From Streptomyces europaeiscabiei (GTDB lineage: Bacteria; Actinomycetota; Actinomycetes; Streptomycetales; Streptomycetaceae): DNA of 64,000 nucleotides. The stretch spans positions 4,282,001 to 4,346,000 of the forward strand of contig NZ_CP107841.1 in assembly GCF_036346855.1 (NCBI RefSeq). Reading direction: 5' to 3'. Below the pieces are notes generated by a model that ran no database searches, had not been told where the DNA came from, and saw only the letters and a list, made by a program, of their open reading frames with translations. Below, one piece after another: positions 1 to 64,000 of the stretch; the stretch's first letter is position 1; the number at the start of each line of letters is the position of its first letter. Position numbers and translations under genes: made by a program.

Positions 1-587
1 AGGCCGACTCCCTCCGGATGAAGGGCGAGATCCAGGACGAGTCGGCCGGCGGCACGGTCCAGATGGACATGGCCATGAACAAGAAGGGCGACTGCGCCGG
101 CACGATGAGCATGGGCGGCGACGGCGAGGCCGAGCTGATCAAGGTCGGCGACACCCTCTACATGAAGTACGACGAGGCGTTCCTGCGCGCCCAGTCGAAG
201 GACTCCTCCAAGGAGGAGGCCGACATGGTCGTCGACATGCTCGCCGGCAAGTGGACCAAGACGTCAGCGGCCGCCGAGGACTCCAAGGACATCGCGAGCT
301 TCTGCGACCTCGACACGGTCCTCGCCGACTTCGAGGACGTCAACTCCGACGCCACACGCGGCAAGACCGCCGAGGTCGAAGGCACCCCCGCGATCGTCCT
401 CAGCGAGAAGGACGGCAAGGACAGTTACACCCTGTACGTCGCCACCAAGGGCGAGCCGTACCTCCTGCGGGTCGTCAGCAAGTCCGCCAAGGAGCCCGGC
501 GACCTCGTCTTCACCGACTACGACAAGCCGGTGCCGGCCAAGGCACCCAAGGGCAAGGTCATCGACCTGGACAAGGACTTCGGCTGA
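1..587 (+). CDS. Secreted lipoprotein, LppX/LprAFG-like (5' truncated by window edge)
   Basis: The reading frame is already open at the left edge, so the first Met at 18 is internal and the signal peptide and lipobox lie outside the window. The visible 195 or so residues are acidic and lysine-rich. They show the alternating beta pattern (MKGEIQ, VQMDMAMNKKGDCAG, LIKVGDTLYMKYDEAFL, EGTPAIVLSEKDG) of the LolA/LppX-like lipoproteins common in Streptomyces. Those proteins are thought to carry or sense lipids at the outer face of the membrane. The gene converges on the HNH fragment, with 33 bp between stops. Family assignment is by pattern only. Confidence 0.6.
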   Translation, partial: ADSLRMKGEIQDESAGGTVQMDMAMNKKGDCAGTMSMGGDGEAELIKVGDTLYMKYDEAFLRAQSKDSSKEEADMVVDMLAGKWTKTSAAAEDSKDIASFCDLDTVLADFEDVNSDATRGKTAEVEGTPAIVLSEKDGKDSYTLYVATKGEPYLLRVVSKSAKEPGDLVFTDYDKPVPAKAPKGKVIDLDKDFG

Positions 588-1100
588 CACCCCTCCCCTC
601 GCGGCGGCACCGCGACGGCCTCAGTCCGCGTGAAAGCGGGCCGGGGCCTTCGTCGGGTTGCCGCCGGTGGGGAGCTTCTGCTCCGGGCAACTGCTCAGGA
701 CGCGCTCCATGGCGGCCTGTTCGGCGGAGGTGACCCAGAGGCCGTACTTCGTCTTCACCGCGACCTGCGCGGCCACATAGGTGCAGCGGTACGCCTTGTT
801 GGGCGGGAGCCAGGTGGCCGTGTCACCGTCGCCCTTGCCGCGGTTGGTGCCGGAGTCGACCGCGAGGAGGTTGAGCGGGTCGTTGGCCAGGGCTATGCGC
901 TTGCTGTCGTCCCATTGCTGGGCGCCCTTCTGCCAGGCGTCGGAGAGGGCCACTATGTGGTCCACGTCGATCTTGCTACGGCCCCGGACGTACGGCACGT
1001 CCTCGCCGGTGTACGGGTCCGGGTCGAGCACACCGGAGACCACCGTGCAGTCGCCGTCCCGGAACTTCACGTCGTCCAGGTCGCGCTTGAGTATGTCGTC

Positions 1101-1111
1101 ACGGGTTATCT
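1101..1111. repeat. Left junction: 6-bp core ACGGGT plus terminal GTTATCT
   Basis: ACGGGT at 1101-1106 is the same hexamer found at 6709-6714 and is the only sequence that must be counted once to restore the HNH reading frame. GTTATCTGCAT runs inward from 1105, and a near copy, GTTATCTGCCAT, occurs again at 1174-1185. This may be a pair of recombinase arm sites. Confidence 0.75.
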
Positions 1112-1188
1112 GCATGCCCTTCTTCCCCGCGAGAGACATGAGTGACAGCCGTGTCCTCTCTCTGTCTCTCTCCGTTATCTGCCATACC

Positions 1189-1202
1189 GAGAGGCACATG
1201 GG
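1189..1202. repeat. Subterminal inverted repeat, left copy
   Basis: GAGAGGCACATGGG is the exact reverse complement of CCCATGTGCCTCTC at 6622-6635. It sits about 90 bp from the left core, just upstream of tnpA. It is a candidate transposase-binding arm site. Confidence 0.7.
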
Positions 1203-1229
1203 TGACATACCTGAGAGAGGGATGAATCA

Positions 1230-2351
1230 ATGGGATTACATACGGAGAAGGCTGTCTCACCCACCACAGGAGAGGTCACCTGGCTACTCGTGGACGAGGC
1301 GACCTACTGCCCTCATCCCGAGGCACGGGAGTTCTCGCTCTACTTGCGAGGTGCGGGACGCTCACCGCAGACGCAACGCGCCTACATCCCTCGTATCGGG
1401 CGCTTCCTCAATTGGTGCGCGGGACGGGACACGGACTGGAGGGCCGTCGGACTCGGCGACATGACCCGGTTCAAGTTCCACGTCGAGCGGACACCGACCC
1501 GGCATGGACGATTCCCATCGGCAAAGACCGTCAACGCCGTCCTCACCGCCGTCTGTGAGTTCCTCCGTTTCTGCGCTGTACAGGGTCATGTTGCCCAAGA
1601 GGTCGCCGCACGGCTGAGTGAGCCGCGCTTCCTGACCTCGCCGCCAAGCGGCTTCGACCCGGGAGAAGGCGGCCGGCACCTCATGATCAAGGCTCGCGTC
1701 CTGAAGGCGCCCGAGATCGAAACAGCACCCGCGATTCTCACCCCGCCCCAGGTCAGGGAGGTGCTGGAGGCAGCCCGTTCGGCCCGGGACCGGCTGCTCC
1801 TGACGGTGCTCGTAGAAGGGGGCCTGCGGATCGGCGAGGCTCTCGGACTGCGGCGGGAGGACATGCACCTGCTGCCCGACTCAACGCATCTGGGCTGCTG
1901 TACACGCGGCGCCCATCTGCATGTCCGCCCCAGGCAGGACAATGTGAACGGCGCGCGGGTGAAGGCAGGCCGCCATCGGATGGTTCCGCTGACCACGGGA
2001 GCGGTGCACCGGTACCGCGACCATCTTTCAGAGCGGGAGAACGTGCCCGAAGCCACCAGTTGCGACTACGTGTTCGTGAACCTCATCGGAGCGTATGCGG
2101 GCAGGCCGATGACGTACTCCAACTCCAAGCAGATCGTCGAGAGGATCGGTGAGCGCTGTGGCTTCCGCGCCCGTCCGCACATGATGCGGCACACCGCAGC
2201 AACGCAGTGGATTCGCAGCGGCGTCTCACCGGACGTCGTCCAGACGCTGCTGGGCCATGTCTCATCGGCGAGCACCGCTGTCTATCTGCACGCCCAGGAC
2301 GAGGAGCTCCGAGCCGCTGTCGAGCGTGTCTCGCCGGAGGTCGTCCGATGA
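1230..2351 (+). CDS. tnpA: Tyrosine recombinase TnpA of Tn554-like element
   Basis: At 373 residues it is close to the 361 of Tn554 TnpA. An N-terminal SAM-like core-binding domain (about 30-130) precedes the catalytic domain. The catalytic residues are readable: Arg200 in [15 protein letters not shown], a basic KAGRHR strand near 246, HMMRH with His317 and Arg320, LLGH with His343, and nucleophile Tyr352 in TAVYLH. The product should cut and rejoin the transposon ends with TnpB. ATG 1230 was chosen because GAGAGAGG lies about 10 bases upstream. The stop overlaps the tnpB start as ATGA, so translation is probably coupled. Confidence 0.93.
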
Positions 2352-4546
2352 CGCGAGGTACCGGCTTCGCTATAGCCGCACTGCCTCGTCCGGAGGACCC
2401 CGCTTGGGCTACCTGGCTCGTGGAACGTCTCCTCCCCGGCTGGCGCTCGGCCGAGTGGGACGAGAACGCGCTGTTCTTCACCGCGGTTCCAGGGAATCCA
2501 GCAACCAGCGTGTTCGTCTGCAAGGTGAACGCATGCTCCACTCACGTGGCCCACAACGGCGGCCGCTGCAGCGCCTGCAGAAGGACCCGGTCGGCTCGTG
2601 GCAACCCATCAAACTTCGACGAGACCTACGTACCTGACTCGGCACGTCGCCGACCCAATGTCTCGGACGGGCCCCTGCCTGGAGTTTCCCAGTTCTCGCT
2701 CAGCGGTGTCTCCTTGGCCGTGCGGCGGGAAATCCTGTACGGAATTCAGCAGCGCGATGCCGCCGGTATCAACCTCGTGCCCCAGCATGTCCGTCGTGTT
2801 GTCGCCGGGTTACCGCCTGGCTTGTCATCTCTCTTGGACCTGGACGAGAGCTTTACCCGTGGCCTCCCTGCCGACGCCGCCGGCTTCTTGAACGGCGTTC
2901 TTCTTCATGTCCAGCGCGCTCGCCTGCAGTTCAACGGTGGTGACGCCACATCAGGGGACGTCTGGCAAAGCTCTTTGGTGGGGCTCACCGCCGGGCGGGG
3001 GCGCAAGTACGCCGCCGTTCACGGCATCATCGACTTCCGGCCCATTCGGCAACAGTGGCTACGGGAGCTGGTCAAGGAGTACGGACGCACTGTTCGTCCC
3101 AACGTGCTGGATCTGAGGCAGACACTGTATGCAGCCTCGATCGCGTCCACGGCCCTGGCCGACCGCCCTCAGAGCGACAAGCCGGAGAACCTGTCGATGT
3201 CCGATATGAGTGCAGTAGTGGACGCGTTCCGTGTGGCGAAGCGCTCCGACGGTCGCGACTACTCAACGAGCCACCGCCGGTCACTTCTCCGTCTGTGGCG
3301 GACGTTCCTGGAGTACGCACGCCAAGCCGGGATGATGGACCACGTGCCGGGCGGGTTCGCGCTCAATCCCAGATACCACAGCATCGCCGCGGTTGAGGCT
3401 TCCGAGGACGACATCGGCCGGGCCATCCCTGAGCATGTCATTGCCCAGCTCAACGCCCATATCTCCCTGCTCGGCACCTCGACCACGTACGAAAGCGGAG
3501 GCTGGACAGCTGCTGACTTCACACAGATGTACCAGGTCGTCTACAGGGTGCTCCGGGACACCGGACGACGCCCGGGCGAGGTCACCAGCCTGCACCGCGA
3601 CTGCCTGGAGTGGATCGACGGCAAGCCGACCTTGATCTACGACAACCACAAGCGGCGCCGTCATGGCCGACGGCTTCCCATCAGCGAGGCGACGGCCCAG
3701 GAGATCGAGGCGTGGAAGAAGGAACTGGACCGGCTGCCGCCCGTACCTGCGTGTGAAGAGTGGCTGTTCCCCTCACCGGGACAGCGCAACCGGCCTCGGC
3801 GAGGTCATCTGACCTCCGCGCAGTTCTGCAACCGGATCTTCCGAGACTGGGTCGACGAACTGATCTCGGACCTCGTGGACGAACGCCTGGACGAAAGCGG
3901 CGCCCCGCTCGCCTACGACCGCACCCAGATCGTCCCGTACGGCTTCCGGCACGCCTACGCCCAGCGGCACGCTGACGCCGGGACTCGACCGGATGTCCTC
4001 AAGGAACTCATGGACCACCGATCACTCGACGTCACCATGGGCTACTACAAGGTTTCCCTCAGCCGCAAGCAGGAGGCCGTCAGGACAGTGGCGAAACTCG
4101 CCGTCGACCGGCACGGCACCCCACAGGGCTTCGGCGACCCACTGGCCTACGAGGTCGAAAGCGTCGCAGTCCCCTACGGCGGCTGCACCGAACCCAGCAA
4201 CGTCAAGGCGGGCGGCGGGCACTGCCGCATCCGTTTCCAGTGCGCCGGCTGCGACTTCTACCGTCCCGACCCCTCTTACCTTCCTGCCCTGGAGCAGCAG
4301 GTGGCGGAGCTGCGTGCCGACAAAGAAGCCGCGCTGGCCATGGACGCCGCCGACTGGGTCGTACGCAACTTCGACGACCAGATCCGGGCGTACGCGCAGT
4401 CGGCCGACGAGATGCGACGCCGACTCGAAGAGTTACCGGAGGACGAGCGGGCGGCGGTCGAGGCCGCCTCCCGTGCACTGCGCAAGGCCCGCTCGGCCGC
4501 AGCGTTCATCCCCGTGCAGTCCTTGACCACCCGGAGTGCCCTGTGA
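2348..4546 (+). CDS. tnpB: Tyrosine recombinase TnpB of Tn554-like element
   Basis: A 732-residue tyrosine recombinase, longer than Tn554 TnpB (630). The N-terminus has a Cys-rich patch (KVNACSTH...CSACRRT, about 58-78) that could bind zinc. The catalytic domain shows [12 protein letters not shown] (Arg about 407), [26 protein letters not shown] (HxxR about 533) and [17 protein letters not shown] (His about 556, Tyr near 566). After it come a Cys/His cluster (CTEP...[12 protein letters not shown]) and an acidic coiled coil. The ATG at 2348 overlaps the tnpA stop. The open frame extends further upstream, but that would overlap tnpA by a wide margin and was rejected. Confidence 0.93.
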
Positions 4547-5142
4547 GCCCTACCACCAGTTCCGACGCTGCGAGCCTGGATGCGCGAGTCCGGCGGCTGT
4601 CTGCCGCCCGCGCCCAAGACAGCGAGGCCAAGACAGCCCGCTCCCTGGACGTCGTGCGCGATCTCCTCGGCTCCGGTCAGCGGGTCACGTTCGCCGGTGT
4701 GGCCCGCGAGGCGTCGGTGTCCACGTGGTTCGTCTACAACCAGGCCCAAGTACGAGATGCGGTGCAGGCCGCCATGGACGAGCAACGGAAGCACGGTCGC
4801 CACACCTCTCAAGTTTCAGGTGCTCAGCGCGTGAACCCGGCCGGGCTGCACACCGAACTCGCCCTTGCACGGGAGGAGATCAAGGATCTCAAGAAGGAGC
4901 GTGACCGGCTCCGAGGGCGTGTGAGGCTTTCCCTGGGCGTGGAGCTGGACGATGTGGACCGCAGCAAGCTGGTCGAACGGCTAGAGCAGTTGGAACGTGA
5001 GAAGGTCGAGTTGCAGCATGAGCTCGCGAACACCCGAGACCGACTGATTTCTCTGGAGGGACGCCTGCAGGAGTCGGAGGACGATCTCACCGCTGCCAGA
5101 GCCAGCCTCCGCCGGGCGATGCGGGCGGTGCCTTCGCAGTGA
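4543..5142 (+). CDS. tnpC: TnpC-like accessory protein (DUF6262-like)
   Basis: GTG 4543 overlaps the TnpB stop as GTGA and gives 199 residues. The N-terminal half has a helix-turn-helix look (GQRVTFAGVAREASVSTWFVYN, about 47-68), then a long charged coiled coil (EEIKDLKKERDRLRGRV, LVERLEQLEREKVELQHEL, about 105-195). In Tn554, TnpC is a small non-recombinase protein that influences transposition efficiency and orientation. Position, coupling and architecture support the same role here. It is longer than the 125 residues of Tn554 TnpC. Confidence 0.82.
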   Translation: MSPTTSSDAASLDARVRRLSAARAQDSEAKTARSLDVVRDLLGSGQRVTFAGVAREASVSTWFVYNQAQVRDAVQAAMDEQRKHGRHTSQVSGAQRVNPAGLHTELALAREEIKDLKKERDRLRGRVRLSLGVELDDVDRSKLVERLEQLEREKVELQHELANTRDRLISLEGRLQESEDDLTAARASLRRAMRAVPSQ

Positions 5143-5201
5143 CCGAACGATGGAGCAAGATTTAGGGCCTGGCGCTGAGCGAGTTGTGGTAGGCAGGGTC
5201 G

Positions 5202-5828
5202 GTGATCGGCCGACTCCCTCTCGACCAGCAACTTGAGCGCCTGCGCGCGACGCTGTCCCGTAACGATGTGTTGATGGAAGTACTGGCGCGGTCTGCGGCA
5301 TTGGATCTGCCTGGGTGGTATGTCACGGCCGGGTGCCTGTTCCAGACCGTTTGGAACGTCGTCACGGGCAGACCGCCGACCAGCGGCATCAAGGACTACG
5401 ACGTCTTCTACTTCGACGCCGGCGATCTGTCCTGGGAGGCGGAGGATGCTGTGATCAAGGCCGGGCGGGAGGTCTTTGCGGACTTGCCTGCAGAGGTTGA
5501 GATCCGGAACGAGGCACGAGTTCACCTCTGGTACGAGGACAAGTTCGGAGTGCCCTGTCCGCCGTATGAGTCCACCGAGGCGGCGATCGACAGGTTCGCC
5601 GCGACAACGTGCTGTCTGGGAGTGCGGATTGCGGCGGACGGCCGCTGGCGGGTATATGCGCCGCATGGGCTGTCGGACATGTTCAACCTCGTCGTCCGCC
5701 CGAACCCGGTGCTCGCCCCGCAGTCGGTCTACGAGGCCAAGGCAGCCCGGTGGCGGGAGCAATGGCCCGAGCTGACCGTCCTGGACTGGCCCTCCACGAG
5801 CATCACGGCCCCCTCGTCCCGCAGCTGA
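5202..5828 (+). CDS. Nucleotidyltransferase-like cargo protein (PF06042-like)
   Basis: GTG 5202 gives 208 residues and starts 60 bp after tnpC on the same strand, so it may be on the same transcript. WYVTAGCLFQTVWN followed by KDYDVFYFDAGDLSW (about 40-75) matches the G...W...D-x-D-v-x-y-f-D signature of the PF06042/NTP_transf_6 group. RVHLWYEDKFG and the later ADGRWRVYAPHGLSDMFNLVVRPNP also fit that group. The two acidic residues of the DYDV motif would be the metal ligands. The substrate is unknown. It could be a passenger or an element-maintenance gene, and nothing in the sequence decides between these. Confidence 0.75.
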   Translation: MIGRLPLDQQLERLRATLSRNDVLMEVLARSAALDLPGWYVTAGCLFQTVWNVVTGRPPTSGIKDYDVFYFDAGDLSWEAEDAVIKAGREVFADLPAEVEIRNEARVHLWYEDKFGVPCPPYESTEAAIDRFAATTCCLGVRIAADGRWRVYAPHGLSDMFNLVVRPNPVLAPQSVYEAKAARWREQWPELTVLDWPSTSITAPSSRS

Positions 5829-5849
5829 CGCCGGCTACCTCTGCCGACA

Positions 5850-6626
5850 TCATCCGCCGCACTGCTTCAGCATCATCTGCTTGTCGGGCGCCGTAACCGG
5901 CATCTCGTACTTGAGGGCGACCTGAGCGAAGCGGACCACATAGGCGCACCTGATCGGCTTGTTGGGCGGAAGCCACGAGGCGGGTCCGGAATCTCCCTTG
6001 GCCGAGTTGGCACGCCCTTCGACCGGGATCAGATTGAGCACATCGTTCGCAAACTGCTTGCGCTTGCTCTCCGGCCACCGCGACGAGCCCATCTGCCAGC
6101 TGTACGACAGCGGCACCACATGGTCTATCTGCACCTCGGAAGCCGCTTGCTTGCGCCACTCGATGGTCCTGCCGGTGTACGGATCGTGCAACGTCATGGC
6201 GACGACCACACAGTCGGAACCACTGCGGAAGCGGAGATCCTGACCATCGCGCTCGATGAGATCGTTTCGGGTGTCACACCCGTTTCTCGCCAACGGCACC
6301 CCATCAGCCGTGTCCATCCAGGCATAGCCGAATTCGTCCCGGGCATAGCCGGTTTTCGGGCCCCTCCCCTTCGTCGACAGCTCCTCTATGAGTTTTCGGG
6401 CCGTCTCCTCGTCCGCGTCCGCTGTCACGGGCGCCAGCCCCGGCTTCGTACCGGCAGGGTTCTTCAGCGGACTGACCGCCCGTCCATCCGGCGAGGTCGG
6501 TCCGGCTCCCGTCGAAGAGTCACCTTCCTCAAGGCCTTCGCATCCCGAGACGAGAACCGCAGCGGTTACCCACACGGCTACGGCCCGGAGGAAACGCGTG
6601 CCGGTCCCCGCACTCCCGTGCCCCAT
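5850..6626 (-). CDS. Secreted lipoprotein HNH endonuclease carried by the transposon, homologue of its target gene
   Basis: 258 residues from ATG 6626, or 268 from an alternative Met at 6656. The signal peptide ends in a lipobox (AAVLVSGCEG), and a Gly/Pro/Ser-rich spacer leads to a DUF1524-type HNH domain (VQIDHVVPLSYSWQM, ANDVLNLIPVEG, GPASWLPPNKPIRCAYV). It aligns along its length with the interrupted gene (FGYAWMDT vs FGSAWADT, NGCDTRND vs NSCDTRDD, SWLPPNK vs TWLPPNK) but is clearly diverged, so it is not a fresh duplication. It lies on the same strand as the broken gene. The chosen start codon is inside the right subterminal inverted repeat (6622-6635), so expression may be tied to the transposon end. 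Confidence 0.9.
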   Translation of the reverse strand: MGHGSAGTGTRFLRAVAVWVTAAVLVSGCEGLEEGDSSTGAGPTSPDGRAVSPLKNPAGTKPGLAPVTADADEETARKLIEELSTKGRGPKTGYARDEFGYAWMDTADGVPLARNGCDTRNDLIERDGQDLRFRSGSDCVVVAMTLHDPYTGRTIEWRKQAASEVQIDHVVPLSYSWQMGSSRWPESKRKQFANDVLNLIPVEGRANSAKGDSGPASWLPPNKPIRCAYVVRFAQVALKYEMPVTAPDKQMMLKQCGG

Positions 6627-6635
6627 GTGCCTCTC
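6622..6635. repeat. Subterminal inverted repeat, right copy
   Basis: CCCATGTGCCTCTC is the exact inverse of 1189-1202. It contains the ATG (6624-6626, minus strand) of the cargo HNH gene. A further small inverted repeat, CTATCC/GGATAG (6684-6689 and 6696-6701), lies between it and the right core. Confidence 0.7.
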
Positions 6636-6701
6636 AGTAAGCACAGGCCACCCCACCCCGTATGAGCTGGCCGAACGCCTCAGCTATCCGTCGCAGGATA
6701 G

Positions 6702-6714
6702 AGATAACACGGGT
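6702..6714. repeat. Right junction: AGATAAC plus 6-bp core ACGGGT
   Basis: ACGGGT at 6709-6714 reads ACCCGT (Thr-Arg codons) in the interrupted gene and is identical to the left core at 1101-1106. AGATAAC (6702-6708) mirrors GTTATCT of the left end. Confidence 0.75.
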
Positions 6715-6948
6715 GTCGCAGCTGTTGGAGTCCGTGTCGGCCCAGGCGCTGCCGAACTCACCGCGGTCGTAATCGGTCTTCGGCGCCCGCCCCTTGACGG
6801 TCAGTGCCTCCGCGGCGGCGAACGCGGCGCCGCCGCCCCCGCCGGGGTTCTCCTGCGGTCCGGCCGAGCCGCCCGTGTCGTCCAGTTCGCAGCCGGTCGC
6901 GGCGACCAGCACCAGAGCGACGACAGCGACCCCACCCCTCAAACGCAC
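6709..6948 (-). pseudogene. N-terminal fragment of secreted HNH endonuclease interrupted by the transposon
   Basis: From GTG 6948 (or the adjacent GTG 6951; AGGAAAGGGG lies upstream) this encodes a lipoprotein signal peptide with lipobox LVAATGC, a glycine-rich spacer and the conserved AEALTVKGRAPKTDYDRGEF and SNSCDTR segments. The frame then runs into transposon sequence and stops near 6634. The rest of the protein is at 621-1106. Promoter and start codon appear intact, so a short lipoprotein of about 105 residues without an HNH domain is probably still made. Confidence 0.85.
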
Positions 6949-7177
6949 CACGCGACACCCCTTTCCTCTGCCTGTGCTCTCACGCGGTCCCGCATGGGGT
7001 TCCCCGTCCTGCCTGCTCGACACCGTAGCGGCAGCCGGGCACGGCCATACCGGCACCCGGTGGTCATCGACAGTCAGCAGGTGCACGCCGGGCGTATGCC
7101 CGGTGGTGAGGGGCCAACACCCCAAGGAGGCGTCAGCGCGTCCGGCCGCCCGGTCAGCCCGGTCCGTCAGGAGGCGT

Positions 7178-8113
7178 TCACACCTTGCCGATCCCCAGGG
7201 TCGTCTCCGACGGAAGCAGGCCCGAGCCGATCACGGCGACCCAGAACTCGCCCAGCAGGTCGGCGAGTCGGGCGGTGTCGGTGGGACCGAGGAACTGCCA
7301 GGGGACGGCGGCCAGTCGGTCGGTGTGCAGCTCGACCTGCCGGCGCAGACTCCGGCCGGCCTCCGTGGCCGTACCGTCCGGATGCACCAGCCCGCGTGCC
7401 GTGAGGCGGGCGTGGGCGGCGCTCCATTCCTCCTTGCTCCAGCCGCGGCTCTCGAAGCGCTCCACCGAGGCGGCGCCTGTCGCGGCGAAGGAGACGAGGG
7501 ACTCGGCGGGATCGAGGTCCGCGGTCAGCAGGGCCGCGAGGTGGCCGTCACCACGGTGTTCGCGCAGGATCGTGGCCGCCCGCCAGAGTGCAAGGTGCGC
7601 GGGCTCGGGCCAGGGCAGCTCGGCGTTGGCCGCCGCGAGGGGGCGCCCCGCGGTGTTCGCGAACTCCGCGGCGCGGCGGGCCAGGCGGGCGGCCTCGGTG
7701 AGTTCGGCGCTGTGCACGCGGTCCGCGAATATGGCTCGGTACGCCCGGTCGATCGCCCGGTCCCGGGCCTCCAGCACGGCTGCCGGTGGCGCGGTCTTCC
7801 AGGCCTGTTCGATGTGCTCCGCGACCATGCGGGGGCTGAAGCTGTAGAAGGCGGAGGCCGTCCGCTCGACTCCGACGGAGCCCAGGGGCGCAGCCCGGAA
7901 CGGGAAGTAGCTGGGCCACCTCTCCCGCACGTCGTACCCCAGCGCGGCCGCTTCCTCGAAGGCCTCCGGCGCGTAGTAGAGGACGGCGTGCAAGGGCTCC
8001 AGCAGGTGCCACATACGGCGCACCTCACCCAGGCCCACGGTGCCGCCTTCGGCTTCGCGATGTTCGGCCTCGCCTCGCGCCGCAGTACCGCTCCCGTTGA
8101 CGTGCTCGGACAT
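7178..8113 (-). CDS. SCO6745/SalK-like protein with helical N-terminus
   Basis: 311 residues from ATG 8113, which has GGGGGAT a few bases upstream. The open frame extends 19 codons further without a ribosome site. The sequence (RRMWHLLEPLHAVLYYAPEA, FPFRAAPLGSVG, PWPEPAHLALWRAATILREHRGDGH, GWSKEEWSAAHARLTARGLV, GPTDTARLADLLGEFW) matches the actinobacterial SCO6745 family, often labelled SalK-like. The C-terminal part resembles a winged helix. The biochemical role is not established. It is divergent from the TetR gene at 8244, which may control it. Confidence 0.7.
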   Translation of the reverse strand: MSEHVNGSGTAARGEAEHREAEGGTVGLGEVRRMWHLLEPLHAVLYYAPEAFEEAAALGYDVRERWPSYFPFRAAPLGSVGVERTASAFYSFSPRMVAEHIEQAWKTAPPAAVLEARDRAIDRAYRAIFADRVHSAELTEAARLARRAAEFANTAGRPLAAANAELPWPEPAHLALWRAATILREHRGDGHLAALLTADLDPAESLVSFAATGAASVERFESRGWSKEEWSAAHARLTARGLVHPDGTATEAGRSLRRQVELHTDRLAAVPWQFLGPTDTARLADLLGEFWVAVIGSGLLPSETTLGIGKV

Positions 8114-8162
8114 GACGCATCCCCCTGCCACTCCCCCGACCGCAGTGACGACCGGATCCGAA

Positions 8163-8215
8163 CTTGACATTGACCAGATTGCCGAATCGCGCCGAACTTG
8201 TCAACGACTAGATTG
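8163..8215. promoter_or_regulatory. Pair of ~19-bp direct repeats in the 7178/8244 divergent promoter
   Basis: CTTGACATTGACCAGATTG at 8163-8181 and CTTGTCAACGACTAGATTG at 8197-8215 match at 15 of 19 positions and start 34 bp apart. On the minus strand TTGACA (8206-8201) could be the -35 for the 7178-8113 gene. The repeats are candidate sites for the adjacent TetR protein, although TetR operators are usually inverted repeats. Confidence 0.45.
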
Positions 8216-8243
8216 AATGCTCCGAGGGGCCTACGCTGTGCCC

Positions 8244-8906
8244 ATGCCTCGCAACACCACGGCCGACCAGCCCAAACAGCCCGCGCAGCCCGGACCGTCC
8301 GCGCAGCCCAAGCAGCCCGGACAGTCAACGCAGCCCGAACGCCCCTACCACCACGGCGACCTCCGCCGTGCGATCCTCCACGCCGCGCTCGACGTCATCG
8401 CCGCCGACGGCCCGTCGGCGCTGAGCCTGCGGGATCTGGCCCGGCGCGCGGGTGTCTCGCACGCGGCGCCGGCCCATCACTTCAAGGACCGCACGGGTCT
8501 GCTCACGGCGATCGCGGCGGACGGGCACGGGCTGTTGGCGGCCACGCTCGCGGAGGCCGGGGACCTGCGGGACGCGGGCGGGCGGTACGTCCGTTTCGCG
8601 CGCGAGCACCCCGCGCACTTCCAGGTGATGTTCCGGCCGGAACTGCTTCGCGAGGACGACCTCGAACTCACCACCGCCCGCGCACTGTCACGCGAGCAGC
8701 TGCGCGCTGCCGTCACCGGCGCACGCCCCGAGACCCCCGACGCCGACCCCCGGCTGGCCGGCATCGCCGCCTGGTCCCTCTCCCACGGCTTCGCCACACT
8801 GCTGCTCAGCGGCAACCTCGCCGCGGTCGTGGGCGACCAGGACCCCGAGGAGGTCTTCCGCACCGCCACGGAACTGCTGTTCCCGACCGCGTCGCCCTCC
8901 CCGTGA
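8244..8906 (+). CDS. TetR family transcriptional regulator with WHG-type C-terminus
   Basis: 220 residues from ATG 8244; an upstream in-frame ATG at 8217 is possible but has no ribosome site. An unusual Gln/Pro-rich leader (repeated QPKQP / QPGQS) precedes the HTH: HHGDLRRAILHAALDVIAADGPSALSLRDLARRAGVSHAAPAHHFKDR. The ligand domain carries FAREHPAHFQVMFRPEL, typical of TetR proteins with the WHG C-terminal domain. It is expected to repress itself and the divergent SCO6745-like gene. Confidence 0.85.
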   Translation: MPRNTTADQPKQPAQPGPSAQPKQPGQSTQPERPYHHGDLRRAILHAALDVIAADGPSALSLRDLARRAGVSHAAPAHHFKDRTGLLTAIAADGHGLLAATLAEAGDLRDAGGRYVRFAREHPAHFQVMFRPELLREDDLELTTARALSREQLRAAVTGARPETPDADPRLAGIAAWSLSHGFATLLLSGNLAAVVGDQDPEEVFRTATELLFPTASPSP

Positions 8907-8942
8907 CCCTGACCGGCCCACACCCGCTGCACCACTCCACCG

Positions 8943-8970
8943 CTACGCCACTACGCCACTACGCCACTAC
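8943..8970. repeat. 8-bp tandem repeat across the mfd stop codon
   Basis: CTACGCCA is repeated three and a half times without error from 8943 to 8970. The minus-strand TAG stop of mfd (8967-8969) falls in the last partial unit. The unit contains CTA, so a slip by one unit preserves a stop in the same position relative to the gene. Confidence 0.8.
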
Positions 8971-11900
8971 GACCCCAGAATCGAGGCCAGGAACTCCCCG
9001 GTCCATCCCAACAGGTCCCGGCCGAGCAGCGGCTTCCCGCCCACCTTCGCCGTCTTCGGGCGGGGCACCAGCACCTGGTGGGCGGCCGGCTTGATGACCG
9101 TCCCCGGATACAGGCGCTTGAGGCGGAGCTCCTGCGACTCCCGCAGCTCCACCGGGGCGAAGCGGATGTTGGTGCCCTGGAGGACGATCTCGCCGACACC
9201 GCAGGCTCGGGCGAGCATGCGCAGACCGGCGACGAGCAGCAGGTTCTCCACCGGCTCGGGCAACTTGCCGTAACGGTCGACCAGTTCCTCGCGCACCGCG
9301 GCGATGTCGGCCTCGGTGTTGACGGAGGCGATCGCCCGGTACGCCTGCAACCTCAGCCGCTCCCCCGGCGCGTAGTCGTGCGGGACATGCGCGTCGACCG
9401 GCAGCTCGATCTTGACGTCGAGCGGCGGCTCCTCCTCGATCTCCCCGGTCTCCAGCTGACGGCGGTAGTCCGCGACGGCCTCGCCGACCATGCGGACGTA
9501 CAGGTCGAAGCCCACGCCCGCGATGTGACCGGACTGCTCGCCACCCAGCAGATTGCCCGCGCCCCGGATCTCCAGGTCCTTCATCGCCACGTACATGCCC
9601 GCGCCCATCTCCGTGTGCTGGGCGATGGTCGCGAGGCGCTCGTGGGCCGTCTCCGTCAGGGGCTTCTCCGGCGGGTACAGGAAGTAGGAGTAACCGCGTT
9701 CCCGGCCTCGGCCGACCCGGCCCCTCAGCTGGTGCAGCTGCGACAGGCCGAAGGTGTCTCCCCGCTCCACGATCAGCGTGTTCGCGTTCGAGATGTCGAT
9801 CCCCGACTCCACGATCGTCGTGGACACGAGGACGTCGAACTTCTTCTCCCAGAAGTCGACGACGACCTGCTCCAGGGCCTGCTCCGACATCTGGCCGTGG
9901 GCCGTCGCGATCCGTGCCTCGGGGACGATCTCGCGCAGCCGGGAAGCGGCGCGGTCGATGGACTCCACCCGGTTGTGGATGTAGAAGACCTGGCCCTCGC
10001 GGAGCAGTTCGCGGCGGATTGCCGCGCCGATCTGCTTCTCCTCGTACGGGCCGACGAAGGTGAGGACCGGGTGGCGCTCCTCCGGCGGGGTGGTGATCGT
10101 CGACATCTCGCGGATGCCGGTCACCGCCATCTCCAGCGTCCTCGGGATCGGTGTCGCGGACATCGTCAGCACGTCCACGTTCGCGCGGAGCTTCTTCAGC
10201 TGCTCCTTGTGCTCGACGCCGAACCGCTGCTCCTCGTCGACGATGACGAGGCCGAGATCCTTGAACTTGGTCTCGGAGGAGAAGAGGCGGTGGGTGCCGA
10301 TGACGATGTCGACCGCGCCCTCGCGCAGGCCCTCCAGCGTGCCCTTGGCCTCGGTGTCCGTCTGGAAGCGGGACAGGGCCCGGACGTTCACCGGGAACTG
10401 CGAGTACCGCTCGCTGAACGTGCCGAAGTGCTGCTGCACCAGAAGGGTGGTCGGGACGAGCACGGCCACCTGCTTGCCGTCCTGGACGGCCTTGAAGGCG
10501 GCCCGGACCGCGATCTCCGTCTTGCCGTAGCCGACGTCGCCGCAGATCAGGCGGTCCATGGGGACCGTCTTCTCCATGTCCTCCTTGACCTCGGCGATCG
10601 TCGTCAGCTGGTCGGGCGTCTCCGCGTACGGGAAGGCGTCCTCCAGCTCACGCTGCCAGGGCGTGTCCGCAGCGAACGCGTGACCGGGCGCCGCCATCCG
10701 CGCGCTGTAGAGCTTGATGAGGTCGGCGGCGATCTCCTTGACCGCCTTCTTCGCGCGCGCCTTCGTCTTCGTCCAGTCGGCACCGCCCAGCCGGTGCAGG
10801 GTCGGGGCCTCGCCTCCGACGTACTTCGTGATCTGTTCGAGCTGGTCCGTCGGGATGTAGAGGCGGTCGCCGGGCTGGCCGCGCTTGGCGGGGGCGTACT
10901 CGACGACCAGGTACTCGCGGGTCGCGCCCTGCACGGTCCGCTGGACCATCTCGATGTAGCGGCCGACACCGTGCTGTTCGTGCACGATGTAGTCGCCCGC
11001 CTCAAGGGTCAGCGGGTCGATGGTCTTGCGGCGGCGGGCGGGCATCCGGGCGCCGTCCTTGCCGGCCGCCTTCTGGCCGGTGAGGTCGGTCTCGGTGAGG
11101 ACGGCCAGCTTCAGGGCGGGGTCGACGAAGCCGTAGTCGATCGAGCCGCACGCCACATGCACGACCGACGGGGAGATCTGCCCCAGCTCTGCCTCCAGAC
11201 GGGCCGCGATGCCCTCGCCGCCGAGCACCTCGACCGTGCGGGCCGCCGGGCCGTGGGCCTCGGTGACGAACACCGTGCGCCAGCCGTCGGCGAGCCAGCC
11301 CTTGGTGTCGGCGAGGGCCTTGGCCGTGTCGCCCCGGTAGGTGTCGGGGGCGTGCATGCCCAGCTTGAGGGTGTCGCCCGCCGCGTCGGCGGCATAGGTC
11401 TCCGTCAGCTCCTCGTCGACCGCGAACGGCGACACCGACCACCACATCATGTCCAGCTCACGGGCCCGCTCACGGACGTCCGCGATGGACCACAGGGAGG
11501 CCGCGCCGACGTCGATGGGCGCCTCGCCGCCCCCGGCGGTCGCCGCCCAGGACGCGTGCAGGAACTCCTGCGAGGTGGCCACCAGGTCCGCCGCGCGCGT
11601 CCGCACCCGCTCCGGGTCGCAGACGATCGTCATGGCGCCCTTCGGCAGGACGTCGATCAGCAGTTCCATGTCGTCGACGAGAACCGGAGCGAGAGATTCC
11701 ATTCCCTCGACGGCGATGCCCTCGGCGATCTTGTTGAGGAGTTCGCCCAGCTCCGGGTGGCGTTCGGCGAGGGCACGCGCGCGGGCGCGTACGTCGTCGG
11801 TGAGGAGGAGTTCGCGGCAGGGCGGCGCCCACAGGCCGTGCTCGGCGACCTCCAGGGAGCGCTGGTCGGCGACCTTGAAGTACCGGATCTCCTCGACGTC

Positions 11901-12524
11901 GTCGCCCCAGAACTCCACTCGGAGGGGGTGTTCCTCGGTCGGCGGGAAGACATCGAGGATGCCGCCGCGTACGGCGAACTCGCCGCGCTTCTCGACGAGT
12001 TCGACGCGGGAGTACGCGGCTGCCGCCAGTGCCTCGACCGTACGGTTCAGGTCGGCCGTCTCGCCCGAGCGCAGGGCGACCGGTTCGAGGTCGCCGAGGC
12101 CCTTGACCTGGGGCTGGAGGACCGAGCGGACGGGGGCGACGACGACCGAGACCGGGCCGGTCTCCGGGTCGTCCGGGCGCGGGTGGGTCAGGCGGCGCAG
12201 CACGGCGAGGCGGCGGCCGACGGTGTCGCTGCGCGGGCTGAGCCGCTCGTGCGGGAGCGTCTCCCAGGCCGGGTACTCCACGACCCCGTCCGGGGGGAGC
12301 AGCGAGCGCAGGGCCGCCGCCAGGTCCTCGGCCTCGCGGCCCGTCGCCGTCACGGCGAGTACGGGGCGGCCGGCGTCGCGGGTGAGGGCGGCCACCGCGA
12401 AGGGGCGGGCCGCCGGGGGGCCCACCAGGTCGATGTGGGTGCGGTGGCCGTCGGATGCCGCCCTGATCGCTTCCGCGAGGGGGGCGTCCTTGACTACGGC
12501 GTCTAGCAGACCGTGGAGGCTCAT
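8967..12524 (-). CDS. mfd: Transcription-repair coupling factor Mfd
   Basis: 1185 residues from ATG 12524 (MSLHGLLDAVV), the usual actinobacterial length; the open frame extends 74 codons upstream into low-quality sequence. Order: UvrB-like N-terminus (AVTATGREAEDLAAALRSLL), RNA-polymerase interaction domain (EAGDYIVHEQHGVGRY), RecG-like motor with Walker A ICGDVGYGKTEIAVRAAF, DEEQRFG box and QLRGRVGRGRERGYSY motif VI, then the TRCF C-terminal domain. Mfd removes polymerase stalled at lesions by ATP-driven translocation and recruits UvrA. It appears monocistronic. Confidence 0.97.
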   Translation of the reverse strand: MSLHGLLDAVVKDAPLAEAIRAASDGHRTHIDLVGPPAARPFAVAALTRDAGRPVLAVTATGREAEDLAAALRSLLPPDGVVEYPAWETLPHERLSPRSDTVGRRLAVLRRLTHPRPDDPETGPVSVVVAPVRSVLQPQVKGLGDLEPVALRSGETADLNRTVEALAAAAYSRVELVEKRGEFAVRGGILDVFPPTEEHPLRVEFWGDDVEEIRYFKVADQRSLEVAEHGLWAPPCRELLLTDDVRARARALAERHPELGELLNKIAEGIAVEGMESLAPVLVDDMELLIDVLPKGAMTIVCDPERVRTRAADLVATSQEFLHASWAATAGGGEAPIDVGAASLWSIADVRERARELDMMWWSVSPFAVDEELTETYAADAAGDTLKLGMHAPDTYRGDTAKALADTKGWLADGWRTVFVTEAHGPAARTVEVLGGEGIAARLEAELGQISPSVVHVACGSIDYGFVDPALKLAVLTETDLTGQKAAGKDGARMPARRRKTIDPLTLEAGDYIVHEQHGVGRYIEMVQRTVQGATREYLVVEYAPAKRGQPGDRLYIPTDQLEQITKYVGGEAPTLHRLGGADWTKTKARAKKAVKEIAADLIKLYSARMAAPGHAFAADTPWQRELEDAFPYAETPDQLTTIAEVKEDMEKTVPMDRLICGDVGYGKTEIAVRAAFKAVQDGKQVAVLVPTTLLVQQHFGTFSERYSQFPVNVRALSRFQTDTEAKGTLEGLREGAVDIVIGTHRLFSSETKFKDLGLVIVDEEQRFGVEHKEQLKKLRANVDVLTMSATPIPRTLEMAVTGIREMSTITTPPEERHPVLTFVGPYEEKQIGAAIRRELLREGQVFYIHNRVESIDRAASRLREIVPEARIATAHGQMSEQALEQVVVDFWEKKFDVLVSTTIVESGIDISNANTLIVERGDTFGLSQLHQLRGRVGRGRERGYSYFLYPPEKPLTETAHERLATIAQHTEMGAGMYVAMKDLEIRGAGNLLGGEQSGHIAGVGFDLYVRMVGEAVADYRRQLETGEIEEEPPLDVKIELPVDAHVPHDYAPGERLRLQAYRAIASVNTEADIAAVREELVDRYGKLPEPVENLLLVAGLRMLARACGVGEIVLQGTNIRFAPVELRESQELRLKRLYPGTVIKPAAHQVLVPRPKTAKVGGKPLLGRDLLGWTGEFLASILGS

Positions 12525-12955
12525 TCGGGGCGTTTCCCGTCCGGGTGGGCAAGGTGTGGGGGTGCTGGCTTGGGCAAGGTGTGGGGCTGCTGGGGCAACA
12601 CGAACGCCCGGACTCGTGTGACGGGCCGGGGGTGTCCAGGGTACGACGAGCGGCGTGGGGGGTGTGGACGACTTCTGTCTCGCCCCCGCCGCCCCTACCC
12701 GTCCCTCCCCCGCTCTCGGCTTCGCTCGAGCGGGAGGTGCCCCCACCAGGGGCTGCGCCCCTTCGACCCCGCTCCCCTGTCCGTTTTTGCGTGCGGGAGC
12801 GTCGTGGTTGATCGCGCAGTTCCCCGCGCCCCTGAAAAGCAGTTCCCCGCGCCCCTGAAAGCAAGGGGCTTCGCCCCTCGCCTCGCACGCCGCCTAATCT
12901 CTTAAGGCACCCCTTGACGCCCTGACCTCCTGCCCCCGGCCGAACGTGAGCATCC
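12525..12955. other. Divergent intergenic region mfd / DUF2079 gene with duplicated half-repeat
   Basis: No gene is credible here. It must hold the mfd promoter (minus) and the promoter of the 12956 gene (plus). At 12816-12861 the motif GCAGTTCCCCGCGCCCC TGAAA occurs twice in tandem. This is the half-site of the dispersed inverted repeat seen at 22319, 35705, 40812 and 44892; here it lacks its inverted partner and lies in a divergent rather than a convergent gap. GCAAGGGGCTTCGCCCCT just after it is a small hairpin. Confidence 0.6.
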
Positions 12956-14425
12956 ATGGCACCGACCGCCCCGTCCACGAACCCGTCGGAGCAGTCGCTC
13001 ATACCGGGGCCGGTCGCGGCCTCGGCCCCGCCCCGTGACCGGCGTTTTTCCCTGGCGGGCCGCGAGCCGTACGTGCTGGCCGTCGTGCTGTTCGTCGCGT
13101 ACGCAGCGGTGTCGGTCGGGCGGTACCGGCGGATGGCGACCCGCTCGTACGACCTGGGGATCTTCGAGCAGACGGTGCGGGCGTACGCGCACTTCCAGGC
13201 GCCCATCGTCGAGCTGAAGGGGCCGGGGTACAGCGTGCTCGGGGATCACTTCAGCCCGGTCACCATGCTGCTCGCGCCGTTCTACCGGGTGTTTCCCTCG
13301 TCCGTGACGCTGTTGGTCGCGCAGGCGGCGCTGTTCGCGCTGTCGGCGGTGCCGGTGACGCGGGCGGCGACGCGGATGCTGGGGCGGGCGCGGGGGCTCG
13401 CACTGGGGGTGGCGTACGGGCTGTCGTGGGGGCTGCAGAACGCCGTGGACTTCGATTTCCACGAGATCTGTTTCGCGGTTCCGCTGATCGCGTTCTCCCT
13501 GGAGGCGCTGCTCCGGCGGCGGTGGCGCGCGGCGCTGCTCTGGGGACTGCCCTTGGTGCTGGTCAAGGAGGACCAGGGGCTGACGCTGGCGGTCATCGCG
13601 CTCGTCGTCGCGCTGCGGGCCCGGCGGCACGGTTCGACCCGGGTGGTGCCGTACGCCCTGGCGGTCGCGGCGTTCGGCGCGGTCGCCACGCTGATCACCT
13701 TCACCATGATCATCCCGGCCTTCAACACCGCCGGCACCTCCGACTACCTGTCCAAGGTCGGCGACTCCGGCCCCCTCGACGGCGTGGACACCAAGATCCG
13801 CACCGTCCTCTGGCTGCTGATCCCGACCAGCGGACTGCTCGCCCTGCGCTCCCCCATCGTCCTCGCCGTCCTCCCCACCCTGGGCTGGCGGTTCGTCTCC
13901 TCCGACCACCACTACTGGGGCACGGACTGGCACTACAGCGCCGTACTGATGCCGATCATCACCCTCGCGCTCGTCGACGCACTGCCCGGCGCACGCCACG
14001 ACTCCCGCCCGTGGCTGCGGTCGTACGCGCTCCATCTGCCCGCCGCCGTCCTCGCGGCCTCGCTCGCACTGACGACCATGCTGCCGCTGGGCACTCTGAC
14101 CAAGGCCGACGCCTATCGTGTCCCGGCCGAGGTCCGGGCTGTGGAGAAGCTGCTGCGCACCATCCCCGACGGGGCCACCGTCGAGTCCAACATCGGGCCC
14201 ATCACCCGGCTGACCTCCCGCTGCCGCGTCTTCTGGATCGGCCGGACCAAGGGCCTCGCCCCGGACTTCATCGCCTTCAACAACTCCTCGCGCTGGGTGA
14301 AGGACGTCCCCGCGTTCGCCCGTCAGCTGCATCCGCGCGACACGTACGTGCTGCGGGGTGTCATCCAGGGGTACGTGCTGCTGAAACGTACGTCTCCGAG
14401 CACGTCCCCGAGCACGTCCTCCTGA
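12956..14425 (+). CDS. DUF2079 polytopic membrane protein
   Basis: 489 residues. After a proline-rich cytoplasmic start, the first TM segment (YVLAVVLFVAYAAVSVG, about 38-54) leads into RSYDLGIFEQTVRAYAHFQ and GDHFSPVTMLLAPFYRVFP, the signature of DUF2079. About ten TM helices follow. Members resemble GT-C glycosyltransferases (loop with acidic DLGIFEQ and the HFSP motif), and a role in cell-envelope glycan assembly is plausible but unproven. The C-terminal loop (DGATVESNIGPITRLTSRCRVFW) is extracytoplasmic in the model. It converges on the ABC permease. Confidence 0.82.
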   Translation: MAPTAPSTNPSEQSLIPGPVAASAPPRDRRFSLAGREPYVLAVVLFVAYAAVSVGRYRRMATRSYDLGIFEQTVRAYAHFQAPIVELKGPGYSVLGDHFSPVTMLLAPFYRVFPSSVTLLVAQAALFALSAVPVTRAATRMLGRARGLALGVAYGLSWGLQNAVDFDFHEICFAVPLIAFSLEALLRRRWRAALLWGLPLVLVKEDQGLTLAVIALVVALRARRHGSTRVVPYALAVAAFGAVATLITFTMIIPAFNTAGTSDYLSKVGDSGPLDGVDTKIRTVLWLLIPTSGLLALRSPIVLAVLPTLGWRFVSSDHHYWGTDWHYSAVLMPIITLALVDALPGARHDSRPWLRSYALHLPAAVLAASLALTTMLPLGTLTKADAYRVPAEVRAVEKLLRTIPDGATVESNIGPITRLTSRCRVFWIGRTKGLAPDFIAFNNSSRWVKDVPAFARQLHPRDTYVLRGVIQGYVLLKRTSPSTSPSTSS

Positions 14426-14551
14426 GACGGGTGGAGCCCGGCGCCCGGAAGCCTCCGCTTCCCGACGCCGGGCTCTCCCCCGGTTCCCCCGTGTCCCCCG
14501 TTCGTTCCCCCGTGTCCGGCGGCCGATGGCAACTCGGTGGCTACTCGATGG

Positions 14552-17131
14552 CTACTCGGTGGCGATCGCGTTGAGTACGTTCATGCGGCCCGCCCGGAAC
14601 GCCGGCACCAGCGCGGCGAACAGGCCCACGAAGGCCGAGCTGATAAAGACCCCGATGATCGTCGGCCACGGGATGTCGAGGACCTTCAGGCCCTCCAGGG
14701 CGAGGAGCTGCTGCGCGGTGGCGCCCCAGCCCATGCCCAGACCCAGGCCGAGGAGCGCGCCGAAGAGGGCGATGACGACCGACTCCAGGCGGATCATGCG
14801 GCGCAGCTGGCGGCGGGAGAGGCCGATGGCACGCATCAGACCGATCTCGCGCGTCCGCTCGACCACCGACAGCGCCAGCGTGTTCACGACTCCCAGGATC
14901 GCGACGATGATCGCGAGGGCGAGCAGGCCGTAGATCATGTTCAGGAGCTGGTCGATCTGGCCCTTGAGCGCTTCCTTGTAGTCGGTCTGGTCGCGGACCT
15001 CGTACTGCGGGTAGTCGTGCAGCGCGTCCTTGAGGGACTTGTACGCGGCCGTGTCCTGGCCCTCCTTCGCCGAGGCGAAGAGCATCTGGTCGAGGGGCAT
15101 CTTGTCGGCGGGGACGTACTTGGCCATCGTGTCGATGGAGGTGTACATGGCCCCGGCGTCGATGACGACGTCGCTGCTGGTGATGGCACGGACGGTCAGG
15201 TCGGCCGTGGAGCCGTCCTTGAAGTCGACGGCGATCTTGGAACCGAGCTTGATGTCGTGGTCCTTGGCGAACTTCTCGTGGACGGACATCGAGTCGGGCT
15301 GGTAGGCGTCCGGCAGCTTCCCCGCGACGACCTCGGTGGCGAGGTCGGTGGCGTAGCTCGGGTCGGCGGCGGTGATCGCCGTCTCCTTGAGCGTCTTGCC
15401 GTCCGGGGTGGTGAAGTCGGCCTGGGTGTACTTGTACTCGGTGACGTTCTTGACACCCTCGGCGGACTTCGCGGCCTCGACGGCCTGCGGGGTGATCAAC
15501 TGGCCGGTGTCGGACTGGATGATGAAGTCCGTGCCGACCGTCTTGTCGAGCTGATCCGTGGCCGAGGCGACCAGGGAGGAGCCGACGACCGACAGGCAGG
15601 CGACCAGGGCGAGGCCGATCATCAGGGCGGCGCCCGTGGCCCCCGTACGACGGGGGTTGCGCAGCGCGTTGCGCTCCGCCATCCGGCCCACGGGGCCGAA
15701 GGCCCGCAGGACGACCGCGCCCAGCACCCGCACCACGGCGCCGGCGAGCAGCGGGCCGATGACGACGAAGCCGATGAGGGACAGGACGACCCCGCCGCCC
15801 AGCCACATCGAGCCCTCGCTCGCCTTGGCGGCGGCGGAGGCCAGGTACAGGCAGTAGCCGCCGGCGCCGGTCAGGAGCAGGCCGATCACGGCCCGCACCA
15901 CTCCGGCCTTGGCGTCCAGCGGAGCGCCGGCGTCGCGCAGGGCGGCCATCGGGGAGACCTTGCCGGCGCGCCGGGCAGGCACGTACGCGGCGAGGACGGT
16001 GACGACGATGCCGAGGAGCAGACCGACCGCCGGGGTGGTCCAGGCGATGGTGAGGTCGTCGGTGGACAGGTTCATGCCGGTGGCGCTCATCAGCTTCATC
16101 AGGCCGATGGCGAGGCCGACACCGCCGACGACACCGAGGACCGAGCCGAACACGCCCAGGAACAGCGCCTCGACGAGGACCGACCGGTTGACCTGGCCGC
16201 GGCTGGAGCCGATGGCCCGCATCAGGCCGATCTCGCGGGTCCGCTGGGCGACCAGCATCGAGAAGGTGTTGATGATCAGGAAGATGCCGACGAGGAAGGC
16301 GATCCCGGCGAAGCCGAGCATCGCGTACTTCATCACGCCCATGAACTCGCCGACGTCCTTGGCGTTGGCGTCCGCGATCTCCTTGGCGGTCTGCACCTTG
16401 TAGGCGCCGCCCAGTTCGGCGGAGACGTTCTTCTTCACCTGCGCGTCCGTGAACCCGGCGGCGGCGGTGATGTTGACGTTGGTGTACACGCCGGTCTCGC
16501 CGACCAGGGTCTTCTGGGCGGTGGCGGTGTCGAGGTAGAAGATCGCGGCGCCCGGGTTGGTCACCTGGAAGTCGGCGATGCCGGAGACCTTCGCCTCGTG
16601 CGTGCCGACGGCGTTGATCACGCCGATCACGTCGCCGAGCTTCAGGTCGTGCTTGTCGGCGGTGTCCGCGTCGACCACGATCTGGTCGGGTCCGCGCGGC
16701 GCGTTGCCGGACGAGATCTTCATGGTGCGGGCGTCGTTGGCGTTCCAGTTGCCGACGATGGTCGGGGCGCCGCTGGTGGGCGAGAGGCTGTCCTTGTCGG
16801 CGTCGACGACCGTGACCGACGTCGAGAAGACGGTCCCCTCGGCCGACTTCACGCCGTCCGCGCCGCCCACCTTGTCGACGACCGACGCGGGCATGACCGG
16901 CGGCCTGCCGTTGTCGGACTGTGTCTCACCGCTGTCCGAGGCGCCCTTGGCGCTGACCGTGACGTCGGAGGAGGTGGCCGCGAACAGCTTGTCGAACGTC
17001 GTGCCCATCGTGTCGGTGAAGACCAGGGTCCCCGTCACGAACGCCACCGACAGCATGACCGCGATGGCCGAGAGCGCCATCCGTCCCTTGTGCGCGAAGA
17101 AGTTGCGCAGGGAGGTCTTCATGACACTCAT
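14552..17131 (-). CDS. ABC transporter permease, MacB/FtsX type (fused two-unit)
   Basis: 859 residues with two FtsX/MacB units. The first TM (MALSAIAVMLSVAFVTGTLVF) is followed by a large extracytoplasmic domain. A three-TM FtsX block with TREIGLMRAIGSSRGQVNRS (about 325-345) comes next, then a second extracytoplasmic domain and a second FtsX block with TREIGLMRAIGLSRRQLRRM near 775. Such permeases often move lipoproteins, peptides or drugs, or transmit force without transport. The start ATG 17131 overlaps the stop of the ATPase gene (ATGA). A second Met three codons in is also possible. Confidence 0.9.
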   Translation of the reverse strand: MSVMKTSLRNFFAHKGRMALSAIAVMLSVAFVTGTLVFTDTMGTTFDKLFAATSSDVTVSAKGASDSGETQSDNGRPPVMPASVVDKVGGADGVKSAEGTVFSTSVTVVDADKDSLSPTSGAPTIVGNWNANDARTMKISSGNAPRGPDQIVVDADTADKHDLKLGDVIGVINAVGTHEAKVSGIADFQVTNPGAAIFYLDTATAQKTLVGETGVYTNVNITAAAGFTDAQVKKNVSAELGGAYKVQTAKEIADANAKDVGEFMGVMKYAMLGFAGIAFLVGIFLIINTFSMLVAQRTREIGLMRAIGSSRGQVNRSVLVEALFLGVFGSVLGVVGGVGLAIGLMKLMSATGMNLSTDDLTIAWTTPAVGLLLGIVVTVLAAYVPARRAGKVSPMAALRDAGAPLDAKAGVVRAVIGLLLTGAGGYCLYLASAAAKASEGSMWLGGGVVLSLIGFVVIGPLLAGAVVRVLGAVVLRAFGPVGRMAERNALRNPRRTGATGAALMIGLALVACLSVVGSSLVASATDQLDKTVGTDFIIQSDTGQLITPQAVEAAKSAEGVKNVTEYKYTQADFTTPDGKTLKETAITAADPSYATDLATEVVAGKLPDAYQPDSMSVHEKFAKDHDIKLGSKIAVDFKDGSTADLTVRAITSSDVVIDAGAMYTSIDTMAKYVPADKMPLDQMLFASAKEGQDTAAYKSLKDALHDYPQYEVRDQTDYKEALKGQIDQLLNMIYGLLALAIIVAILGVVNTLALSVVERTREIGLMRAIGLSRRQLRRMIRLESVVIALFGALLGLGLGMGWGATAQQLLALEGLKVLDIPWPTIIGVFISSAFVGLFAALVPAFRAGRMNVLNAIATE

Positions 17132-17916
17132 GACGTACGCCCCCGCGCGTCGAAGTCCTTCATCCGGTCCAGCACGGCGTCGGCGGTCGGCTTGAGCATC
17201 TCGTCGACGATGCGGCCGTCGGCCAGGTACAGCACCCGGTCCGCGTACGAGGCGGCCACCGGGTCGTGGGTGACCATCACGATGGTCTGACCCAGCTCGT
17301 CGACCGACCTGCGCAGGAAGCCCAGCACCTCGGCGCCGGCCCGTGAGTCCAGGTTGCCGGTCGGCTCGTCACCGAAGATGATCTCCGGCCGGGCGGCCAG
17401 CGCACGGGCCACGGCGACGCGCTGCTGCTGGCCGCCGGAGAGCTGGGCGGGCCGGTGCTTGAGCCGGTCGCTCAGGCCGACGGTGTCGACGACCCGCCCC
17501 AGCCACTCCTTGTTCGGCTTCCGCCCGGCGATGTCCATGGGCAGGGTGATGTTCTCTATCGCGTTCAGCGTGGGCAGCAGGTTGTACGCCTGGAAGATGA
17601 ACCCGATCCGGTCCCGGCGCAGCTGCGTGAGCTTCTTGTCCTTGAGCCCGGTGATCTCGGTGTCGTCGAGGTAGATCTGACCCGACGTCACGGTGTCGAG
17701 CCCGGCGAGGCAGTGCATGAGGGTGGACTTGCCGGACCCCGAGGGGCCCATGATCGCGGTGAACTGTCCCCGCGCGATGTCCACATCCACCTGATCGAGG
17801 GCGACGACACGGGTCTCACCGGACCCGTACGCCTTCACGACCTGCCGCGCCCGCGCGGCAACGGCCGTAGTCCCTCCAGTACCCCCGTGCCTGGTGATGG
17901 TCACAGCCGATGTCAC
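17128..17916 (-). CDS. ABC transporter ATP-binding protein, MacB/LolD type
   Basis: 262 residues. Walker [11 protein letters not shown]-loop [14 protein letters not shown], signature [15 protein letters not shown], Walker [15 protein letters not shown] and H-loop MVTHDP are all intact. The [10 protein letters not shown] and DEPTGNLDS forms are those of the FtsE/LolD/MacB group. It forms the exporter with the following permease, with which it is translationally coupled. Upstream lie five 16-bp tandem repeats (17971-18050) that probably control the operon. Confidence 0.93.
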
Positions 17917-17970
17917 GGTATGTCTCCTATGTCGGGCAGCGGATGATTCCGCCGCTCAGTGGACGAGCCG

Positions 17971-18050
17971 TACGAACCGAGTGCCTTACGAAGCAAGTGC
18001 CCTACGAACCAAGTGCCGTACGAACCAAGTGCCGTACGAAGCGAGGCGCC
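17971..18050. repeat. Five 16-bp tandem repeats upstream of the ABC exporter operon
   Basis: Units start at 17971, 17987, 18003, 18019 and 18035, all with TACGAA followed by variants of CCAAGTGCC. The third and fourth are identical (TACGAACCAAGTGCCG); the fifth decays after TACGAAGCGAG, and CGTACGAG follows at 18055. The 16-bp period puts neighbouring units on opposite helix faces. The location, 55-135 bp upstream of the ATPase start, suggests a reiterated operator. Confidence 0.75.
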
Positions 18051-18191
18051 GAGTCGTACGAGGTGGTGTGCTGATGAGTCTGGCCCCCGGAGGGGGTGCG
18101 GCGCCCTGGTGCCCAGCGCAGTCTTCTGCTGGGGAAAACCCCACCCCCACCGCTCCGGTGCACCGCCCCCCAGCGGCGTAAAGCCAGGTTA

Positions 18192-18285
18192 AGGACGAGA
18201 GGTGCCCCGTCTCGTCCTCCGCCGGTACGAACCCTCCCCGAGCCCTGGTGCGGAGATCCCCCTAGGGGATCTCGCCCTCGGGGAG
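18192..18285. promoter_or_regulatory. Two strong hairpins in the leader of the MFS pump
   Basis: First: AGGACGAGA (18192-18200) and its perfect inverse TCTCGTCCT (18210-18218). Second: GATCCCCCTAGGGGATC within the perfect palindrome 18253-18273, enclosed by CTCCCCGAG (18234-18242) and CTCGGGGAG (18277-18285). They lie between the ABC exporter and the pump start at 18401. They could be terminators, an attenuator for the pump, or operators. There is no run of T after either. Confidence 0.55.
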
Positions 18286-18400
18286 GAGACGGCCTCGGGG
18301 TTCCTTCCTCCTTGCGATGCGACCAGGCTGCACCCTGCCGTGGCGTGAGGGTCAATGGCATGGTGGTCGGCGGCAGATAGATGCAAGGGGAAGGCATTCG

Positions 18401-19939
18401 GTGGACGACAATCCGGTGGGCGAGATACGACCGGCGATACGCGACTCGGCACAGCACACCGGATCCGGCAGACGAGGAGCCGTCACCGCCGCCCTGATGC
18501 TGGCCATGGGCCTGGCCGCGCTGGACTCCACGATCGTCTCGACCGCCGTACCGCAGATCGTCGCCGATCTCGGCGGCTTCTCCGTCTTCTCCTGGCTCTT
18601 CTCCGGCTATCTGCTCGCCGTCACCGTCACCCTGCCCGTCTACGGCAAGCTCTCCGACACCTTCGGCCGCAAGCCGGTCCTCGTCGTGGGCGCGGTCCTG
18701 TTCCTGCTGGGCTCCCTGCTCTGCGCGCTGGCCTGGAACATGGGCTCGCTGATCGCCTTCCGTATCGTCCAGGGCCTGGGCGGCGGCGCGCTCCAAGGCA
18801 CGGTTCAGACCCTCGCCGCCGACCTCTACCCCCTGAAGGAGCGCCCCAAGATCCAGTCCAAGCTGTCCACGGTGTGGGCGGTGTCGGCGGTGGCCGGTCC
18901 CGGGGTGGGCGGTGTCCTGGCCACGTACGCGGACTGGCGCTGGATCTTCCTCATCAACCTGCCGCTCGGCGCGGCGGCGTTGTGGCTGCTCGTCCGTCAT
19001 CTGCACGAGCCCCGGCGAACGGTGGCGGACAGACCGCGTGTCGACTGGGCGGGGGCCCTGACCGTCTTCGCCGGTGGCGGAGCCCTGCTGCTGGCGCTGG
19101 TGCAGGGCGGGGTGGCCTGGGACTGGCTCTCCCTGCCCTCGATCACCCTGCTGGGCACGGGCGTCGCCCTGATCGCCCTGCTGGTGCTGATCGAACGCCG
19201 GGCGGCCGAACCGATCATCCCCGGCTGGGTGTGGCGCCGCCGCACGATCGCGGCGGTGAACCTGGCGCTCGGCGCGCTGGGCCTGCTGATGATCGCGCCG
19301 ACGGTCTTCCTCGCGACCTACGCCCAGTCGGTGCTGGGCCTGGCGCCGGTGGCCGCCGGGTTCGTGGTCTCCATCTGGACGCTGAGCTGGCCGGTGTCGG
19401 CGGCCCTCAGCCAGCACGTCTACCGCCGCATCGGCTTCCGGAACACGGCGATGATCGGCATCGCGGCGGCGGCGGCCCTCCTCTTCGCCTTCCCGCTCCT
19501 CCCCTACCCGGGCGAGGCCTGGCAGCCGATGCTGCTGATGCTCCTTCTGGGCGCCGCGCTGGGCCTCTTCCAGCTCCCCCTGATCATCGGCGTCCAGTCC
19601 AGCGTCGACTGGTCCGAACGCGGCACCGCCACGGCCTCGATCCTCTTCTGCCGCCAGACCGGCCAGACCCTGGGCGCGGCGGCGTTCGGCGCGGTCGCGA
19701 ACGGCGTGCTGGCCTCCCGGCTCGGCGGCGCGGGAGACCTCGACGCCGTCACCCACTCCCTCGACGCCGGCGCGGCCACGGAACCGGTCCGCCGCGCGGT
19801 CGCGGACGCGGTCCACGCCGTCTACCTGGGCGCGGGGTGCGCGGCGACGGTGGCGTTCCTGGTTCTGCTGGTGGTGGCACCGCGGAGGTTTCCGGTGCTC
19901 GTCGACCCCAGGGCTCCTGACCCTCGTTCAAAAATCTGA
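18401..19939 (+). CDS. MFS drug efflux pump, DHA2 (EmrB/QacA) family
   Basis: 512 residues from GTG 18401, preceded by AAGGGGAA; the open frame extends 28 codons upstream over the leader hairpin side. Fourteen TM segments are readable. Motif A is VYGKLSDTFGRKPVLVVG, motif C-like RIVQGLGGGALQGT and GPGVGGVLATYADWRWIFLINLP are typical of the 14-TM drug:H+ antiporters, and LDSTIVSTAVPQIVADLGG is motif D1. The product likely exports hydrophobic cations or antibiotics. No adjacent regulator gene is present, so the leader structures (18192-18285) may be the control point. Confidence 0.92.
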   Translation: MDDNPVGEIRPAIRDSAQHTGSGRRGAVTAALMLAMGLAALDSTIVSTAVPQIVADLGGFSVFSWLFSGYLLAVTVTLPVYGKLSDTFGRKPVLVVGAVLFLLGSLLCALAWNMGSLIAFRIVQGLGGGALQGTVQTLAADLYPLKERPKIQSKLSTVWAVSAVAGPGVGGVLATYADWRWIFLINLPLGAAALWLLVRHLHEPRRTVADRPRVDWAGALTVFAGGGALLLALVQGGVAWDWLSLPSITLLGTGVALIALLVLIERRAAEPIIPGWVWRRRTIAAVNLALGALGLLMIAPTVFLATYAQSVLGLAPVAAGFVVSIWTLSWPVSAALSQHVYRRIGFRNTAMIGIAAAAALLFAFPLLPYPGEAWQPMLLMLLLGAALGLFQLPLIIGVQSSVDWSERGTATASILFCRQTGQTLGAAAFGAVANGVLASRLGGAGDLDAVTHSLDAGAATEPVRRAVADAVHAVYLGAGCAATVAFLVLLVVAPRRFPVLVDPRAPDPRSKI

Positions 19940-20109
19940 GTTAATCCGGGTAACACCCGAGGTCAGCGCCAGATCCTCCAAGTAAGCGCATACCGACCGA
20001 TCAGTTTGTCGAAACCCTCGCGCACCGCCGCACCCACGAGTAGCGTTCACGCCCGCCCCCCGCTCCCTGCGGTCCGCACCGGACCCGAGCCGCGCAAGGA
20101 GACAAAGGG

Positions 20110-20631
20110 ATGACCGACGCTTTCTCGTCACCCCCGCACCAACCCCCGCACTCACCACACAGTTCATCTCCCCCGTACCCGCCGCACCGCTCGTACCCCT
20201 CCCACCCGCCGCACACCTCGTCCCCCTCGTACCAGACCTACCCCTGGGCACCGCAGGAACCGGTCGCGGTCCCGGCCCCCCGGTCCGCCCGCACCTCCCC
20301 CCTCGGCCACCACAGCGACCTGCGGGTGCTGCGGAGCGCCTACCGCTGGCAGCGGCGGGTGGCGACGCTGGCCGCGCTGGGCTACTTCGTGCTCTTCCTC
20401 GTCCTGTCGGCGTTCGCCCCGTCGTTCATGACGAGCGAGGTCAGCGGCGGACTGTCCACGGGGCTGCTCCTCGGTCTGCTCCAGGTGCCGGTGACGTGTC
20501 TGGCCATCTGGCTGTACGAGCACACCGCACGCCACCGGGTCGACCCGCTGGCCGACCGCATCCGCGAGCTGGCGGCGGTGGACGCGAAACGGGACGCACG
20601 GCAGGACAGCGGGCGGGGGACCGTCCGATGA
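20110..20631 (+). CDS. DUF485 membrane protein with Pro/Ser/His-rich N-terminus
   Basis: 173 residues. The first ~65 are low-complexity (PPHQPPHSPHSS, YPPHRSYPSHPPHTS). The DUF485 core (LRVLRSAYRWQRRVATLAALGYFVLFLVLSAFAP ... PVTCLAIWLYEHTARHRVDPLADRIRE, about 75-155) has two TM helices. DUF485 proteins are small partners of acetate/monocarboxylate symporters (YjcH-ActP). The stop overlaps the symporter start as ATGA, so the two are made together. The extended N-terminus is unusual for YjcH but common in Streptomyces homologues. Confidence 0.85.
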   Translation: MTDAFSSPPHQPPHSPHSSSPPYPPHRSYPSHPPHTSSPSYQTYPWAPQEPVAVPAPRSARTSPLGHHSDLRVLRSAYRWQRRVATLAALGYFVLFLVLSAFAPSFMTSEVSGGLSTGLLLGLLQVPVTCLAIWLYEHTARHRVDPLADRIRELAAVDAKRDARQDSGRGTVR

Positions 20632-22286
20632 CACCCGTCGCTCCCTCGGCCACGGCCGCGGGCGGCCTCGCCGAGTTCAGCGGGTCGGCCCAGGCGATGT
20701 CGCTCGTCGGTTTCACGGCGGTCGCAACGATCACACTGCTGCTGTGCGTGATGACGGGCCCGGACCGGGACGACCTCGACGAGTTCTACACCGGCTACAG
20801 CTCGCTCTCCCCCATGCGCAACGGCCTCGCCATCGCGGGCGACTACATCTCGGCGGCGACGGTGCTGGGCACCGGCGGAGTGATCGCCCTCTTCGGCTAC
20901 GACGGCGTGGTCCTCGCCCTCAGCACGGCCCTGTCCCTGATGCTGCTGATGTTCCTGCTGGCCGAACCACTGCGCAACGCGGGCCGGTTCACGATGGGCG
21001 ACGCGCTGGCCCGGCGGATGCCCGGCAGGTCCGTGCGCGTCGTCGCCTGCGTCGTCACGATCGCCGCGCTGATGCCGATGATGCTGGTCCAACTGGCGGG
21101 CACCGGCGACCTGCTGGCGTTCGTCCTCGGCTTCTCCGGCGACAGCCTGAAGACCGGCGTCGTGGTGGTCGTCGGCGCGCTGATGATCGGCTACGCGGCG
21201 ATCGGCGGCATGAAGGGCACCGCCCTCATCCAGATCATCAAGATCGTGCTGCTGCTCGGCTCCGGCGCACTGATCGCCGTACTGATCCTGAACAAGTTCG
21301 ACTGGAACCCCGGTCTGCTGCTCGGCACGGCGGCCGACCAGAGCGGCATCGGCACCGCGTACCTCCACTCCGGGCTGCAGTTCGCGGGCGGTCCGCACCC
21401 CGAACTCGACATGATCAGTGCCCAGTTGACGGTCGTCCTCGGCGGCGCCTGCCTTCCCCACGTCACCATGCGCATGTACACGGCGAACAACGCCCGCCAG
21501 GTCCGTCGCTCGCTGTCCTGGGCGGTCCCCTCCGTCGCCCTCTTCGTCCTGATCATCACGGTGATCGGCTTCGGAGCGACGGCCCTGATCGGCCGCGAGG
21601 TGATCGCGGCGGCGGATCCGCAGGGCAACACGGCCTATCTGCTGGGCTCGATGGCGGCGTTCGGCACGGAGGTGTCCACGGCGGAGACCCTGCTCTTCAC
21701 CACGGTCACGACGGCGGTCTTCCTGACCCTCCTCGCCTCCGTGGCCGGCATGATCCTCGCCTGCGCCAACTCCCTGGCCCACGACGTCTTCGCCGCCCGC
21801 GCCACGAAACCCCTCACCCCGCGCCGCGAGATGACCATCGCCAGGCTCTCGGCCTGCGCGGTCGGCGTCACCGCGATCGTCCTGGCCACGATGGTCCAGC
21901 ACCGCAACCTCCAGCCGCTGGTCACCCTCTCCTTCTGCCTCGGCGCCTCAGCCATCGCCCCCGCCCTGGTCTACGGCCTCTTCTGGCGCCGCTACACCCG
22001 TACGGGCCTCATGTGCACGCTCATCGGCGGAAGCCTCTCCGTCCTCGTCCTCATGACCGGCACCAACCTCGTCTCCGGCTCCCCCTACTCCGCCTTCCCC
22101 CGCGCCGACTTCAACTGGTTCCCGTTCACCACGACCGGCCTCGTCTCCATCCCCCTGGGCTTCCTCGCGGGCTGGCTCGGCACCCGGCTCTCCGGCGACA
22201 CCGAGGCAGAGGAACAGCGCAAGCAGTACGAGGCGGTGGAGGGCTGGATCCTGGCGGGAGCGACGCGAAGGGGTATCCAGAGGTGA
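20628..22286 (+). CDS. Sodium:solute symporter, ActP/MctC-like monocarboxylate uptake
   Basis: 552 residues from ATG 20628, coupled to the DUF485 gene. About 13 TM helices of the SSS fold are seen. DLDEFYTGYSSLSPMRNGLAIAGDYISAATVLG is the conserved TM1 region, and GGMKGTALIQIIKIVLL and the GGACLPHVTMRMYTANNARQVRRS loop are characteristic of ActP/MctC. Likely substrates are acetate, propionate or pyruvate; the sequence alone does not decide. It is followed by the inverted repeat at 22319-22455. Confidence 0.9.
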   Translation: MTPVAPSATAAGGLAEFSGSAQAMSLVGFTAVATITLLLCVMTGPDRDDLDEFYTGYSSLSPMRNGLAIAGDYISAATVLGTGGVIALFGYDGVVLALSTALSLMLLMFLLAEPLRNAGRFTMGDALARRMPGRSVRVVACVVTIAALMPMMLVQLAGTGDLLAFVLGFSGDSLKTGVVVVVGALMIGYAAIGGMKGTALIQIIKIVLLLGSGALIAVLILNKFDWNPGLLLGTAADQSGIGTAYLHSGLQFAGGPHPELDMISAQLTVVLGGACLPHVTMRMYTANNARQVRRSLSWAVPSVALFVLIITVIGFGATALIGREVIAAADPQGNTAYLLGSMAAFGTEVSTAETLLFTTVTTAVFLTLLASVAGMILACANSLAHDVFAARATKPLTPRREMTIARLSACAVGVTAIVLATMVQHRNLQPLVTLSFCLGASAIAPALVYGLFWRRYTRTGLMCTLIGGSLSVLVLMTGTNLVSGSPYSAFPRADFNWFPFTTTGLVSIPLGFLAGWLGTRLSGDTEAEEQRKQYEAVEGWILAGATRRGIQR

Positions 22287-22318
22287 AGGGCGCGGGTCCG
22301 TTTTCGGGTGCGGCTCCG

Positions 22319-22455
22319 GTGGGGCTTCTCGCGCAGTTCCCCGCGCCCCTGAAAGACCAGGCCCTGCGGGCCTGAAGAGCGACGGCCCTGCTGGCCGAGA
22401 AGCACGGGGCGCAGCCCCTGCTTCTCAGGGGCGCGGGGAACTGCGCGACCAGCCC
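22319..22455. repeat. Dispersed inverted repeat, copy 2 (convergent gene ends)
   Basis: GCAGTTCCCCGCGCCCC at 22333-22349 and its inverse GGGGCGCGGGGAACTGC at 22429-22445 bracket a GC-rich core (CCCTGCGGGCCTGAAGAG, GCCCCTGCTTCTCAGG). It lies between the symporter stop (plus) and the stop of the coiled-coil gene (minus). It can fold into a long stem and probably serves as a two-way transcription terminator. Confidence 0.7.
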
Positions 22456-22509
22456 CCACGCACCCGCACCCGTCAACGCACCCGCGCATGCCCTCAAAAA
22501 CCCCGCACC

Positions 22510-23385
22510 CTAGTCCGTCAACGCCGACAAACTGTCCCGAATGCAGTCCATCTGCGCACGGACCTCGTCCCACCTCTCCCCATGCTCCCGCAGCACCCGC
22601 TCCGTCTCCCGGGCCACCCACTCCTCCCGCCGCCGAGCCTCCGCGAGCGCCTCGGCGGCGCGATCCTCCGCCTCGTCCTGCATCCGCGCCGCGTCGGCCT
22701 CCGCATCCGCGAGGGCCCGCTCGGCCGCAAGCAGCTCCGCCTCGGCCCGGGCAGCCCGTTCGGCCTGCCCGGCATCGAACGCGGCCTCCCGTTCGGCCAC
22801 CTCCCGCTCGATGCCGGCCACCCGCTCGTCGTACTCCTTCTGGAGTTCGACGAGCATCCCCTCGGTCCGTTCCCGCACCTCCCGCAGCGCGGCCAGCGCC
22901 TCCCCCCGCCCCTCCTTCACCGCACGCCGGGCCTCGATCCGCAGATCGTCGGCCTCGGCCTGGGCGGCCAGCAACAGATGCCGGGCCCGCTCGTCGGCCT
23001 CGCCGCGCACCTCGTCGGCGTACTCCTGCGCGGCACCCCGCAGCCGCAGCCCCGTCTCCTCCGCCTCGGCGACCATCCGCCGGGCCTCGTGGCGCCCGCC
23101 CTCGCGGACGGCCGCGGCCTCCTCGACACCGAGTGCGAACAACTGGCGGGCGCCCTCGCCGAGCGCCTCGTACGTCTGCGGGGTCAGCCCGGCGACCGCC
23201 TCACGCAGCCGGTCGAGTTCCCCGCCCATCTCCCGGGCCAGCACGGTCAGCCGGGCGGCCCTCTCCCATGCGGCGTCCCGGTCCCGCGAGAGGGCCCCCG
23301 TGTGGGCGTCGACCTCGTCGGTTCGGTAGCCACGCCGTACGACGTCGAACTCGAACTCATGGGGTGCCGTCGGTGCGCTGCTCAT
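22510..23385 (-). CDS. Coiled-coil 'cellulose-binding' protein, DivIVA/FilP-like
   Basis: 291 residues from ATG 23385. The N-terminus (EFEFDVVRRGYRTDEVDAHTGALSRDRDAAWERAARL) resembles the DivIVA-type membrane/curvature motif (F-x-x-V-x-R-G-Y). The rest is almost entirely alanine/glutamate-rich heptads (EARRMVAEAEE, YADEVRGEADERARHLLLAAQAEADDLRIEA). Streptomyces homologues carry the historical label 'cellulose-binding protein'; the pattern instead suggests a cytoskeletal scaffold related to Scy/FilP. The role is inferred from architecture only. Confidence 0.75.
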   Translation of the reverse strand: MSSAPTAPHEFEFDVVRRGYRTDEVDAHTGALSRDRDAAWERAARLTVLAREMGGELDRLREAVAGLTPQTYEALGEGARQLFALGVEEAAAVREGGRHEARRMVAEAEETGLRLRGAAQEYADEVRGEADERARHLLLAAQAEADDLRIEARRAVKEGRGEALAALREVRERTEGMLVELQKEYDERVAGIEREVAEREAAFDAGQAERAARAEAELLAAERALADAEADAARMQDEAEDRAAEALAEARRREEWVARETERVLREHGERWDEVRAQMDCIRDSLSALTD

Positions 23386-23534
23386 GCTGGGCCCTCTCCG
23401 CCGGACACACACGAAATGATGATTTCGCGCACATCTTGATGTATCGGGCAGAAGTGTTCATAACGCGACACTCCGTGCGAGGGTCACGGGTGGGCGGCGG
23501 GAACGGACAGCGGGAACGGACAGCGGGCACACGG

Positions 23535-23574
23535 AAGGGCCCGGCCCGGTCGTACGAGACCGGGCCGGGCCCTT
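23535..23574 (-). terminator. Long perfect hairpin terminator
   Basis: A 17-bp perfect stem (23535-23551 with 23558-23574, GGGCCCGGCCCGGTC and its inverse) with a 6-nt loop lies 41 bp past the stop of the 23615 gene and upstream of the 22510-23385 gene. A short direct repeat GGGAACGGACAGC (twice, about 23500-23526) follows on the plus-strand left side. Confidence 0.75.
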
Positions 23575-23614
23575 GTGACGTGCGGGTGACGCGGCGGCCG
23601 TCAGCCGCGACGGA

Positions 23615-26488
23615 TCACAGCAACCCGTCCCACATCTGCTCCAGCAGCACCGACCACCAGCTCTCCGGCGAGGCGAGTGCCGCCGGGTCGAGGCCGGCGA
23701 GCTGCGCCTGGAAGTCGACGGTCCAACGGCCCGCCTGCTCCTGGTTGAGACCGAACCGCAGCCGCCACATCCGGCCGAGGAGGGCCAGGCAGCGCGCGAA
23801 CTCCGGCAGGCCGGTGTTCACGAACTGCGGCGGTACGGGCGCACCGCCCGGCCCCGCCTCCACCGGCACGGCCACGATGTTCGCCGTGCCGTACTGCACG
23901 CACAGGGCCTTGCCGAAGTCGCTGCCCATCACCAGGTACGAGCCCGCGTCGGCGGCCGGCTGCACACCCCGCTCCTGCGCCAGCTCCGCCAGCGTCGGCA
24001 CGGGACGGCCGGGCTGGGCCTGCGCCCAGAAGAACGGGCCCATGTCGACGGGCAGCCCGGCCACGACCAGGGTGTGCGCCACGATCGGCGGGACGCCCTG
24101 CCGCGACACCGCCTGCTGGTCGAACCGGAACACGCCCGGCCCGAACGCCGCCGCCAGTTCCTGCCCGATCGCCTCCGGCGGGACCGGCGGCGCCGGCTGC
24201 ACCGGCTGGAACGGCGCCCGCACCGGCGCGAGCCGTGCCGGACCGTCCGCGACCTGGTGCAACTCGCCCTGGTGCGCGATGAGCTGGGCCATGCCCTGCT
24301 GCCGGCTCGCGTGATCCTTGCCGTAGGGGGCGATGGACGTGATGCGCGCGTTCGGCCACTGCTCACGGATCATCCGCGCGCAGTACGCCCCCGGCAGCTC
24401 GCACGACTCCAGCTCGGTGTGCAGCTCCAGCACGGCCTCCGGCGGGATGTTCAGACCGCGCAGCTCATGGAAGATCTGCCACTCCGGATGCGGCGTACCC
24501 GGCGCCGAACGCCGGATCACCTGCTGCTCGGAGCCGTCGGGCGCCCGGAACCGCAGCACGGCCTGGTAGCCGGGGCCGACGGTCGGCTGCCCGGTGGGCT
24601 GCTGCGGATAGCCGTACGCCGGCGGGGCACCCATGGGCGGACCGGGCACCGGCCCCGGCTGTCCGGGCATCCCGTGGGAGGCCCCCGGCGGCATACCGGG
24701 CGCACCGGGCCCACCGAGCGGCGGCCCGGCCAGCATCGTCTCGGCGTGGTGCACGGGACCACGGGCACCCGGCTGACCGGGAGCGCCGGGGAAACCGGGC
24801 TGGCCCGGAGCACCGGGCGCACCGGGGGCGCCAGGGCCACCCGGCTGTCCCGGAGCCCCGGGAGGACCCGGCGGCAGCGGCGCACCCGGACCGCCCACGG
24901 CGGGCCCGGCCAGCATCGTCGCCGCGTGGTGCATGCCGCCCGCGGGGGTGCCCCCGGGCGGATTCGGCACGCCGGGCGCGCCAGGGGCGCCGGGTGCGCC
25001 GGGTCCACCGGGCTGCCCCGGAGCGCCGGGGAGGCTCTCCGGCCCGTTCGGGCCGAGGGAGGAGACCAGTTGGGTCGGCACGTACCCGCCCGCCGGGGTG
25101 CCCGGGGCACCGGGACCGGACTGCGGCGGAGGCGTGGCGCCCGGACGGGCGCCGGGTGTCCCCGGGGTGCCGGGCGGAGCCGGAGGCGGCGGCGCACCCT
25201 GCCCACCACCCCGGCGCGGAGGCGGTGCCGCCTTGCTCGTGGCGGCGTCGGCGATGTCACCGGCGTGGGGCGCCAGCGGACGGCCCGGCGGCGTACCAGG
25301 GCCCTGCGGCCCACCGGACGCCTGCGGATAGCCGTACGACGACGCGCCCGGCGGCGGAGTCCCCGGCCCGTGCGGACCGCCGGGCGCCTGCGGATAGCCG
25401 TAGGACGGCGCACCGGGCGGCGGAGTGCCCGGACCCTGCGGGCCACCGGGTCCCTGCGGGTACCCGTACGACTGCCCGCCCGGCGGCGGAGTGCCCGGAC
25501 CCGAAGGCGGTTGCTGTCGCGGCTGCGAAGGGGCGCCCGGCGTGCCCGAGTCGGGGCCGGGGCCGCCCATGGCCGGCGACACGGCCGTCCGGGGAAGCCG
25601 ACTGCCGCCGGAGATCAGAGCGGTCTTGGCGTCCGGCAGCGCGTTGGGCGCCGGAGCGTCGTCCTCGTCGCTCACCTCGGACAGCTGGCGTGCGAACACC
25701 GTCTCCGGCAGGGGCACCGAACGGTCGTCCCCGGCGTCGGCGTTGGTGTCCGTGCCGGCCCACGGGGTCGCCCCGTCGGGCGCCCCCGGCACCGCGTCCT
25801 GCGGCTCGGTCTCCCGCGGCGGCGGCACCGCGTCCCGCACCTCGTCCGCGGCGGCGGCAGCCGGCCACGGCGTGGCGTCGGCCGGCGCGGCGGGCACCCC
25901 ACGGCCGGCCGAGGGCGACTGCCCCACCGGCCCCGGCAGCGTCTCGGGCGACGAACCGCCGCCCCCGGAGACCCCGTTGGCGCCCGCGGAGCCGGAACCG
26001 GACGTACCGGCGGCGGCAGCCGGCCGGGACCCGGCGCCGTCGGACGCCCCAGCCCCAGCCCCGGTGCCGGCACCCGCACCCGCACCCGCACCCGCACCCG
26101 CACGGTGGTCCGGAATCCCCAGCCTGTCCGCCGCGTCCTGCAACCACTCCGGCGGAGTCAGCAGGAACGACGTCTGGTTCAGATCCACCCGGGCAGGAGG
26201 GGCGGGCGCGGCGGCCGGGGCCGCGTCCGTACGGCCGTACTCCTCCTCGAACCGGCGGATCACCTCGCCCACCGGCAGCGACGGCCACAGCGTGGCCTCC
26301 CCGCTGTCACGGGCGATGACCAGCCGCTGCGCGCCACCGTCGGAGCGCGGGCCGTCCGTCCGGTCCTCGGCCCACACCACGAACCCGAGCTCGAACTCCC
26401 GCACCCGCACCTCACGGTGCTGGTAGGCCGGCAGATCCCCGTTGATCCACTCCTCGGCGCGCTCCTGCGCCTGAGCGAACGTCACCAT
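23615..26488 (-). CDS. YrhB/Imm35-like + Gly-Pro-rich linker + deaminase-like segment + SUKH-4
   Basis: 957 residues from ATG 26488; the frame extends 23 codons upstream into the neighbouring gene. Residues 5-95 (FAQAQERAEEWINGD, VVWAEDR, RDSGEATLWPSLPVGEVIRRFEEEYG) resemble the YrhB/Imm35 immunity fold. About 130-635 is a Pro/Gly linker with collagen-like GAPGAPGAPG and repeated GYPQAPGGP blocks, plus an (AG)n run encoded by GCACCC repeats (26070-26103). Residues 640-735 contain ELHTELESC and GAYCARMI, reminiscent of a deaminase-fold HxE plus Cys pair (His690, Glu692, Cys696, Cys703). Residues 770-957 are SUKH-4 (SYLVMGSDFGKALCVQYGT, FVNTGLPEFARCLALL). No signal peptide. Likely an immunity-type or toxin-immunity fusion acting in the cytoplasm. 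Confidence 0.72.
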   Translation of the reverse strand: MVTFAQAQERAEEWINGDLPAYQHREVRVREFELGFVVWAEDRTDGPRSDGGAQRLVIARDSGEATLWPSLPVGEVIRRFEEEYGRTDAAPAAAPAPPARVDLNQTSFLLTPPEWLQDAADRLGIPDHRAGAGAGAGAGAGTGAGAGASDGAGSRPAAAAGTSGSGSAGANGVSGGGGSSPETLPGPVGQSPSAGRGVPAAPADATPWPAAAAADEVRDAVPPPRETEPQDAVPGAPDGATPWAGTDTNADAGDDRSVPLPETVFARQLSEVSDEDDAPAPNALPDAKTALISGGSRLPRTAVSPAMGGPGPDSGTPGAPSQPRQQPPSGPGTPPPGGQSYGYPQGPGGPQGPGTPPPGAPSYGYPQAPGGPHGPGTPPPGASSYGYPQASGGPQGPGTPPGRPLAPHAGDIADAATSKAAPPPRRGGGQGAPPPPAPPGTPGTPGARPGATPPPQSGPGAPGTPAGGYVPTQLVSSLGPNGPESLPGAPGQPGGPGAPGAPGAPGVPNPPGGTPAGGMHHAATMLAGPAVGGPGAPLPPGPPGAPGQPGGPGAPGAPGAPGQPGFPGAPGQPGARGPVHHAETMLAGPPLGGPGAPGMPPGASHGMPGQPGPVPGPPMGAPPAYGYPQQPTGQPTVGPGYQAVLRFRAPDGSEQQVIRRSAPGTPHPEWQIFHELRGLNIPPEAVLELHTELESCELPGAYCARMIREQWPNARITSIAPYGKDHASRQQGMAQLIAHQGELHQVADGPARLAPVRAPFQPVQPAPPVPPEAIGQELAAAFGPGVFRFDQQAVSRQGVPPIVAHTLVVAGLPVDMGPFFWAQAQPGRPVPTLAELAQERGVQPAADAGSYLVMGSDFGKALCVQYGTANIVAVPVEAGPGGAPVPPQFVNTGLPEFARCLALLGRMWRLRFGLNQEQAGRWTVDFQAQLAGLDPAALASPESWWSVLLEQMWDGLL

Positions 26489-26495
26489 CGAAAAC

Positions 26496-27506
26496 TCACT
26501 CCCCCACCGAAGACACGGCGGCACCCGCGGCGACCGGCACGGCACGTGCGAAGCCACCGTCCACCATCAGATTGGCCACCGTCTCCAGTTCCGGCGGATT
26601 GCCGGCCAGCCGGGACAGGAACGCGTCGAAGTCCGCACCGGCGGGGAGCAGCAACCGCTCCACCCGCTCGGCCGGCGGCCACGACGGGTCGACGTCGCGG
26701 GCGTCGTCGTACGCGCAGAACCAGACCGACCCGATCCGGTCGCCCTTCACCTTCACCGCGAGGATCCCGCCCTGCGCGAACGCGACCGCCAGGTAGTCCT
26801 TGGTGAGATGGTCCCGCAGACACTTGTTGACGTACACCAGGTCGTTGACCGCGGCCTCGTCCCGCACCGTGAAGAACGGCTGGTCGAGCAGCAGCCCCAG
26901 CTCCGCGTCCAGCGCCGCCCCGACGGGGGCACAGCCGCCCGCCGCCTTCAGGAACGACCGGTACGCGCCCGGCAGCCGGTAGCCGAGGTCCTCCTCGACC
27001 CCCTGCACCTGCGTCTCGGTCACCGCCACCGCCGACGACTTCGGCAGCCCGAAGTGCGCCGGCCGGGTCTCCTGCAACGGCCGCGTGCCCCGCTTGTGCT
27101 GGTCCACGCGCGCCGTCGCGATGCCCCCGTGATGCCGCAGCAGCGCCTTCACCTCGACCGGCACCAGCTCCAGCCGTCGGCCGCCCGGCGCGTGATGCCA
27201 CGTCCAACCGTGCGGCGTCGCCACCTGCGGGATCGTGTCCCACAGCTCGTGCCCCGTCGCGGCCAGCGCCGCGTTCGCGGACACGTAGTCCGTCAACCGC
27301 AGCTCGTCCACGCCGAACCCCTCCGGAGGATCGGCGATCTCCGCCGCGGCGCGCGCATAGGGCGAGAAGTCCGGATAGCCGTGCGCGTCAACACGGACAC
27401 CCCTCGGATGACGTGTGGCCCGGACCGGGTCCGGAAACTGCACGACCTGCCCGGCGTAGGCCGCGTTCGGCGGCGCAGCTTGCTGCCCGAGCCGACCTGT
27501 CGTCAT
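26496..27506 (-). CDS. WHH-nuclease-like domain fused to SMI1/KNR4 (SUKH-1) domain
   Basis: 336 residues from ATG 27506 (AGGGGG upstream), 7 bp before the 23615-26488 gene, so the two are one transcript. Residues 35-130 (RVDAHGYPDFSPYA, DYVSANAALAATG, GWTWHHAPGGRRLELVPVEVKALLRHHGG) match the WHH class of HNH/EndoVII toxin nucleases, with W103-H104-H105, LVP 114-116 and HxGG-like 125-128. The His usually following LVP-x-x-[IL] is Lys120 here, so activity is uncertain. Residues 162-330 are SMI1/KNR4 (VEEDLGYRLPGAYRSFLKAAGGC ... GSVWFCAYDDARDVDPSW). SUKH domains neutralise nucleic-acid toxins, so this single chain looks like a toxin-derived domain with a built-in immunity domain. Confidence 0.75.
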   Translation of the reverse strand: MTTGRLGQQAAPPNAAYAGQVVQFPDPVRATRHPRGVRVDAHGYPDFSPYARAAAEIADPPEGFGVDELRLTDYVSANAALAATGHELWDTIPQVATPHGWTWHHAPGGRRLELVPVEVKALLRHHGGIATARVDQHKRGTRPLQETRPAHFGLPKSSAVAVTETQVQGVEEDLGYRLPGAYRSFLKAAGGCAPVGAALDAELGLLLDQPFFTVRDEAAVNDLVYVNKCLRDHLTKDYLAVAFAQGGILAVKVKGDRIGSVWFCAYDDARDVDPSWPPAERVERLLLPAGADFDAFLSRLAGNPPELETVANLMVDGGFARAVPVAAGAAVSSVGE

Positions 27507-27830
27507 GGCGGTAGCCCCCTGCGGCGTTCTGAGTGACCTGTTCTGGCTGCGTTGTCGCTCTGTCCTACCGCTCTCCGACAGCAGAGAAGGCCCCGTTACG
27601 GCCTGTTCTGTCCGCCCTCGATCGCAAGACCGAACGGATCGCGGTCGTCGACAGCCTATGCGGTACGGCGACACCGGTCACCGGGCCTCCGCTTCCGTGA
27701 CCAGCCGTCACGCCACCCTCACGGAACGCCGAAGCCCGGGCGTGTCGTACGGTCCCAGCTTCCGCACGGGCCACGCCGTTTGGCAGTCTGTGTCCGCGGG
27801 CGGGGGATGCAACAGGAGGGGACCACGATC
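27507..27830. other. Divergent promoter region of the toxin/immunity island
   Basis: 324 bp without a credible gene between the starts at 27506 (minus) and 27831 (plus). AACAGGAGGGGACC is a strong ribosome site for the plus-strand gene, and TAGCCCCCTGCGG read backwards serves the minus-strand gene. No clear palindrome or promoter was recognised. Confidence 0.5.
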
Positions 27831-28331
27831 ATGAGTGCGACGCAGGCGGGACCTTCGGGCGACCCTCGCATCGGCTGGAGCACCGCGGAACAGCCGCATG
27901 CTCCCGCCCTCCTCCACCGCCGCGACGGCATCCTGCCGACCGTGGCCGCCGCTCTCTCCGTGCGCGGCGAGACCCTCACCGGCACCGCCGCCCGCGGCGA
28001 CCACGCACCGCCTCTGCACCCTCTGGTCCAGGAGTTCCTCGACTCCCTCGCCACCGCGCAGCGCGACCGCTTCACCGGCCGCTGCGCCGAGGCCATCCTC
28101 ATCTCCCGGCACATCACCGGCGCCGACGCGGCCCGCAGCAGGCGCGCCGCCCGCAGACCCATGTCCAACGGCGAGGCCCGCAAGGTCCTCAAGCAGGCCA
28201 AGCTCACCACCCGCCACATCCGCGAGGACGGCGACCCCCTCCACGGCGCCTTCGCCACCCCCTGCCGCTCCTGCGCGGCGCTCAGCGCCCACTTCGGCGT
28301 CCGCGTCGTGGACCCGGCACAGGAGAACTGA
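27831..28331 (+). CDS. YwqJ-type nucleic-acid deaminase-like protein
   Basis: 166 residues from ATG 27831 with AGGAGGGG upstream. GRCAEAILIS (Cys85-Ala-Glu87) and TPCRSCAAL (Cys145, Cys148) are the zinc-binding and catalytic motifs of the deaminase fold (C/H-A-E ... P-C-x-x-C). The overall layout matches the YwqJ family of polymorphic-toxin deaminases. There is no signal peptide, WXG or PT-type leader, so this is either a stand-alone enzyme or a toxin domain adapted for internal use. The next gene on the strand is a SUKH-3 protein, the usual immunity partner of such toxins. Confidence 0.82.
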   Translation: MSATQAGPSGDPRIGWSTAEQPHAPALLHRRDGILPTVAAALSVRGETLTGTAARGDHAPPLHPLVQEFLDSLATAQRDRFTGRCAEAILISRHITGADAARSRRAARRPMSNGEARKVLKQAKLTTRHIREDGDPLHGAFATPCRSCAALSAHFGVRVVDPAQEN

Positions 28332-28342
28332 GCCGGGGCCCG

Positions 28343-28416
28343 GGAAGCCGTCTCCGCTCAGGAACCCGTCTCCGCTCAGGAACCCGTCTTTCGGCTCAGG
28401 AACCCGTCTCCCGGAG
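28343..28416. repeat. Four 18-20-bp tandem repeats between deaminase and SUKH-3 genes
   Basis: Units GGAAGCCGTCTCCGCTCA (28343), GGAACCCGTCTCCGCTCA (28361), a 20-bp variant (28379) and GGAACCCGTCTCCCGGAG (28399). The array starts 12 bp after the deaminase stop. It could be a transcript-processing or binding site, or simple slippage. Confidence 0.75.
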
Positions 28417-28524
28417 ATCGCGTCAGAAAACAGGAAACCTCTCCGGGAACCCGGGACCGGCTGATAGGCCAATGTCCCGGCCACAGTTCAATCCGCCGAC
28501 GAACCCCCGACGAACAAAGGGCAG

Positions 28525-29019
28525 ATGCACACCGACCGCACCTCCACCACCCGCTTCTCCGTCCCCGTCGACGCCGCCCTGCGCGCCGCCGGGTGGCAGC
28601 CGGGCCGCTGGGACATGAAGCAGGCCGAGATCTGGGCCGACGCCCTGCGCGAGCACGTCTCCCCCGCCGGCCACCGCCACGCGGTCTTCCCGGCCGCGGT
28701 CGAGGCCTGGGCCGAATTCGGCGGCCTCCACCTCACCGCCCAGGGCCCCGGCCGCCGGCTCGCCCCCGCCGACCTCCACCTCGACCCGTTGCACGGCCTC
28801 CACATGGCCCGCACCCTCGGCGACCTCGGCCGCGCCCTCGACACCGAGGTCTGCCCCCTCGGCCACGAGACCGCCACCCGCTCCCTCATCGCCATCGACA
28901 CCGAGGGCCGCGCCTACGCCCTCGACCACACCGGCGACTGGTACCTCGGCCCCACCATCGACACAGCGCTCACGACTCTGCTCGCGGGCACCGACCCGAC
29001 CCGCCTGACGGCGGGCTGA
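28525..29019 (+). CDS. SUKH-3 domain immunity protein
   Basis: 164 residues. RFSVPVDAALRAAGWQPGRWD, FPAAVEAWAEFGGL, DTEVCPLGHETATRSLIAIDTEGRAYALDH and TGDWYLGPTIDTALTTLLAG are the conserved blocks of SUKH-3. The CPLG motif and the 'DWYLG' strand are diagnostic in this family. It probably binds and silences the deaminase encoded just upstream. The gap of 193 bp contains the 28343-28416 tandem repeats. It converges on the histidine kinase gene. Confidence 0.87.
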   Translation: MHTDRTSTTRFSVPVDAALRAAGWQPGRWDMKQAEIWADALREHVSPAGHRHAVFPAAVEAWAEFGGLHLTAQGPGRRLAPADLHLDPLHGLHMARTLGDLGRALDTEVCPLGHETATRSLIAIDTEGRAYALDHTGDWYLGPTIDTALTTLLAGTDPTRLTAG

Positions 29020-29272
29020 GCCCTTCACCACACCCTGCTGCGGACACTGTGCCGTTGGGCACACTCAAGGCCGCACACGGCTGCGGACAGTCGTGCCGCC
29101 GGGACGATGGGGGTGCTTCCCTCCCGAGCGAAGCATCCCGGGTGAAGCACCCGAGTGAAGAAGGTGGGCGCGGCGGCACCGCGCGAACGCCGGTGAGTGG
29201 GACCGGTGAGCGGGACCCACCCCCGCCCGGCCGAGCCGCCGGGCGCCCGACCGGCGACGTCCCGCCACACGG

Positions 29273-30616
29273 CTACGCCGCCGGAATCACCGCGGACACC
29301 CGGAAGCCCCCGGCGTCCGTGGGCCCGGACACGAAAACGCCCCCCAGCTCGGCCACCCGCTCCTTCATGCCGAGCAACCCGTTCCCCCCGCTCGGCAACC
29401 GCGCGGCCCCCGCCGCCCCCGGCTCCGGCGGCGCCCCGTTCTCCACCTGCATCGCGATCTCCGCCGCCCGATGCGCCAGCCGCACATGCGTCTTCGCCCC
29501 CGCCGCATGCTTGTGCACGTTCGTCAGCGCCTCCTGCACCACCCGGTACGCCGTCTGCTCCACCTCGGCCGCGTACACCCGCACCTCCCCCTCCACCGAC
29601 AGCTCGACGACCATCCCCGCGGCCGCCGACTGCCCCACCAGCACCTCCAGCTCGGCCAGGCAGGGCCCCTCACCGACCTCGTCCTCGGCCCGCGAAGCGG
29701 CGGCCGCGGCGGCCGCCCCCACCGCCGCCAGAGGCACGGGCACCGGTGCCGGCTCCACCCGCGTCATCGACGAGAACCCCTCCCCCGAACGCAGCACCCC
29801 GAGCATCTCCCGCAACTCGGTCAGCGCCTGGCGCCCCATGTCCCCCACGAGCGCCGCGTTCCTGACGGCCTTCTCCGGATCCTTCCGCGCCACGGCCTGG
29901 AGGGCGGCCGCGTGCACGACCATCAACGACACCCGGTGCGCGACCACGTCGTGCATCTCGCGGGCGATCCGGGTCCGCTCCTCCCCCCGGGCCCACTCCG
30001 CCCGCTCCTCCGCCCGCTCGGCGAGCAGCTGCAACTCCCGCTCCAGTGAATCCGCCCGCTCCCGCAGACTCTCCATCAGCCGTCGCCGCGCCCCGACGTA
30101 CATCCCCAGCAGCACGGGCGGCGCGGTCAGCCCGATCGCCATCGTCACCGCGAGGAACGGCGCGAACGCGTCCCCGCCCCCGACCGCCCCGTCCCCCTGG
30201 AGGTCGCTCTGCGTCGCCTGGACGAACCACACGATGAACACACCGGCGAACGCCATCCCCGACAACGCCCCGATGATCCGCCGCGGGGCCTCCGACGCCG
30301 CCAGCGTGTACAGCCCGACGAGCCCCATCAGATACCCCATCTGAGCGGGCGCGACAGCGATGAAGACCAGCACGACGGCAACGGGCCACATCCGCCGCAC
30401 CAGCAGGACGGAACCCGCGAGCGCCCCGAACGCGACCCCCACGGCCTCCGGCAACGCGGCGTTCCGCGCGAACTCGACACCCTCCACCGCGCACTCGACC
30501 GCCGACACCAACGCCAGCCCACCGTCGAGCAACGCCCCCCGCCACCGCTCCCACCACCACGGCCCGGCCCTCTCCCCCGTCCCGGCCCCGGTGCGGTCTT
30601 CCCCCGTCGTGGTCAT
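29273..30616 (-). CDS. NarL-type sensor histidine kinase (HisKA_3), orphan
   Basis: 447 residues. About five TM segments span 30-175 (ALLDGGLALVSAVECAV, PVAVVLVFIAVAPAQMGYLMGLVGLYTLAA, GMAFAGVFIVWFV, LAVTMAIGLTAPPVLLGMYV). A coiled linker leads to HisKA_3 with phospho-acceptor His222 in RIAREMHDVVAHRVS. The HATPase_c has N-box QEALTNVHKHA and G-box GNGLLGMKERVAELGG. It is a complete kinase, but no response-regulator gene is adjacent on either side. The nearest LuxR-type regulator is 18 kb away at 48479. Signal unknown. Confidence 0.9.
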   Translation of the reverse strand: MTTTGEDRTGAGTGERAGPWWWERWRGALLDGGLALVSAVECAVEGVEFARNAALPEAVGVAFGALAGSVLLVRRMWPVAVVLVFIAVAPAQMGYLMGLVGLYTLAASEAPRRIIGALSGMAFAGVFIVWFVQATQSDLQGDGAVGGGDAFAPFLAVTMAIGLTAPPVLLGMYVGARRRLMESLRERADSLERELQLLAERAEERAEWARGEERTRIAREMHDVVAHRVSLMVVHAAALQAVARKDPEKAVRNAALVGDMGRQALTELREMLGVLRSGEGFSSMTRVEPAPVPVPLAAVGAAAAAAASRAEDEVGEGPCLAELEVLVGQSAAAGMVVELSVEGEVRVYAAEVEQTAYRVVQEALTNVHKHAAGAKTHVRLAHRAAEIAMQVENGAPPEPGAAGAARLPSGGNGLLGMKERVAELGGVFVSGPTDAGGFRVSAVIPAA

Positions 30617-30867
30617 GACCCAAGCCTACGTTCGAGCGCCCCCGCTTTTCCGGCGAGTTTCCCGCACCGGCCCACACCGCCCCGCCCCGCCGAACGGAAG
30701 CGAAACCCCCCTCTGTCCCCGAACTGTCGGGAGGCGGAGCGCGGCTGCCACGTCATCTGCGAAGTCGGGTACGCCGACTTGTACCGTCGCATGGAAGGCG
30801 TCCGGTGCGGCATAGTAGGAGGCGCCATTCGACAGCCTGGCCAATTGTCCGGTTGAATCGAATTCAG

Positions 30868-30938
30868 TCCCCCGTGGTGTAATTGGCAGCACCGTGGCTT
30901 TTGGTGCCATTTGTCCGGGTTCGAGTCCTGGCGGGGGA
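30868..30938 (+). tRNA. tRNA-Gln(UUG)
   Basis: A 71-nt cloverleaf. Acceptor stem TCCCCCG pairs with CGGGGGA (30932-30938); the D-arm contains GTGTAATTGGCAGCAC. The anticodon stem GTGGC/GCCAT has loop TTTTGGT, giving anticodon TTG, and the T-arm has GGGTTCGAGTCC. CCA is not encoded (GCCC follows). It lies 125 bp before glmU on the same strand. Confidence 0.95.
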
Positions 30939-31062
30939 GCCCAACAAGGACGAGTCCTCACCCAGGTGAACGGGTCAGGACCGGACTCGCATTTCCCCCT
31001 TACAGCGCCCCGGTATCCTGCGGATGTCCACACCCACCCATCCACAGCCGAAGGGCATCCCC

Positions 31063-32511
31063 GTGAGCGCAACCCGCCCGGCAGCCGTCGTCGTACTCGC
31101 AGCGGGTGAGGGCACCCGTATGAAGTCGGCCACACCGAAGGTTCTGCACAGCATCTGTGGCCGCTCCCTGGTGGGCCACGTCCTCGCCGCCGCAGGCGAG
31201 TTGGAACCGGAGAACCTGGTCGTCGTCGTCGGGCACGCCCGCGAGAAGGTCACCGCGCATCTCGCCGAGGTCGACCCCGGCGTACGTACGGCGGTCCAGG
31301 CGGAGCAGAACGGCACCGGGCACGCTGTACGGATGGGGCTCGAAGAGCTGGGCGGGGTCGTCGACGGGACGGTCGTGGTCGTCTGCGGCGACACCCCCCT
31401 GCTCACCGGCGCGACCCTGCGGGCCCTCGCCGCCACCCACTCCACCGACGGCAACGCCGTCACCGTGCTGACCGCCGAGGTCCCGGACGCCACCGGCTAC
31501 GGCCGTATCGTCCGCGACGGCGCCTCCGGTGCCGTGACCGCCATCGTGGAGCACAAGGACGCCACCGAGTCGCAGCGCGCGATCCGTGAGATCAACTCCG
31601 GGGTCTTCGCGTTCGACGGCCAGCTCCTCGCGGACGCGCTCGGCAAGGTCAGGACCGACAACAGCCAGGGCGAGGAGTACCTCACCGACGTCCTCGGGAT
31701 CCTGCGCGAGGCCGGGCACCGGGTCGGGGCCTGTGTCGCCGGCGACCACCGTGAGATCGCCGGGATCAACAACCGCGTACAGCTCTCCGAGGCCCGGCGC
31801 ATCCTCAACGACCGGCTCCTCACCGACGCCATGCTCGCCGGCGTGACCGTCATCGACCCCGCCACCACCTGGATCGACGTCACCGTCACGTTCGAGCAGG
31901 ACGCGCTCGTCCACCCGGGCACCCAGCTGCTCGGCGCCACCCACCTCGCCGAGGGCGCGGAGGTCGGGCCGAACACACGGCTGAAGGACACCAGGGTCGG
32001 GGCCGGCGCGCGCGTCGACAACACCGTGGCGGACGGCGCCGAGGTCGGGCCGCAGGCGAGCGTGGGGCCGTACGCGTACCTCCGTCCCGGTACCCGTCTC
32101 GGTCTCAAGTCCAAGATCGGCACGTTCGTCGAGACGAAGAACTCGAACATCGGCGAGGGGACGAAGGTCCCGCACCTGTCCTACGTCGGTGACGCCACCA
32201 TCGGCGACTACTCGAACATCGGCGCGGCGAGCGTCTTCGTGAACTACGACGGGGAGAGCAAGCACCACACCACCGTCGGCTCGCACTGCAAGACGGGTTC
32301 GGACAACATGTTTGTGGCGCCTGTCACGGTCGGGGACGGCGCGTACACCGCCGCCGGGTCCGTGATCACCAAGGATGTGCCGCCCGGCTCGCTGGCCGTG
32401 GCCCGTGGCCAGCAGCGGAATATCGAGGGTTGGGTGGCTCGCAAACGTCCGGGGAGCGCGGCGGCCAAGGCGGCCGAGACGGCTTCCCGGAAGGGCGAAA
32501 GCGAAGGCTGA
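31063..32511 (+). CDS. glmU: Bifunctional N-acetylglucosamine-1-phosphate uridyltransferase / glucosamine-1-phosphate acetyltransferase
   Basis: 482 residues from GTG 31063 (GAAGGG upstream), the usual Streptomyces length; an upstream ATG at 31024 lacks a ribosome site. The N-terminal pyrophosphorylase carries [20 protein letters not shown] and the VVCGDTPLL and GYGRIVRD motifs. The C-terminal half (about 255-450) is a left-handed beta-helix of hexapeptides ([37 protein letters not shown]) with acetyltransferase residues. It makes UDP-GlcNAc for peptidoglycan in the cytoplasm and is followed 110 bp later by prs. Confidence 0.97.
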
Positions 32512-32621
32512 CCGGAAACAGGTGCGCCAAGGACGTCGTACCGTGATAAGTGCACACCCGCACCCCAGCTGAGCCAGCGGCTTCCGCGTGCCCGGCTGAG
32601 AACCTCTGAGGAGACAGTGCT

Positions 32622-33596
32622 GTGACCGGGATCAAGACGACCGGCGAGAAGAAGATGATGTTCTTCTCCGGCCGCGCCCACCCCGAGCTTGCCGAGGAGA
32701 TCGCCCAGCAGTTGGGTATCGGGGTCGTCCCGACGAAGGCCTTCGACTTCGCGAACGGCGAGATCTACGTCCGCTACGAGGAGTCGGCGCGAGGTGCGGA
32801 CTGCTTCCTGATCCAGAGCCACACGGCTCCGATCAACAAGTGGGTCATGGAGCAGTTGATCATGATCGACGCGTTGAAGCGTGCGTCGGCCCGCTCGATC
32901 ACCGTCATCGTGCCGTTCTACGGTTACGCGCGCCAGGACAAGAAGCACCGTGGGCGTGAACCGATCTCGGCGCGCCTGGTCGCGGATCTGATGAAGACGG
33001 CGGGTGCGGACCGAATTCTGGCCGTGGACCTGCACACGGACCAGATTCAGGGCTTCTTCGACGGTCCGGTCGACCACCTGTTCGCGCTGCCGCTGCTCGC
33101 GGACTACGTGGGCGCGAAGGTGGACCGGAACAAGCTCACGGTGGTCTCGCCGGACGCGGGCCGGGTACGGGTGGCGGACCGTTGGTGCGACCGTCTCGGC
33201 GCGCCGCTGGCGATCGTGCACAAGCGGCGTGACAAGGACGTGGCGAACCAGGTGACCGTCCACGAGGTCGTGGGTGAGGTCAAGGGCCGGGTCTGTGTCC
33301 TGGTGGACGACATGATCGACACCGGTGGGACCATCTGCGCCGCGGCCGACGCGCTGTTCGCGCACGGTGCGGAGGACGTCATCGTGACCGCGACGCACGG
33401 GGTGCTGTCGGGTCCGGCGGCGGACCGGCTGAAGAACTCGAAGGTGAGCGAGTTCGTGTTCACGGACTCGCTGCCGACGCCGGGCGAGCTGGAGCTGGAC
33501 AAGATCACAGTGCTGTCGATCGCGCCGACGATCGCGAGCGCGGTGCGTGAGGTGTTCGAGGACGGTTCGGTGACGAGCCTGTTCGACGAGCACTGA
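32622..33596 (+). CDS. prs: Ribose-phosphate pyrophosphokinase
   Basis: 324 residues from GTG 32622 with GAGGAGACAG upstream. MMFFSGRAHPELAEEIAQQLG at the N-terminus, GYARQDKKHRGREPISARL (ATP loop), LHTDQIQGFF, PDAGRVRVADRW and the PRPP-binding loop VLVDDMIDTGGTICAAA are all present. The enzyme makes PRPP from ribose-5-phosphate and ATP for nucleotide, His and Trp synthesis. Downstream of glmU, it is the conserved actinobacterial order glmU-prs-rplY-pth. Confidence 0.97.
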   Translation: MTGIKTTGEKKMMFFSGRAHPELAEEIAQQLGIGVVPTKAFDFANGEIYVRYEESARGADCFLIQSHTAPINKWVMEQLIMIDALKRASARSITVIVPFYGYARQDKKHRGREPISARLVADLMKTAGADRILAVDLHTDQIQGFFDGPVDHLFALPLLADYVGAKVDRNKLTVVSPDAGRVRVADRWCDRLGAPLAIVHKRRDKDVANQVTVHEVVGEVKGRVCVLVDDMIDTGGTICAAADALFAHGAEDVIVTATHGVLSGPAADRLKNSKVSEFVFTDSLPTPGELELDKITVLSIAPTIASAVREVFEDGSVTSLFDEH

Positions 33597-33635
33597 CGGT
33601 CCTCGTCCGGATCGACTCCTTCGAACGACTCCTCC

Positions 33636-33660
33636 GATCGATTTCTCTAGATCGATTTCT
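33636..33660. repeat. Direct repeat GATCGATTTCT upstream of rplY
   Basis: Two perfect 11-bp copies (33636-33646, 33650-33660) spaced 14 bp apart, in an AT-richer patch between prs and rplY. TTGTAC (33659-33664) and TAAGCT (33680-33685) nearby are weak promoter-like boxes with a short spacer. The 225-bp gap suggests rplY has its own promoter, which fits its general-stress role. Confidence 0.4.
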
Positions 33661-33821
33661 TGTACGGCCTCCCCGCTGCGTAAGCTGTCACAGTTGCTCG
33701 GCGAGGGAGGCCGTACACGTGTTTACGCGTGTGTACGGCGGTCCGTTATCGACGCGCTCTTCGTAGCAGGCCGATGGTTTGGCCGGGTGACCACCTTTCC
33801 CCAGTTCTACGAGGAGTGAAC

Positions 33822-34412
33822 ATGGCCGAGGTCAAGCTCGCAGCCGAGACCCGCACCGAGTTCGGCAAGGGCGCCGCCCGCCGTATCCGCCGTGACAGCA
33901 AGGTTCCCGCCGTGGTCTACGGCCACGGTGCCGACCCCGTGCACATCACGCTGCCGGGCCACGCGCTCCAGCTCGCGCTGCGCACCCCGAACGTCCTGCT
34001 CAGCCTGGACATCGAGGGCAAGACCCACCTCGCGATCCCGAAGGCCGTGCAGCGCGACGCGATCAAGGGCTTCCTGGACCACGTCGACCTCCTCCTCGTG
34101 AAGCGCGGCGAGAAGGTCAACGTCGAGGTCTACGTCCACACCGAGGGCGACCTGGCGCCGGGTGCCTACCTGCTCGAGCACGTGCTGAGCACGCTGAACG
34201 TCGAGGCCGAGGCCACGCACATCCCCGAGTCGGTCACCGTCTCCATCGAGGGCCTGGAGGCCGGCGCCGCCATCCTCGCCAAGGACATCCCGCTGCCGAA
34301 GGGCACCACGCTGGCGACCGACGAGGACGCGGTCGTCCTCCAGGTCCTGGCCGCCCAGGCGGAGGAGCCGTCGGAGGACGCCGCCGCGGGCGACGCCGCC
34401 GCCGAGGCCTGA
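33822..34412 (+). CDS. rplY: 50S ribosomal protein L25 / general stress protein Ctc
   Basis: 196 residues from ATG 33822 (GAGGAG upstream). [33 protein letters not shown] is the L25 5S-rRNA-binding start. The TL5/Ctc C-terminal domain follows ([39 protein letters not shown]), with an acidic alanine-rich tail. It binds 5S rRNA in the large subunit; the two-domain Ctc form is the one found in actinobacteria. The upstream frame from 33729 is untranslated leader. Confidence 0.96.
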
Positions 34413-34437
34413 TCCTCAGCTCTGTCATCGGTTCGTC

Positions 34438-34467
34438 AGCCGCTGCTCCCTCCAGGGGGCGGCGGCT
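34438..34467. terminator. Hairpin between rplY and pth
   Basis: AGCCGCTGCTCCC pairs imperfectly with GGGGCGGCGGCT around a short loop. It ends 18 bp before the pth start and may be a weak terminator or a structure limiting read-through into pth. Confidence 0.4.
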
Positions 34468-34485
34468 GGCGCGTATCAAGGAGAC

Positions 34486-35088
34486 ATGGACGTGACGACC
34501 GATCCGAGTGCGCCCTGGCTCATCGCCGGCCTCGGCAATCCCGGGCCCGAGTACGCGGCGAACCGGCACAACGTGGGGTTCATGGTGGCCGATCTGCTGG
34601 CCGAGCGGATCGGGGGGAGGTTCAAGCGGGCCGGGAAGGCGCAGGCGCAGGTCGTGGAGGGGCGGATCGGCCCCCCGGGGCCGGCGAACCGTCGGGTGAT
34701 CCTCGCCAAGCCGATGTCGTTCATGAACGTCTCGGGCGGGCCGGTGACCGCCCTGCGGGACTTCTACAAGGTGCCGGTGGCGAACATCGTCGCGATCCAC
34801 GACGAGCTGGACATCGACTACGGCACGCTGCGGCTGAAGTTCGGCGGCGGTGACAACGGTCACAACGGGCTGAAGTCGATGACGAAGGCGATGGGCCCGG
34901 ACTACCACCGCGTGCGGTTCGGAATCGGTCGCCCCCCGGGCCGGATGCAGGTCGCCGACTTCGTGCTGAAGGACTTCTCCTCCACGGAGCGCAAGGAGTT
35001 GGACTACTTCGTGGACCGGGCGGCGGACGCGGTGGAGTGCCTGGTGATCGACGGGCTGGAGCGTGCGCAGGGGACGTACAACTCCTGA
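34486..35088 (+). CDS. pth: Peptidyl-tRNA hydrolase
   Basis: 200 residues. [28 protein letters not shown] contains the N-terminal signature with catalytic His (RHNVG, His25). [15 protein letters not shown] and [28 protein letters not shown] (catalytic Asp and conserved Asn) complete the active site. The enzyme frees tRNA from dropped-off peptidyl-tRNA in the cytoplasm. Downstream neighbour of rplY, as is usual. ATG 34486 has AAGGAG eight bases upstream. Confidence 0.97.
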
Positions 35089-35177
35089 ACCGATCCGGAC
35101 AAGTCCCGATTCACGCGATCCCCGCGCCTGCCTGCGAGGGTTGACCGACCGCCGTGCCATGGCCAATGATCCCCGCC

Positions 35178-35699
35178 ATGCCTGCCACCAAAGCCCCCGC
35201 TCACCGCTCACGGCGCCGTCCGCGCCCGGGCGGCGGCGGCGCGTCGGCCGCGCTGCGGTACGGACGGCTGGCGGCCATGGGCGCGATCGCGGTGCTGATC
35301 CTGGTCGCCGGGGTGTGGGGTTCCTGGGGCTGCGCCCAACACGTGATGCTGAGCAAGGGGCGCGAGCAGGGAACGCTGACGGTGTCCCGGTGCGCCGACG
35401 AGACCTGCTGGGGGCCGTACGAACCGGTGTCGACCGGGTCGCGGGCCCGGGATCGGGTGGACATCGAGCGGTCGGTGGCGGTGGAGACGGGCGCGACGTA
35501 CACCGTCGTCGTGAAGCCGGGCAGCAGCGATGTCGTCCGGACGGGCCCGGCGGGCCTGTTGCACGCCTGGGTGCCGTTGGGCGGGGCGCTGTTGCTGGCG
35601 GCGGTGGTCGTGGCGGGTGGGTTGCGGATGGTGCGGTCGGCGTGGGTGCTGGGCGGGCTGGGCGTCGCGCTGATCACGGCGGCCTGGGTGGCGCTCTGA
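35178..35699 (+). CDS. Small membrane protein of unknown function
   Basis: 173 residues from ATG 35178 (an in-frame ATG at 35154 is also possible). A basic N-terminus (HRSRRRPRPGGG) leads to TM1 (LAAMGAIAVLILVAGVWGSWGC). An exported domain with three Cys (CAQH, SRCADETCWGPYEP) and many charged residues follows, then two C-terminal TM helices (AWVPLGGALLLAAVVVAGGLRMV and VLGGLGVALITAAW). The Cys pair could be disulfide-bonded outside the cell. No family was recognised. It lies 89 bp after pth and ends at the inverted repeat 35705-35885. Confidence 0.6.
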   Translation: MPATKAPAHRSRRRPRPGGGGASAALRYGRLAAMGAIAVLILVAGVWGSWGCAQHVMLSKGREQGTLTVSRCADETCWGPYEPVSTGSRARDRVDIERSVAVETGATYTVVVKPGSSDVVRTGPAGLLHAWVPLGGALLLAAVVVAGGLRMVRSAWVLGGLGVALITAAWVAL

Positions 35700-35704
35700 G
35701 GCAG

Positions 35705-35885
35705 GTTCGCGGCTGACGGTCCGGTGGGGGCTGGTCGCGCAGTTCCCCGCGCCCCTAAAAGCCCAGGCCCTTGCGGGCCTGGGAGACGACGGCCGGGCGG
35801 ACCTGAAGGGCGGCGGGGCCGCGCCCCTGCTTTCAGGAGCGCGGGGAACTGCGCGAGAAGCCCCACCGGACCGTCAGCCGCGAAC
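35705..35885. repeat. Dispersed inverted repeat, copy 3: ~52-bp arms at convergent gene ends
   Basis: Arms 35705-35756 and 35834-35885 are almost perfect inverses, from GTTCGCGGCTGACGGTCCGG through the shared GCAGTTCCCCGCGCCCC block. The 77-bp centre has GCCCAGGCCC...GGGCCTGGGA and ACCTGAAGGGCGGC. It fills the gap between the 35699 stop (plus) and the ppc stop at 35899 (minus) and should act as a two-way terminator. Confidence 0.85.
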
Positions 35886-35898
35886 GAACCCTCCGGGA

Positions 35899-38631
<2,733 letters not shown>

Positions 38632-39015
38632 AGGTGCGGCTCCTTGCAGTGTTGAAGCTCGTCCGGAGGGGAACCCGGGCGGGGACCCGGCGGCTCGGGC
38701 CGCTGTGCGGGCCCAGGCATCAGGGCAGGATTCAGAGCGGACCGCGCTGTCCGACCGAGTCCAGGATAGGCGTCCACCTGGACGCCTCTGGCGACGGGTG
38801 CCACTTTTGCGGCACTGAGTGCCACCTTTCCACCGGGCTCGCCCGTCACACCTGGACGCGCAGACAGGTGGGCTCTTGCCGCCCCGTACCGCGCTGCCAT
38901 ACTTACGATGCCGTAGGTTACGGAACCGTAGGGAAAGCCGACAGGTAGCCCCCGCACGCTGTCACCGCAGGCACTTCCCCCCTCTCTCGACCCTCGACCC
39001 CCCAGGGGACGCCCC
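38632..39015. promoter_or_regulatory. Divergent ppc / desaturase control region with repeat CCGTAGGTTACGGAACCGTAGG
   Basis: 384 bp with no credible gene. At 38911-38932 CCGTAGG is repeated (38911-38917 and 38926-38932) around TTACGGAA, and the centre reads as an imperfect inverted repeat (GGTTACGGAACC). TACGAT at 38904-38909 is a -10-like box beside it, so a protein bound here would block the desaturase promoter. The likely binder is the TetR protein encoded just after the desaturase. Confidence 0.5.
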
Positions 39016-40050
39016 ATGAGCACAAGGTCCGATGTGATTGAAGAAGCCTCGAATGCGAACGGTTCCCCAGGCTCCGCCGCGACCGACTCCGCCACACCGT
39101 CGGCCACACTGGGCGGCGAACAGAAGCGTTCGATCGAGCAGATCACACTGCTCCTCTTCATCACCGTCCCGTTCCTCGCGCTCCTCGCGGCGGTGCCGCT
39201 GGCCTGGAGCTGGGGGGGCGTGAGCTGGCTGGATCTCGGCCTGCTGGTGTTCTTCTACTACCTGGGCTGCCACGGCATCACGATCGGCTTCCACCGGCAC
39301 TTCACGCACGGTTCGTTCAAGGCCAAGCGCCCGCTGAAGATCGCGCTGGCGATCGCCGGCTCGATGGCCGTCGAGGGCCCGCTGGTCCGCTGGGTGGCCG
39401 ACCACCGCAAGCACCACAAGTTCTCCGACGCCGAGGGCGATCCCCACTCGCCGTGGCGCTTCGGCGAGACGCTCCCCGCGCTGATGAAGGGCCTGTGGTG
39501 GGCCCACATCGGCTGGATGTTCGACGAGGAGCAGACCTCGCAGGAGAAGTACGCGCCCGACCTGATCAAGGACCCGGCGCTCCGGGCGATCTCGCGTCAG
39601 TTCATCTACTGGACCATCCTCTCCCTCGCCCTGCCGCCGCTGATCGGCGGTCTGGTGACGATGTCCTGGTGGGGCGCGTTCACCGCGTTCTTCTGGGGCT
39701 CGCTCGTCCGGGTGGCACTGCTGCACCACGTGACCTGGTCGATCAACTCGATCTGCCACGCGGTCGGCAAGCGCCCCTTCCAGTCCCGCGACCGCTCGGG
39801 CAACGTGTGGTGGCTGGCGGTCCTCTCCTGCGGCGAGTCCTGGCACAACCTGCACCACGCCGACCCCACCTCCGCCCGGCACGGTGTGGAGCGCGGTCAG
39901 CTGGACTCCTCCGCGCGGCTCATCCGCTGGTTCGAAGTGTTCGGCTGGGCGTACGACGTCCGCTGGCCGTCACGCTCGCGTATCGATTCCAGGCGTAAGA
40001 CGGGTGAGGACGGCTCCAGGCAGCGGAAGGCACCCGCCGAGACGGCATGA
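39016..40050 (+). CDS. Acyl-CoA / fatty-acid desaturase
   Basis: 344 residues. The three histidine boxes are GFHRHFTHGSF (about 92-99), DHRKHHKFSD (about 132-141) and SWHNLHHADPTSARHG (about 275-290), with hydrophobic pairs before and after box 1 (LLLFITVPFLALLAAVPLAW, LGLLVFFYYLGCHGITI). This is the membrane di-iron stearoyl-CoA delta-9 desaturase type. It introduces a double bond into acyl chains and sets membrane fluidity. Its stop overlaps the next gene (ATGA), and expression is probably controlled by that gene's TetR product through 38911-38932. Confidence 0.93.
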   Translation: MSTRSDVIEEASNANGSPGSAATDSATPSATLGGEQKRSIEQITLLLFITVPFLALLAAVPLAWSWGGVSWLDLGLLVFFYYLGCHGITIGFHRHFTHGSFKAKRPLKIALAIAGSMAVEGPLVRWVADHRKHHKFSDAEGDPHSPWRFGETLPALMKGLWWAHIGWMFDEEQTSQEKYAPDLIKDPALRAISRQFIYWTILSLALPPLIGGLVTMSWWGAFTAFFWGSLVRVALLHHVTWSINSICHAVGKRPFQSRDRSGNVWWLAVLSCGESWHNLHHADPTSARHGVERGQLDSSARLIRWFEVFGWAYDVRWPSRSRIDSRRKTGEDGSRQRKAPAETA

Positions 40051-40724
40051 TTGACGCCGTGGCGACCGACTCCAGCAGCACCCCGAGCAACGAGAAGCCG
40101 CGGCGCGTCCGCCGCACCCGGATGACGGGGGCCGAGCGCCGTCAGCAACTGCTGGAAATCGGTCGCACCCTCTTCGCCGCGAAGGGCTTCGAGGGCACGT
40201 CGGTGGAGGAGATCGCCGCCAAGGCGGGGGTCTCCAAGCCGGTGGTGTACGAGCACTTCGGCGGCAAGGAGGGCCTCTACGCCGTCGTCGTGGACCGCGA
40301 GATGCGCCGCCTTCTGGACATGGTGACCAGCTCCCTCACGGCCGGCCACCCCCGTGAACTCTGCGAACAGGCCACCTTCGCCCTCCTCGACTACATCGAG
40401 GAGTACACGGACGGCTTCCGCATCCTGGTCCGGGACTCCCCCATCCCCCAGTCCACGGGTTCCTTCGCCTCGCTCATCTCGGACATCGCCACCCAGGTGC
40501 AGGACATCCTCGGCCGCGAGTTCAAGAGCCGCGGCTTCGACCCCAAACTGGCCCCCCTGTACGCCCAGGCCCTGGTCGGCATGGTCGCCTTGACGGGCCA
40601 GTGGTGGCTGGACGTCCGGCGCCCGAAGAAAGCCGAGGTGGCCGCGCACCTGGTCAATCTGGCCTGGCACGGCCTGGACGGCCTCAACCAGAAGCCGCGG
40701 CTGATCGGACACCGGAAGAGTTAG
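40047..40724 (+). CDS. TetR family regulator coupled to desaturase
   Basis: 225 residues from ATG 40047, overlapping the desaturase stop. The HTH is MTGAERRQQLLEIGRTLFAAKGFEGTSVEEIAAKAGVSKPVVYEHFGGKEGLYAVVVDREMRRLL (about 30-90). The ligand domain (HPRELCEQATFALLDYIEEYTDGFRILVRDSPI, LVGMVALTGQWWLDVRRPKKAEVAAHLVNLAWHGLDGL) is the form found beside lipid genes in actinobacteria. Co-transcription and coupling suggest feedback control of desaturation in response to acyl-CoA, which is inference. Confidence 0.9.
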   Translation: MIDAVATDSSSTPSNEKPRRVRRTRMTGAERRQQLLEIGRTLFAAKGFEGTSVEEIAAKAGVSKPVVYEHFGGKEGLYAVVVDREMRRLLDMVTSSLTAGHPRELCEQATFALLDYIEEYTDGFRILVRDSPIPQSTGSFASLISDIATQVQDILGREFKSRGFDPKLAPLYAQALVGMVALTGQWWLDVRRPKKAEVAAHLVNLAWHGLDGLNQKPRLIGHRKS

Positions 40725-40811
40725 CGGGCCTGACGGGGCGGTGCGGTCGTCGGGTGGGCGCGAGTGGGTGGGCGCGGGTGGGTGGGCGCGGGTCGGTGGG
40801 CGCGGGTCGGT

Positions 40812-41046
40812 GGGGCTTCTCGCGCAGTTCCCCGCGCCCCTGAAGGACCAGGCCCTGCGGGCCTGAAGGCGACGGCCCCGCTGGCGCCTGAAAGACGACG
40901 GCCCTGCGGACGTGAAAGACGATGGCTCCGCGCCCCTGAAGGATGACGGCGCTGCGGACCTGAAGGACGATGGCTCCGCGCCCCTGAAAAGCAGAGGGCG
41001 CAGTCTTTGCTTTTCAGGGGCGCGGGGAACTGCGCGAGAAGCCCCA
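40812..41046. repeat. Dispersed inverted repeat, copy 4, with internal tandem units
   Basis: GGGGCTTCTCGCGCAGTTCC begins at 40812 and its inverse ends at 41046. Between the arms are five or six related units of the form GAAAGACGAYGGCYCTGCGG or GGATGGCTCCGCGCCCC-like, for example GATGGCTCCGCGCCCCTGAA at 40921 and 40969. It lies between the TetR stop (plus) and the GT4 stop (minus). Confidence 0.75.
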
Positions 41047-41095
41047 CTCACCCGCAGTCCTCACGCACCCGAGCCCCCACGGCGAACCGGTCCCG

Positions 41096-43168
41096 TCAGT
41101 CGGCCGCCATATCCTTCGCGCTGAGCGCCAGCTCGTTGTTCACGGTGAAGTACGGCCGCACCCGAGTCCGCCCCCGTTCGAAGTGATCGAACACTTCCCC
41201 GGGCACCAGATCGGTCTTCCGCCGCTCCACCACGTCCCCACCGATCCGCCCCACCGGCACGGTGTCCAGCCGCAGATCCCACAGGTCGTGCTCGACACTG
41301 CGCCGGGCCATGATCTCGCCGTACGGAACGGTGAACCGGAACCCCCTCTCCCCCACGGCCCGCGCGGCCACGGAGAAGTCGTACGCGGTGTCGGTCCGGG
41401 AGACGACCCGGACCTCGGTTCCCTCCTCCACCGAAGCGGCGTCCCCGTACAGCGTCGCGGTCACGGTCATCGACCCCTCGCCCACCTCGACGGTGTCGAT
41501 CTCCGCGTGCGCGGGCCGCAGCCACGTCCGCAGTGCGAGGAACCCGTCGGCGGTCGGGTACGGAATCCACGCCCCCACCCCCCGCCGGTCGACACTCGGC
41601 ACCCGCCCGACCAGCGCGGCCTGCTCGACCAGTCGTGCGCTCAGCCGCACCCGCTTGTTCGTGCCGCGCTGCGCGACGTAGCAGTCCCAGCGGCCCTCGG
41701 CGAGGGTGTGCTCGGCCGGGCTGAAGGCCGCCTGCACCACGGTGTCCGGCGTGTCGGCCGTCGGCAGGACCGGTACCCGGATCTGCCGCTTGCCGGGATC
41801 GCGGCGCAGCCGGGCGACGAGGTCGAGGGGCCCGGTGGGCAGCTCAGCCTGATCGAGGCGGACGAGGAAGCCGCCGTCGGAGGTGGCGCGGGCGTGCGCC
41901 ATGGGCGTGGGAGCGCTCCCCTCGGCCTCGGCGGCGGGAGCGGCCTGCGCGGAACGCGGGCGGACGGCACGGGCGGCGAGCTGTCTCAGCCGGGCGGCGC
42001 CGTCCCACCGGCGGCGCCGGGAGCGGGACAGCTCCTCGAAGAGGTTCTCGTAGCGGTGGGCGATGACGGAGGGCGCGTACGCGTCGGCCTTGCCGAGCGC
42101 CTCCTTGCCGAGCCGTTCGCGCAGCGCCTCGTCGGTGACGACTCGTTTCAGCGCGTCGGCGTAGGCGTCGACGTCCCCGTCGAGCGGGACGAGGATGCCG
42201 TCCTGGCCGTCGGTGATGATCTCGCCGGGTCCGTGCGGGCAGTCGGTGGCTACGACGGGGACCCCGCAGTGCATGGCCTCGACGATGGTCATGCCGAAGG
42301 ACTCCATGTCGGAGGAGACGGCGGCGACGGCGCCCTTGGCCCACTCGGTCTCGATCGGCGAGACCGCCCCCATGAGGAAGACCCGGTCGTGCAGTCCGAG
42401 CCGGTCGATCTGCTCCCGCAGGTTCTCCTTCTGCGGGCCGCGCCCGTAGATCCGCAGGGTCCAGCCGGCGTGTTCGGCGGCCACCTTGGCGAAGGCGTTC
42501 ACCAGCCGGTCGTACCGCTTGATGGGGATGAGTCGGCCGGCGGCGACGATGACCTGGGAGTCCAGGGTGGAGCGTTCGACGGCGGAAGCCCGCACGCCGT
42601 TGGGCACGCACACGATGGTGGTGCCGACGCCGGACAGGGCGGCGCGGTACTGGGCGGCGTCGGCCTCGGAGACGGTGACGTAGGCGTCGAGTCCGGCGAT
42701 GGCCTCGTTCTGGTTGGTGCGCAGCGGTTCGCTGTACTGGTCGAGGCTCAGATGCTCCTGGCCGACGCGCAGATAGCGGCGGCGGCCGTCGCGGGCGAGA
42801 TAGCCGTTGAGGTCCGGGCGGGTGGCGATGACCACGTCGGCCTCGGTACGGGCGAGGAAGCCGCCGATGCGTTCGTCCTGCAGCGCGGTGTAGGGCAGGT
42901 TCCCGGTCGCCCCGCTGTAGGGGAACATCGTGCCGGGCAGCTTGGTGAGCGGGTGGTCGCCCTCGAAGCCGGGGACCCCTTCCCGCAGGTCGATCAGCGA
43001 GGTCAGACGAACGCGCGGGTCGAACGGGAGCGCCGGTTCGTCGCGGGAGCGGTGGACGCTGACGACCTCGACGTCGTGCCGGTCGGCGAACGCGGCCGAC
43101 AGATTCGTCGTCGAGCGGATGGTGCCACCGATGCCGAAGGCATTGTTGATCAAAAAGGCGATCTTCAT
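41096..43168 (-). CDS. GT4 family glycosyltransferase with long C-terminal domain
   Basis: 690 residues. The N-terminal Rossmann half starts MKIAFLINNAFGIGGTIRST with the G-G-x-x-R donor loop. The second half has GRLIPIKRYDRLVNAF, the E-x7-E region SFGMTIVEAMHCGVPVVATD and GPGEIITDGQDGILV (about 290-325). After a linker (about 385-430) comes a roughly 260-residue beta-rich domain (DGGFLVRLDQAELPTGPLDLVARLRRDP ...) resembling the C-terminal module of TarM/TagE-type polyol-phosphate glucosyltransferases. A role in decorating teichoic acid or another envelope polymer is plausible. Start ATG 43168, with GGGGGAAACAC upstream. Confidence 0.85.
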   Translation of the reverse strand: MKIAFLINNAFGIGGTIRSTTNLSAAFADRHDVEVVSVHRSRDEPALPFDPRVRLTSLIDLREGVPGFEGDHPLTKLPGTMFPYSGATGNLPYTALQDERIGGFLARTEADVVIATRPDLNGYLARDGRRRYLRVGQEHLSLDQYSEPLRTNQNEAIAGLDAYVTVSEADAAQYRAALSGVGTTIVCVPNGVRASAVERSTLDSQVIVAAGRLIPIKRYDRLVNAFAKVAAEHAGWTLRIYGRGPQKENLREQIDRLGLHDRVFLMGAVSPIETEWAKGAVAAVSSDMESFGMTIVEAMHCGVPVVATDCPHGPGEIITDGQDGILVPLDGDVDAYADALKRVVTDEALRERLGKEALGKADAYAPSVIAHRYENLFEELSRSRRRRWDGAARLRQLAARAVRPRSAQAAPAAEAEGSAPTPMAHARATSDGGFLVRLDQAELPTGPLDLVARLRRDPGKRQIRVPVLPTADTPDTVVQAAFSPAEHTLAEGRWDCYVAQRGTNKRVRLSARLVEQAALVGRVPSVDRRGVGAWIPYPTADGFLALRTWLRPAHAEIDTVEVGEGSMTVTATLYGDAASVEEGTEVRVVSRTDTAYDFSVAARAVGERGFRFTVPYGEIMARRSVEHDLWDLRLDTVPVGRIGGDVVERRKTDLVPGEVFDHFERGRTRVRPYFTVNNELALSAKDMAAD

Positions 43169-43653
43169 ATGTGTTTCCCCCTGGAAACCGCCCGAGCGCG
43201 GGCGTCATCGCGCCCGCGCCCCCCTGGCGGTCAGGTCAGAGGATGCGCGCGCACGGCTGTATACGCGATACGTGGTCGACAATCAAAAAATGAATGAATT
43301 GGCGCAGCGGAAATCGACCGACCGGGAAAATCGCAAAGGGATACGCACGGAAGCGCATCGCACGATGAAATCCCGGCCGGGCGGCCGAAAGCCTATGTGG
43401 CGCGCGTCACCAACCCCGTCCAACGCGCCGGACGGCTCAACAGATACTCACTGGCCCAGATCCCCCCTGGTCACAGCCCCGCCTCCCACTTCCCCGGTCA
43501 ACACACGGGAGGCAACAAAAAAGTAAGCCGAGAATATATCCTTCAGAAAGAAAATCCAAAGAACAATATCAGCCACTCCTGCACCAAGGGCGCTCAGGAG
43601 CATCGGCGAGACGGAATGCGAAACTCCGCACGGAATAAGAAAATCCGTTTTGG
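43169..43653. other. Unusually AT-rich intergenic region upstream of the glycosyltransferase
   Basis: 485 bp between the PaaX-type stop and the GT4 start, both genes on the minus strand. 43260-43340 and 43505-43660 are markedly AT-rich for this genome (CAACAAAAAAGTAAG, GAATATATCC, GAAAGAAAATCC, AAATGAATGAATTGG). No open frame here has family-like features. It probably holds the GT4 promoter and a long leader; AT-rich DNA of this kind is a typical target for nucleoid proteins such as Lsr2. Confidence 0.55.
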
Positions 43654-44520
43654 CTACGGCCTTTCGAGCGAAGCGGGGTGCAGCGGAGTCGTTTCCAGAA
43701 CGTCCGCCGCCATCCGTCCGGCCGGGCCCTCCGTCTGTTCGGCGATGCGCCGGAACGTGTCCTGGGCCTGCCTCGCGGGCCACTCGGCGGGCAGATGCTG
43801 CACGGGCAGACGCGGGTCGGTACGGATGATGCGCAGCCACTCGGCGACGAGCCGCAGCCGGGTGGCGATCGGGTCGGCGGCGGCGAGGTCGGCGGCGGTC
43901 CACCGTTTGTCGAAGGCGACGTAGCGCGCGGCCAGGATCTCCAGGTCCCAGCTCTCGCGGATCATCAGCCCGATGTCGGTGAACTCGTCGGCCTGCGCGT
44001 GGAACACCTTCACATGCGCGTCCAGACCCAACTCGGAGACGATCTCCCGCACGTCCACCCGCCCCGGCGCGATCCACAGCCCGCTGTACAGGGCGCCGAA
44101 TCCGGACCAGGTGAGCCGGGAGCGCAGATCGTGCCGCTGGCGCTGCCAGGACTCGGGGAGGGAGAAGCCGAGGAGGGTCCAGGTACCGTCCCAGTCCTCG
44201 TTCACCGCACCGTCGCGCCAGATGCGCTGTCCGCCGTCGCGCAGGATGTCCCCCGCGTGCGGGGTAAGTCCGAAGAACATTCTCCGGCCCTCGCGTTGGC
44301 GCCGCAGCAGCCCCCGGTTCACCATCCGCGTCAGCGTCGACCGTACGGCCTGCTCCCCCGTGCCGACCCGCCCGAGCACATCGATGATGCTCCCCGAATA
44401 CACCCCGAGGCCGCCCTCCCCCAGGTCCAGCACGTGATTCCCGAAGAAGGACAGCACCAACGACTGCGGCCGCAACTGCGGCGCACCGACGACATCGGCA
44501 TCCAGGATCTCGTCCTCCAC
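43654..44520 (-). CDS. PaaX family transcriptional regulator
   Basis: 288 residues. The N-terminal winged helix (PQLRPQSLVLSFFGNHVLDL, GEQAVRSTLTRMVNRGLLRRQREGRRMFFGLT, about 20-90) is followed by the PaaX central cassette (DWDGTWTLLGFSLPESWQRQRHDLRSRLTWSGFGALYSGLWIAP). The C-terminal domain (WDLEILAARYVAFDKRW, AEWLRIIRTDPRLPVQHLPAEWPARQA) completes the family. PaaX repressors respond to phenylacetyl-CoA, but there are no paa genes here, so the ligand is unknown. Its upstream region carries the 33-bp tandem repeats. Confidence 0.9.
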   Translation of the reverse strand: MEDEILDADVVGAPQLRPQSLVLSFFGNHVLDLGEGGLGVYSGSIIDVLGRVGTGEQAVRSTLTRMVNRGLLRRQREGRRMFFGLTPHAGDILRDGGQRIWRDGAVNEDWDGTWTLLGFSLPESWQRQRHDLRSRLTWSGFGALYSGLWIAPGRVDVREIVSELGLDAHVKVFHAQADEFTDIGLMIRESWDLEILAARYVAFDKRWTAADLAAADPIATRLRLVAEWLRIIRTDPRLPVQHLPAEWPARQAQDTFRRIAEQTEGPAGRMAADVLETTPLHPASLERP

Positions 44521-44579
44521 AGCGGTAAGGGTACGGGGGCCACGCGGTGGCGGTCAGGGGATGGGGCCGCACGATTCCG

Positions 44580-44725
44580 GGGCCTGGCGGGGTGGGTGGG
44601 TGCCACTTGACTCCGGGCCTGGCGGGGGGGTGGGTGCCACTTGATTCCGGGCCTGGCGGGGGGTGGGTGCCACTTGATTCCGGGCCTGGCGGGGGGTGGG
44701 TGCCACTTGACTCCGGGCCTGGCCC
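44580..44725. repeat. 33-35-bp tandem repeat, four units, upstream of the PaaX-type gene
   Basis: GGGCCTGGC recurs at 44580, 44615, 44649, 44682 and 44715 (steps of 35, 34, 33, 33). Each interval contains GGGTGCCACTTGAYTCC. Variation is confined to the length of a G-run and C/T in the third block. The array lies 60-205 bp upstream of the PaaX-type start. Degenerate units (CGTGACTCCGCGCCCGGCC) continue to about 44762. Confidence 0.85.
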
Positions 44726-44891
44726 GGGGAGGGAGGGCCTCGTGACTCCGCGCCCGGCCGGGGATGGAGAACCTCATGGTCCATGTTTCGGCCCCTGGCC
44801 GGCGACTGAGGCCGCACTGTTCGCGAGCGTGATCAGCGGCTGGGGCCGTGCAGTCCGGGGTGCTGAATCGGGCCGCCGACCGCGCCCCGAA

Positions 44892-44922
44892 AGGGGCGCG
44901 GGGAACTGCGCGAGAAGCCCCA
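44892..44922. repeat. Dispersed repeat, solitary half-copy 5
   Basis: GGGGCGCGGGGAACTGCGCG then AGAAGCCCCAC matches the right arm of copies 3 and 4, without a left arm nearby. It lies 70 bp past the stop of the MHS-type transporter (minus strand), consistent with a terminator remnant. Confidence 0.7.
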
Positions 44923-44992
44923 CCCGGCCGCAGCCGAGCAACACCCCACCGCCCCCACCCCACCCCGAACGCGACTCACCGAACCGGCCGGC

Positions 44993-46354
44993 CTACGAGG
45001 CCACCCCCTCCTTCGCCGCGCCCTCCCGGAGGGACACCTCGCCCAGGGACTCCCGGTGCGTCTCCCGTACGAACCACACGGTCACGGCGGTGATCGCCGC
45101 ACCCCCGCAGATCAGCAGCGAGATCGGCGTACTGGAACCCCCGTTGGCCGCCACCAGACTCCCCGCGATCATCGGCGAGAACCCGGCACCGATCAGGGTG
45201 GCGAGCTGGTACCCGAGGGACGCCCCGGTGTAGCGCACCTTGGTCCCGAACATCTCGGTGAGCAGCGCCCCCAGCGGCCCGTACATCACGGACTGGGCGA
45301 AACCGTGGCCGAGTACGACCGCGAGGATCAGCAGCCCCGGCGACTTGGAGTCCACCAGCGCGAGCACGGGGAAGGCGAGGGCCACGGAGGCGATGGCCCC
45401 GGCCAGGACGACGGGACGTCGGCCGACACGGTCGGAGAGCGCCGACGCGCACGGCAGGACGACCAGGGCGACACCGGCGGAGACCGTGAGCGCGGTCAGC
45501 ACCTGCGGCCGGGGATAGCCGATGCCGGTGGCGTACGCGATGAGATAGCTGGTCAGCAGGGACTGCGCGGTGAACGCGCCGATACCGACACACGCGGCCA
45601 GCACCAGCGCACGCGGCCGGCGCAGCACGTCCACGATCGGCAGCCGGGCCTCGCCCCGGTCCTTCTTGACCTTGGCGAAGAGCGGGCTCTCGACCACCTT
45701 CAGCCGGACGAAGAGCCCGACACCGAGCAGCACGACGCTGAGCAGGAACGGCACGCGCCAGCCCCACGCGGCGAACTGGTCGCGTGGCATGGCCACCACG
45801 AACGTCACGACGACCGACGACAGCAGGGAGCCGAGCGGTGCCCCCATCTGCGTGAAGCTGGACCACAGTCCGCGCCGCTTCTCACCGGCGTGCTCGACGA
45901 CCATCAGCGTGGCGCCGCCCCATTCACCGCCGATGGCGATGCCCTGCAGCACCCGCAGGGTGATGAGGAGGACGGGCGCCCAGACACCGATGGTGTCGTA
46001 GGTGGGCAGCAGCCCGATGAGGAAGCTGGCACCGCCCATCAGACCCATGGTCAGCAGCAGCATGGACTTACGGCCGAGCCGGTCGCCGAAGTGCCCGAAG
46101 ATGATGCCGCCGAGGGGACGGGCGACGTATCCGGCGGCGAAGGTGCCGAAAGCGGCGATCGTGCCGACGGCCGGGTCGGCGCCCGGGAAGAACAGCTCGC
46201 CGAAGACGAGCGCGGCGACCGTTCCGTAGACGAGGAAGTCGTAGAACTCGACGGCCGTACCGAGCAGCCCGGAGAGCGCGACGCGACGCAACTGCCTTGC
46301 ACGCAAGGCCTCTTCGGCCTGTTCGGCAGGGTTGGGGAGGGGGGACGGGGACAT
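44993..46354 (-). CDS. MFS transporter, metabolite:H+ symporter (MHS) family
   Basis: 453 residues from ATG 46354 (AGGGAGACC upstream); the frame extends 24 codons further. Twelve TM segments are present. Diagnostic MHS blocks: SGLLGTAVEFYDFLVYGTVAALVF, RPLGGIIFGHFGDRLGRKSMLL, RVLQGIAIGGEWGGATLMVVEHA and RGLWSSFTQMGAPLG. The family takes up organic anions or betaines (shikimate, alpha-ketoglutarate, proline/betaine types). It may be under control of the upstream PaaX-type regulator's neighbourhood, but the operons are separate. A good promoter precedes it (46412-46440). Confidence 0.92.
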   Translation of the reverse strand: MSPSPLPNPAEQAEEALRARQLRRVALSGLLGTAVEFYDFLVYGTVAALVFGELFFPGADPAVGTIAAFGTFAAGYVARPLGGIIFGHFGDRLGRKSMLLLTMGLMGGASFLIGLLPTYDTIGVWAPVLLITLRVLQGIAIGGEWGGATLMVVEHAGEKRRGLWSSFTQMGAPLGSLLSSVVVTFVVAMPRDQFAAWGWRVPFLLSVVLLGVGLFVRLKVVESPLFAKVKKDRGEARLPIVDVLRRPRALVLAACVGIGAFTAQSLLTSYLIAYATGIGYPRPQVLTALTVSAGVALVVLPCASALSDRVGRRPVVLAGAIASVALAFPVLALVDSKSPGLLILAVVLGHGFAQSVMYGPLGALLTEMFGTKVRYTGASLGYQLATLIGAGFSPMIAGSLVAANGGSSTPISLLICGGAAITAVTVWFVRETHRESLGEVSLREGAAKEGVAS

Positions 46355-46411
46355 GCGGGTCTCCCTGGAGCTAAGGGGGGAACGAGGGAGGAACGAGGGA
46401 GGAACACCGCG

Positions 46412-46440
46412 AAGGTAGGCGCGCATCTATCTGCCGTCAA
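46412..46440 (-). promoter_or_regulatory. Sigma-70-type promoter for the MHS transporter
   Basis: On the minus strand TTGACG (46440-46435), a 17-bp spacer and TACCTT (46417-46412). TTGTGCAAAATATTGACG overlaps the -35 box and is AT-rich for the region, a possible activator or repressor site. Confidence 0.55.
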
Positions 46441-46465
46441 TATTTTGCACAACATCGACATCGAC

Positions 46466-46526
46466 CCCGCACCCTCGCGACAGACCCGCGCCCCCCTCTC
46501 CCCGCACCCTCGCGACAGACCCGCGC
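46466..46526. repeat. 26-bp direct repeat upstream of the MHS transporter
   Basis: CCCGCACCCTCGCGACAGAC followed by CCGCGC occurs at 46466-46491 and again at 46501-46526, identical over 26 bp and 35 bp apart. It lies between the transporter promoter and the stop of the VOC gene. Confidence 0.75.
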
Positions 46527-46577
46527 GCCCCTCCCCGCGCCTCGGACTCCCTCCGCCCAGGACTCCCTCCCCGCGCC

Positions 46578-46937
46578 TCAGACCGGCTCCAGGAACTCCA
46601 GTCGGTTGCCCACCGGGTCCTCGGAGTAGAACCGCCGATACCCCGGCAGGTCGTCGTCCCAGGCCACCACCGCCCCACGCCCGGCCAGACGGGCGGCGTA
46701 CGCGTCGATGCCCCGAACCCGCAACCCGGGGTGAGCCTTCTTCGACGCCCGGAAACCCCACTCCGCCCCGAGGTGCAGAATCACCTCCCCCGCCCCGAAC
46801 CAGCACCCTCCCCGCACCGCGAGCGCGGGCGGCTTCGGGATCTCCGTCATCCCGAGGACCCCGACGTAGTACGCCCGCAACCGGTCCTCCGCACCGGGCG
46901 GGGCGGCGAGCAGGACGTGGTCGACGGCGGCGATCAC
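46578..46937 (-). CDS. VOC (glyoxalase/dioxygenase fold) family protein
   Basis: 119 residues from GTG 46937, overlapping the stop of the methyltransferase gene by GTGA. AAVDHVLLAAPPGAEDRLRAYYVGVLGM and YRRFYSEDPVGNRLEFLEP are the two beta-alpha-beta-beta-beta modules, with metal ligands His (VDHV) and Glu (LEFLEP). GGCWFGAGEVILHLG supplies the third ligand position. The reaction is unknown; single-domain VOC proteins include resistance proteins and small-molecule isomerases. Translationally coupled to the upstream gene and so probably under the same MarR control. Confidence 0.85.
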   Translation of the reverse strand: MIAAVDHVLLAAPPGAEDRLRAYYVGVLGMTEIPKPPALAVRGGCWFGAGEVILHLGAEWGFRASKKAHPGLRVRGIDAYAARLAGRGAVVAWDDDLPGYRRFYSEDPVGNRLEFLEPV

Positions 46938-47752
46938 CGGCTCGCCTCCGGCTTGTGGGCTACGACGAAGATGCGGCGGAACGGGAACGGTGTGCCGTGC
47001 GCGGTGGGCGGATAGGCCTCGCGCAGCGCGTCCCGGTACTCGGCCACGAACGGCTCGGCGTCCGCGCCCAGTTCGGTGAGGACCGGGCGCAGCCCCGTCC
47101 CCGTCACCCAGTCGAGCACCGCGTCCTCGCCCTGGAGGAGATGGACGTACGTCGTCTCCCACGCGTCGACCTCGCAGCCGAGGTCGGCGAGGGCCGCGAG
47201 GTAGCCCGCGGGGGCACGGACCGCGTCGTCGTGCCGGAGCGTCTCGCCGAGCCGGTCCTTCCAGCGGGCGGAGTGGGCGAGTTCGCGCATGAGGCGGTGG
47301 CTGGGCGAGTCGAAGTTGCCGGGGACCTGGAAGGCGAAGGTGCCGCCCGGGGCGAGGGCGTCGACCCAGACGGGGAAGCGGTCGAGGTGGCCGGGCACCC
47401 ACTGGAAGGTGGCGTTGCTGACGATCAGGTCGTACGGCTCCGGGGGCGCCCAGGTCCGTACGTCCGCCGCGGCGAAGCCGATACGGCCGCCGCCCGGGGT
47501 GGGCCCCTCGTGGTCGACGTGGGCCCTGTCCAGCATCTCGGGCGAGTTGTCGTACCCGGTGATGTGCGCGGTGGGCCAGCGGTCGGCGAGGAGGCGGGTG
47601 ACGTTGCCTGGGCCACAGCCGAGGTCGGCGATGCGGGGTCGCGCCGCGGGTGGTTCGGGGACGTGGGCGAGCAGGTCGACGAAGGCGCGGGCGCGGTGGC
47701 CGGCGTGCCGCAGGTACTGCTGGGGGTCCCAGGTGGGGCTGGTGGCGGGCAT
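46934..47752 (-). CDS. tam: Trans-aconitate 2-methyltransferase
   Basis: 272 residues. WDPQQYLRHAGHRARAFVDLLAHV and IADLGCGPGNVTRLLADRWP (SAM motif I, about 40-60), DNSPEMLDRA, DLIVSNATFQWVPGHLDRFPVWVDALAPGGTFAFQVPGNFDSPSH and WETTYVHLL are the signature blocks of Tam. The enzyme uses SAM to methylate trans-aconitate, an inhibitor of aconitase, in the cytoplasm. It is divergent from the MarR gene at 47928, whose operators lie between them. Confidence 0.92.
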   Translation of the reverse strand: MPATSPTWDPQQYLRHAGHRARAFVDLLAHVPEPPAARPRIADLGCGPGNVTRLLADRWPTAHITGYDNSPEMLDRAHVDHEGPTPGGGRIGFAAADVRTWAPPEPYDLIVSNATFQWVPGHLDRFPVWVDALAPGGTFAFQVPGNFDSPSHRLMRELAHSARWKDRLGETLRHDDAVRAPAGYLAALADLGCEVDAWETTYVHLLQGEDAVLDWVTGTGLRPVLTELGADAEPFVAEYRDALREAYPPTAHGTPFPFRRIFVVAHKPEASR

Positions 47753-47848
47753 GGGGGACTACCTCCTCGTGAATCCGCGCGTTCCTCCGGACCCCGGCGC
47801 GGGGTGTCGCCGCCCGGCTCCGGACGCCTCCACTCTCGTAGTCGAATA

Positions 47849-47894
47849 TCTCGATGTCAAGAGACTTGATACTAATCCTCTCGACTTCAAGAGA
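47849..47894. promoter_or_regulatory. Twin MarR operators between tam and marR
   Basis: TCTCGATGTCAAGAGA (47849-47864) and TCTCGACTTCAAGAGA (47879-47894) are two near-perfect 16-bp inverted repeats (TCTYGA-NN-TCAAGA) with starts 30 bp apart, close to three helix turns. The surrounding sequence is AT-rich for the genome. They sit 34 bp from the MarR start and about 97 bp from the tam start, so one dimer pair could control both directions. Confidence 0.8.
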
Positions 47895-47927
47895 CTTCAC
47901 ATCGACACAACCACTACACTGATCGCC

Positions 47928-48425
47928 ATGGAGGACGAGGTCGATCGGCTGGTCGCAGCGTGGCGCCGGGAGCGCCCCGACCTCGACGTGGAGCCGCTGG
48001 AAGTACTCAGCCGGGTGAGCAGACTTGCCCGGCACCTGGATCGCGCACGCCGGCTGGCGTTCGCCGAGCACCAGCTGGAGCCGTGGGAGTTCGACGTGCT
48101 GACGGCGCTGAGGCGTGCGGGAAACCCGTATCAGCTCTCGCCCGGTCAGCTGCTCACGCAGACGCTGGTGACGTCGGGCACGATGACGAACCGGATCGAC
48201 CGGCTGACGAAGAAGGGCCTGGTCGAACGGCTGCCCGACCCCAGTGACCGCCGGGGCGTACTCGTCCGGCTGACGGACGAGGGCCGGGACCGCGCGGACC
48301 AGGCGCTCGCCGGACTCCTGGACCAGGAACGGGCGATCCTGGCCGAGTTGTCCCGCGCCCAGCGGGGCGACCTGGCGGGCCTGCTACGCCAGTTGACCGC
48401 CCCGTTCGACAACATCCCCGGCTGA
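47928..48425 (+). CDS. MarR family transcriptional regulator
   Basis: 165 residues from ATG 47928. The winged helix covers about 55-115 (LEPWEFDVLTALRRAGNPYQLSPGQLLTQTLVTSGTMTNRIDRLTKKGLVERLPDPSDRRGVLVRLTDEG); DPSDRRG is the wing. Helices at both ends form the dimer interface. It probably represses itself and the tam-VOC operon through the operators at 47849-47894. The long frame upstream of this ATG is antisense to tam and was ignored. Confidence 0.93.
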   Translation: MEDEVDRLVAAWRRERPDLDVEPLEVLSRVSRLARHLDRARRLAFAEHQLEPWEFDVLTALRRAGNPYQLSPGQLLTQTLVTSGTMTNRIDRLTKKGLVERLPDPSDRRGVLVRLTDEGRDRADQALAGLLDQERAILAELSRAQRGDLAGLLRQLTAPFDNIPG

Positions 48426-48478
48426 GGGCCTGCCGGGCGGACGTCGCCGGAGACGCGGGGTCCGCTCACCGGCGACGG

Positions 48479-49267
48479 TCAGGCGCTGCTGCTCTCCTCC
48501 GGCATGATCCGCCCGGCCGGCCCCAGGTCCACGGGCCCGACCCCGGCCCGGCGCGCGAGCGCGACGGCGGCGAGGGTGGAGTGGACGCCCAGCTTTCCGA
48601 GGACGTTCTGCATGTGGGTGCGGACGGTGTGCGGCGAGAGGAACAGGCGCTCGGCCACGGCCTTGCGCCCCAGCCCCGCCACCATGCACCGAAGCACTTC
48701 CCGCTCACGCGGGGTGAGGGACTCGACGAGCCGCTCACTCTCCGTGCGGTGCTTGCGGGCGGCGGTCAACTCCCGCAGGACGCCCGTGAGAAGCGCGGGC
48801 GGCAGATGTGTCTCGTCGCGCAGCACTCCCCGGATGACGGTGAGCAGCCGGGACAGCGAGCAGTCCTTGGCGACCCACCCGCACGCGCCCGCCTGGAGGG
48901 CCAGCGCGGCCCGGCGCGGATCGTCCTTCTCGGCGAGGACGACGATCCGTACGCTCGGCTGGCCCGAACGCACGCCCGCGACGAGCGATATGCCGTCCAC
49001 GAGCCCGTCCTCGCTGCCGTCCGGGACGGCTGTGGGCACGACCGCCGGACGCGCGCCGGGGGCGTGGACATGGCCCCCCAGGTCGGCGTCGACCAGAAGC
49101 ACGTCGAACTTGCGCCCTTCCGCCGCCGCGCGGTCCAGACAGCGCAGCGCGGCAGGGCCACTGCCCGCCGCGGACACGTCGACGTCCGGCTCGGCGGCCA
49201 GGGCCGCGGCGAGCGACTCGGCGAAGATACGGTGGTCGTCGACGACCAGGACTCGGATGCGAACCAC
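48479..49267 (-). CDS. NarL/LuxR-type response regulator
   Basis: 262 residues from GTG 49267 (GGGGGTTTCA upstream); the frame extends further but with low-complexity codons. The receiver has RVLVVDDHRIFAESLAAAL, the presumed phospho-acceptor in VLLVDADLGG and Lys in GWVAKD; an insertion of about 30 residues (HVHAPGARPAVVPTAVPDGSEDGLVDG) is unusual for the family. The LuxR HTH (ESLTPREREVLRCMVAGLGRKAVAERLFLSPHTVRTHMQNVLGKLGVHSTLAAVALA) is complete. No kinase gene is adjacent. Confidence 0.87.
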   Translation of the reverse strand: MVRIRVLVVDDHRIFAESLAAALAAEPDVDVSAAGSGPAALRCLDRAAAEGRKFDVLLVDADLGGHVHAPGARPAVVPTAVPDGSEDGLVDGISLVAGVRSGQPSVRIVVLAEKDDPRRAALALQAGACGWVAKDCSLSRLLTVIRGVLRDETHLPPALLTGVLRELTAARKHRTESERLVESLTPREREVLRCMVAGLGRKAVAERLFLSPHTVRTHMQNVLGKLGVHSTLAAVALARRAGVGPVDLGPAGRIMPEESSSA

Positions 49268-49528
49268 TGAAACCCCCACTGGTCGGGGGACGGCCGGCGC
49301 GAGTACGGCGCCCGGAGCGCTCCCCGGTTTACACCTGGGACGGGGCGTCGCAGCCGCACGGCCGCCGCCGTGCTGAACCGCTACCCCCACTCCGGGCGTC
49401 GTACCCGACTGTCTCGCCCCCTGATCAGCACCGGCCCCCACCGATGCTGTTCATCAGGGTACGGCCGGGGGGCAGGAGCGGAAGGTAATTTGCAGAACTG
49501 GTTGTCCAGCACGTTTATGGTGTGCCAC

Positions 49529-49972
49529 ATGTTTCGTATCGAGACAGAAGTCGACAGGGAACGAAGCCAATTACTACTTTCCCGACTGCGCGCCAGCAAC
49601 ACCGCCGCCTCGCCGATCCTCCGCGACCTGCGTGGCACCCCCGGTGAACGCGAAGCCCCGCTCCAGGTGTGGGCCCTGGACGAGGCAGGGGAGCTCGTCG
49701 GCGGCCTGGCCGGCCACACCTGGGCCACCTGGCTGCACGTCACCTACCTCTGGGTCGACGAACGCCACCGGGGCGCGGGCCTCGGCTCGCACCTGCTGTC
49801 GACGGCCGAACTCACAGCCTCCCGCGACCGCGGCTGCCACTCCGTCCGCCTGGAGACCTGGGACTTCCAGGCCCCGGAGTTCTACAAACGACTCGGCTAC
49901 GAGGTGGTGTGCGTGATCCCCGACTATCCACCGGGGATCACGGAGTACACGCTGACGAAGAGGCTGGGGTGA
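49529..49972 (+). CDS. GNAT family N-acetyltransferase
   Basis: 147 residues from ATG 49529, or 151 from 49517; no clear ribosome site supports either. VWALDEAGELVGGLAGHTWATWLHVTYLWVDERHRGAGLGSHLLSTAE carries the acetyl-CoA loop (RHRGAGLG, about 80-87). DFQAPEFYKRLGYEVVCVIPDYPPG is motif B. The form (TWLHVTYLWVDE...GLG, FY-K-LGYE) is that of small-molecule or antibiotic acetyltransferases. Substrate unknown. Confidence 0.87.
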   Translation: MFRIETEVDRERSQLLLSRLRASNTAASPILRDLRGTPGEREAPLQVWALDEAGELVGGLAGHTWATWLHVTYLWVDERHRGAGLGSHLLSTAELTASRDRGCHSVRLETWDFQAPEFYKRLGYEVVCVIPDYPPGITEYTLTKRLG

Positions 49973-50006
49973 GCAGGGGATGACGAAGCCCGGGCCGACG
50001 CTGCTT

Positions 50007-50255
50007 CTACGGGGTGCGCCCCAGGTTCGCGACGAGGATACGAATCAAGTCGTCGTCAATCAGATAGAGAACGCGGTAGCGGCCGACCCGGAGGCGCCGG
50101 GCGTCGGGGCCGTAGGCAGTGGAGTTCGCGGGGCGCGGCGCTTTCGCGAGGGTATCCACGGCCTCGTACACAGCGGCGAGTCCCGTGGGGTCGTCCGCGA
50201 GGAACCGCACGGCTGCGCTCGTGGCACCCGGCTCCCAGATGATGCGATAGGTCAC
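50007..50255 (-). CDS. RelE/ParE-type toxin
   Basis: 82 residues from GTG 50255, overlapping the antitoxin stop by GTGA. YRIIWEPGATSAAVRFLADDP, YEAVDTLAKAPRPANSTAYGPDARRLRVGRYRVLYLIDDDLIRILVANLGRTP is the RelE fold with the basic LRVGRYRVLY strand. RelE proteins cleave mRNA in the ribosome A-site. The antitoxin is encoded first, as is usual for this group. Confidence 0.92.
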   Translation of the reverse strand: MTYRIIWEPGATSAAVRFLADDPTGLAAVYEAVDTLAKAPRPANSTAYGPDARRLRVGRYRVLYLIDDDLIRILVANLGRTP

Positions 50256-50503
50256 GGACGCAGCCCCAGCATTCGCCCGACCTCCTCATGCGGGACGCCC
50301 TCTTCGAGGGTGCCCTCCGCCTTGCGCCGCTGATAGTCGGCGAGGGCCAGGGCGTCTTCAAGATCCTCTATCACCTGCGGCGAGACAAGAAGCGCGGCCA
50401 CGTGACCGTGGTCGGTGAGGGCGATGGTCTCGCGGCCGTGGGCGGCGCGACGGACGAGGTCGCCGAGTTGGGAGCGGGCTACGCTGATCGCAATCTCAGT
50501 CAC
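50252..50503 (-). CDS. Phd/YefM-type antitoxin
   Basis: 83 residues from GTG 50503; a TTG at 50521 gives six more. VTEIAISVARSQLGDLVRRAAHGRETIALTDHGHVAALLVSPQVIEDLEDALAL is the Phd DNA-binding fold. The C-terminal part (DYQRRKAEGTLEEGVPHEEV) is the toxin-binding tail. It should repress the operon together with RelE. Confidence 0.9.
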   Translation of the reverse strand: MTEIAISVARSQLGDLVRRAAHGRETIALTDHGHVAALLVSPQVIEDLEDALALADYQRRKAEGTLEEGVPHEEVGRMLGLRP

Positions 50504-50588
50504 ATGCCGATCATTCCACAAGATTAACCTTGTGGGCTATTCATGACTCCAAGCTCGCCCTTCTGCGTGACATTAAGCGGAACGCCAG

Positions 50589-51007
50589 TCATCGGGCAGG
50601 CCCTGGTGACGGGGTGGCGAGTTCGGCCCAGACCGTCAGGCCGTCACCCGTCCGCCGCTGTCCCCAGCCTGTGGCGAGAGCCCTGGTGATCAACCGACCG
50701 CGTCCGTGCTCCTGTTCGGATTTCGGCGGCCGGGGCGGCACCACGGCCCGGCCCGTACCCGCGTCGGTCACGCTCACGGTGGCCGCTGCGGCGGTGAGCG
50801 CCACGGAGACCACGACGACGCGGCTGACGCTGTGCTCCAGAGCATTGGCCGCGCCAGCTCACCGATGATGGTTTCCAGATCGTCCACGGCGTCCGGGGCC
50901 GGCCCCCACCACCGAGCCGTGTCGCGCACGTACCGCCGTGCGACACCTGCGGAGGCGTAAGTCCGCTCCAAACCGGGGTCCTCGTGCGGGACTCCAAAGT
51001 CCCCCAT
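50589..51007 (-). pseudogene. Anti-sigma-like HATPase gene broken by a frameshift
   Basis: From ATG 51007 the frame reads GLERTYASAGVARRYVRDTARWW and DDLETIIGELA, then leaves the family. Around 50849-50854 a shift of one base (apparent 1-nt loss in CTGGCGCGGCC) restores the N-box ANALEHSVSRVVVVSVAL. The rest follows, VSVTDAGTGRAVVPPRPPKSEQEHGRGRLITRALATGWG, to the stop at 50589. The reconstituted product would be a 139-residue HATPase_c_2 protein like that at 63175. It is either a recent pseudogene or a sequencing error. Confidence 0.75.
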
Positions 51008-51165
51008 GGAGAGATCCTCACCGTATCGGCGGACACGTTCGTAGCGTTTCTGGACGGTCTGGGACACGATTGAGTGCCGATGTGTGGTGTAGTCGATCAC
51101 AGATCGGGGTGACCGGGCACCCCTGCAACGTTCCCTGGACGGCGAGCCAAGCGAACGGGGCCGCC

Positions 51166-51804
51166 TCACTCGCCGAGCTGCAAGTCATCGGGAATATGCG
51201 GCTCGTTGGCGCATGCGAGCTCGTCCGCCAGCGTGCGAGCCAGCTTGACGGCCAACTGCTGGTGGAACCCCTCCGAGACTCCTGGGGAATCCGGCGGGTT
51301 GACCCTGGCTTCGAGAAGCACCTGCGCCTGTTGCCCGACCGCGCCCTTGATCTCACAGCGGAAAACGAGGTCGACATCCCCGCCCACGCCGGAGGTGTCG
51401 GCTACGTAGACGTCCGCGGCGGCTCGATGCCAGCGCTCCGTGTAGGTCTGCACGTCCTTCAGGGAGTCTGCGGCCCACCCCACCATCGCAGAAAAGCGGC
51501 CGTTCCCCGAGAGTCCACAGGCGTCGTAACCCTCAAAACCCTTAATTTCATCGTAGGGCTCGGTCGCTTCTTGCGTCAGGCCCCTCTTGAGCCGGTCGAC
51601 GGAAAGAGCGTCATTGGAGAACTTGAGGTCATCGGAATCAAGGATGTCCCGCAGAGACTCCATGTTCTTGGCACCGAACAGTGCGTTGCAGGTCTTCCAT
51701 TGCGTTGGGTACTTCTCACCCAGAGACCGCTCGCCCGAACAACCAGTCGACACTGCCAGCGCTGCTATCGCCCCGCACCAGGCAATCCGGATCGCAGACC
51801 TCAC
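51166..51804 (-). CDS. Putative lipoprotein of the ESX-like operon
   Basis: 212 residues from GTG 51804, overlapping the preceding stop by GTGA. The signal peptide (RSAIRIAWCGAIAALAVSTGC) ends in lipobox VSTGC (Cys22). The mature part is soluble, with SLRDILDSDDLKFSN, YDACGLSG, and two Cys in the body (CGLSG, FRCEIKG). No family was recognised. Being last in the ESX-like operon suggests an extracellular role with the WXG-type products. Confidence 0.72.
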   Translation of the reverse strand: MRSAIRIAWCGAIAALAVSTGCSGERSLGEKYPTQWKTCNALFGAKNMESLRDILDSDDLKFSNDALSVDRLKRGLTQEATEPYDEIKGFEGYDACGLSGNGRFSAMVGWAADSLKDVQTYTERWHRAAADVYVADTSGVGGDVDLVFRCEIKGAVGQQAQVLLEARVNPPDSPGVSEGFHQQLAVKLARTLADELACANEPHIPDDLQLGE

Positions 51805-54089
51805 GAAGATACCTTTTCATTGTTCGAGATGACCGTTTTGCCAGCCAGGTAGGACTGTTCGACCTCATTGATGAGATCGATGACCTCCTTGTTGCTCATA
51901 CCGACGGTCTGCGCGTAGTTCAAAATGGGCTGGGTGACAGCCCGCTCGCCGATCTTCTCAACGTCCTGCACGGCAGCAAGTGCCGCTGGGTCGTTCGTGT
52001 ATTCGTGGTCCTTCAAATACTCCAGTGTATGGTTTCCGTATGCAGTACTTACCGCGGACCCGGCGGACTCCATGACCAGCGGAACGGCGGTGGCGGCCAC
52101 GACACCCGCCGCCGGGCCAAGCAGCATCGCGGCTCCCGCCGTCACTCCCACCGTAACTCCTCCACTGACAAGCGACTTGCGCCACTCTCCGTTCTGCTCG
52201 TGCCGCATCTGCTGAGCCTCTTCCGCACCCTTGAATTCCTCACGGATTCCATGCGATCGTGATTCATCGAGAATTCCGTGCACTTTCGCGGCATTCTGAG
52301 CAAACGCAATGCCGTGATCCTTATCGTTCTCAAAAGCCGCGAGGCCACTCGCCATATAGAGCTGCTGGGCCGAGGTCAGTGTCTTGTATCCGTCCTCGTC
52401 GCCGGCCATTAGCATCATAAAGTTCCGCGCCTTCTGTTCTTCGAAGGGCGTTCGTGCCGAGCCGTCGCTACTGTGGGCGAAGATCTGGTCACGGCCAAGT
52501 TCATCCCCCGAGCCGCCGAAGTCCTTGATGGAGTAGTTGAGGTCGTCGATGTATGCCGCCCCCATCCGGGCCAGGCTGTCCTTCATAGCTTCGGCGGGAG
52601 CGTCTTCGGAGGTGACGTTGTAGCGCTCGATGACCTTTTTCATGACCTCGGCGGTGTCCTCGTCGCGGTGCAGTTCCGGAGGGTTCGCGCCATATGGATG
52701 GCCTGTTGTCGCCGACTCGAGGGCGTGGCCGAGGGCGTCCGGGCCGAGACTGCGGGCCTTCTCGGCCTCGTCGCTGCCGGGGTGGGAAAGGGTGTCGGCC
52801 GGCCACTCGAAGTCTTTGTCCGTCAGCTCATCGAAGTAGTTGTAGTCGAGGGTCGCTTTCTTGTTGACCGTCCCGTCGTCGTTGTAGACCGTGGGTACCT
52901 CGTCGTTGAAGAACTTGGTCGAAGCTTGGGGGCTGTGGCCCAGGGCTTCCAGGACACCGGTCAGTGGGTCGTAGCCGGCTCCCGACCGGCCTGACGGGTT
53001 GAAACCCAGGTCGAGGTCTCCCGTGTGCGGCTTGTTCGAGACGAACCGGTAGGGGTCCTTGTGGTGCAACTGCACGATGTGCTCTGCGATGGGGTTGATG
53101 AATCTGTGGTCGTAGTTGCCGGATCGAAGGAGCCCGCTCAGGATCTGGTAGCCGTAGGGAGGCTGAGGTGCGCCCGGCTGGAGTTGGATCGGCTGAGTCC
53201 CCAGGCGGCGGAACTCTGTTGCCCAACTCGACGGCAGGTGCGGCTTGTTGTCGGGGTCCGTTGCCGAGGCCAGTGCCATGCCCATGTTGTGCTGGAACTG
53301 TTTGGTGAGATCGAGTCTGGTCTTGTGTTCCCCCGCTGTGCCGTCCAGCGACATGCGGCCGTAGAAGTCCAGAGCTTCCTTCGGACCTCCGAGGGACTTG
53401 TAGAAGGGTGTTGAGAAGTCGGGGTCCTTCGCGTTGTGCTTCATGATGGAGTTCAGTTCGGTGAACTGTTTGTCCGTCATCTCCGGACCGAGCTTCGCGA
53501 GTTCCGCTGCCCGCTCGGCCTGGGCTTCGTCCAGAGAATCGTACGAGCTGTGGCCTGCGTTGTGTGGGTCGTTGCCGTGGCTCTTGCGCAGAGCGCGGGC
53601 AACCGACGCGTCGATCTCCGACGCCCGGGCGATAAGCCGGTTGATCCGGTCCTCCAACTGCTGCTTGGCGTCGAGCTGTTCCTGGGTACGCTCGTCGGTG
53701 TCGCCCCGGATGTGCACGAAGAAGCAGCGGACCTGACCGTCGCCGATGTCGTCGACGCGGATGCCGAGGTTCGAGGCATCCACCTGGACCGCCGTCTTGA
53801 TCTTCTTCTGGAGTGAGTCCAGTTCCGTGTGGGCGTCGTCAAGGACGTGGTAGATGCTGTTCGCCTCCGTACGGAGGTCAGCGATCTCCTTCGTCGTCTT
53901 GGAGACGAATCCGCGCGTCACCGTGGCGTTCAGTCCGGCCCAGCGAGCCGCGTCCGACTTGGCCTGCATTCCCTTGCGGGCTTTCTCCGAGAGCGTCTTC
54001 AGGCCGTCGACTGTGTTCTTCCAGTCGGAGACAGCCGTGCCGAGCTTTCCCAGATCGACTTCGAGGAGGTCCGTGTAGGTGAGGGACAT
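51801..54089 (-). CDS. Large WXG/DUF6571-like protein of an ESX-type operon
   Basis: 762 residues. The first 100 form a WXG100-like helical hairpin (LLEVDLGKLGTAVSDWKNTVDGLKTL, SDAARWAGLNATVTRGFV, W-x-G at about 50). A coiled coil follows to about 190. The central part (QPPYGYQILSGLLRSGNYDHRFINPIAEHIVQLHHKDP, GYDPLTGVLEALGHSPQASTKFFND) matches DUF6571-type proteins found beside ESX genes. A hydrophobic segment (VTVGVTAGAAMLLGPAAGVVAATAVPLVME, about 665-695) may insert in a membrane. It is a candidate secreted effector. Codon use looks less GC-rich than the flanks (not counted). Confidence 0.72.
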   Translation of the reverse strand: MSLTYTDLLEVDLGKLGTAVSDWKNTVDGLKTLSEKARKGMQAKSDAARWAGLNATVTRGFVSKTTKEIADLRTEANSIYHVLDDAHTELDSLQKKIKTAVQVDASNLGIRVDDIGDGQVRCFFVHIRGDTDERTQEQLDAKQQLEDRINRLIARASEIDASVARALRKSHGNDPHNAGHSSYDSLDEAQAERAAELAKLGPEMTDKQFTELNSIMKHNAKDPDFSTPFYKSLGGPKEALDFYGRMSLDGTAGEHKTRLDLTKQFQHNMGMALASATDPDNKPHLPSSWATEFRRLGTQPIQLQPGAPQPPYGYQILSGLLRSGNYDHRFINPIAEHIVQLHHKDPYRFVSNKPHTGDLDLGFNPSGRSGAGYDPLTGVLEALGHSPQASTKFFNDEVPTVYNDDGTVNKKATLDYNYFDELTDKDFEWPADTLSHPGSDEAEKARSLGPDALGHALESATTGHPYGANPPELHRDEDTAEVMKKVIERYNVTSEDAPAEAMKDSLARMGAAYIDDLNYSIKDFGGSGDELGRDQIFAHSSDGSARTPFEEQKARNFMMLMAGDEDGYKTLTSAQQLYMASGLAAFENDKDHGIAFAQNAAKVHGILDESRSHGIREEFKGAEEAQQMRHEQNGEWRKSLVSGGVTVGVTAGAAMLLGPAAGVVAATAVPLVMESAGSAVSTAYGNHTLEYLKDHEYTNDPAALAAVQDVEKIGERAVTQPILNYAQTVGMSNKEVIDLINEVEQSYLAGKTVISNNEKVSS

Positions 54090-54098
54090 CGGGCGCTC

Positions 54099-54569
54099 CT
54101 ACTTGAAGTACTCGTTGAGTTGTGACACCGGAACGGTCAATCCGTCATAGGACTGGAGGACGGAGGAGATCTTCTCGTCGTCGTTGGCGTGCAACTTCTT
54201 GCTGTAGTCGAGATGATTGGAGATGTGCGCACAGGCCTGAAGGACCGACTTCACCTGAGACGTCCAGATCTCGACCGTCGTCTCCAAAGCGCCGCCCATC
54301 TCGAAATTGTGGGACTTCAGCGCGGCGGCCGACTGAGCGGTGGATCCGACACCGGTCTTTTCGGAACCGGCGCCCGCGATGTCCGCCTCTTTGTGAAGCT
54401 GGTCGTAGAGGATGAACGCCTCATGCCCTACGGCGCCCAAGTCGTCCTGGTGCACCACCAGATCGCCGCCGCTGGCGCTCCCCTGGTCGGCGGCCTGGTT
54501 GAGCCGCATGTGCGTTCCAGGTGTCCCGGCCACGTTGGCCTTCGACTGCTCCCACTCGTCCCAGGCCAT
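54099..54569 (-). CDS. Small WXG100/AG1-like ESX protein
   Basis: 156 residues, 9 bp before the next gene. MAWDEWEQSKANVAG, GGDLVVHQDDLGAVGHEAFILYDQLHKEADIAG and TVEIWTSQVKSVLQACAHISNHLDYSKK have the two-helix, low-Cys pattern of ESX substrates. Streptomyces homologues often sit beside DUF6571-like proteins. It would pair with the WXG region of the following protein. No enzyme motif. Confidence 0.6.
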   Translation of the reverse strand: MAWDEWEQSKANVAGTPGTHMRLNQAADQGSASGGDLVVHQDDLGAVGHEAFILYDQLHKEADIAGAGSEKTGVGSTAQSAAALKSHNFEMGGALETTVEIWTSQVKSVLQACAHISNHLDYSKKLHANDDEKISSVLQSYDGLTVPVSQLNEYFK

Positions 54570-54743
54570 GCGCCCGCTTCCCCCCGAAGTCCCGTATGCA
54601 CCAGGCTCGCGCTCACAACTGCTCGCGGCGCTTCTTACCGCCGCTTCAACTTACCAATGCAGCCCTTGACGTGAATCGCCTGCACGGCGTCTCACATGAA
54701 GGTTTCACATACGTCCGGGCCGGCAGGGACCTGATGCCTGGCC

Positions 54744-56114
54744 TCAGGTGGAGCCCGTCCCCCGGTCGGTGGGAGCGTTGTGGCCCGAGGTATTGGGAGG
54801 TGAGTACGGAGAAGGCGGATAGTGCGGTGCGGGGTGCTGGAGTTGGCCCAGGGGGTACGTGGTTACCGGGCTTAGCACAGCTTTCAGGGCACGGTGTTTG
54901 CGGACGACTACGAAGGCTGTGATCGTCCCGCCGAGAAGTGCTGCGGCGATGCCGCCCAAAACGATCCACACCATGGTGTTGTCCTTGGACGCGGAGGCTG
55001 CCTTCTCGGTGCCCTTCTCCTGGGCGGAGGAACCGGCGGCATCGGTTGCCGACGGCCCGGGAGACGGCGACGCGGAGGCCGCCGCTGCGAGGTCCGGGAG
55101 CGGGTATTCGTCGGCGGGGCCCGGGTCGCCGGGGTTCTGCAGGGCGATGCGGGGGCGGACGATGCCGTAGCCGATGGAGTCGTTGCGCTTGGCGCCGTCG
55201 GTGGGGGCGCCGATGGTGTTGAGCATGACGCGGAGGACCTGGTTGTTGGTCCAGGTGGGGTGCTTGGACCAGATGAGGGCGGCGCTGGCGGAGGCGAGGG
55301 CGGTGGCGTCGCTGGTGCCGTGGCTCTTACACAGGCCGGTCTCGGTACCACAGGCGTGCACCATATCCTCACCTGGCGCTGCCATATCCACCTGCGGACC
55401 ATGCTGGGACTCTTCGGTCCTGTGGAGGTCTCTACCGACGGCGGCCATCGCCACTACACCCGGCGTGGCTGCTGGATACATGACTTCGTTGGCTTTGTCT
55501 CCGTCGTTACCCGCGCCGGCGAAGATCAATGAGCCTTTGTCCAAGGCGTACTTCACCGCTGCCGTAAGTTGCGGCGAGCCCTCCGTGGTCGCGAGGGAGA
55601 TATTGATGACTTGGGCACCCTCGTCCGCTGCGTAACGGATCGCTTTCGGGACAACCTCGTTGAACCGCCTGTTCCCTTCGGCTTTGTTGGCCGCGGTCCC
55701 GTCCTTAGGCATCCGGATGGGGAGAATCTTGGCACCGGGGGCCAACCCGAAAGCACCTTGCCCACCGTTCCACGCGCCGGTTCCTGCGATCAGCCCAGCC
55801 ATGCCCGTACCGTGGTCCCCGTAGTCGGTGCGCTCGTCTCCCGGCTGATCGGGGGCGAGGTCCTTGCCCGGCAGGACGCGGCCCTTCAGATCGGGGTTGG
55901 CCGCATTCACCCCCGAATCGATCACGGCGACCGTGATTCCCTCACCAGTGCTGGTCTGCCACATCTGCTCGGCCTTCATGGCGTCGAGGAACCACTGCTG
56001 CTCTCGGATCGACTCGGCATAGGCCGGTGCTCCCGCAGAGCCCACCAGCAGCAGGCCGAGTATCGCCGAGGCCATGGCACGGTGGCGTCCGTGTCGAGGG
56101 CTGGTGGTGTGCAT
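54744..56114 (-). CDS. mycP: Mycosin: type VII secretion-associated subtilisin-like protease
   Basis: 456 residues from ATG 56114 (GGAGAG upstream). The signal peptide (ASAILGLLLVGSAGAPAYA) is followed by IREQQWFLDAMKAEQMWQTSTG, the mycosin N-terminal extension. The catalytic triad is Asp in VAVIDSGVN, His in DYGDHGTGMAGLIAG and Ser in SHGTSDATALASASAALIWS. A Pro/Ala/Ser linker and a C-terminal TM (MVWIVLGGIAAALLGGTITAFVVV) anchor it. Mycosins process ESX substrates and stabilise the complex at the membrane. Here no Ecc genes are nearby. Confidence 0.93.
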   Translation of the reverse strand: MHTTSPRHGRHRAMASAILGLLLVGSAGAPAYAESIREQQWFLDAMKAEQMWQTSTGEGITVAVIDSGVNAANPDLKGRVLPGKDLAPDQPGDERTDYGDHGTGMAGLIAGTGAWNGGQGAFGLAPGAKILPIRMPKDGTAANKAEGNRRFNEVVPKAIRYAADEGAQVINISLATTEGSPQLTAAVKYALDKGSLIFAGAGNDGDKANEVMYPAATPGVVAMAAVGRDLHRTEESQHGPQVDMAAPGEDMVHACGTETGLCKSHGTSDATALASASAALIWSKHPTWTNNQVLRVMLNTIGAPTDGAKRNDSIGYGIVRPRIALQNPGDPGPADEYPLPDLAAAASASPSPGPSATDAAGSSAQEKGTEKAASASKDNTMVWIVLGGIAAALLGGTITAFVVVRKHRALKAVLSPVTTYPLGQLQHPAPHYPPSPYSPPNTSGHNAPTDRGTGST

Positions 56115-56145
56115 GCGGTTCGTTCTCTCCGTTCCGGGATAGGCG

Positions 56146-57675
56146 TCAGTCGGCGGCCGGTGGTGCGGTGCGGCTGTTGCCCTGCCGTCGGGGCTCCTCG
56201 TTGCTGGCAGGGCGGCGTGGCCGAACGTTCCTGTTGTCCGTGCGCGTTGAGGAGTTCTGCCCGGATACGCGAGCGGTGCCTGTTCCTCTGTTCTCGCCAG
56301 GGCGAATTCCGCTGGGTGCACCGCCTACGATGCCGCCACGCGTCGTACCACCACCGGAGGTCGTACCGGTTCCTGCTGTCCCACCCGAGCCACCAGAGCT
56401 GCGCACCGCACGGCCCGTCTGTTGCGGAGCGCCTCCGATGACGCCGCCGTTCGGCGAGGGGAGACGGCGACCGGGCGTCGGTCCCTGCTGACCGGCCGCT
56501 CGTCCTGTGGGAGTCGCCGTACCGGTGGTGGGGCCCATCGGGGGGCGACCGGTCGAGCCCGGTGGTGCCCCCACCACTGTTCCACGATGAGGCGTCCCCG
56601 CCTGCCCGCCCAAGGGCGGCGTGACTGGACGACCGCCGACGATGCCGGTACCACCACCCGGCGTACGCGGGGCATTCGGAGAGTGAACGGCCTGACCAGC
56701 AGGAAACTGAGGCATACGTCCAGTCCCCGCCGCCCGCCCCTGCGCCGGAGGGCCACCAACGGGCAGACCCTGTCTGCCCGTCACCGGGGGAACCCAATTC
56801 GAGTGCGGAGGACTTCCAGGCCCCTCCAACCGTCCGGCACCGGGCGGACCGCTTGGCGGACCCGTCGCTGTCCGCTTGTCCTGCGGCAGCGTCTCCACGG
56901 AATCGATACCCATCCGGGTCGGAGGCTCGTCCACCGACGGCGCGGAGCGCTCAGGCAGCGTCCTCCCGTGGGTTGAGGGCTCCGACCCATCGGGGTCACC
57001 CACCGCACCGGCCCTTTGGGACACCGAAGTCGAGCCGGTCCCTGCCGAGACATCTTCCTGACCTGCAGCGCCTGATCGGGTCAGTGACTCCCGGTCATAG
57101 ACTTGCATCGGGTCGTCCGGCACGATCGCCGTCGGCGGCGGCGCGAACTTGGGCCTCTCCAGCGCGTTCAGCTGCACCGCCGAGAACTCGTAAGCCTGGC
57201 CCAGCTTCACCATCTCCGCGGCGGCCTCCTGCCGCACCTTCTCCTTGCCGGCCGCCAGTGCCGCAAGCTCGCCCGCCGACTTGGCGCTCACCGTGCCCGC
57301 GTCGGGGTCGTTGTGCGCCACCGTCGTCGCGTCGAGGTTCACCTGAGCCCCCTCCGCCGTGCGTGGGATCGCGGCCTGGGCGCGGGCGATGGCGTCGGAG
57401 GCCTGGGCCAGCCACTTCGCGGAGCTCTCGCTGAAGTCGCCCAGGCGCAAGGTGGAGTTGGCGAGGTCGGCGGTCCAGGCGCGGAAGGCGTCGGCGCCCT
57501 CGCCCTTCCACTCGACCCACTGGGGGCGGATCTTGAGCTCGTCGGCGATCTTGTGGATCTCCTCGGCCACTGTTGCCAGCCGGTCGGCAGCGGACTGGAC
57601 TGTGCCGCTGTTGGCCTGGTCGAGCCACTGGAGCATGCGCTCGTGGCTCATGCCGTCGAAGATGCCGCCTGCCAT
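56146..57675 (-). CDS. WXG100-type protein with long Gly/Pro/Thr-rich tail (PPE-like)
   Basis: 509 residues; the start overlaps the preceding stop by one base. The N-terminal 190 are helical with the WXG motif in PQWVEWKGEGADAFRAWTADLANSTLRLGDFSESSAKWLAQAS (about 50-90) and a following coiled coil (AKSAGELAALAAGKEKVRQEAAAEMVKLGQAYEFSAVQLNAL). Residues 240-509 are disordered (GGTGIVGGRPVTPPLGGQAG, GPTTGTATPTGRAAGQQGPT). This is the layout of PPE-like ESX substrates in streptomycetes. Likely exported and processed by the mycosin encoded next. Confidence 0.75.
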   Translation of the reverse strand: MAGGIFDGMSHERMLQWLDQANSGTVQSAADRLATVAEEIHKIADELKIRPQWVEWKGEGADAFRAWTADLANSTLRLGDFSESSAKWLAQASDAIARAQAAIPRTAEGAQVNLDATTVAHNDPDAGTVSAKSAGELAALAAGKEKVRQEAAAEMVKLGQAYEFSAVQLNALERPKFAPPPTAIVPDDPMQVYDRESLTRSGAAGQEDVSAGTGSTSVSQRAGAVGDPDGSEPSTHGRTLPERSAPSVDEPPTRMGIDSVETLPQDKRTATGPPSGPPGAGRLEGPGSPPHSNWVPPVTGRQGLPVGGPPAQGRAAGTGRMPQFPAGQAVHSPNAPRTPGGGTGIVGGRPVTPPLGGQAGTPHRGTVVGAPPGSTGRPPMGPTTGTATPTGRAAGQQGPTPGRRLPSPNGGVIGGAPQQTGRAVRSSGGSGGTAGTGTTSGGGTTRGGIVGGAPSGIRPGENRGTGTARVSGQNSSTRTDNRNVRPRRPASNEEPRRQGNSRTAPPAAD

Positions 57676-58229
57676 CAGATCGTGCCTCCCGAGTCGCCGC
57701 CGTCCGCCGGTGTCCGGGTCTGGTCCGGCGGTGTCGCGGCGCGACCGGCGCCGTCGCCCTGCTTCGGCAGACCCGGGTCGTACGCCCCGCCGTAGTGTTC
57801 TGTCGTCTCCGCGCTGATCGCCGCCATACGGTCACGGATGTCGAGGTCGATGTTCTGGTAACCCTTGTGGGCTGCGAGGACGGCGATGCCCATGCCCTCC
57901 ATCGAGTCGGACAACAGCTTCGAGAGGTTCTCCAGTTCGGTGATCACCGTCTCGTATGCGGTGAACAGGCCCGCGGCCTCCGCCCACTCGCCGTTGCCGC
58001 CGCCGAACTGGGTGCGTACGAGCTGTTCCCGGCCGACCTTGCCGGGGCCGGCGTCGGAGTCCTTGAGGTCGCTGATCAGCTGGTCGACGCGCTTCTGGAA
58101 GGCCGTGATCGACGACAGTTCGGTGACCAGGTCGGTGGCCGCGTCCCGCGCGGCGTCGAATGCGGAGTCGAGCAGGCCGGACGCCCACGAACCACCCGAG
58201 GATCCATCCGCCCCGCCACCGTTCGACAT
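57675..58229 (-). CDS. Small helical ESX substrate, first gene of the operon
   Basis: 184 residues. The middle (ASGLLDSAFDAARDAATDLVTELSSITAFQKRVDQLISDLKDS ... WAEAAGLFTAYETVITELENLSKLLSDSMEGMGIAVLAAHKGYQNID) is a helical bundle ending in the Y-x3-D/E-like signal (YQNIDLD) used by type VII substrates. The C-terminus is Gly/Asp-rich and disordered. It starts the operon, with a 203-bp gap upstream to galK. Confidence 0.7.
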   Translation of the reverse strand: MSNGGGADGSSGGSWASGLLDSAFDAARDAATDLVTELSSITAFQKRVDQLISDLKDSDAGPGKVGREQLVRTQFGGGNGEWAEAAGLFTAYETVITELENLSKLLSDSMEGMGIAVLAAHKGYQNIDLDIRDRMAAISAETTEHYGGAYDPGLPKQGDGAGRAATPPDQTRTPADGGDSGGTI

Positions 58230-58432
58230 CGTTGCCCTCCCCCTAGCCCGAATACCTCACCGACAACTCTAACTACCTGCTGTGACAGTGTCGTGGGCGA
58301 GTTCCGTGAACACATGAGTGCCCGTACTCAGATGTGGCCCTGGAGTGCGGGGAGTTGGCGGTGTTCATGGTTGTGGGGCGGGACCGTCCTCCGGCCCCGC
58401 CCCACCTCACACCTCAAGTCATGACCCTCAGG

Positions 58433-59593
<1,161 letters not shown>

Positions 59594-59719
59594 CCCCTGA
59601 CCCTGACCTTTCCGTACTCAACCGAAGAACTGGCCCGGCCTCATGAACTGGCCGAGCCGGCACACTACTTGGCGCCCGCGGGCGCGAACCCCGTCCTGCT
59701 CGGCGTGCGCCTGTGCGAG

Positions 59720-60682
59720 CTACTGCGTCCGCGTCTGCGCGAACTGCCACGCGTCCGCGACGATCTCCGCGAGGTCCGCCCGGGACGGGTTCCAGCCGAG
59801 GCGTTCGCGGGCCGTGGCGGCGGAGGCGACCAGGGTCGCCGGGTCGCCGGCTCGGCGCGGGGCGACGACCTCGGGGATCGGGTGGCCGGTGACCTGGCGG
59901 ACGGTCTCGATCACTTCCCGCACCGAGAAGCCGTTGCCGTTGCCGAGGTTGCAGATGAGGTGTTCGCCGGGCCGCGCGGCGTCGAGCGCCAGCAGGTGGG
60001 CGTCGGCGAGGTCGGCGACGTGGATGTAGTCGCGGATGCAGGTGCCGTCGGGGGTCGGGTAGTCGTCGCCGAAGACGGAGATCGCGTCCCTCTTTCCCTG
60101 CGCGACCTGGAGGACCAGCGGGATGAGGTGCGACTCGGGGTCGTGGCGCTCACCGCAGGAGCCGTACGCGCCGGCCACGTTGAAGTAGCGCAGCGAGACG
60201 GCGCCCAGGCCGTGGGCGGCGGCCTCTCCGGTGATCATGTGGTCGACGGCGAGCTTGGAGGCGCCGTACGGGTTCGTCGGCTTCGTCGGCGCGGACTCGA
60301 CGATCGGGGTCGTCTCCGGCTCGCCGTACGTGGCTGCCGTGGAGGAGAACACCAGCTTGCGGACGCCCGCCTCGCGCATCGCGCCGAGCAGGGCCATGGT
60401 GCCGCCGACGTTGTTGTCCCAGTACTTCTCCGGCTTCACGACGGACTCGCCGACCTGCGAGAACGCGGCGAAGTGGAGGACGGCGTCGAAGGAGGAGTCC
60501 AGCCATTTGGCGGCGTCCCGGATGTCGCCCTCGATGAAGGACGCGCCCGTGGGCACGCCCTCGCGGAAGCCCGTGGAGAGGTTGTCGAGGACGACGACCT
60601 CGTGGCCCGCCTCCAGCAGATGCTGGGCGACCACGCTGCCGACATAGCCCGCGCCACCGGTGACCAGGTACTTACCGCTCAT
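59720..60682 (-). CDS. galE: UDP-glucose 4-epimerase
   Basis: 320 residues. The N-terminal NAD motif is [34 protein letters not shown], catalytic Tyr-x3-Lys is in [14 protein letters not shown] (about 146-150), and [11 protein letters not shown] contains the Ser/Thr of the SDR site. It interconverts UDP-galactose and UDP-glucose. The start overlaps the galT stop (ATGA). Confidence 0.97.
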
Positions 60683-61740
60683 GAACTCGCTACCTCTCGC
60701 AGTCGCTCGGCCGCGCGCTCCGGCGGCACGTCGTTGATGAACACGTTCATGCCGGATTCGGAACCCGCGAGGAATTTCAGCTTGCCGGAGGTGCGGCGGA
60801 TGGTGAAAAGCTCGAGGTGGAGCGCGAAGTCCTCACGCTGGACACCCTCGAACTCCTCCAGCGTGCCGAACGGCGCCTGGTGCCAGGCCGCTATGTACGG
60901 CGTCGGAGGCTCACCCTCACCGAAGATCCGGTCGAAGCGCCTCAAGAGTTCCAGATAGACCTTGGGGAATTCTGAGCGCGCGTCCTCGTCGAGGGCGAGG
61001 AGGTCCGGCACCCGGCGCGTCGGGTACAGGTGGATCTCGTACGGCCAGTGCGCCGCGTACGGCACGAAGGCGACCCAGTGCTCGGTCCGGAGCACGATCC
61101 GCTCGTCGGCGAGCTCGCGCTCCAGGACGGCGTCGAAGAGGTTCTCGCCACCGGTGGCGTCCTTGTGTGCCGCGATGGAGCGCAGCATCAGAGCGGTGCG
61201 GGGTGTGGTGAAGGGGTACGCGTAGATCTGCCCGTGCGGGTGCCCCAGGGTCACGCCGATCTCGGCGCCGCGGTTCTCGAAGCAGAACACCTGCTCGACG
61301 GAGGGCAGGTGCGACAGCTCCGCGGTGCGGTCGGTCCACGCGTCCAGGACGAGGCGTGCCTGCTCGTCGGTCAGGTCGGCGAAGGACGCGTTGTGGTCCG
61401 AGGTGAAGCAGACGACCTCGCAGCGGCCGGAGTCACCGGCGAGGGAGGGAAAGCGGTTCTCGAAGACGACGGCGTCGTACGAGGAGTCCGGGATCTCGCT
61501 GAGCCGGTCGCCCTCGGAGGGGCAGAGCGGACATTCGTTCGCCGGGGGGTGGTAGATGCGGCCCTGCCGGTGCGAGGCGATCGCGACCGAGTCGCCGAGC
61601 AGCGGGTCCCGGCGCACCTCCGAAGTGGTGACGGTGCGATCCAGGGGCCGCTTGTCCACCGCGTCGCGCACGGTGTCGTCGCGCAGGTCGTAATAGATCA
61701 GCTCACGACCGTCGGCCAGTCGGGTCGAGGTCTTCTTCAC
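60679..61740 (-). CDS. galT: Galactose-1-phosphate uridylyltransferase
   Basis: 353 residues from GTG 61740 (GGGGAGTCC upstream); the frame extends 34 codons upstream into the promoter. [16 protein letters not shown] (zinc Cys pair), [24 protein letters not shown] (active-site HPH, catalytic His), and the C-terminal [21 protein letters not shown] blocks are all present. It transfers UMP from UDP-glucose to galactose-1-phosphate. First gene of the operon; its AT-rich promoter region has repeats like the known gal promoter. Confidence 0.96.
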
Positions 61741-61760
61741 GCCGGACTCCCCATCCCACC

Positions 61761-61820
61761 CATCAAACAGAACCGAACACATCAAAGCACAAGTTCCGAC
61801 GTTCGTCACCATCACAAACA
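61761..61820 (-). promoter_or_regulatory. Galactose operon promoter region with TTTGATG repeats
   Basis: On the minus strand TTTGATG occurs at 61767-61761 and 61786-61780 (19 bp apart), and TTTGTGATG near 61818-61810 after a TTTG run. The S. lividans gal operon promoter is known to use short direct repeats of this kind as repressor sites. The region is AT-rich for this genome. Confidence 0.5.
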
Positions 61821-62215
61821 AACAAAGATCACCAGATCCCAACTATCGACTTCGCCGACCCGGTCGAGGTCCGCGAGCGGCGTGCGAGTGGTGTCGTGTC
61901 CGGCCGGCTCGGCGCGCGCCTGGCCACGGCCGACAGGGTTCGAGGTCAATTACCGTGCGTGATCGCCGGAAAACACGGCGAGGGTGACATCCCGCGCCGG
62001 CTCTCGTCGGGCGGGGCCGCGCGGATCTCCCGTCTCCGTTTTCGCTGGTCCGCCGGGTCCACATGCGCCGTGGAGGGGAATGGGGTACTCCTCGAAGGAG
62101 ACAACGCATCTCGCTCGGCACGTCGGCGACGTCCGGACCTCCACCTGTCGGACTCGCTCACCGTCATCCACATGCACCGTCATTGCCTGCTTCGTACGAG
62201 ACGGAGGCCGCCGCC
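61821..62215. other. Intergenic region between galT and the universal stress protein
   Basis: 395 bp without a credible gene. It carries the divergent promoters and a long leader for the USP gene. CTCCTCGAAGGAG (62090-62102) is a small inverted repeat. No firm promoter was identified. Confidence 0.4.
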
Positions 62216-63112
62216 ATGCAACCAGTTGTCACCGTGGGCCTGGACGGCTCACCCGAGAGCCATGCCGCCGCCCGCTGGGCCGCCGATGAGGCCGAGAAGC
62301 GCAAGCTGACCCTGCGTCTTCTGCATGCGTGGCCGCTGCTGGCGCCTGAACCGACCGGCACTGGCACTCCCCCGGAGGTCGACCAGAACTACTGGGCGAA
62401 GCGTCTCGTCCACACCGCGCGAGCAGAGCTCCAGACCCGCCACCCGGGACTGCTGGTCGTCGGGAGCCTGGTACCCGACGACGCCCAGAGTGCCCTGATC
62501 CAGGCTGCTTCGGAGTCGGAGATGACCGTGCTCGGCTCACGGAGGCTGGAGTCGGTGGAAAGCTACTTCCTGGGGGACATCAGCCTGCCCGTCGTCGCAC
62601 GGGCCCAGCGGCCGGTCGTCCTCGTCCGGGCCGATGCCCAGGAGCGGGCCGGGGAGGAAGCGCCCCATTCGCCCCATGAGGCAACCGCGAGCCGCGTGGT
62701 CGTGGCCCTGAAACTGCACGACTCCTCCGACGAACTGCTGGACTTCGCCTTCCACTCCGCCGCCGCCAGAGGCGTTCCGCTCCTGGCCGTCCACGGGCGG
62801 AGTGTGCCGCTCCACGCACGCGTGCCCTGGGGTGTGGACCACGATGCCACCGAGGAACTGACCGGGGACGCACGAAAGCTGCTGGACAAGGCGCTGCGCC
62901 CCTGGCGCGAGAAGTATCCGCAGGTGGACGTGGCCGACAGTGTGCGTCTGACCGGCCACGCCAAGGCCGTCATGCACGCCGCCGAGGGTGCCTCACTGCT
63001 GGTGGTGGGCCGCAGTGCGCACCGCCACGGGCTGGGATCCCACCTGGGCCACGTGGTACAGGCAGCGCTCCATCACGTGCGCTGCCCGGTGGCCGTCGTC
63101 CCCCACGGTTGA
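62216..63112 (+). CDS. Universal stress protein with tandem UspA domains
   Basis: 298 residues from ATG 62216. UspA domain 1 (VTVGLDGSPESHAAARWAADEAEKRKLTLRLLHAWP ... VLGSRRLESVESYFLGDISLPVVARAQRPVVLVRADA, about 5-145) and domain 2 (RVVVALKLHDSSDELLDFAFHSAAARGVPLLAVHG ... VVGRSAHRHGLGSHLGHVVQAALHHVRCPVAVVPHG, about 160-298). The ATP-binding form G-x2-G-x9-G-S/T is only partly kept (GRSAHRHGLGSHLG). Tandem USPs in actinobacteria respond to hypoxia or stationary-phase stress. Confidence 0.92.
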   Translation: MQPVVTVGLDGSPESHAAARWAADEAEKRKLTLRLLHAWPLLAPEPTGTGTPPEVDQNYWAKRLVHTARAELQTRHPGLLVVGSLVPDDAQSALIQAASESEMTVLGSRRLESVESYFLGDISLPVVARAQRPVVLVRADAQERAGEEAPHSPHEATASRVVVALKLHDSSDELLDFAFHSAAARGVPLLAVHGRSVPLHARVPWGVDHDATEELTGDARKLLDKALRPWREKYPQVDVADSVRLTGHAKAVMHAAEGASLLVVGRSAHRHGLGSHLGHVVQAALHHVRCPVAVVPHG

Positions 63113-63124
63113 GGGCGACTCCTT

Positions 63125-63178
63125 TTCTGTTCGGTGTGCGCAACGAGCTACTTCTGTTCGGCGTGCGCAACGAGCTAC
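63125..63178. repeat. 27-bp tandem duplication across the stop of the HATPase gene
   Basis: Two adjacent 27-bp units, 63125-63151 and 63152-63178, differ at one base (GTTCGGTGTGCGC vs GTTCGGCGTGCGC). The second contains the minus-strand stop (63175-63177). The first is a duplicate of the same sequence lying past the stop. Confidence 0.85.
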
Positions 63179-63588
63179 GCGGCCATCACTTCGCACCACA
63201 CGTATTTGCCGGGGTGCCCGAAGCGGGATGACGGCTGCCAGCCCCATACGTCCGTGCAGGCGCGTACGAGGGCGAGGCCTCGGCCGGCCTCCGCGTCGGG
63301 TCGTTGCGCCGACCGCCCCGGCGGCTCGGGGGGTTCGGGGTCGGCGTCCCACGCCCCGATCCACAGGGTGTTCCCCGACCAGCGCACGCGGAGGGCGGCG
63401 GGGCCCTTGGTGTGGAGTACGGCGTTGGCGATCAGCTCGGTGGCGAGAAGTTCGGCGGGGTCCAGCAGGGCGGTCAGGCCGTGCATCGTGAGGATCAGAC
63501 GGAGGGTGCGGCGGGAGACGGTGACGGCCCGGGGGTCGTGGGGGATGTGGAGGACGTACTCCCAGGGTTCGGCTGCCGCTTCGGGCAT
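63175..63588 (-). CDS. Anti-sigma-factor-like HATPase (SpoIIAB/RsbW-type)
   Basis: 137 residues from ATG 63588. VSRRTLRLILTMHGL, LLATELIANAVLHTKGPAALRVRW (N-box E-L-x-x-N-A, Asn about 69), WDADPEPPEPPG and GRGLALVRACTDVWGW (G-box) are the HATPase_c_2 motifs. Such small kinases bind sigma or anti-sigma partners in Streptomyces. It is divergent from an XRE regulator at 63814, the standard pairing of the abaA/whiJ-like loci. Confidence 0.9.
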   Translation of the reverse strand: MPEAAAEPWEYVLHIPHDPRAVTVSRRTLRLILTMHGLTALLDPAELLATELIANAVLHTKGPAALRVRWSGNTLWIGAWDADPEPPEPPGRSAQRPDAEAGRGLALVRACTDVWGWQPSSRFGHPGKYVWCEVMAA

Positions 63589-63725
63589 GGGTGAACTCCG
63601 TTCGTATGGTGGGGAGTTGGCGAGGGCGCGCGGTGGCATTGCCTCAGCCGTCGTGGCGTGACGGAGTGGTGCGCTTCCGGGGCCCGGTCATACCGCAGAG
63701 TGCGCGGTACATGACTGACGGTATT

Positions 63726-63739
63726 TCCTAAATTTAGGA
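63726..63739. promoter_or_regulatory. 14-bp perfect palindrome in the HATPase/XRE divergent promoter
   Basis: TCCTAAATTTAGGA is a perfect palindrome, very AT-rich for this genome, 75 bp upstream of the XRE start. TATTCT (63758-63763) follows as a possible -10. It is a candidate operator of the XRE protein encoded at 63814. Confidence 0.6.
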
Positions 63740-63813
63740 TTGCGCAACCTGCTGCCGTATTCTGACCCCCGAACGAGTTACGCGCACAGGGCAGTTGGGA
63801 CAAGGAGGCACCC

Positions 63814-64000
63814 GTGCCGCCAAAGAGGCATCTCACGGCGCGCAGAGTGCGACTGGGTTCTGAGCTGCGCAAACTGCGCGAGGCGACGGGCATGAAAGCT
63901 CGGGAGGCCGCAACGCTCCTAGGGGCCGACTCGGTCCAGATGAGCCAGATCGAGTCCGGGGTCGCGGGCGTGAGCGCCGCTCGCGTACGTCGCCTCGCCG
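63814..64000 (+). CDS. XRE-family transcriptional regulator (3' end beyond window)
   Basis: The first 62 codons from GTG 63814 (AAGGAGG upstream): RRVRLGSELRKLREATGMKAREAATLLGADSVQMSQIESGVAGVSAARVRRLA is a helix-turn-helix of the Streptomyces XRE type that is usually followed by a DUF5753 domain and a DUF397 gene. The gene runs off the right edge. Confidence 0.9.
   Translation, partial: MPPKRHLTARRVRLGSELRKLREATGMKAREAATLLGADSVQMSQIESGVAGVSAARVRRLA

Follow-up and report, generated by a model that had tools for sequence, protein, structure and literature searches.

Structure of the element and of the disrupted gene

The analysed window, a 64,000-nucleotide stretch of Streptomyces europaeiscabiei DNA, contains a Tn554-like element of ~5.6 kb (unique part of 5601 bp; 5608 bp with one core), which splits a lipoprotein gene at its CDTR codons (Table 1). 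The gene set of the Tn554 family is present: PF00589 was matched in both TnpA and TnpB, and DUF6262 in the product of the third gene, which we infer from gene order to be the counterpart of Tn554 TnpC. A preliminary description of this DNA had a DUF1524 lipoprotein gene interrupted by a Tn554-like trio, which was borne out; its coordinates for the gene halves, the element and the cargo proved accurate to a few bases when rechecked on the sequence. In the database of defence systems (PADLOC), only TnpC of the element gene set gave a match, a weak one, to JetC, and a search of viral contigs gave one remote match to TnpA and nothing else.

Table 1. Features of the element and its target gene in the window.
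Feature	Position	Strand	Evidence and remarks
Target C-half, GmrSD_C/DUF1524 HNH lipoprotein gene, type A	621..1106	-	PF07510; joined to N-half in intact relatives
7-bp core, left copy	1100..1106	-	ACCCGTG on gene strand; inside target Thr-Arg codons
Element, unique part	1107..6707	.	Junction alignment; inner ends AGATA / TTATCT on gene strand
tnpA, tyrosine recombinase	1230..2351	+	Pfam PF00589, E 1.4e-31
tnpB, large tyrosine recombinase	2348..4546	+	Pfam PF00589, E 1.8e-10; overlaps tnpA stop
tnpC (by position)	4543..5142	+	Pfam DUF6262 (PF19776)
Passenger, nucleotidyltransferase NTP_transf_6	5202..5828	+	Pfam PF06042; varies among elements
HNH lipoprotein cargo, intact, type B	5850..6626	-	Pfam and identity to both target halves
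Element right end, 81 nt	6627..6707	-	Prolongs the frame of the broken gene; ends TGAGAGGCAC directly before cargo ATG
Stop codon TGA of truncated target frame	6634..6636	-	Overlaps presumed ribosome-binding site of cargo
7-bp core, right copy	6708..6714	-	Same 7 bp as left junction
Target N-half with lipoprotein leader	6709..6948	-	Aligns to cargo and intact relatives

The C-half of the target covers positions 2-135 of the 138 of PF07510 (E 7.9e-23); the N-half starts with GTG, ends at CDTR and carries a lipoprotein leader recognized by eye, with zero Pfam matches. The comparison with uninterrupted relatives, which the preliminary description had called for, revealed a joined gene (e.g., L083, L070 and L080): of the 30 HNH loci from the homologue search, 27 have a single gene across the insertion site, the remaining three being the target in the window itself (L068), the target of another element (L078) and a remnant (L093). 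The intact gene of L083 and L096 is flanked by the same two neighbours as the target in the window, and genes of types A and B share one chromosomal locus across different Streptomyces. One further homologue, 36% identical, was found in the window genome at E 1e-3 or better. Only weak target-family matches (best E ~1e-27 or weaker) were obtained for G002, G017, G018, G021 and G030; because the target family is not universal, its disruption may cost little.

The cargo matches PF07510 and PF13395 and aligns with both halves of the target, at 44% identity over 135 positions of the C-half (8e-38) and 55% over 40 positions of the N-half (1e-10). With a cargo-target identity of only ~44%, specificity may differ between the two proteins. 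Among solved structures, no relative was found at E 0.1. A role as a defence gene was rejected, since the HNH protein matched none of the PADLOC families, which is weak evidence. Fusion of the N-half with the cargo was also rejected, as their reading frames differ. A host tandem copy outside the element does not account for the homologue, which lies between both junction cores in 13 two-ended elements and in G515. Duplication on insertion was discarded because more than half of the residues differ and, in the tree, cargos cluster with other cargos and type-B genes and not with the target that each accompanies.

Related elements in Streptomyces

The Streptomyces clade was defined as 15 distinct elements with TnpA ~79% or more identical, including that of the window. 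All 15 are inserted at the same CDTR codons, and the HNH homologue is carried by each of the 14 whose right end is in the available sequence, so the arrangement is not due to chance. The 7-bp core is identical at both ends in 14/14 Streptomyces elements and in Rhodococcus opacus, and the Streptomyces cores agree at both ends even for rarer core variants; site-specific insertion with a short core, a hallmark of the Tn554 family, is therefore found in this clade. Passengers vary between the elements while the HNH cargo stays. Pfam matches for the window passenger and one ORF each of five other elements were NTP_transf_6, methyltransferase, DUF6183, DsbA, ArsR-type HTH and a weak TPR below the cut-off, and the NTP_transf_6 passenger of the window had no match in the related elements searched. 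G016 retains the right end together with an open HNH cargo, although tnpA, tnpB and the C-half were not found. The targets are of type A in 10 of the 14 elements with a right end, and a type-B cargo lies in a type-B target in four (anulatus, AC1-42W, DI166 and WAC04229).

The preliminary description had taken the complete, diverged homologue at the right end, on the same strand as the target, to be cargo, and the alignments, the tree (see below) and this recurrence agree with it. The search that it proposed, for trios in DUF1524 genes accompanied by an HNH cargo, recovered that cargo at the same site at all 14 right ends of the clade. It had also named two observations that would speak against it; within the clade the opposite of both was found, namely a joined gene in relatives and the HNH gene in 14/14 elements.

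Other element and target pairings, and elements lacking the HNH cargo

Six of the eight listed Rhodococcus plasmid records with TnpA 57% (lineage 1) were read, and all six contain the HNH cargo. The two cores differ in 5/6 of these records, which fits a right core that may have been brought in from the previous donor site. Elements of Rhodococcus lineage 2, with TnpA ~25% identical to that of the window, interrupt members of the same gene family, the split falling in the catalytic-His codon, and bring their own HNH copy. In another Tn554-like element, a serine resolvase gene is split and a resolvase is carried, in opposite orientation; R. erythropolis BG43 and M. kansasii gave no match to this resolvase cargo. 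A self-homology screen covered 24 Streptomyces elements, the plasmid elements L135-L143 (nine) and, as positives, two HNH elements. Among the matches listed, at most eight pairs per locus, only L143 gave a clear split target with a homologue; self-homology pairs were also obtained in L101, L117, L122, L129, L132, L139, L140 and L142.

Among Streptomyces elements whose TnpA is 40-49% identical, 24 were read over 11.9-18 kb, irrespective of the element ends, and none of these stretches contained an HNH match. Of these controls, 22 were read at length from a set of 34 places with a TnpA below 79% identity, and the other two are G631 and one plasmid; G657 (TnpA 50-52%), seen over 2.8 kb each without an HNH match, was left out of the count. 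The stretch read of L143 (Rhodococcus, TnpA 40-49% identical) likewise lacked an HNH match (0/1). The R. opacus element (lineage 1, TnpA 61%) occupies the same site as the Streptomyces clade without the HNH cargo, and targeting therefore needs no HNH cargo. The lineage-2 site is occupied without HNH cargo in R. koreensis, and no HNH match was obtained in the lineage-2 relatives L136-L140 and L142 (TnpA 41-60%). In L141 (TnpA 42%), an open HNH gene is located ~0.9 kb from tnpA, on the side away from the trio.

Link between the broken reading frame and the cargo

The distance from the first core base to the cargo start is 88 nt in all 15 script-matched Streptomyces right ends. The target frame is open through the right end in 15/15 (the other two frames in 3/15 and 10/15), and its stop precedes the cargo start by 10 or 13 nt in 13/13 Streptomyces elements and also in G515. 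Because the broken frame extends into the element and terminates 10-13 nt short of the cargo start, translational coupling of the truncated target to the Streptomyces cargo is likely. The Streptomyces right ends are all of one length, so the coupling would represent a single inherited arrangement and not many events. A promoter scan of 5700-7200, which covers sigma-70-type sites only, found nothing and speaks neither for nor against this arrangement.

In Rhodococcus lineage 2, the target frame ends in TGATG on the cargo start in four elements on the sequence, with a 1-nt overlap in a fifth according to annotation, and in the copy L111 the target frame continues beyond the cargo start. The lineage-1 target frame ends 8 codons past the core start, ~300 nt before the annotated cargo start. 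This gap and the opposite orientation of the resolvase cargo indicate that coupling is not general.

Phylogeny, selection and the core codon

In the tree, the cargos group in the type-B part with three free-standing genes, and the targets scatter among resident genes, which supports the homologue as cargo travelling with the element. The Streptomyces cargos are not strictly one clade, as the free-standing L146, L147 and L148 fall among them and the support of the joint branch is weak (80/57). Median dN/dS was 0.144 and 0.164 for the two cargo clades, 0.264 for type-B residents and 0.355 for type-A residents; the broken C-halves, at 0.353, give no sign of relaxed selection. The cargo is under purifying selection. 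Its frame is open and its HNH region conserved, which together with the low dN/dS would agree with a putative restoring function.

The Arg codon of the core is CGA in 7/7 cargos of one Streptomyces clade, CGG in 7/7 of the other, and CGC or CGT in all ten type-B residents compared. In 13/13 listed cargos, it is unlike the codon in the core hit by their own element. Synonymous recoding that would protect the cargo core from the element is nevertheless doubtful: the argument depends on one or two codon changes, the core that the element used in S. rishiriensis has CGG, and in Rhodococcus lineage 1 the right-junction core is CGA in 3/6 records while the cargo keeps CGC, the reverse of the Streptomyces pattern. 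Given this hit and this reversal, recoding as proven immunity was set aside.

Proposed function of the carried homologue

Based on these observations, the element is probably a site-specific Tn554-like integrative transposon that carries a full-length version of its target as a rescue copy, a reading in which we have good confidence. The element lands in the CDTR codons of a conserved gene for a secreted HNH-nuclease lipoprotein; this site, the core, the conserved cargo under purifying selection and its fixed place 88 nt behind the right junction are shown. The target promoter would then transcribe the truncated 5' half followed by the cargo, and ribosomes ending the truncated frame may stop 10-13 nt ahead of the cargo start and re-initiate there. 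The host would thereby keep a member of this nuclease family, still natively regulated, and the element could gain a conserved docking site at low cost. The synonymous change in the cargo core codon, invariant per Streptomyces cargo clade, may deter the recombinase, which is the weakest step of this scheme. The cargo could replace the target and insertion might be cost-free, as the preliminary description had put it.

A broader proposal, held tentatively and at somewhat below an even chance, is that a natural home-and-rescue strategy has arisen repeatedly among the Tn554-like elements of Actinomycetota, in which homing to conserved codons (CDTR, the catalytic-His of the HNH nuclease, or a serine resolvase) would be combined with a full replacement. 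In the Streptomyces branch, where the strategy would be most fully developed, expression would occur via the promoter and frame of the broken gene, with the core synonymously recoded against self-attack.

The HNH lipoprotein could instead be an ordinary passenger useful to the element, for example as a surface nuclease in competition or against incoming DNA, with its likeness to the target incidental or dating from its acquisition. The target family does occur on many plasmids (472 plasmid records match the cargo) and the cargo is only ~44% identical to the target, but this explanation is unlikely, because a target homologue is carried in several unrelated element and target pairings and in the published Tn553, the HNH gene is constant beside varying passengers, the cargo is frame-linked behind the target 5' half and, as weak evidence, it has no PADLOC match. 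Less probable still is a cargo that swaps the host nuclease for one of another specificity, an allele substitution that could alter who is attacked or excluded, in place of preserving the same function. Type-B cargos in type-A targets (10/14) and the occurrence of both types at one chromosomal locus in different Streptomyces would accord with such a swap, yet in the four elements with a type-B cargo in a type-B target there is no type switch.

Alternatively, the target-like gene may serve transposition itself by providing either homology or an attachment site within the element. An att copy lies inside tgl of Tn552-II, for which a combined transposition role was suggested (Wan et al. 2025, PMC12486829), and the Streptomyces cargo too has CDTR codons. 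This is nonetheless very improbable, since the core Arg codon of the cargo differs from that of the core hit (13/13), selection acts on the protein, and the same sites are occupied by elements without the HNH gene.

Comparison with known systems

Tn554 prefers radC as its target and is not known to carry a target copy. The available part of the source on Tn554 of Staphylococcus aureus describes TnpA and TnpB tyrosine recombinases, TnpC, target specificity and a short footprint, all in common with the present elements, and gives Staphylococcus and Enterococcus as hosts, the host range not having been formally investigated (PMC10214605). SEs, in the same partial source, likewise have two tyrosine recombinases, a TnpC-like protein, selected sites and a footprint of 6 bp; they differ in their four-gene core and mainly gammaproteobacterial hosts, and a target copy is unmentioned there (PMC10214605).

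The preliminary description was wrong in holding that no Tn554-family member with this arrangement had been described, because the staphylococcal Tn553, Tn7702 and Tn552-II carry a yolD-like target copy and rescue has been suggested in print. Two accounts report for these S. aureus elements a tnpABC set inside a yolD-like gene, a distinct yolD-like copy aboard and a 6-7 bp core, and suggest complementation or rescue of the split gene (PMC10763498, PMC12486829); a "target-gene-like" gene that may provide a rescue mechanism is named in Tn552-II (PMC12486829). The text consulted mentions no translational coupling (PMC10763498, PMC12486829), and the att copy in tgl of Tn552-II (CAAAAGG) is identical to a used att (PMC12486829), whereas the Streptomyces cargo core differs from the core hit. 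The staphylococcal group further differs in its yolD-like gene, its phylum, its blaZ operon passengers and the few elements described. The window element shares with the Tn553/Tn552-II type a complete homologue of its own split gene; as target and cargo are GmrSD_C/DUF1524 HNH proteins and not yolD-like, it belongs to a separate variant.

Some integrative elements reconstitute, at attB, the terminal part of a tRNA gene or protein gene. They are alike in limiting damage to a conserved docking site, but what they repair amounts to a few codons or nucleotides, whereas the present elements bring in an entire diverged homologue and leave the original gene disrupted. In the available parts of their sources, the engineered home-and-rescue (HomeR) and Cleave-and-Rescue gene drives similarly disrupt a gene and deliver a functional, recoded version of it (PMC7968924, PMC7951863); the parallel with these engineered drives is functional only, without kinship.

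Selfish elements need conserved docking sites and pay for breaking conserved genes; an on-site rescue copy would solve this, by the same logic that gene-drive engineers use. Comparison of split gene and cargo provides a simple predictor for other elements, and Streptomyces offers a tractable system for measuring how costly insertion is when the rescue gene is present and when it is absent. The remark on staphylococcal Tn553 becomes a comparative pattern of several element, target and replacement pairings. In Streptomyces, the broken gene is moreover tied to its replacement in a conserved manner, and the core shows conservation at a synonymous site. What is new here is a separate variant of target-copy Tn554 elements, for which the comparative evidence is stronger than for the Tn553 group.

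Organization of the Element and Its Streptomyces Relatives

In the source genome of the window (10.95 Mb, three contigs), a Tn554-like element splits a lipoprotein gene (the target) within its Thr-Arg codons, and the same 7-base core, ACCCGTG on the gene strand, is found at both junctions. Both target halves can be aligned with the intact HNH lipoprotein gene carried by the element (the cargo). The feature is real, and the central idea of the preliminary description, that the element brings a replacement for the gene it breaks, is well supported; we infer from the sequences that the cargo may supply the function of the target.

Features of the element in the window and of the resolvase-splitting Rhodococcus elements
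Feature	Position	Remarks
Tn554-like element	1107-6707	Between two junction cores
tnpA	1230-2351	In Tn554-like element
tnpB	2348-4546	In Tn554-like element
DUF6262 gene, in tnpC's place	4543-5142	
Nucleotidyltransferase-family gene	5202-5828	
HNH lipoprotein gene (cargo)	5850-6626	Strand opposite to tnpA, tnpB, DUF6262 and nucleotidyltransferase-family genes
Target halves, GmrSD_C/DUF1524 lipoprotein gene	6709-6948 and 621-1106	Outside element, cargo's strand
Resolvase-splitting element, locus L143	6501-13225	
Resolvase-splitting elements, loci L190 and L191	7501-14039	

TnpA searches covered 392 genus, 391 order and 394 class genomes (overlapping draws) and the GTDB contig collection, in which 14 loci were found, 11 with at least 61% identity; three remote TnpA loci of this collection gave no HNH match. 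Including that of the window, 15 distinct Streptomyces elements possess a TnpA with an identity of about 79% or higher to that of the window. All 15 occupy identical codons, and an HNH homologue is located at the right end of all 14 whose right end could be read, the contig of the 15th (S. rishiriensis) stopping within tnpA. Element sizes range from 5.6 to 8.1 kb. The passengers between tnpC and the HNH gene vary (Pfam was applied to one ORF from each of five elements). Among Streptomyces elements whose TnpA shares 40-49% identity, the 24 read (22 of 34 such places in the genus search and two others; 11.9-18 kb per element, ends unmapped) gave no HNH match.

The preliminary description would have been refuted had uninterrupted relatives lacked a gene joining the two halves, and such genes exist: the alignment is unbroken over the insertion codons in 27 of 30 HNH loci brought in by homology search, the other three being the window's own target, the target of another element and one remnant. 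Locus L083 repeats the gene order of the window, with an intact type-A HNH gene between an HTH_67 gene and a lipoprotein gene, and in locus L096 a type-B HNH gene takes the middle place, which indicates that a resident of either type occupies this locus among Streptomyces. The type-A genes of L083, L070 and L080 are approximately 45% identical to the type-B genes of L087-L092, L094 and L096, and these loci share an HTH_67 gene and/or a lipoprotein gene as neighbours across different Streptomyces. The HNH locus looks as if it had been repeatedly replaced.

Reading-Frame Link between the Broken Gene and the Cargo

The cargo start codon lies 88 nt from the first base of the core in all 15 right ends (the stretch between core and cargo) matched by script, which comprise 13 of the 14 elements, the G016 remnant and the decayed copy on the Streptomyces sp. 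NBC_01591 plasmid. HB132, with a one-base change in the ribosome-site motif, was not matched by the script but has equal spacing. Given this uniform length, the arrangement, frame link included, is a single inherited one that has been maintained. In 13 of 13 elements compared and in G515, translation in the target frame could run 25 or 26 codons from the core before reaching a stop, which lies 10 or 13 nt ahead of the cargo ATG or GTG. The motif TGAGAGG precedes the cargo start in 12 of the 13 (HB132 has CGAGAGG after a TAG stop) and is likely a ribosome-binding site containing a stop. Across the right ends, the target frame is open in 15/15 and the other two frames in 3/15 and 10/15, and variation is highest at third codon positions (entropy 0.89 versus 0.56 and 0.66). 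A scan of 5700-7200 for sigma-70-like promoters found none, which says little for Streptomyces promoters. The TnpA of HB132 (L041) is 89% identical to the window's, yet its right end and cargo are those of the other cargo clade; right end and cargo may therefore move between elements as a module.

Selection and Ancestry

Pairwise dN/dS (Nei-Gojobori, C-terminal domain) has medians of 0.144 and 0.164 in the two Streptomyces cargo clades. Among residents the median is 0.264 (type B) and 0.355 (type A), and the broken type-A C-halves, at 0.353, thus give no indication of decay. A tree of 68 domains, which has long branches and unsure fine placements, puts the Streptomyces cargos within the type-B part. 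There they form a group of 17 with three free-standing genes, at weak support (80/57), and the targets are dispersed among residents of their own type. The Rhodococcus cargos lie beyond a long branch (support 100/99); cargo was therefore acquired, or exchanged, on more than one occasion.

A remnant and a decayed copy were also observed. The remnant L145 (G016:C5, 4421-5975) comprises a type-A N-half, an element right end, an open HNH cargo and a 19-residue piece of tnpC; no tnpA, tnpB or C-half was detected within 16 kb. It is possibly a cargo retained after transposon decay, and its HNH gene groups with resident type-B genes, apart from other cargos. L114 (Streptomyces sp. NBC_01591 plasmid, 8000-8381) is the decayed copy, which retains a right end and cargo residues 1-96 (86% identity), without a tnp gene match in 16 kb.

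Rhodococcus Elements

Rhodococcus plasmid elements with TnpA 57% identical to the window's (lineage 1) sit at the same CDTR site as the Streptomyces elements and carry an HNH cargo in 6/6 records read (of 8 listed); these six are near-identical elements in different targets. Their target frame ends 8 codons past the beginning of the core, and the annotated cargo start is about 300 nt further. A second Tn554-like element (lineage 2), whose TnpA shares only about 25% identity with that of the window, is present in five of the six records and on a plasmid of R. erythropolis KB1 (L144). It is inserted in an HNH gene, at the codon assigned from HNH motifs to the catalytic His, and carries another HNH gene. 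The target piece continues for 30 codons, and the sequences of four elements show it ending in TGATG, which overlaps the cargo start; the overlap is 1 nt per annotation in NJ-530 plasmid 4, and the frame continues beyond the cargo start in locus L111. R. opacus ATCC 51881 and R. koreensis R85 occupy the lineage-1 and lineage-2 sites, respectively, with no HNH cargo.

Several further loci were noted. The lineage-2 split gene of L144 lies in pieces at 11626-12069 and 6539-6808; its 5' piece shares 97% identity with the HNH gene carried by the other Rhodococcus element and its 3' piece is only about 38-40% like either Rhodococcus cargo, so one element entered the cargo of another, or the two recombined. 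In L107 (R. qingshengii VT6 pLP1, 1744-12029), the HNH gene is apparently in three pieces, split by what appear to be two different Tn554-like elements, each with an HNH copy. In L141 (R. ruber MSA14 plasmid, 5430-6131), an open HNH gene stands about 0.9 kb away from tnpA of a lineage-2 relative and is not part of the trio.

Screening for cargos similar to the split flanking gene revealed another case in Rhodococcus sp. WAY2 and R. qingshengii djl-6. Plasmids of both have a Tn554-like element (TnpA 45-46%), in which the ends AGATAA and TTATCT recur, inside a serine resolvase gene; the gene is interrupted after residue 122-123, and the element brings an intact resolvase homologue in the opposite orientation. 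L190 and L194 are apparently a single region present in two plasmid records, and L191 has a different target. Serine resolvase genes are a further target of the same proposed strategy as that of the HNH elements.

The Core Codon of the Cargo

The core Arg codon is CGA in 7/7 cargos of one Streptomyces clade and CGG in 7/7 of the other, and the core column is the sole never-varying all-Arg column in either clade at a median dS near 0.6. Of the conserved columns that are fourfold or more degenerate, 10/56 and 13/59 are codon-invariant in the two clades, and 4/47 columns common to both are so in both; of these four, only the core column retains the amino acid of the residents with codons unused by the ten type-B residents compared (CGC 9, CGT 1; L146-L148, which group among cargos, excluded). 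The wider background of 39 genes (from 68 loci, 28 without the motif in place and the non-Streptomyces L084 dropped) has CGC 29, CGG 6, CGT 3 and CGA 1, the CGA gene being the G016 remnant and two CGG genes grouping among cargos in the tree. Targets entered by elements have CGC or CGT in 14/15 rows compared, S. rishiriensis with CGG being the exception; G515, in addition to these rows, has CGT.

Self-protection through the core codon is possible for Streptomyces only, on the strength of one or two codon changes. Rhodococcus lineage 1 is reversed, with CGC in the cargo and CGA at the right-junction core in 3/6 records. With these cores taken into account, the boldest reading, in which home-and-rescue recurs among Tn554-like elements of Actinomycetota, with the Streptomyces cargo expressed via the broken gene and its core recoded, has somewhat less than an even chance. 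The synonymous change conserved at the core of the Streptomyces cargos is a lead in this respect.

Comparison with Known Systems

In the literature search, from which subscription papers were mostly absent, Tn554, HNH and Streptomyces never occurred together, nor did DUF1524, Streptomyces and integration site, both weak negatives; the Tn554 family with Streptomyces returned a vancomycin resistance review alone. The home-and-rescue and Cleave-and-Rescue gene drives reported in PMC7968924 and PMC7951863 are engineered parallels. Tn554 family features are given in PMC10214605. The preliminary description knew of no family member with this arrangement, and that novelty did not hold, as arrangements of this kind have been published for a single staphylococcal target: the Tn554-related Tn553, Tn7702 and Tn552-II lie in yolD-like genes and carry a yolD-like copy, for which complementation or rescue was suggested (PMC10763498; PMC12486829). 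The new aspects of the present case are the actinobacterial family, the multiplicity of element/target pairings and the link of the broken gene to its replacement.
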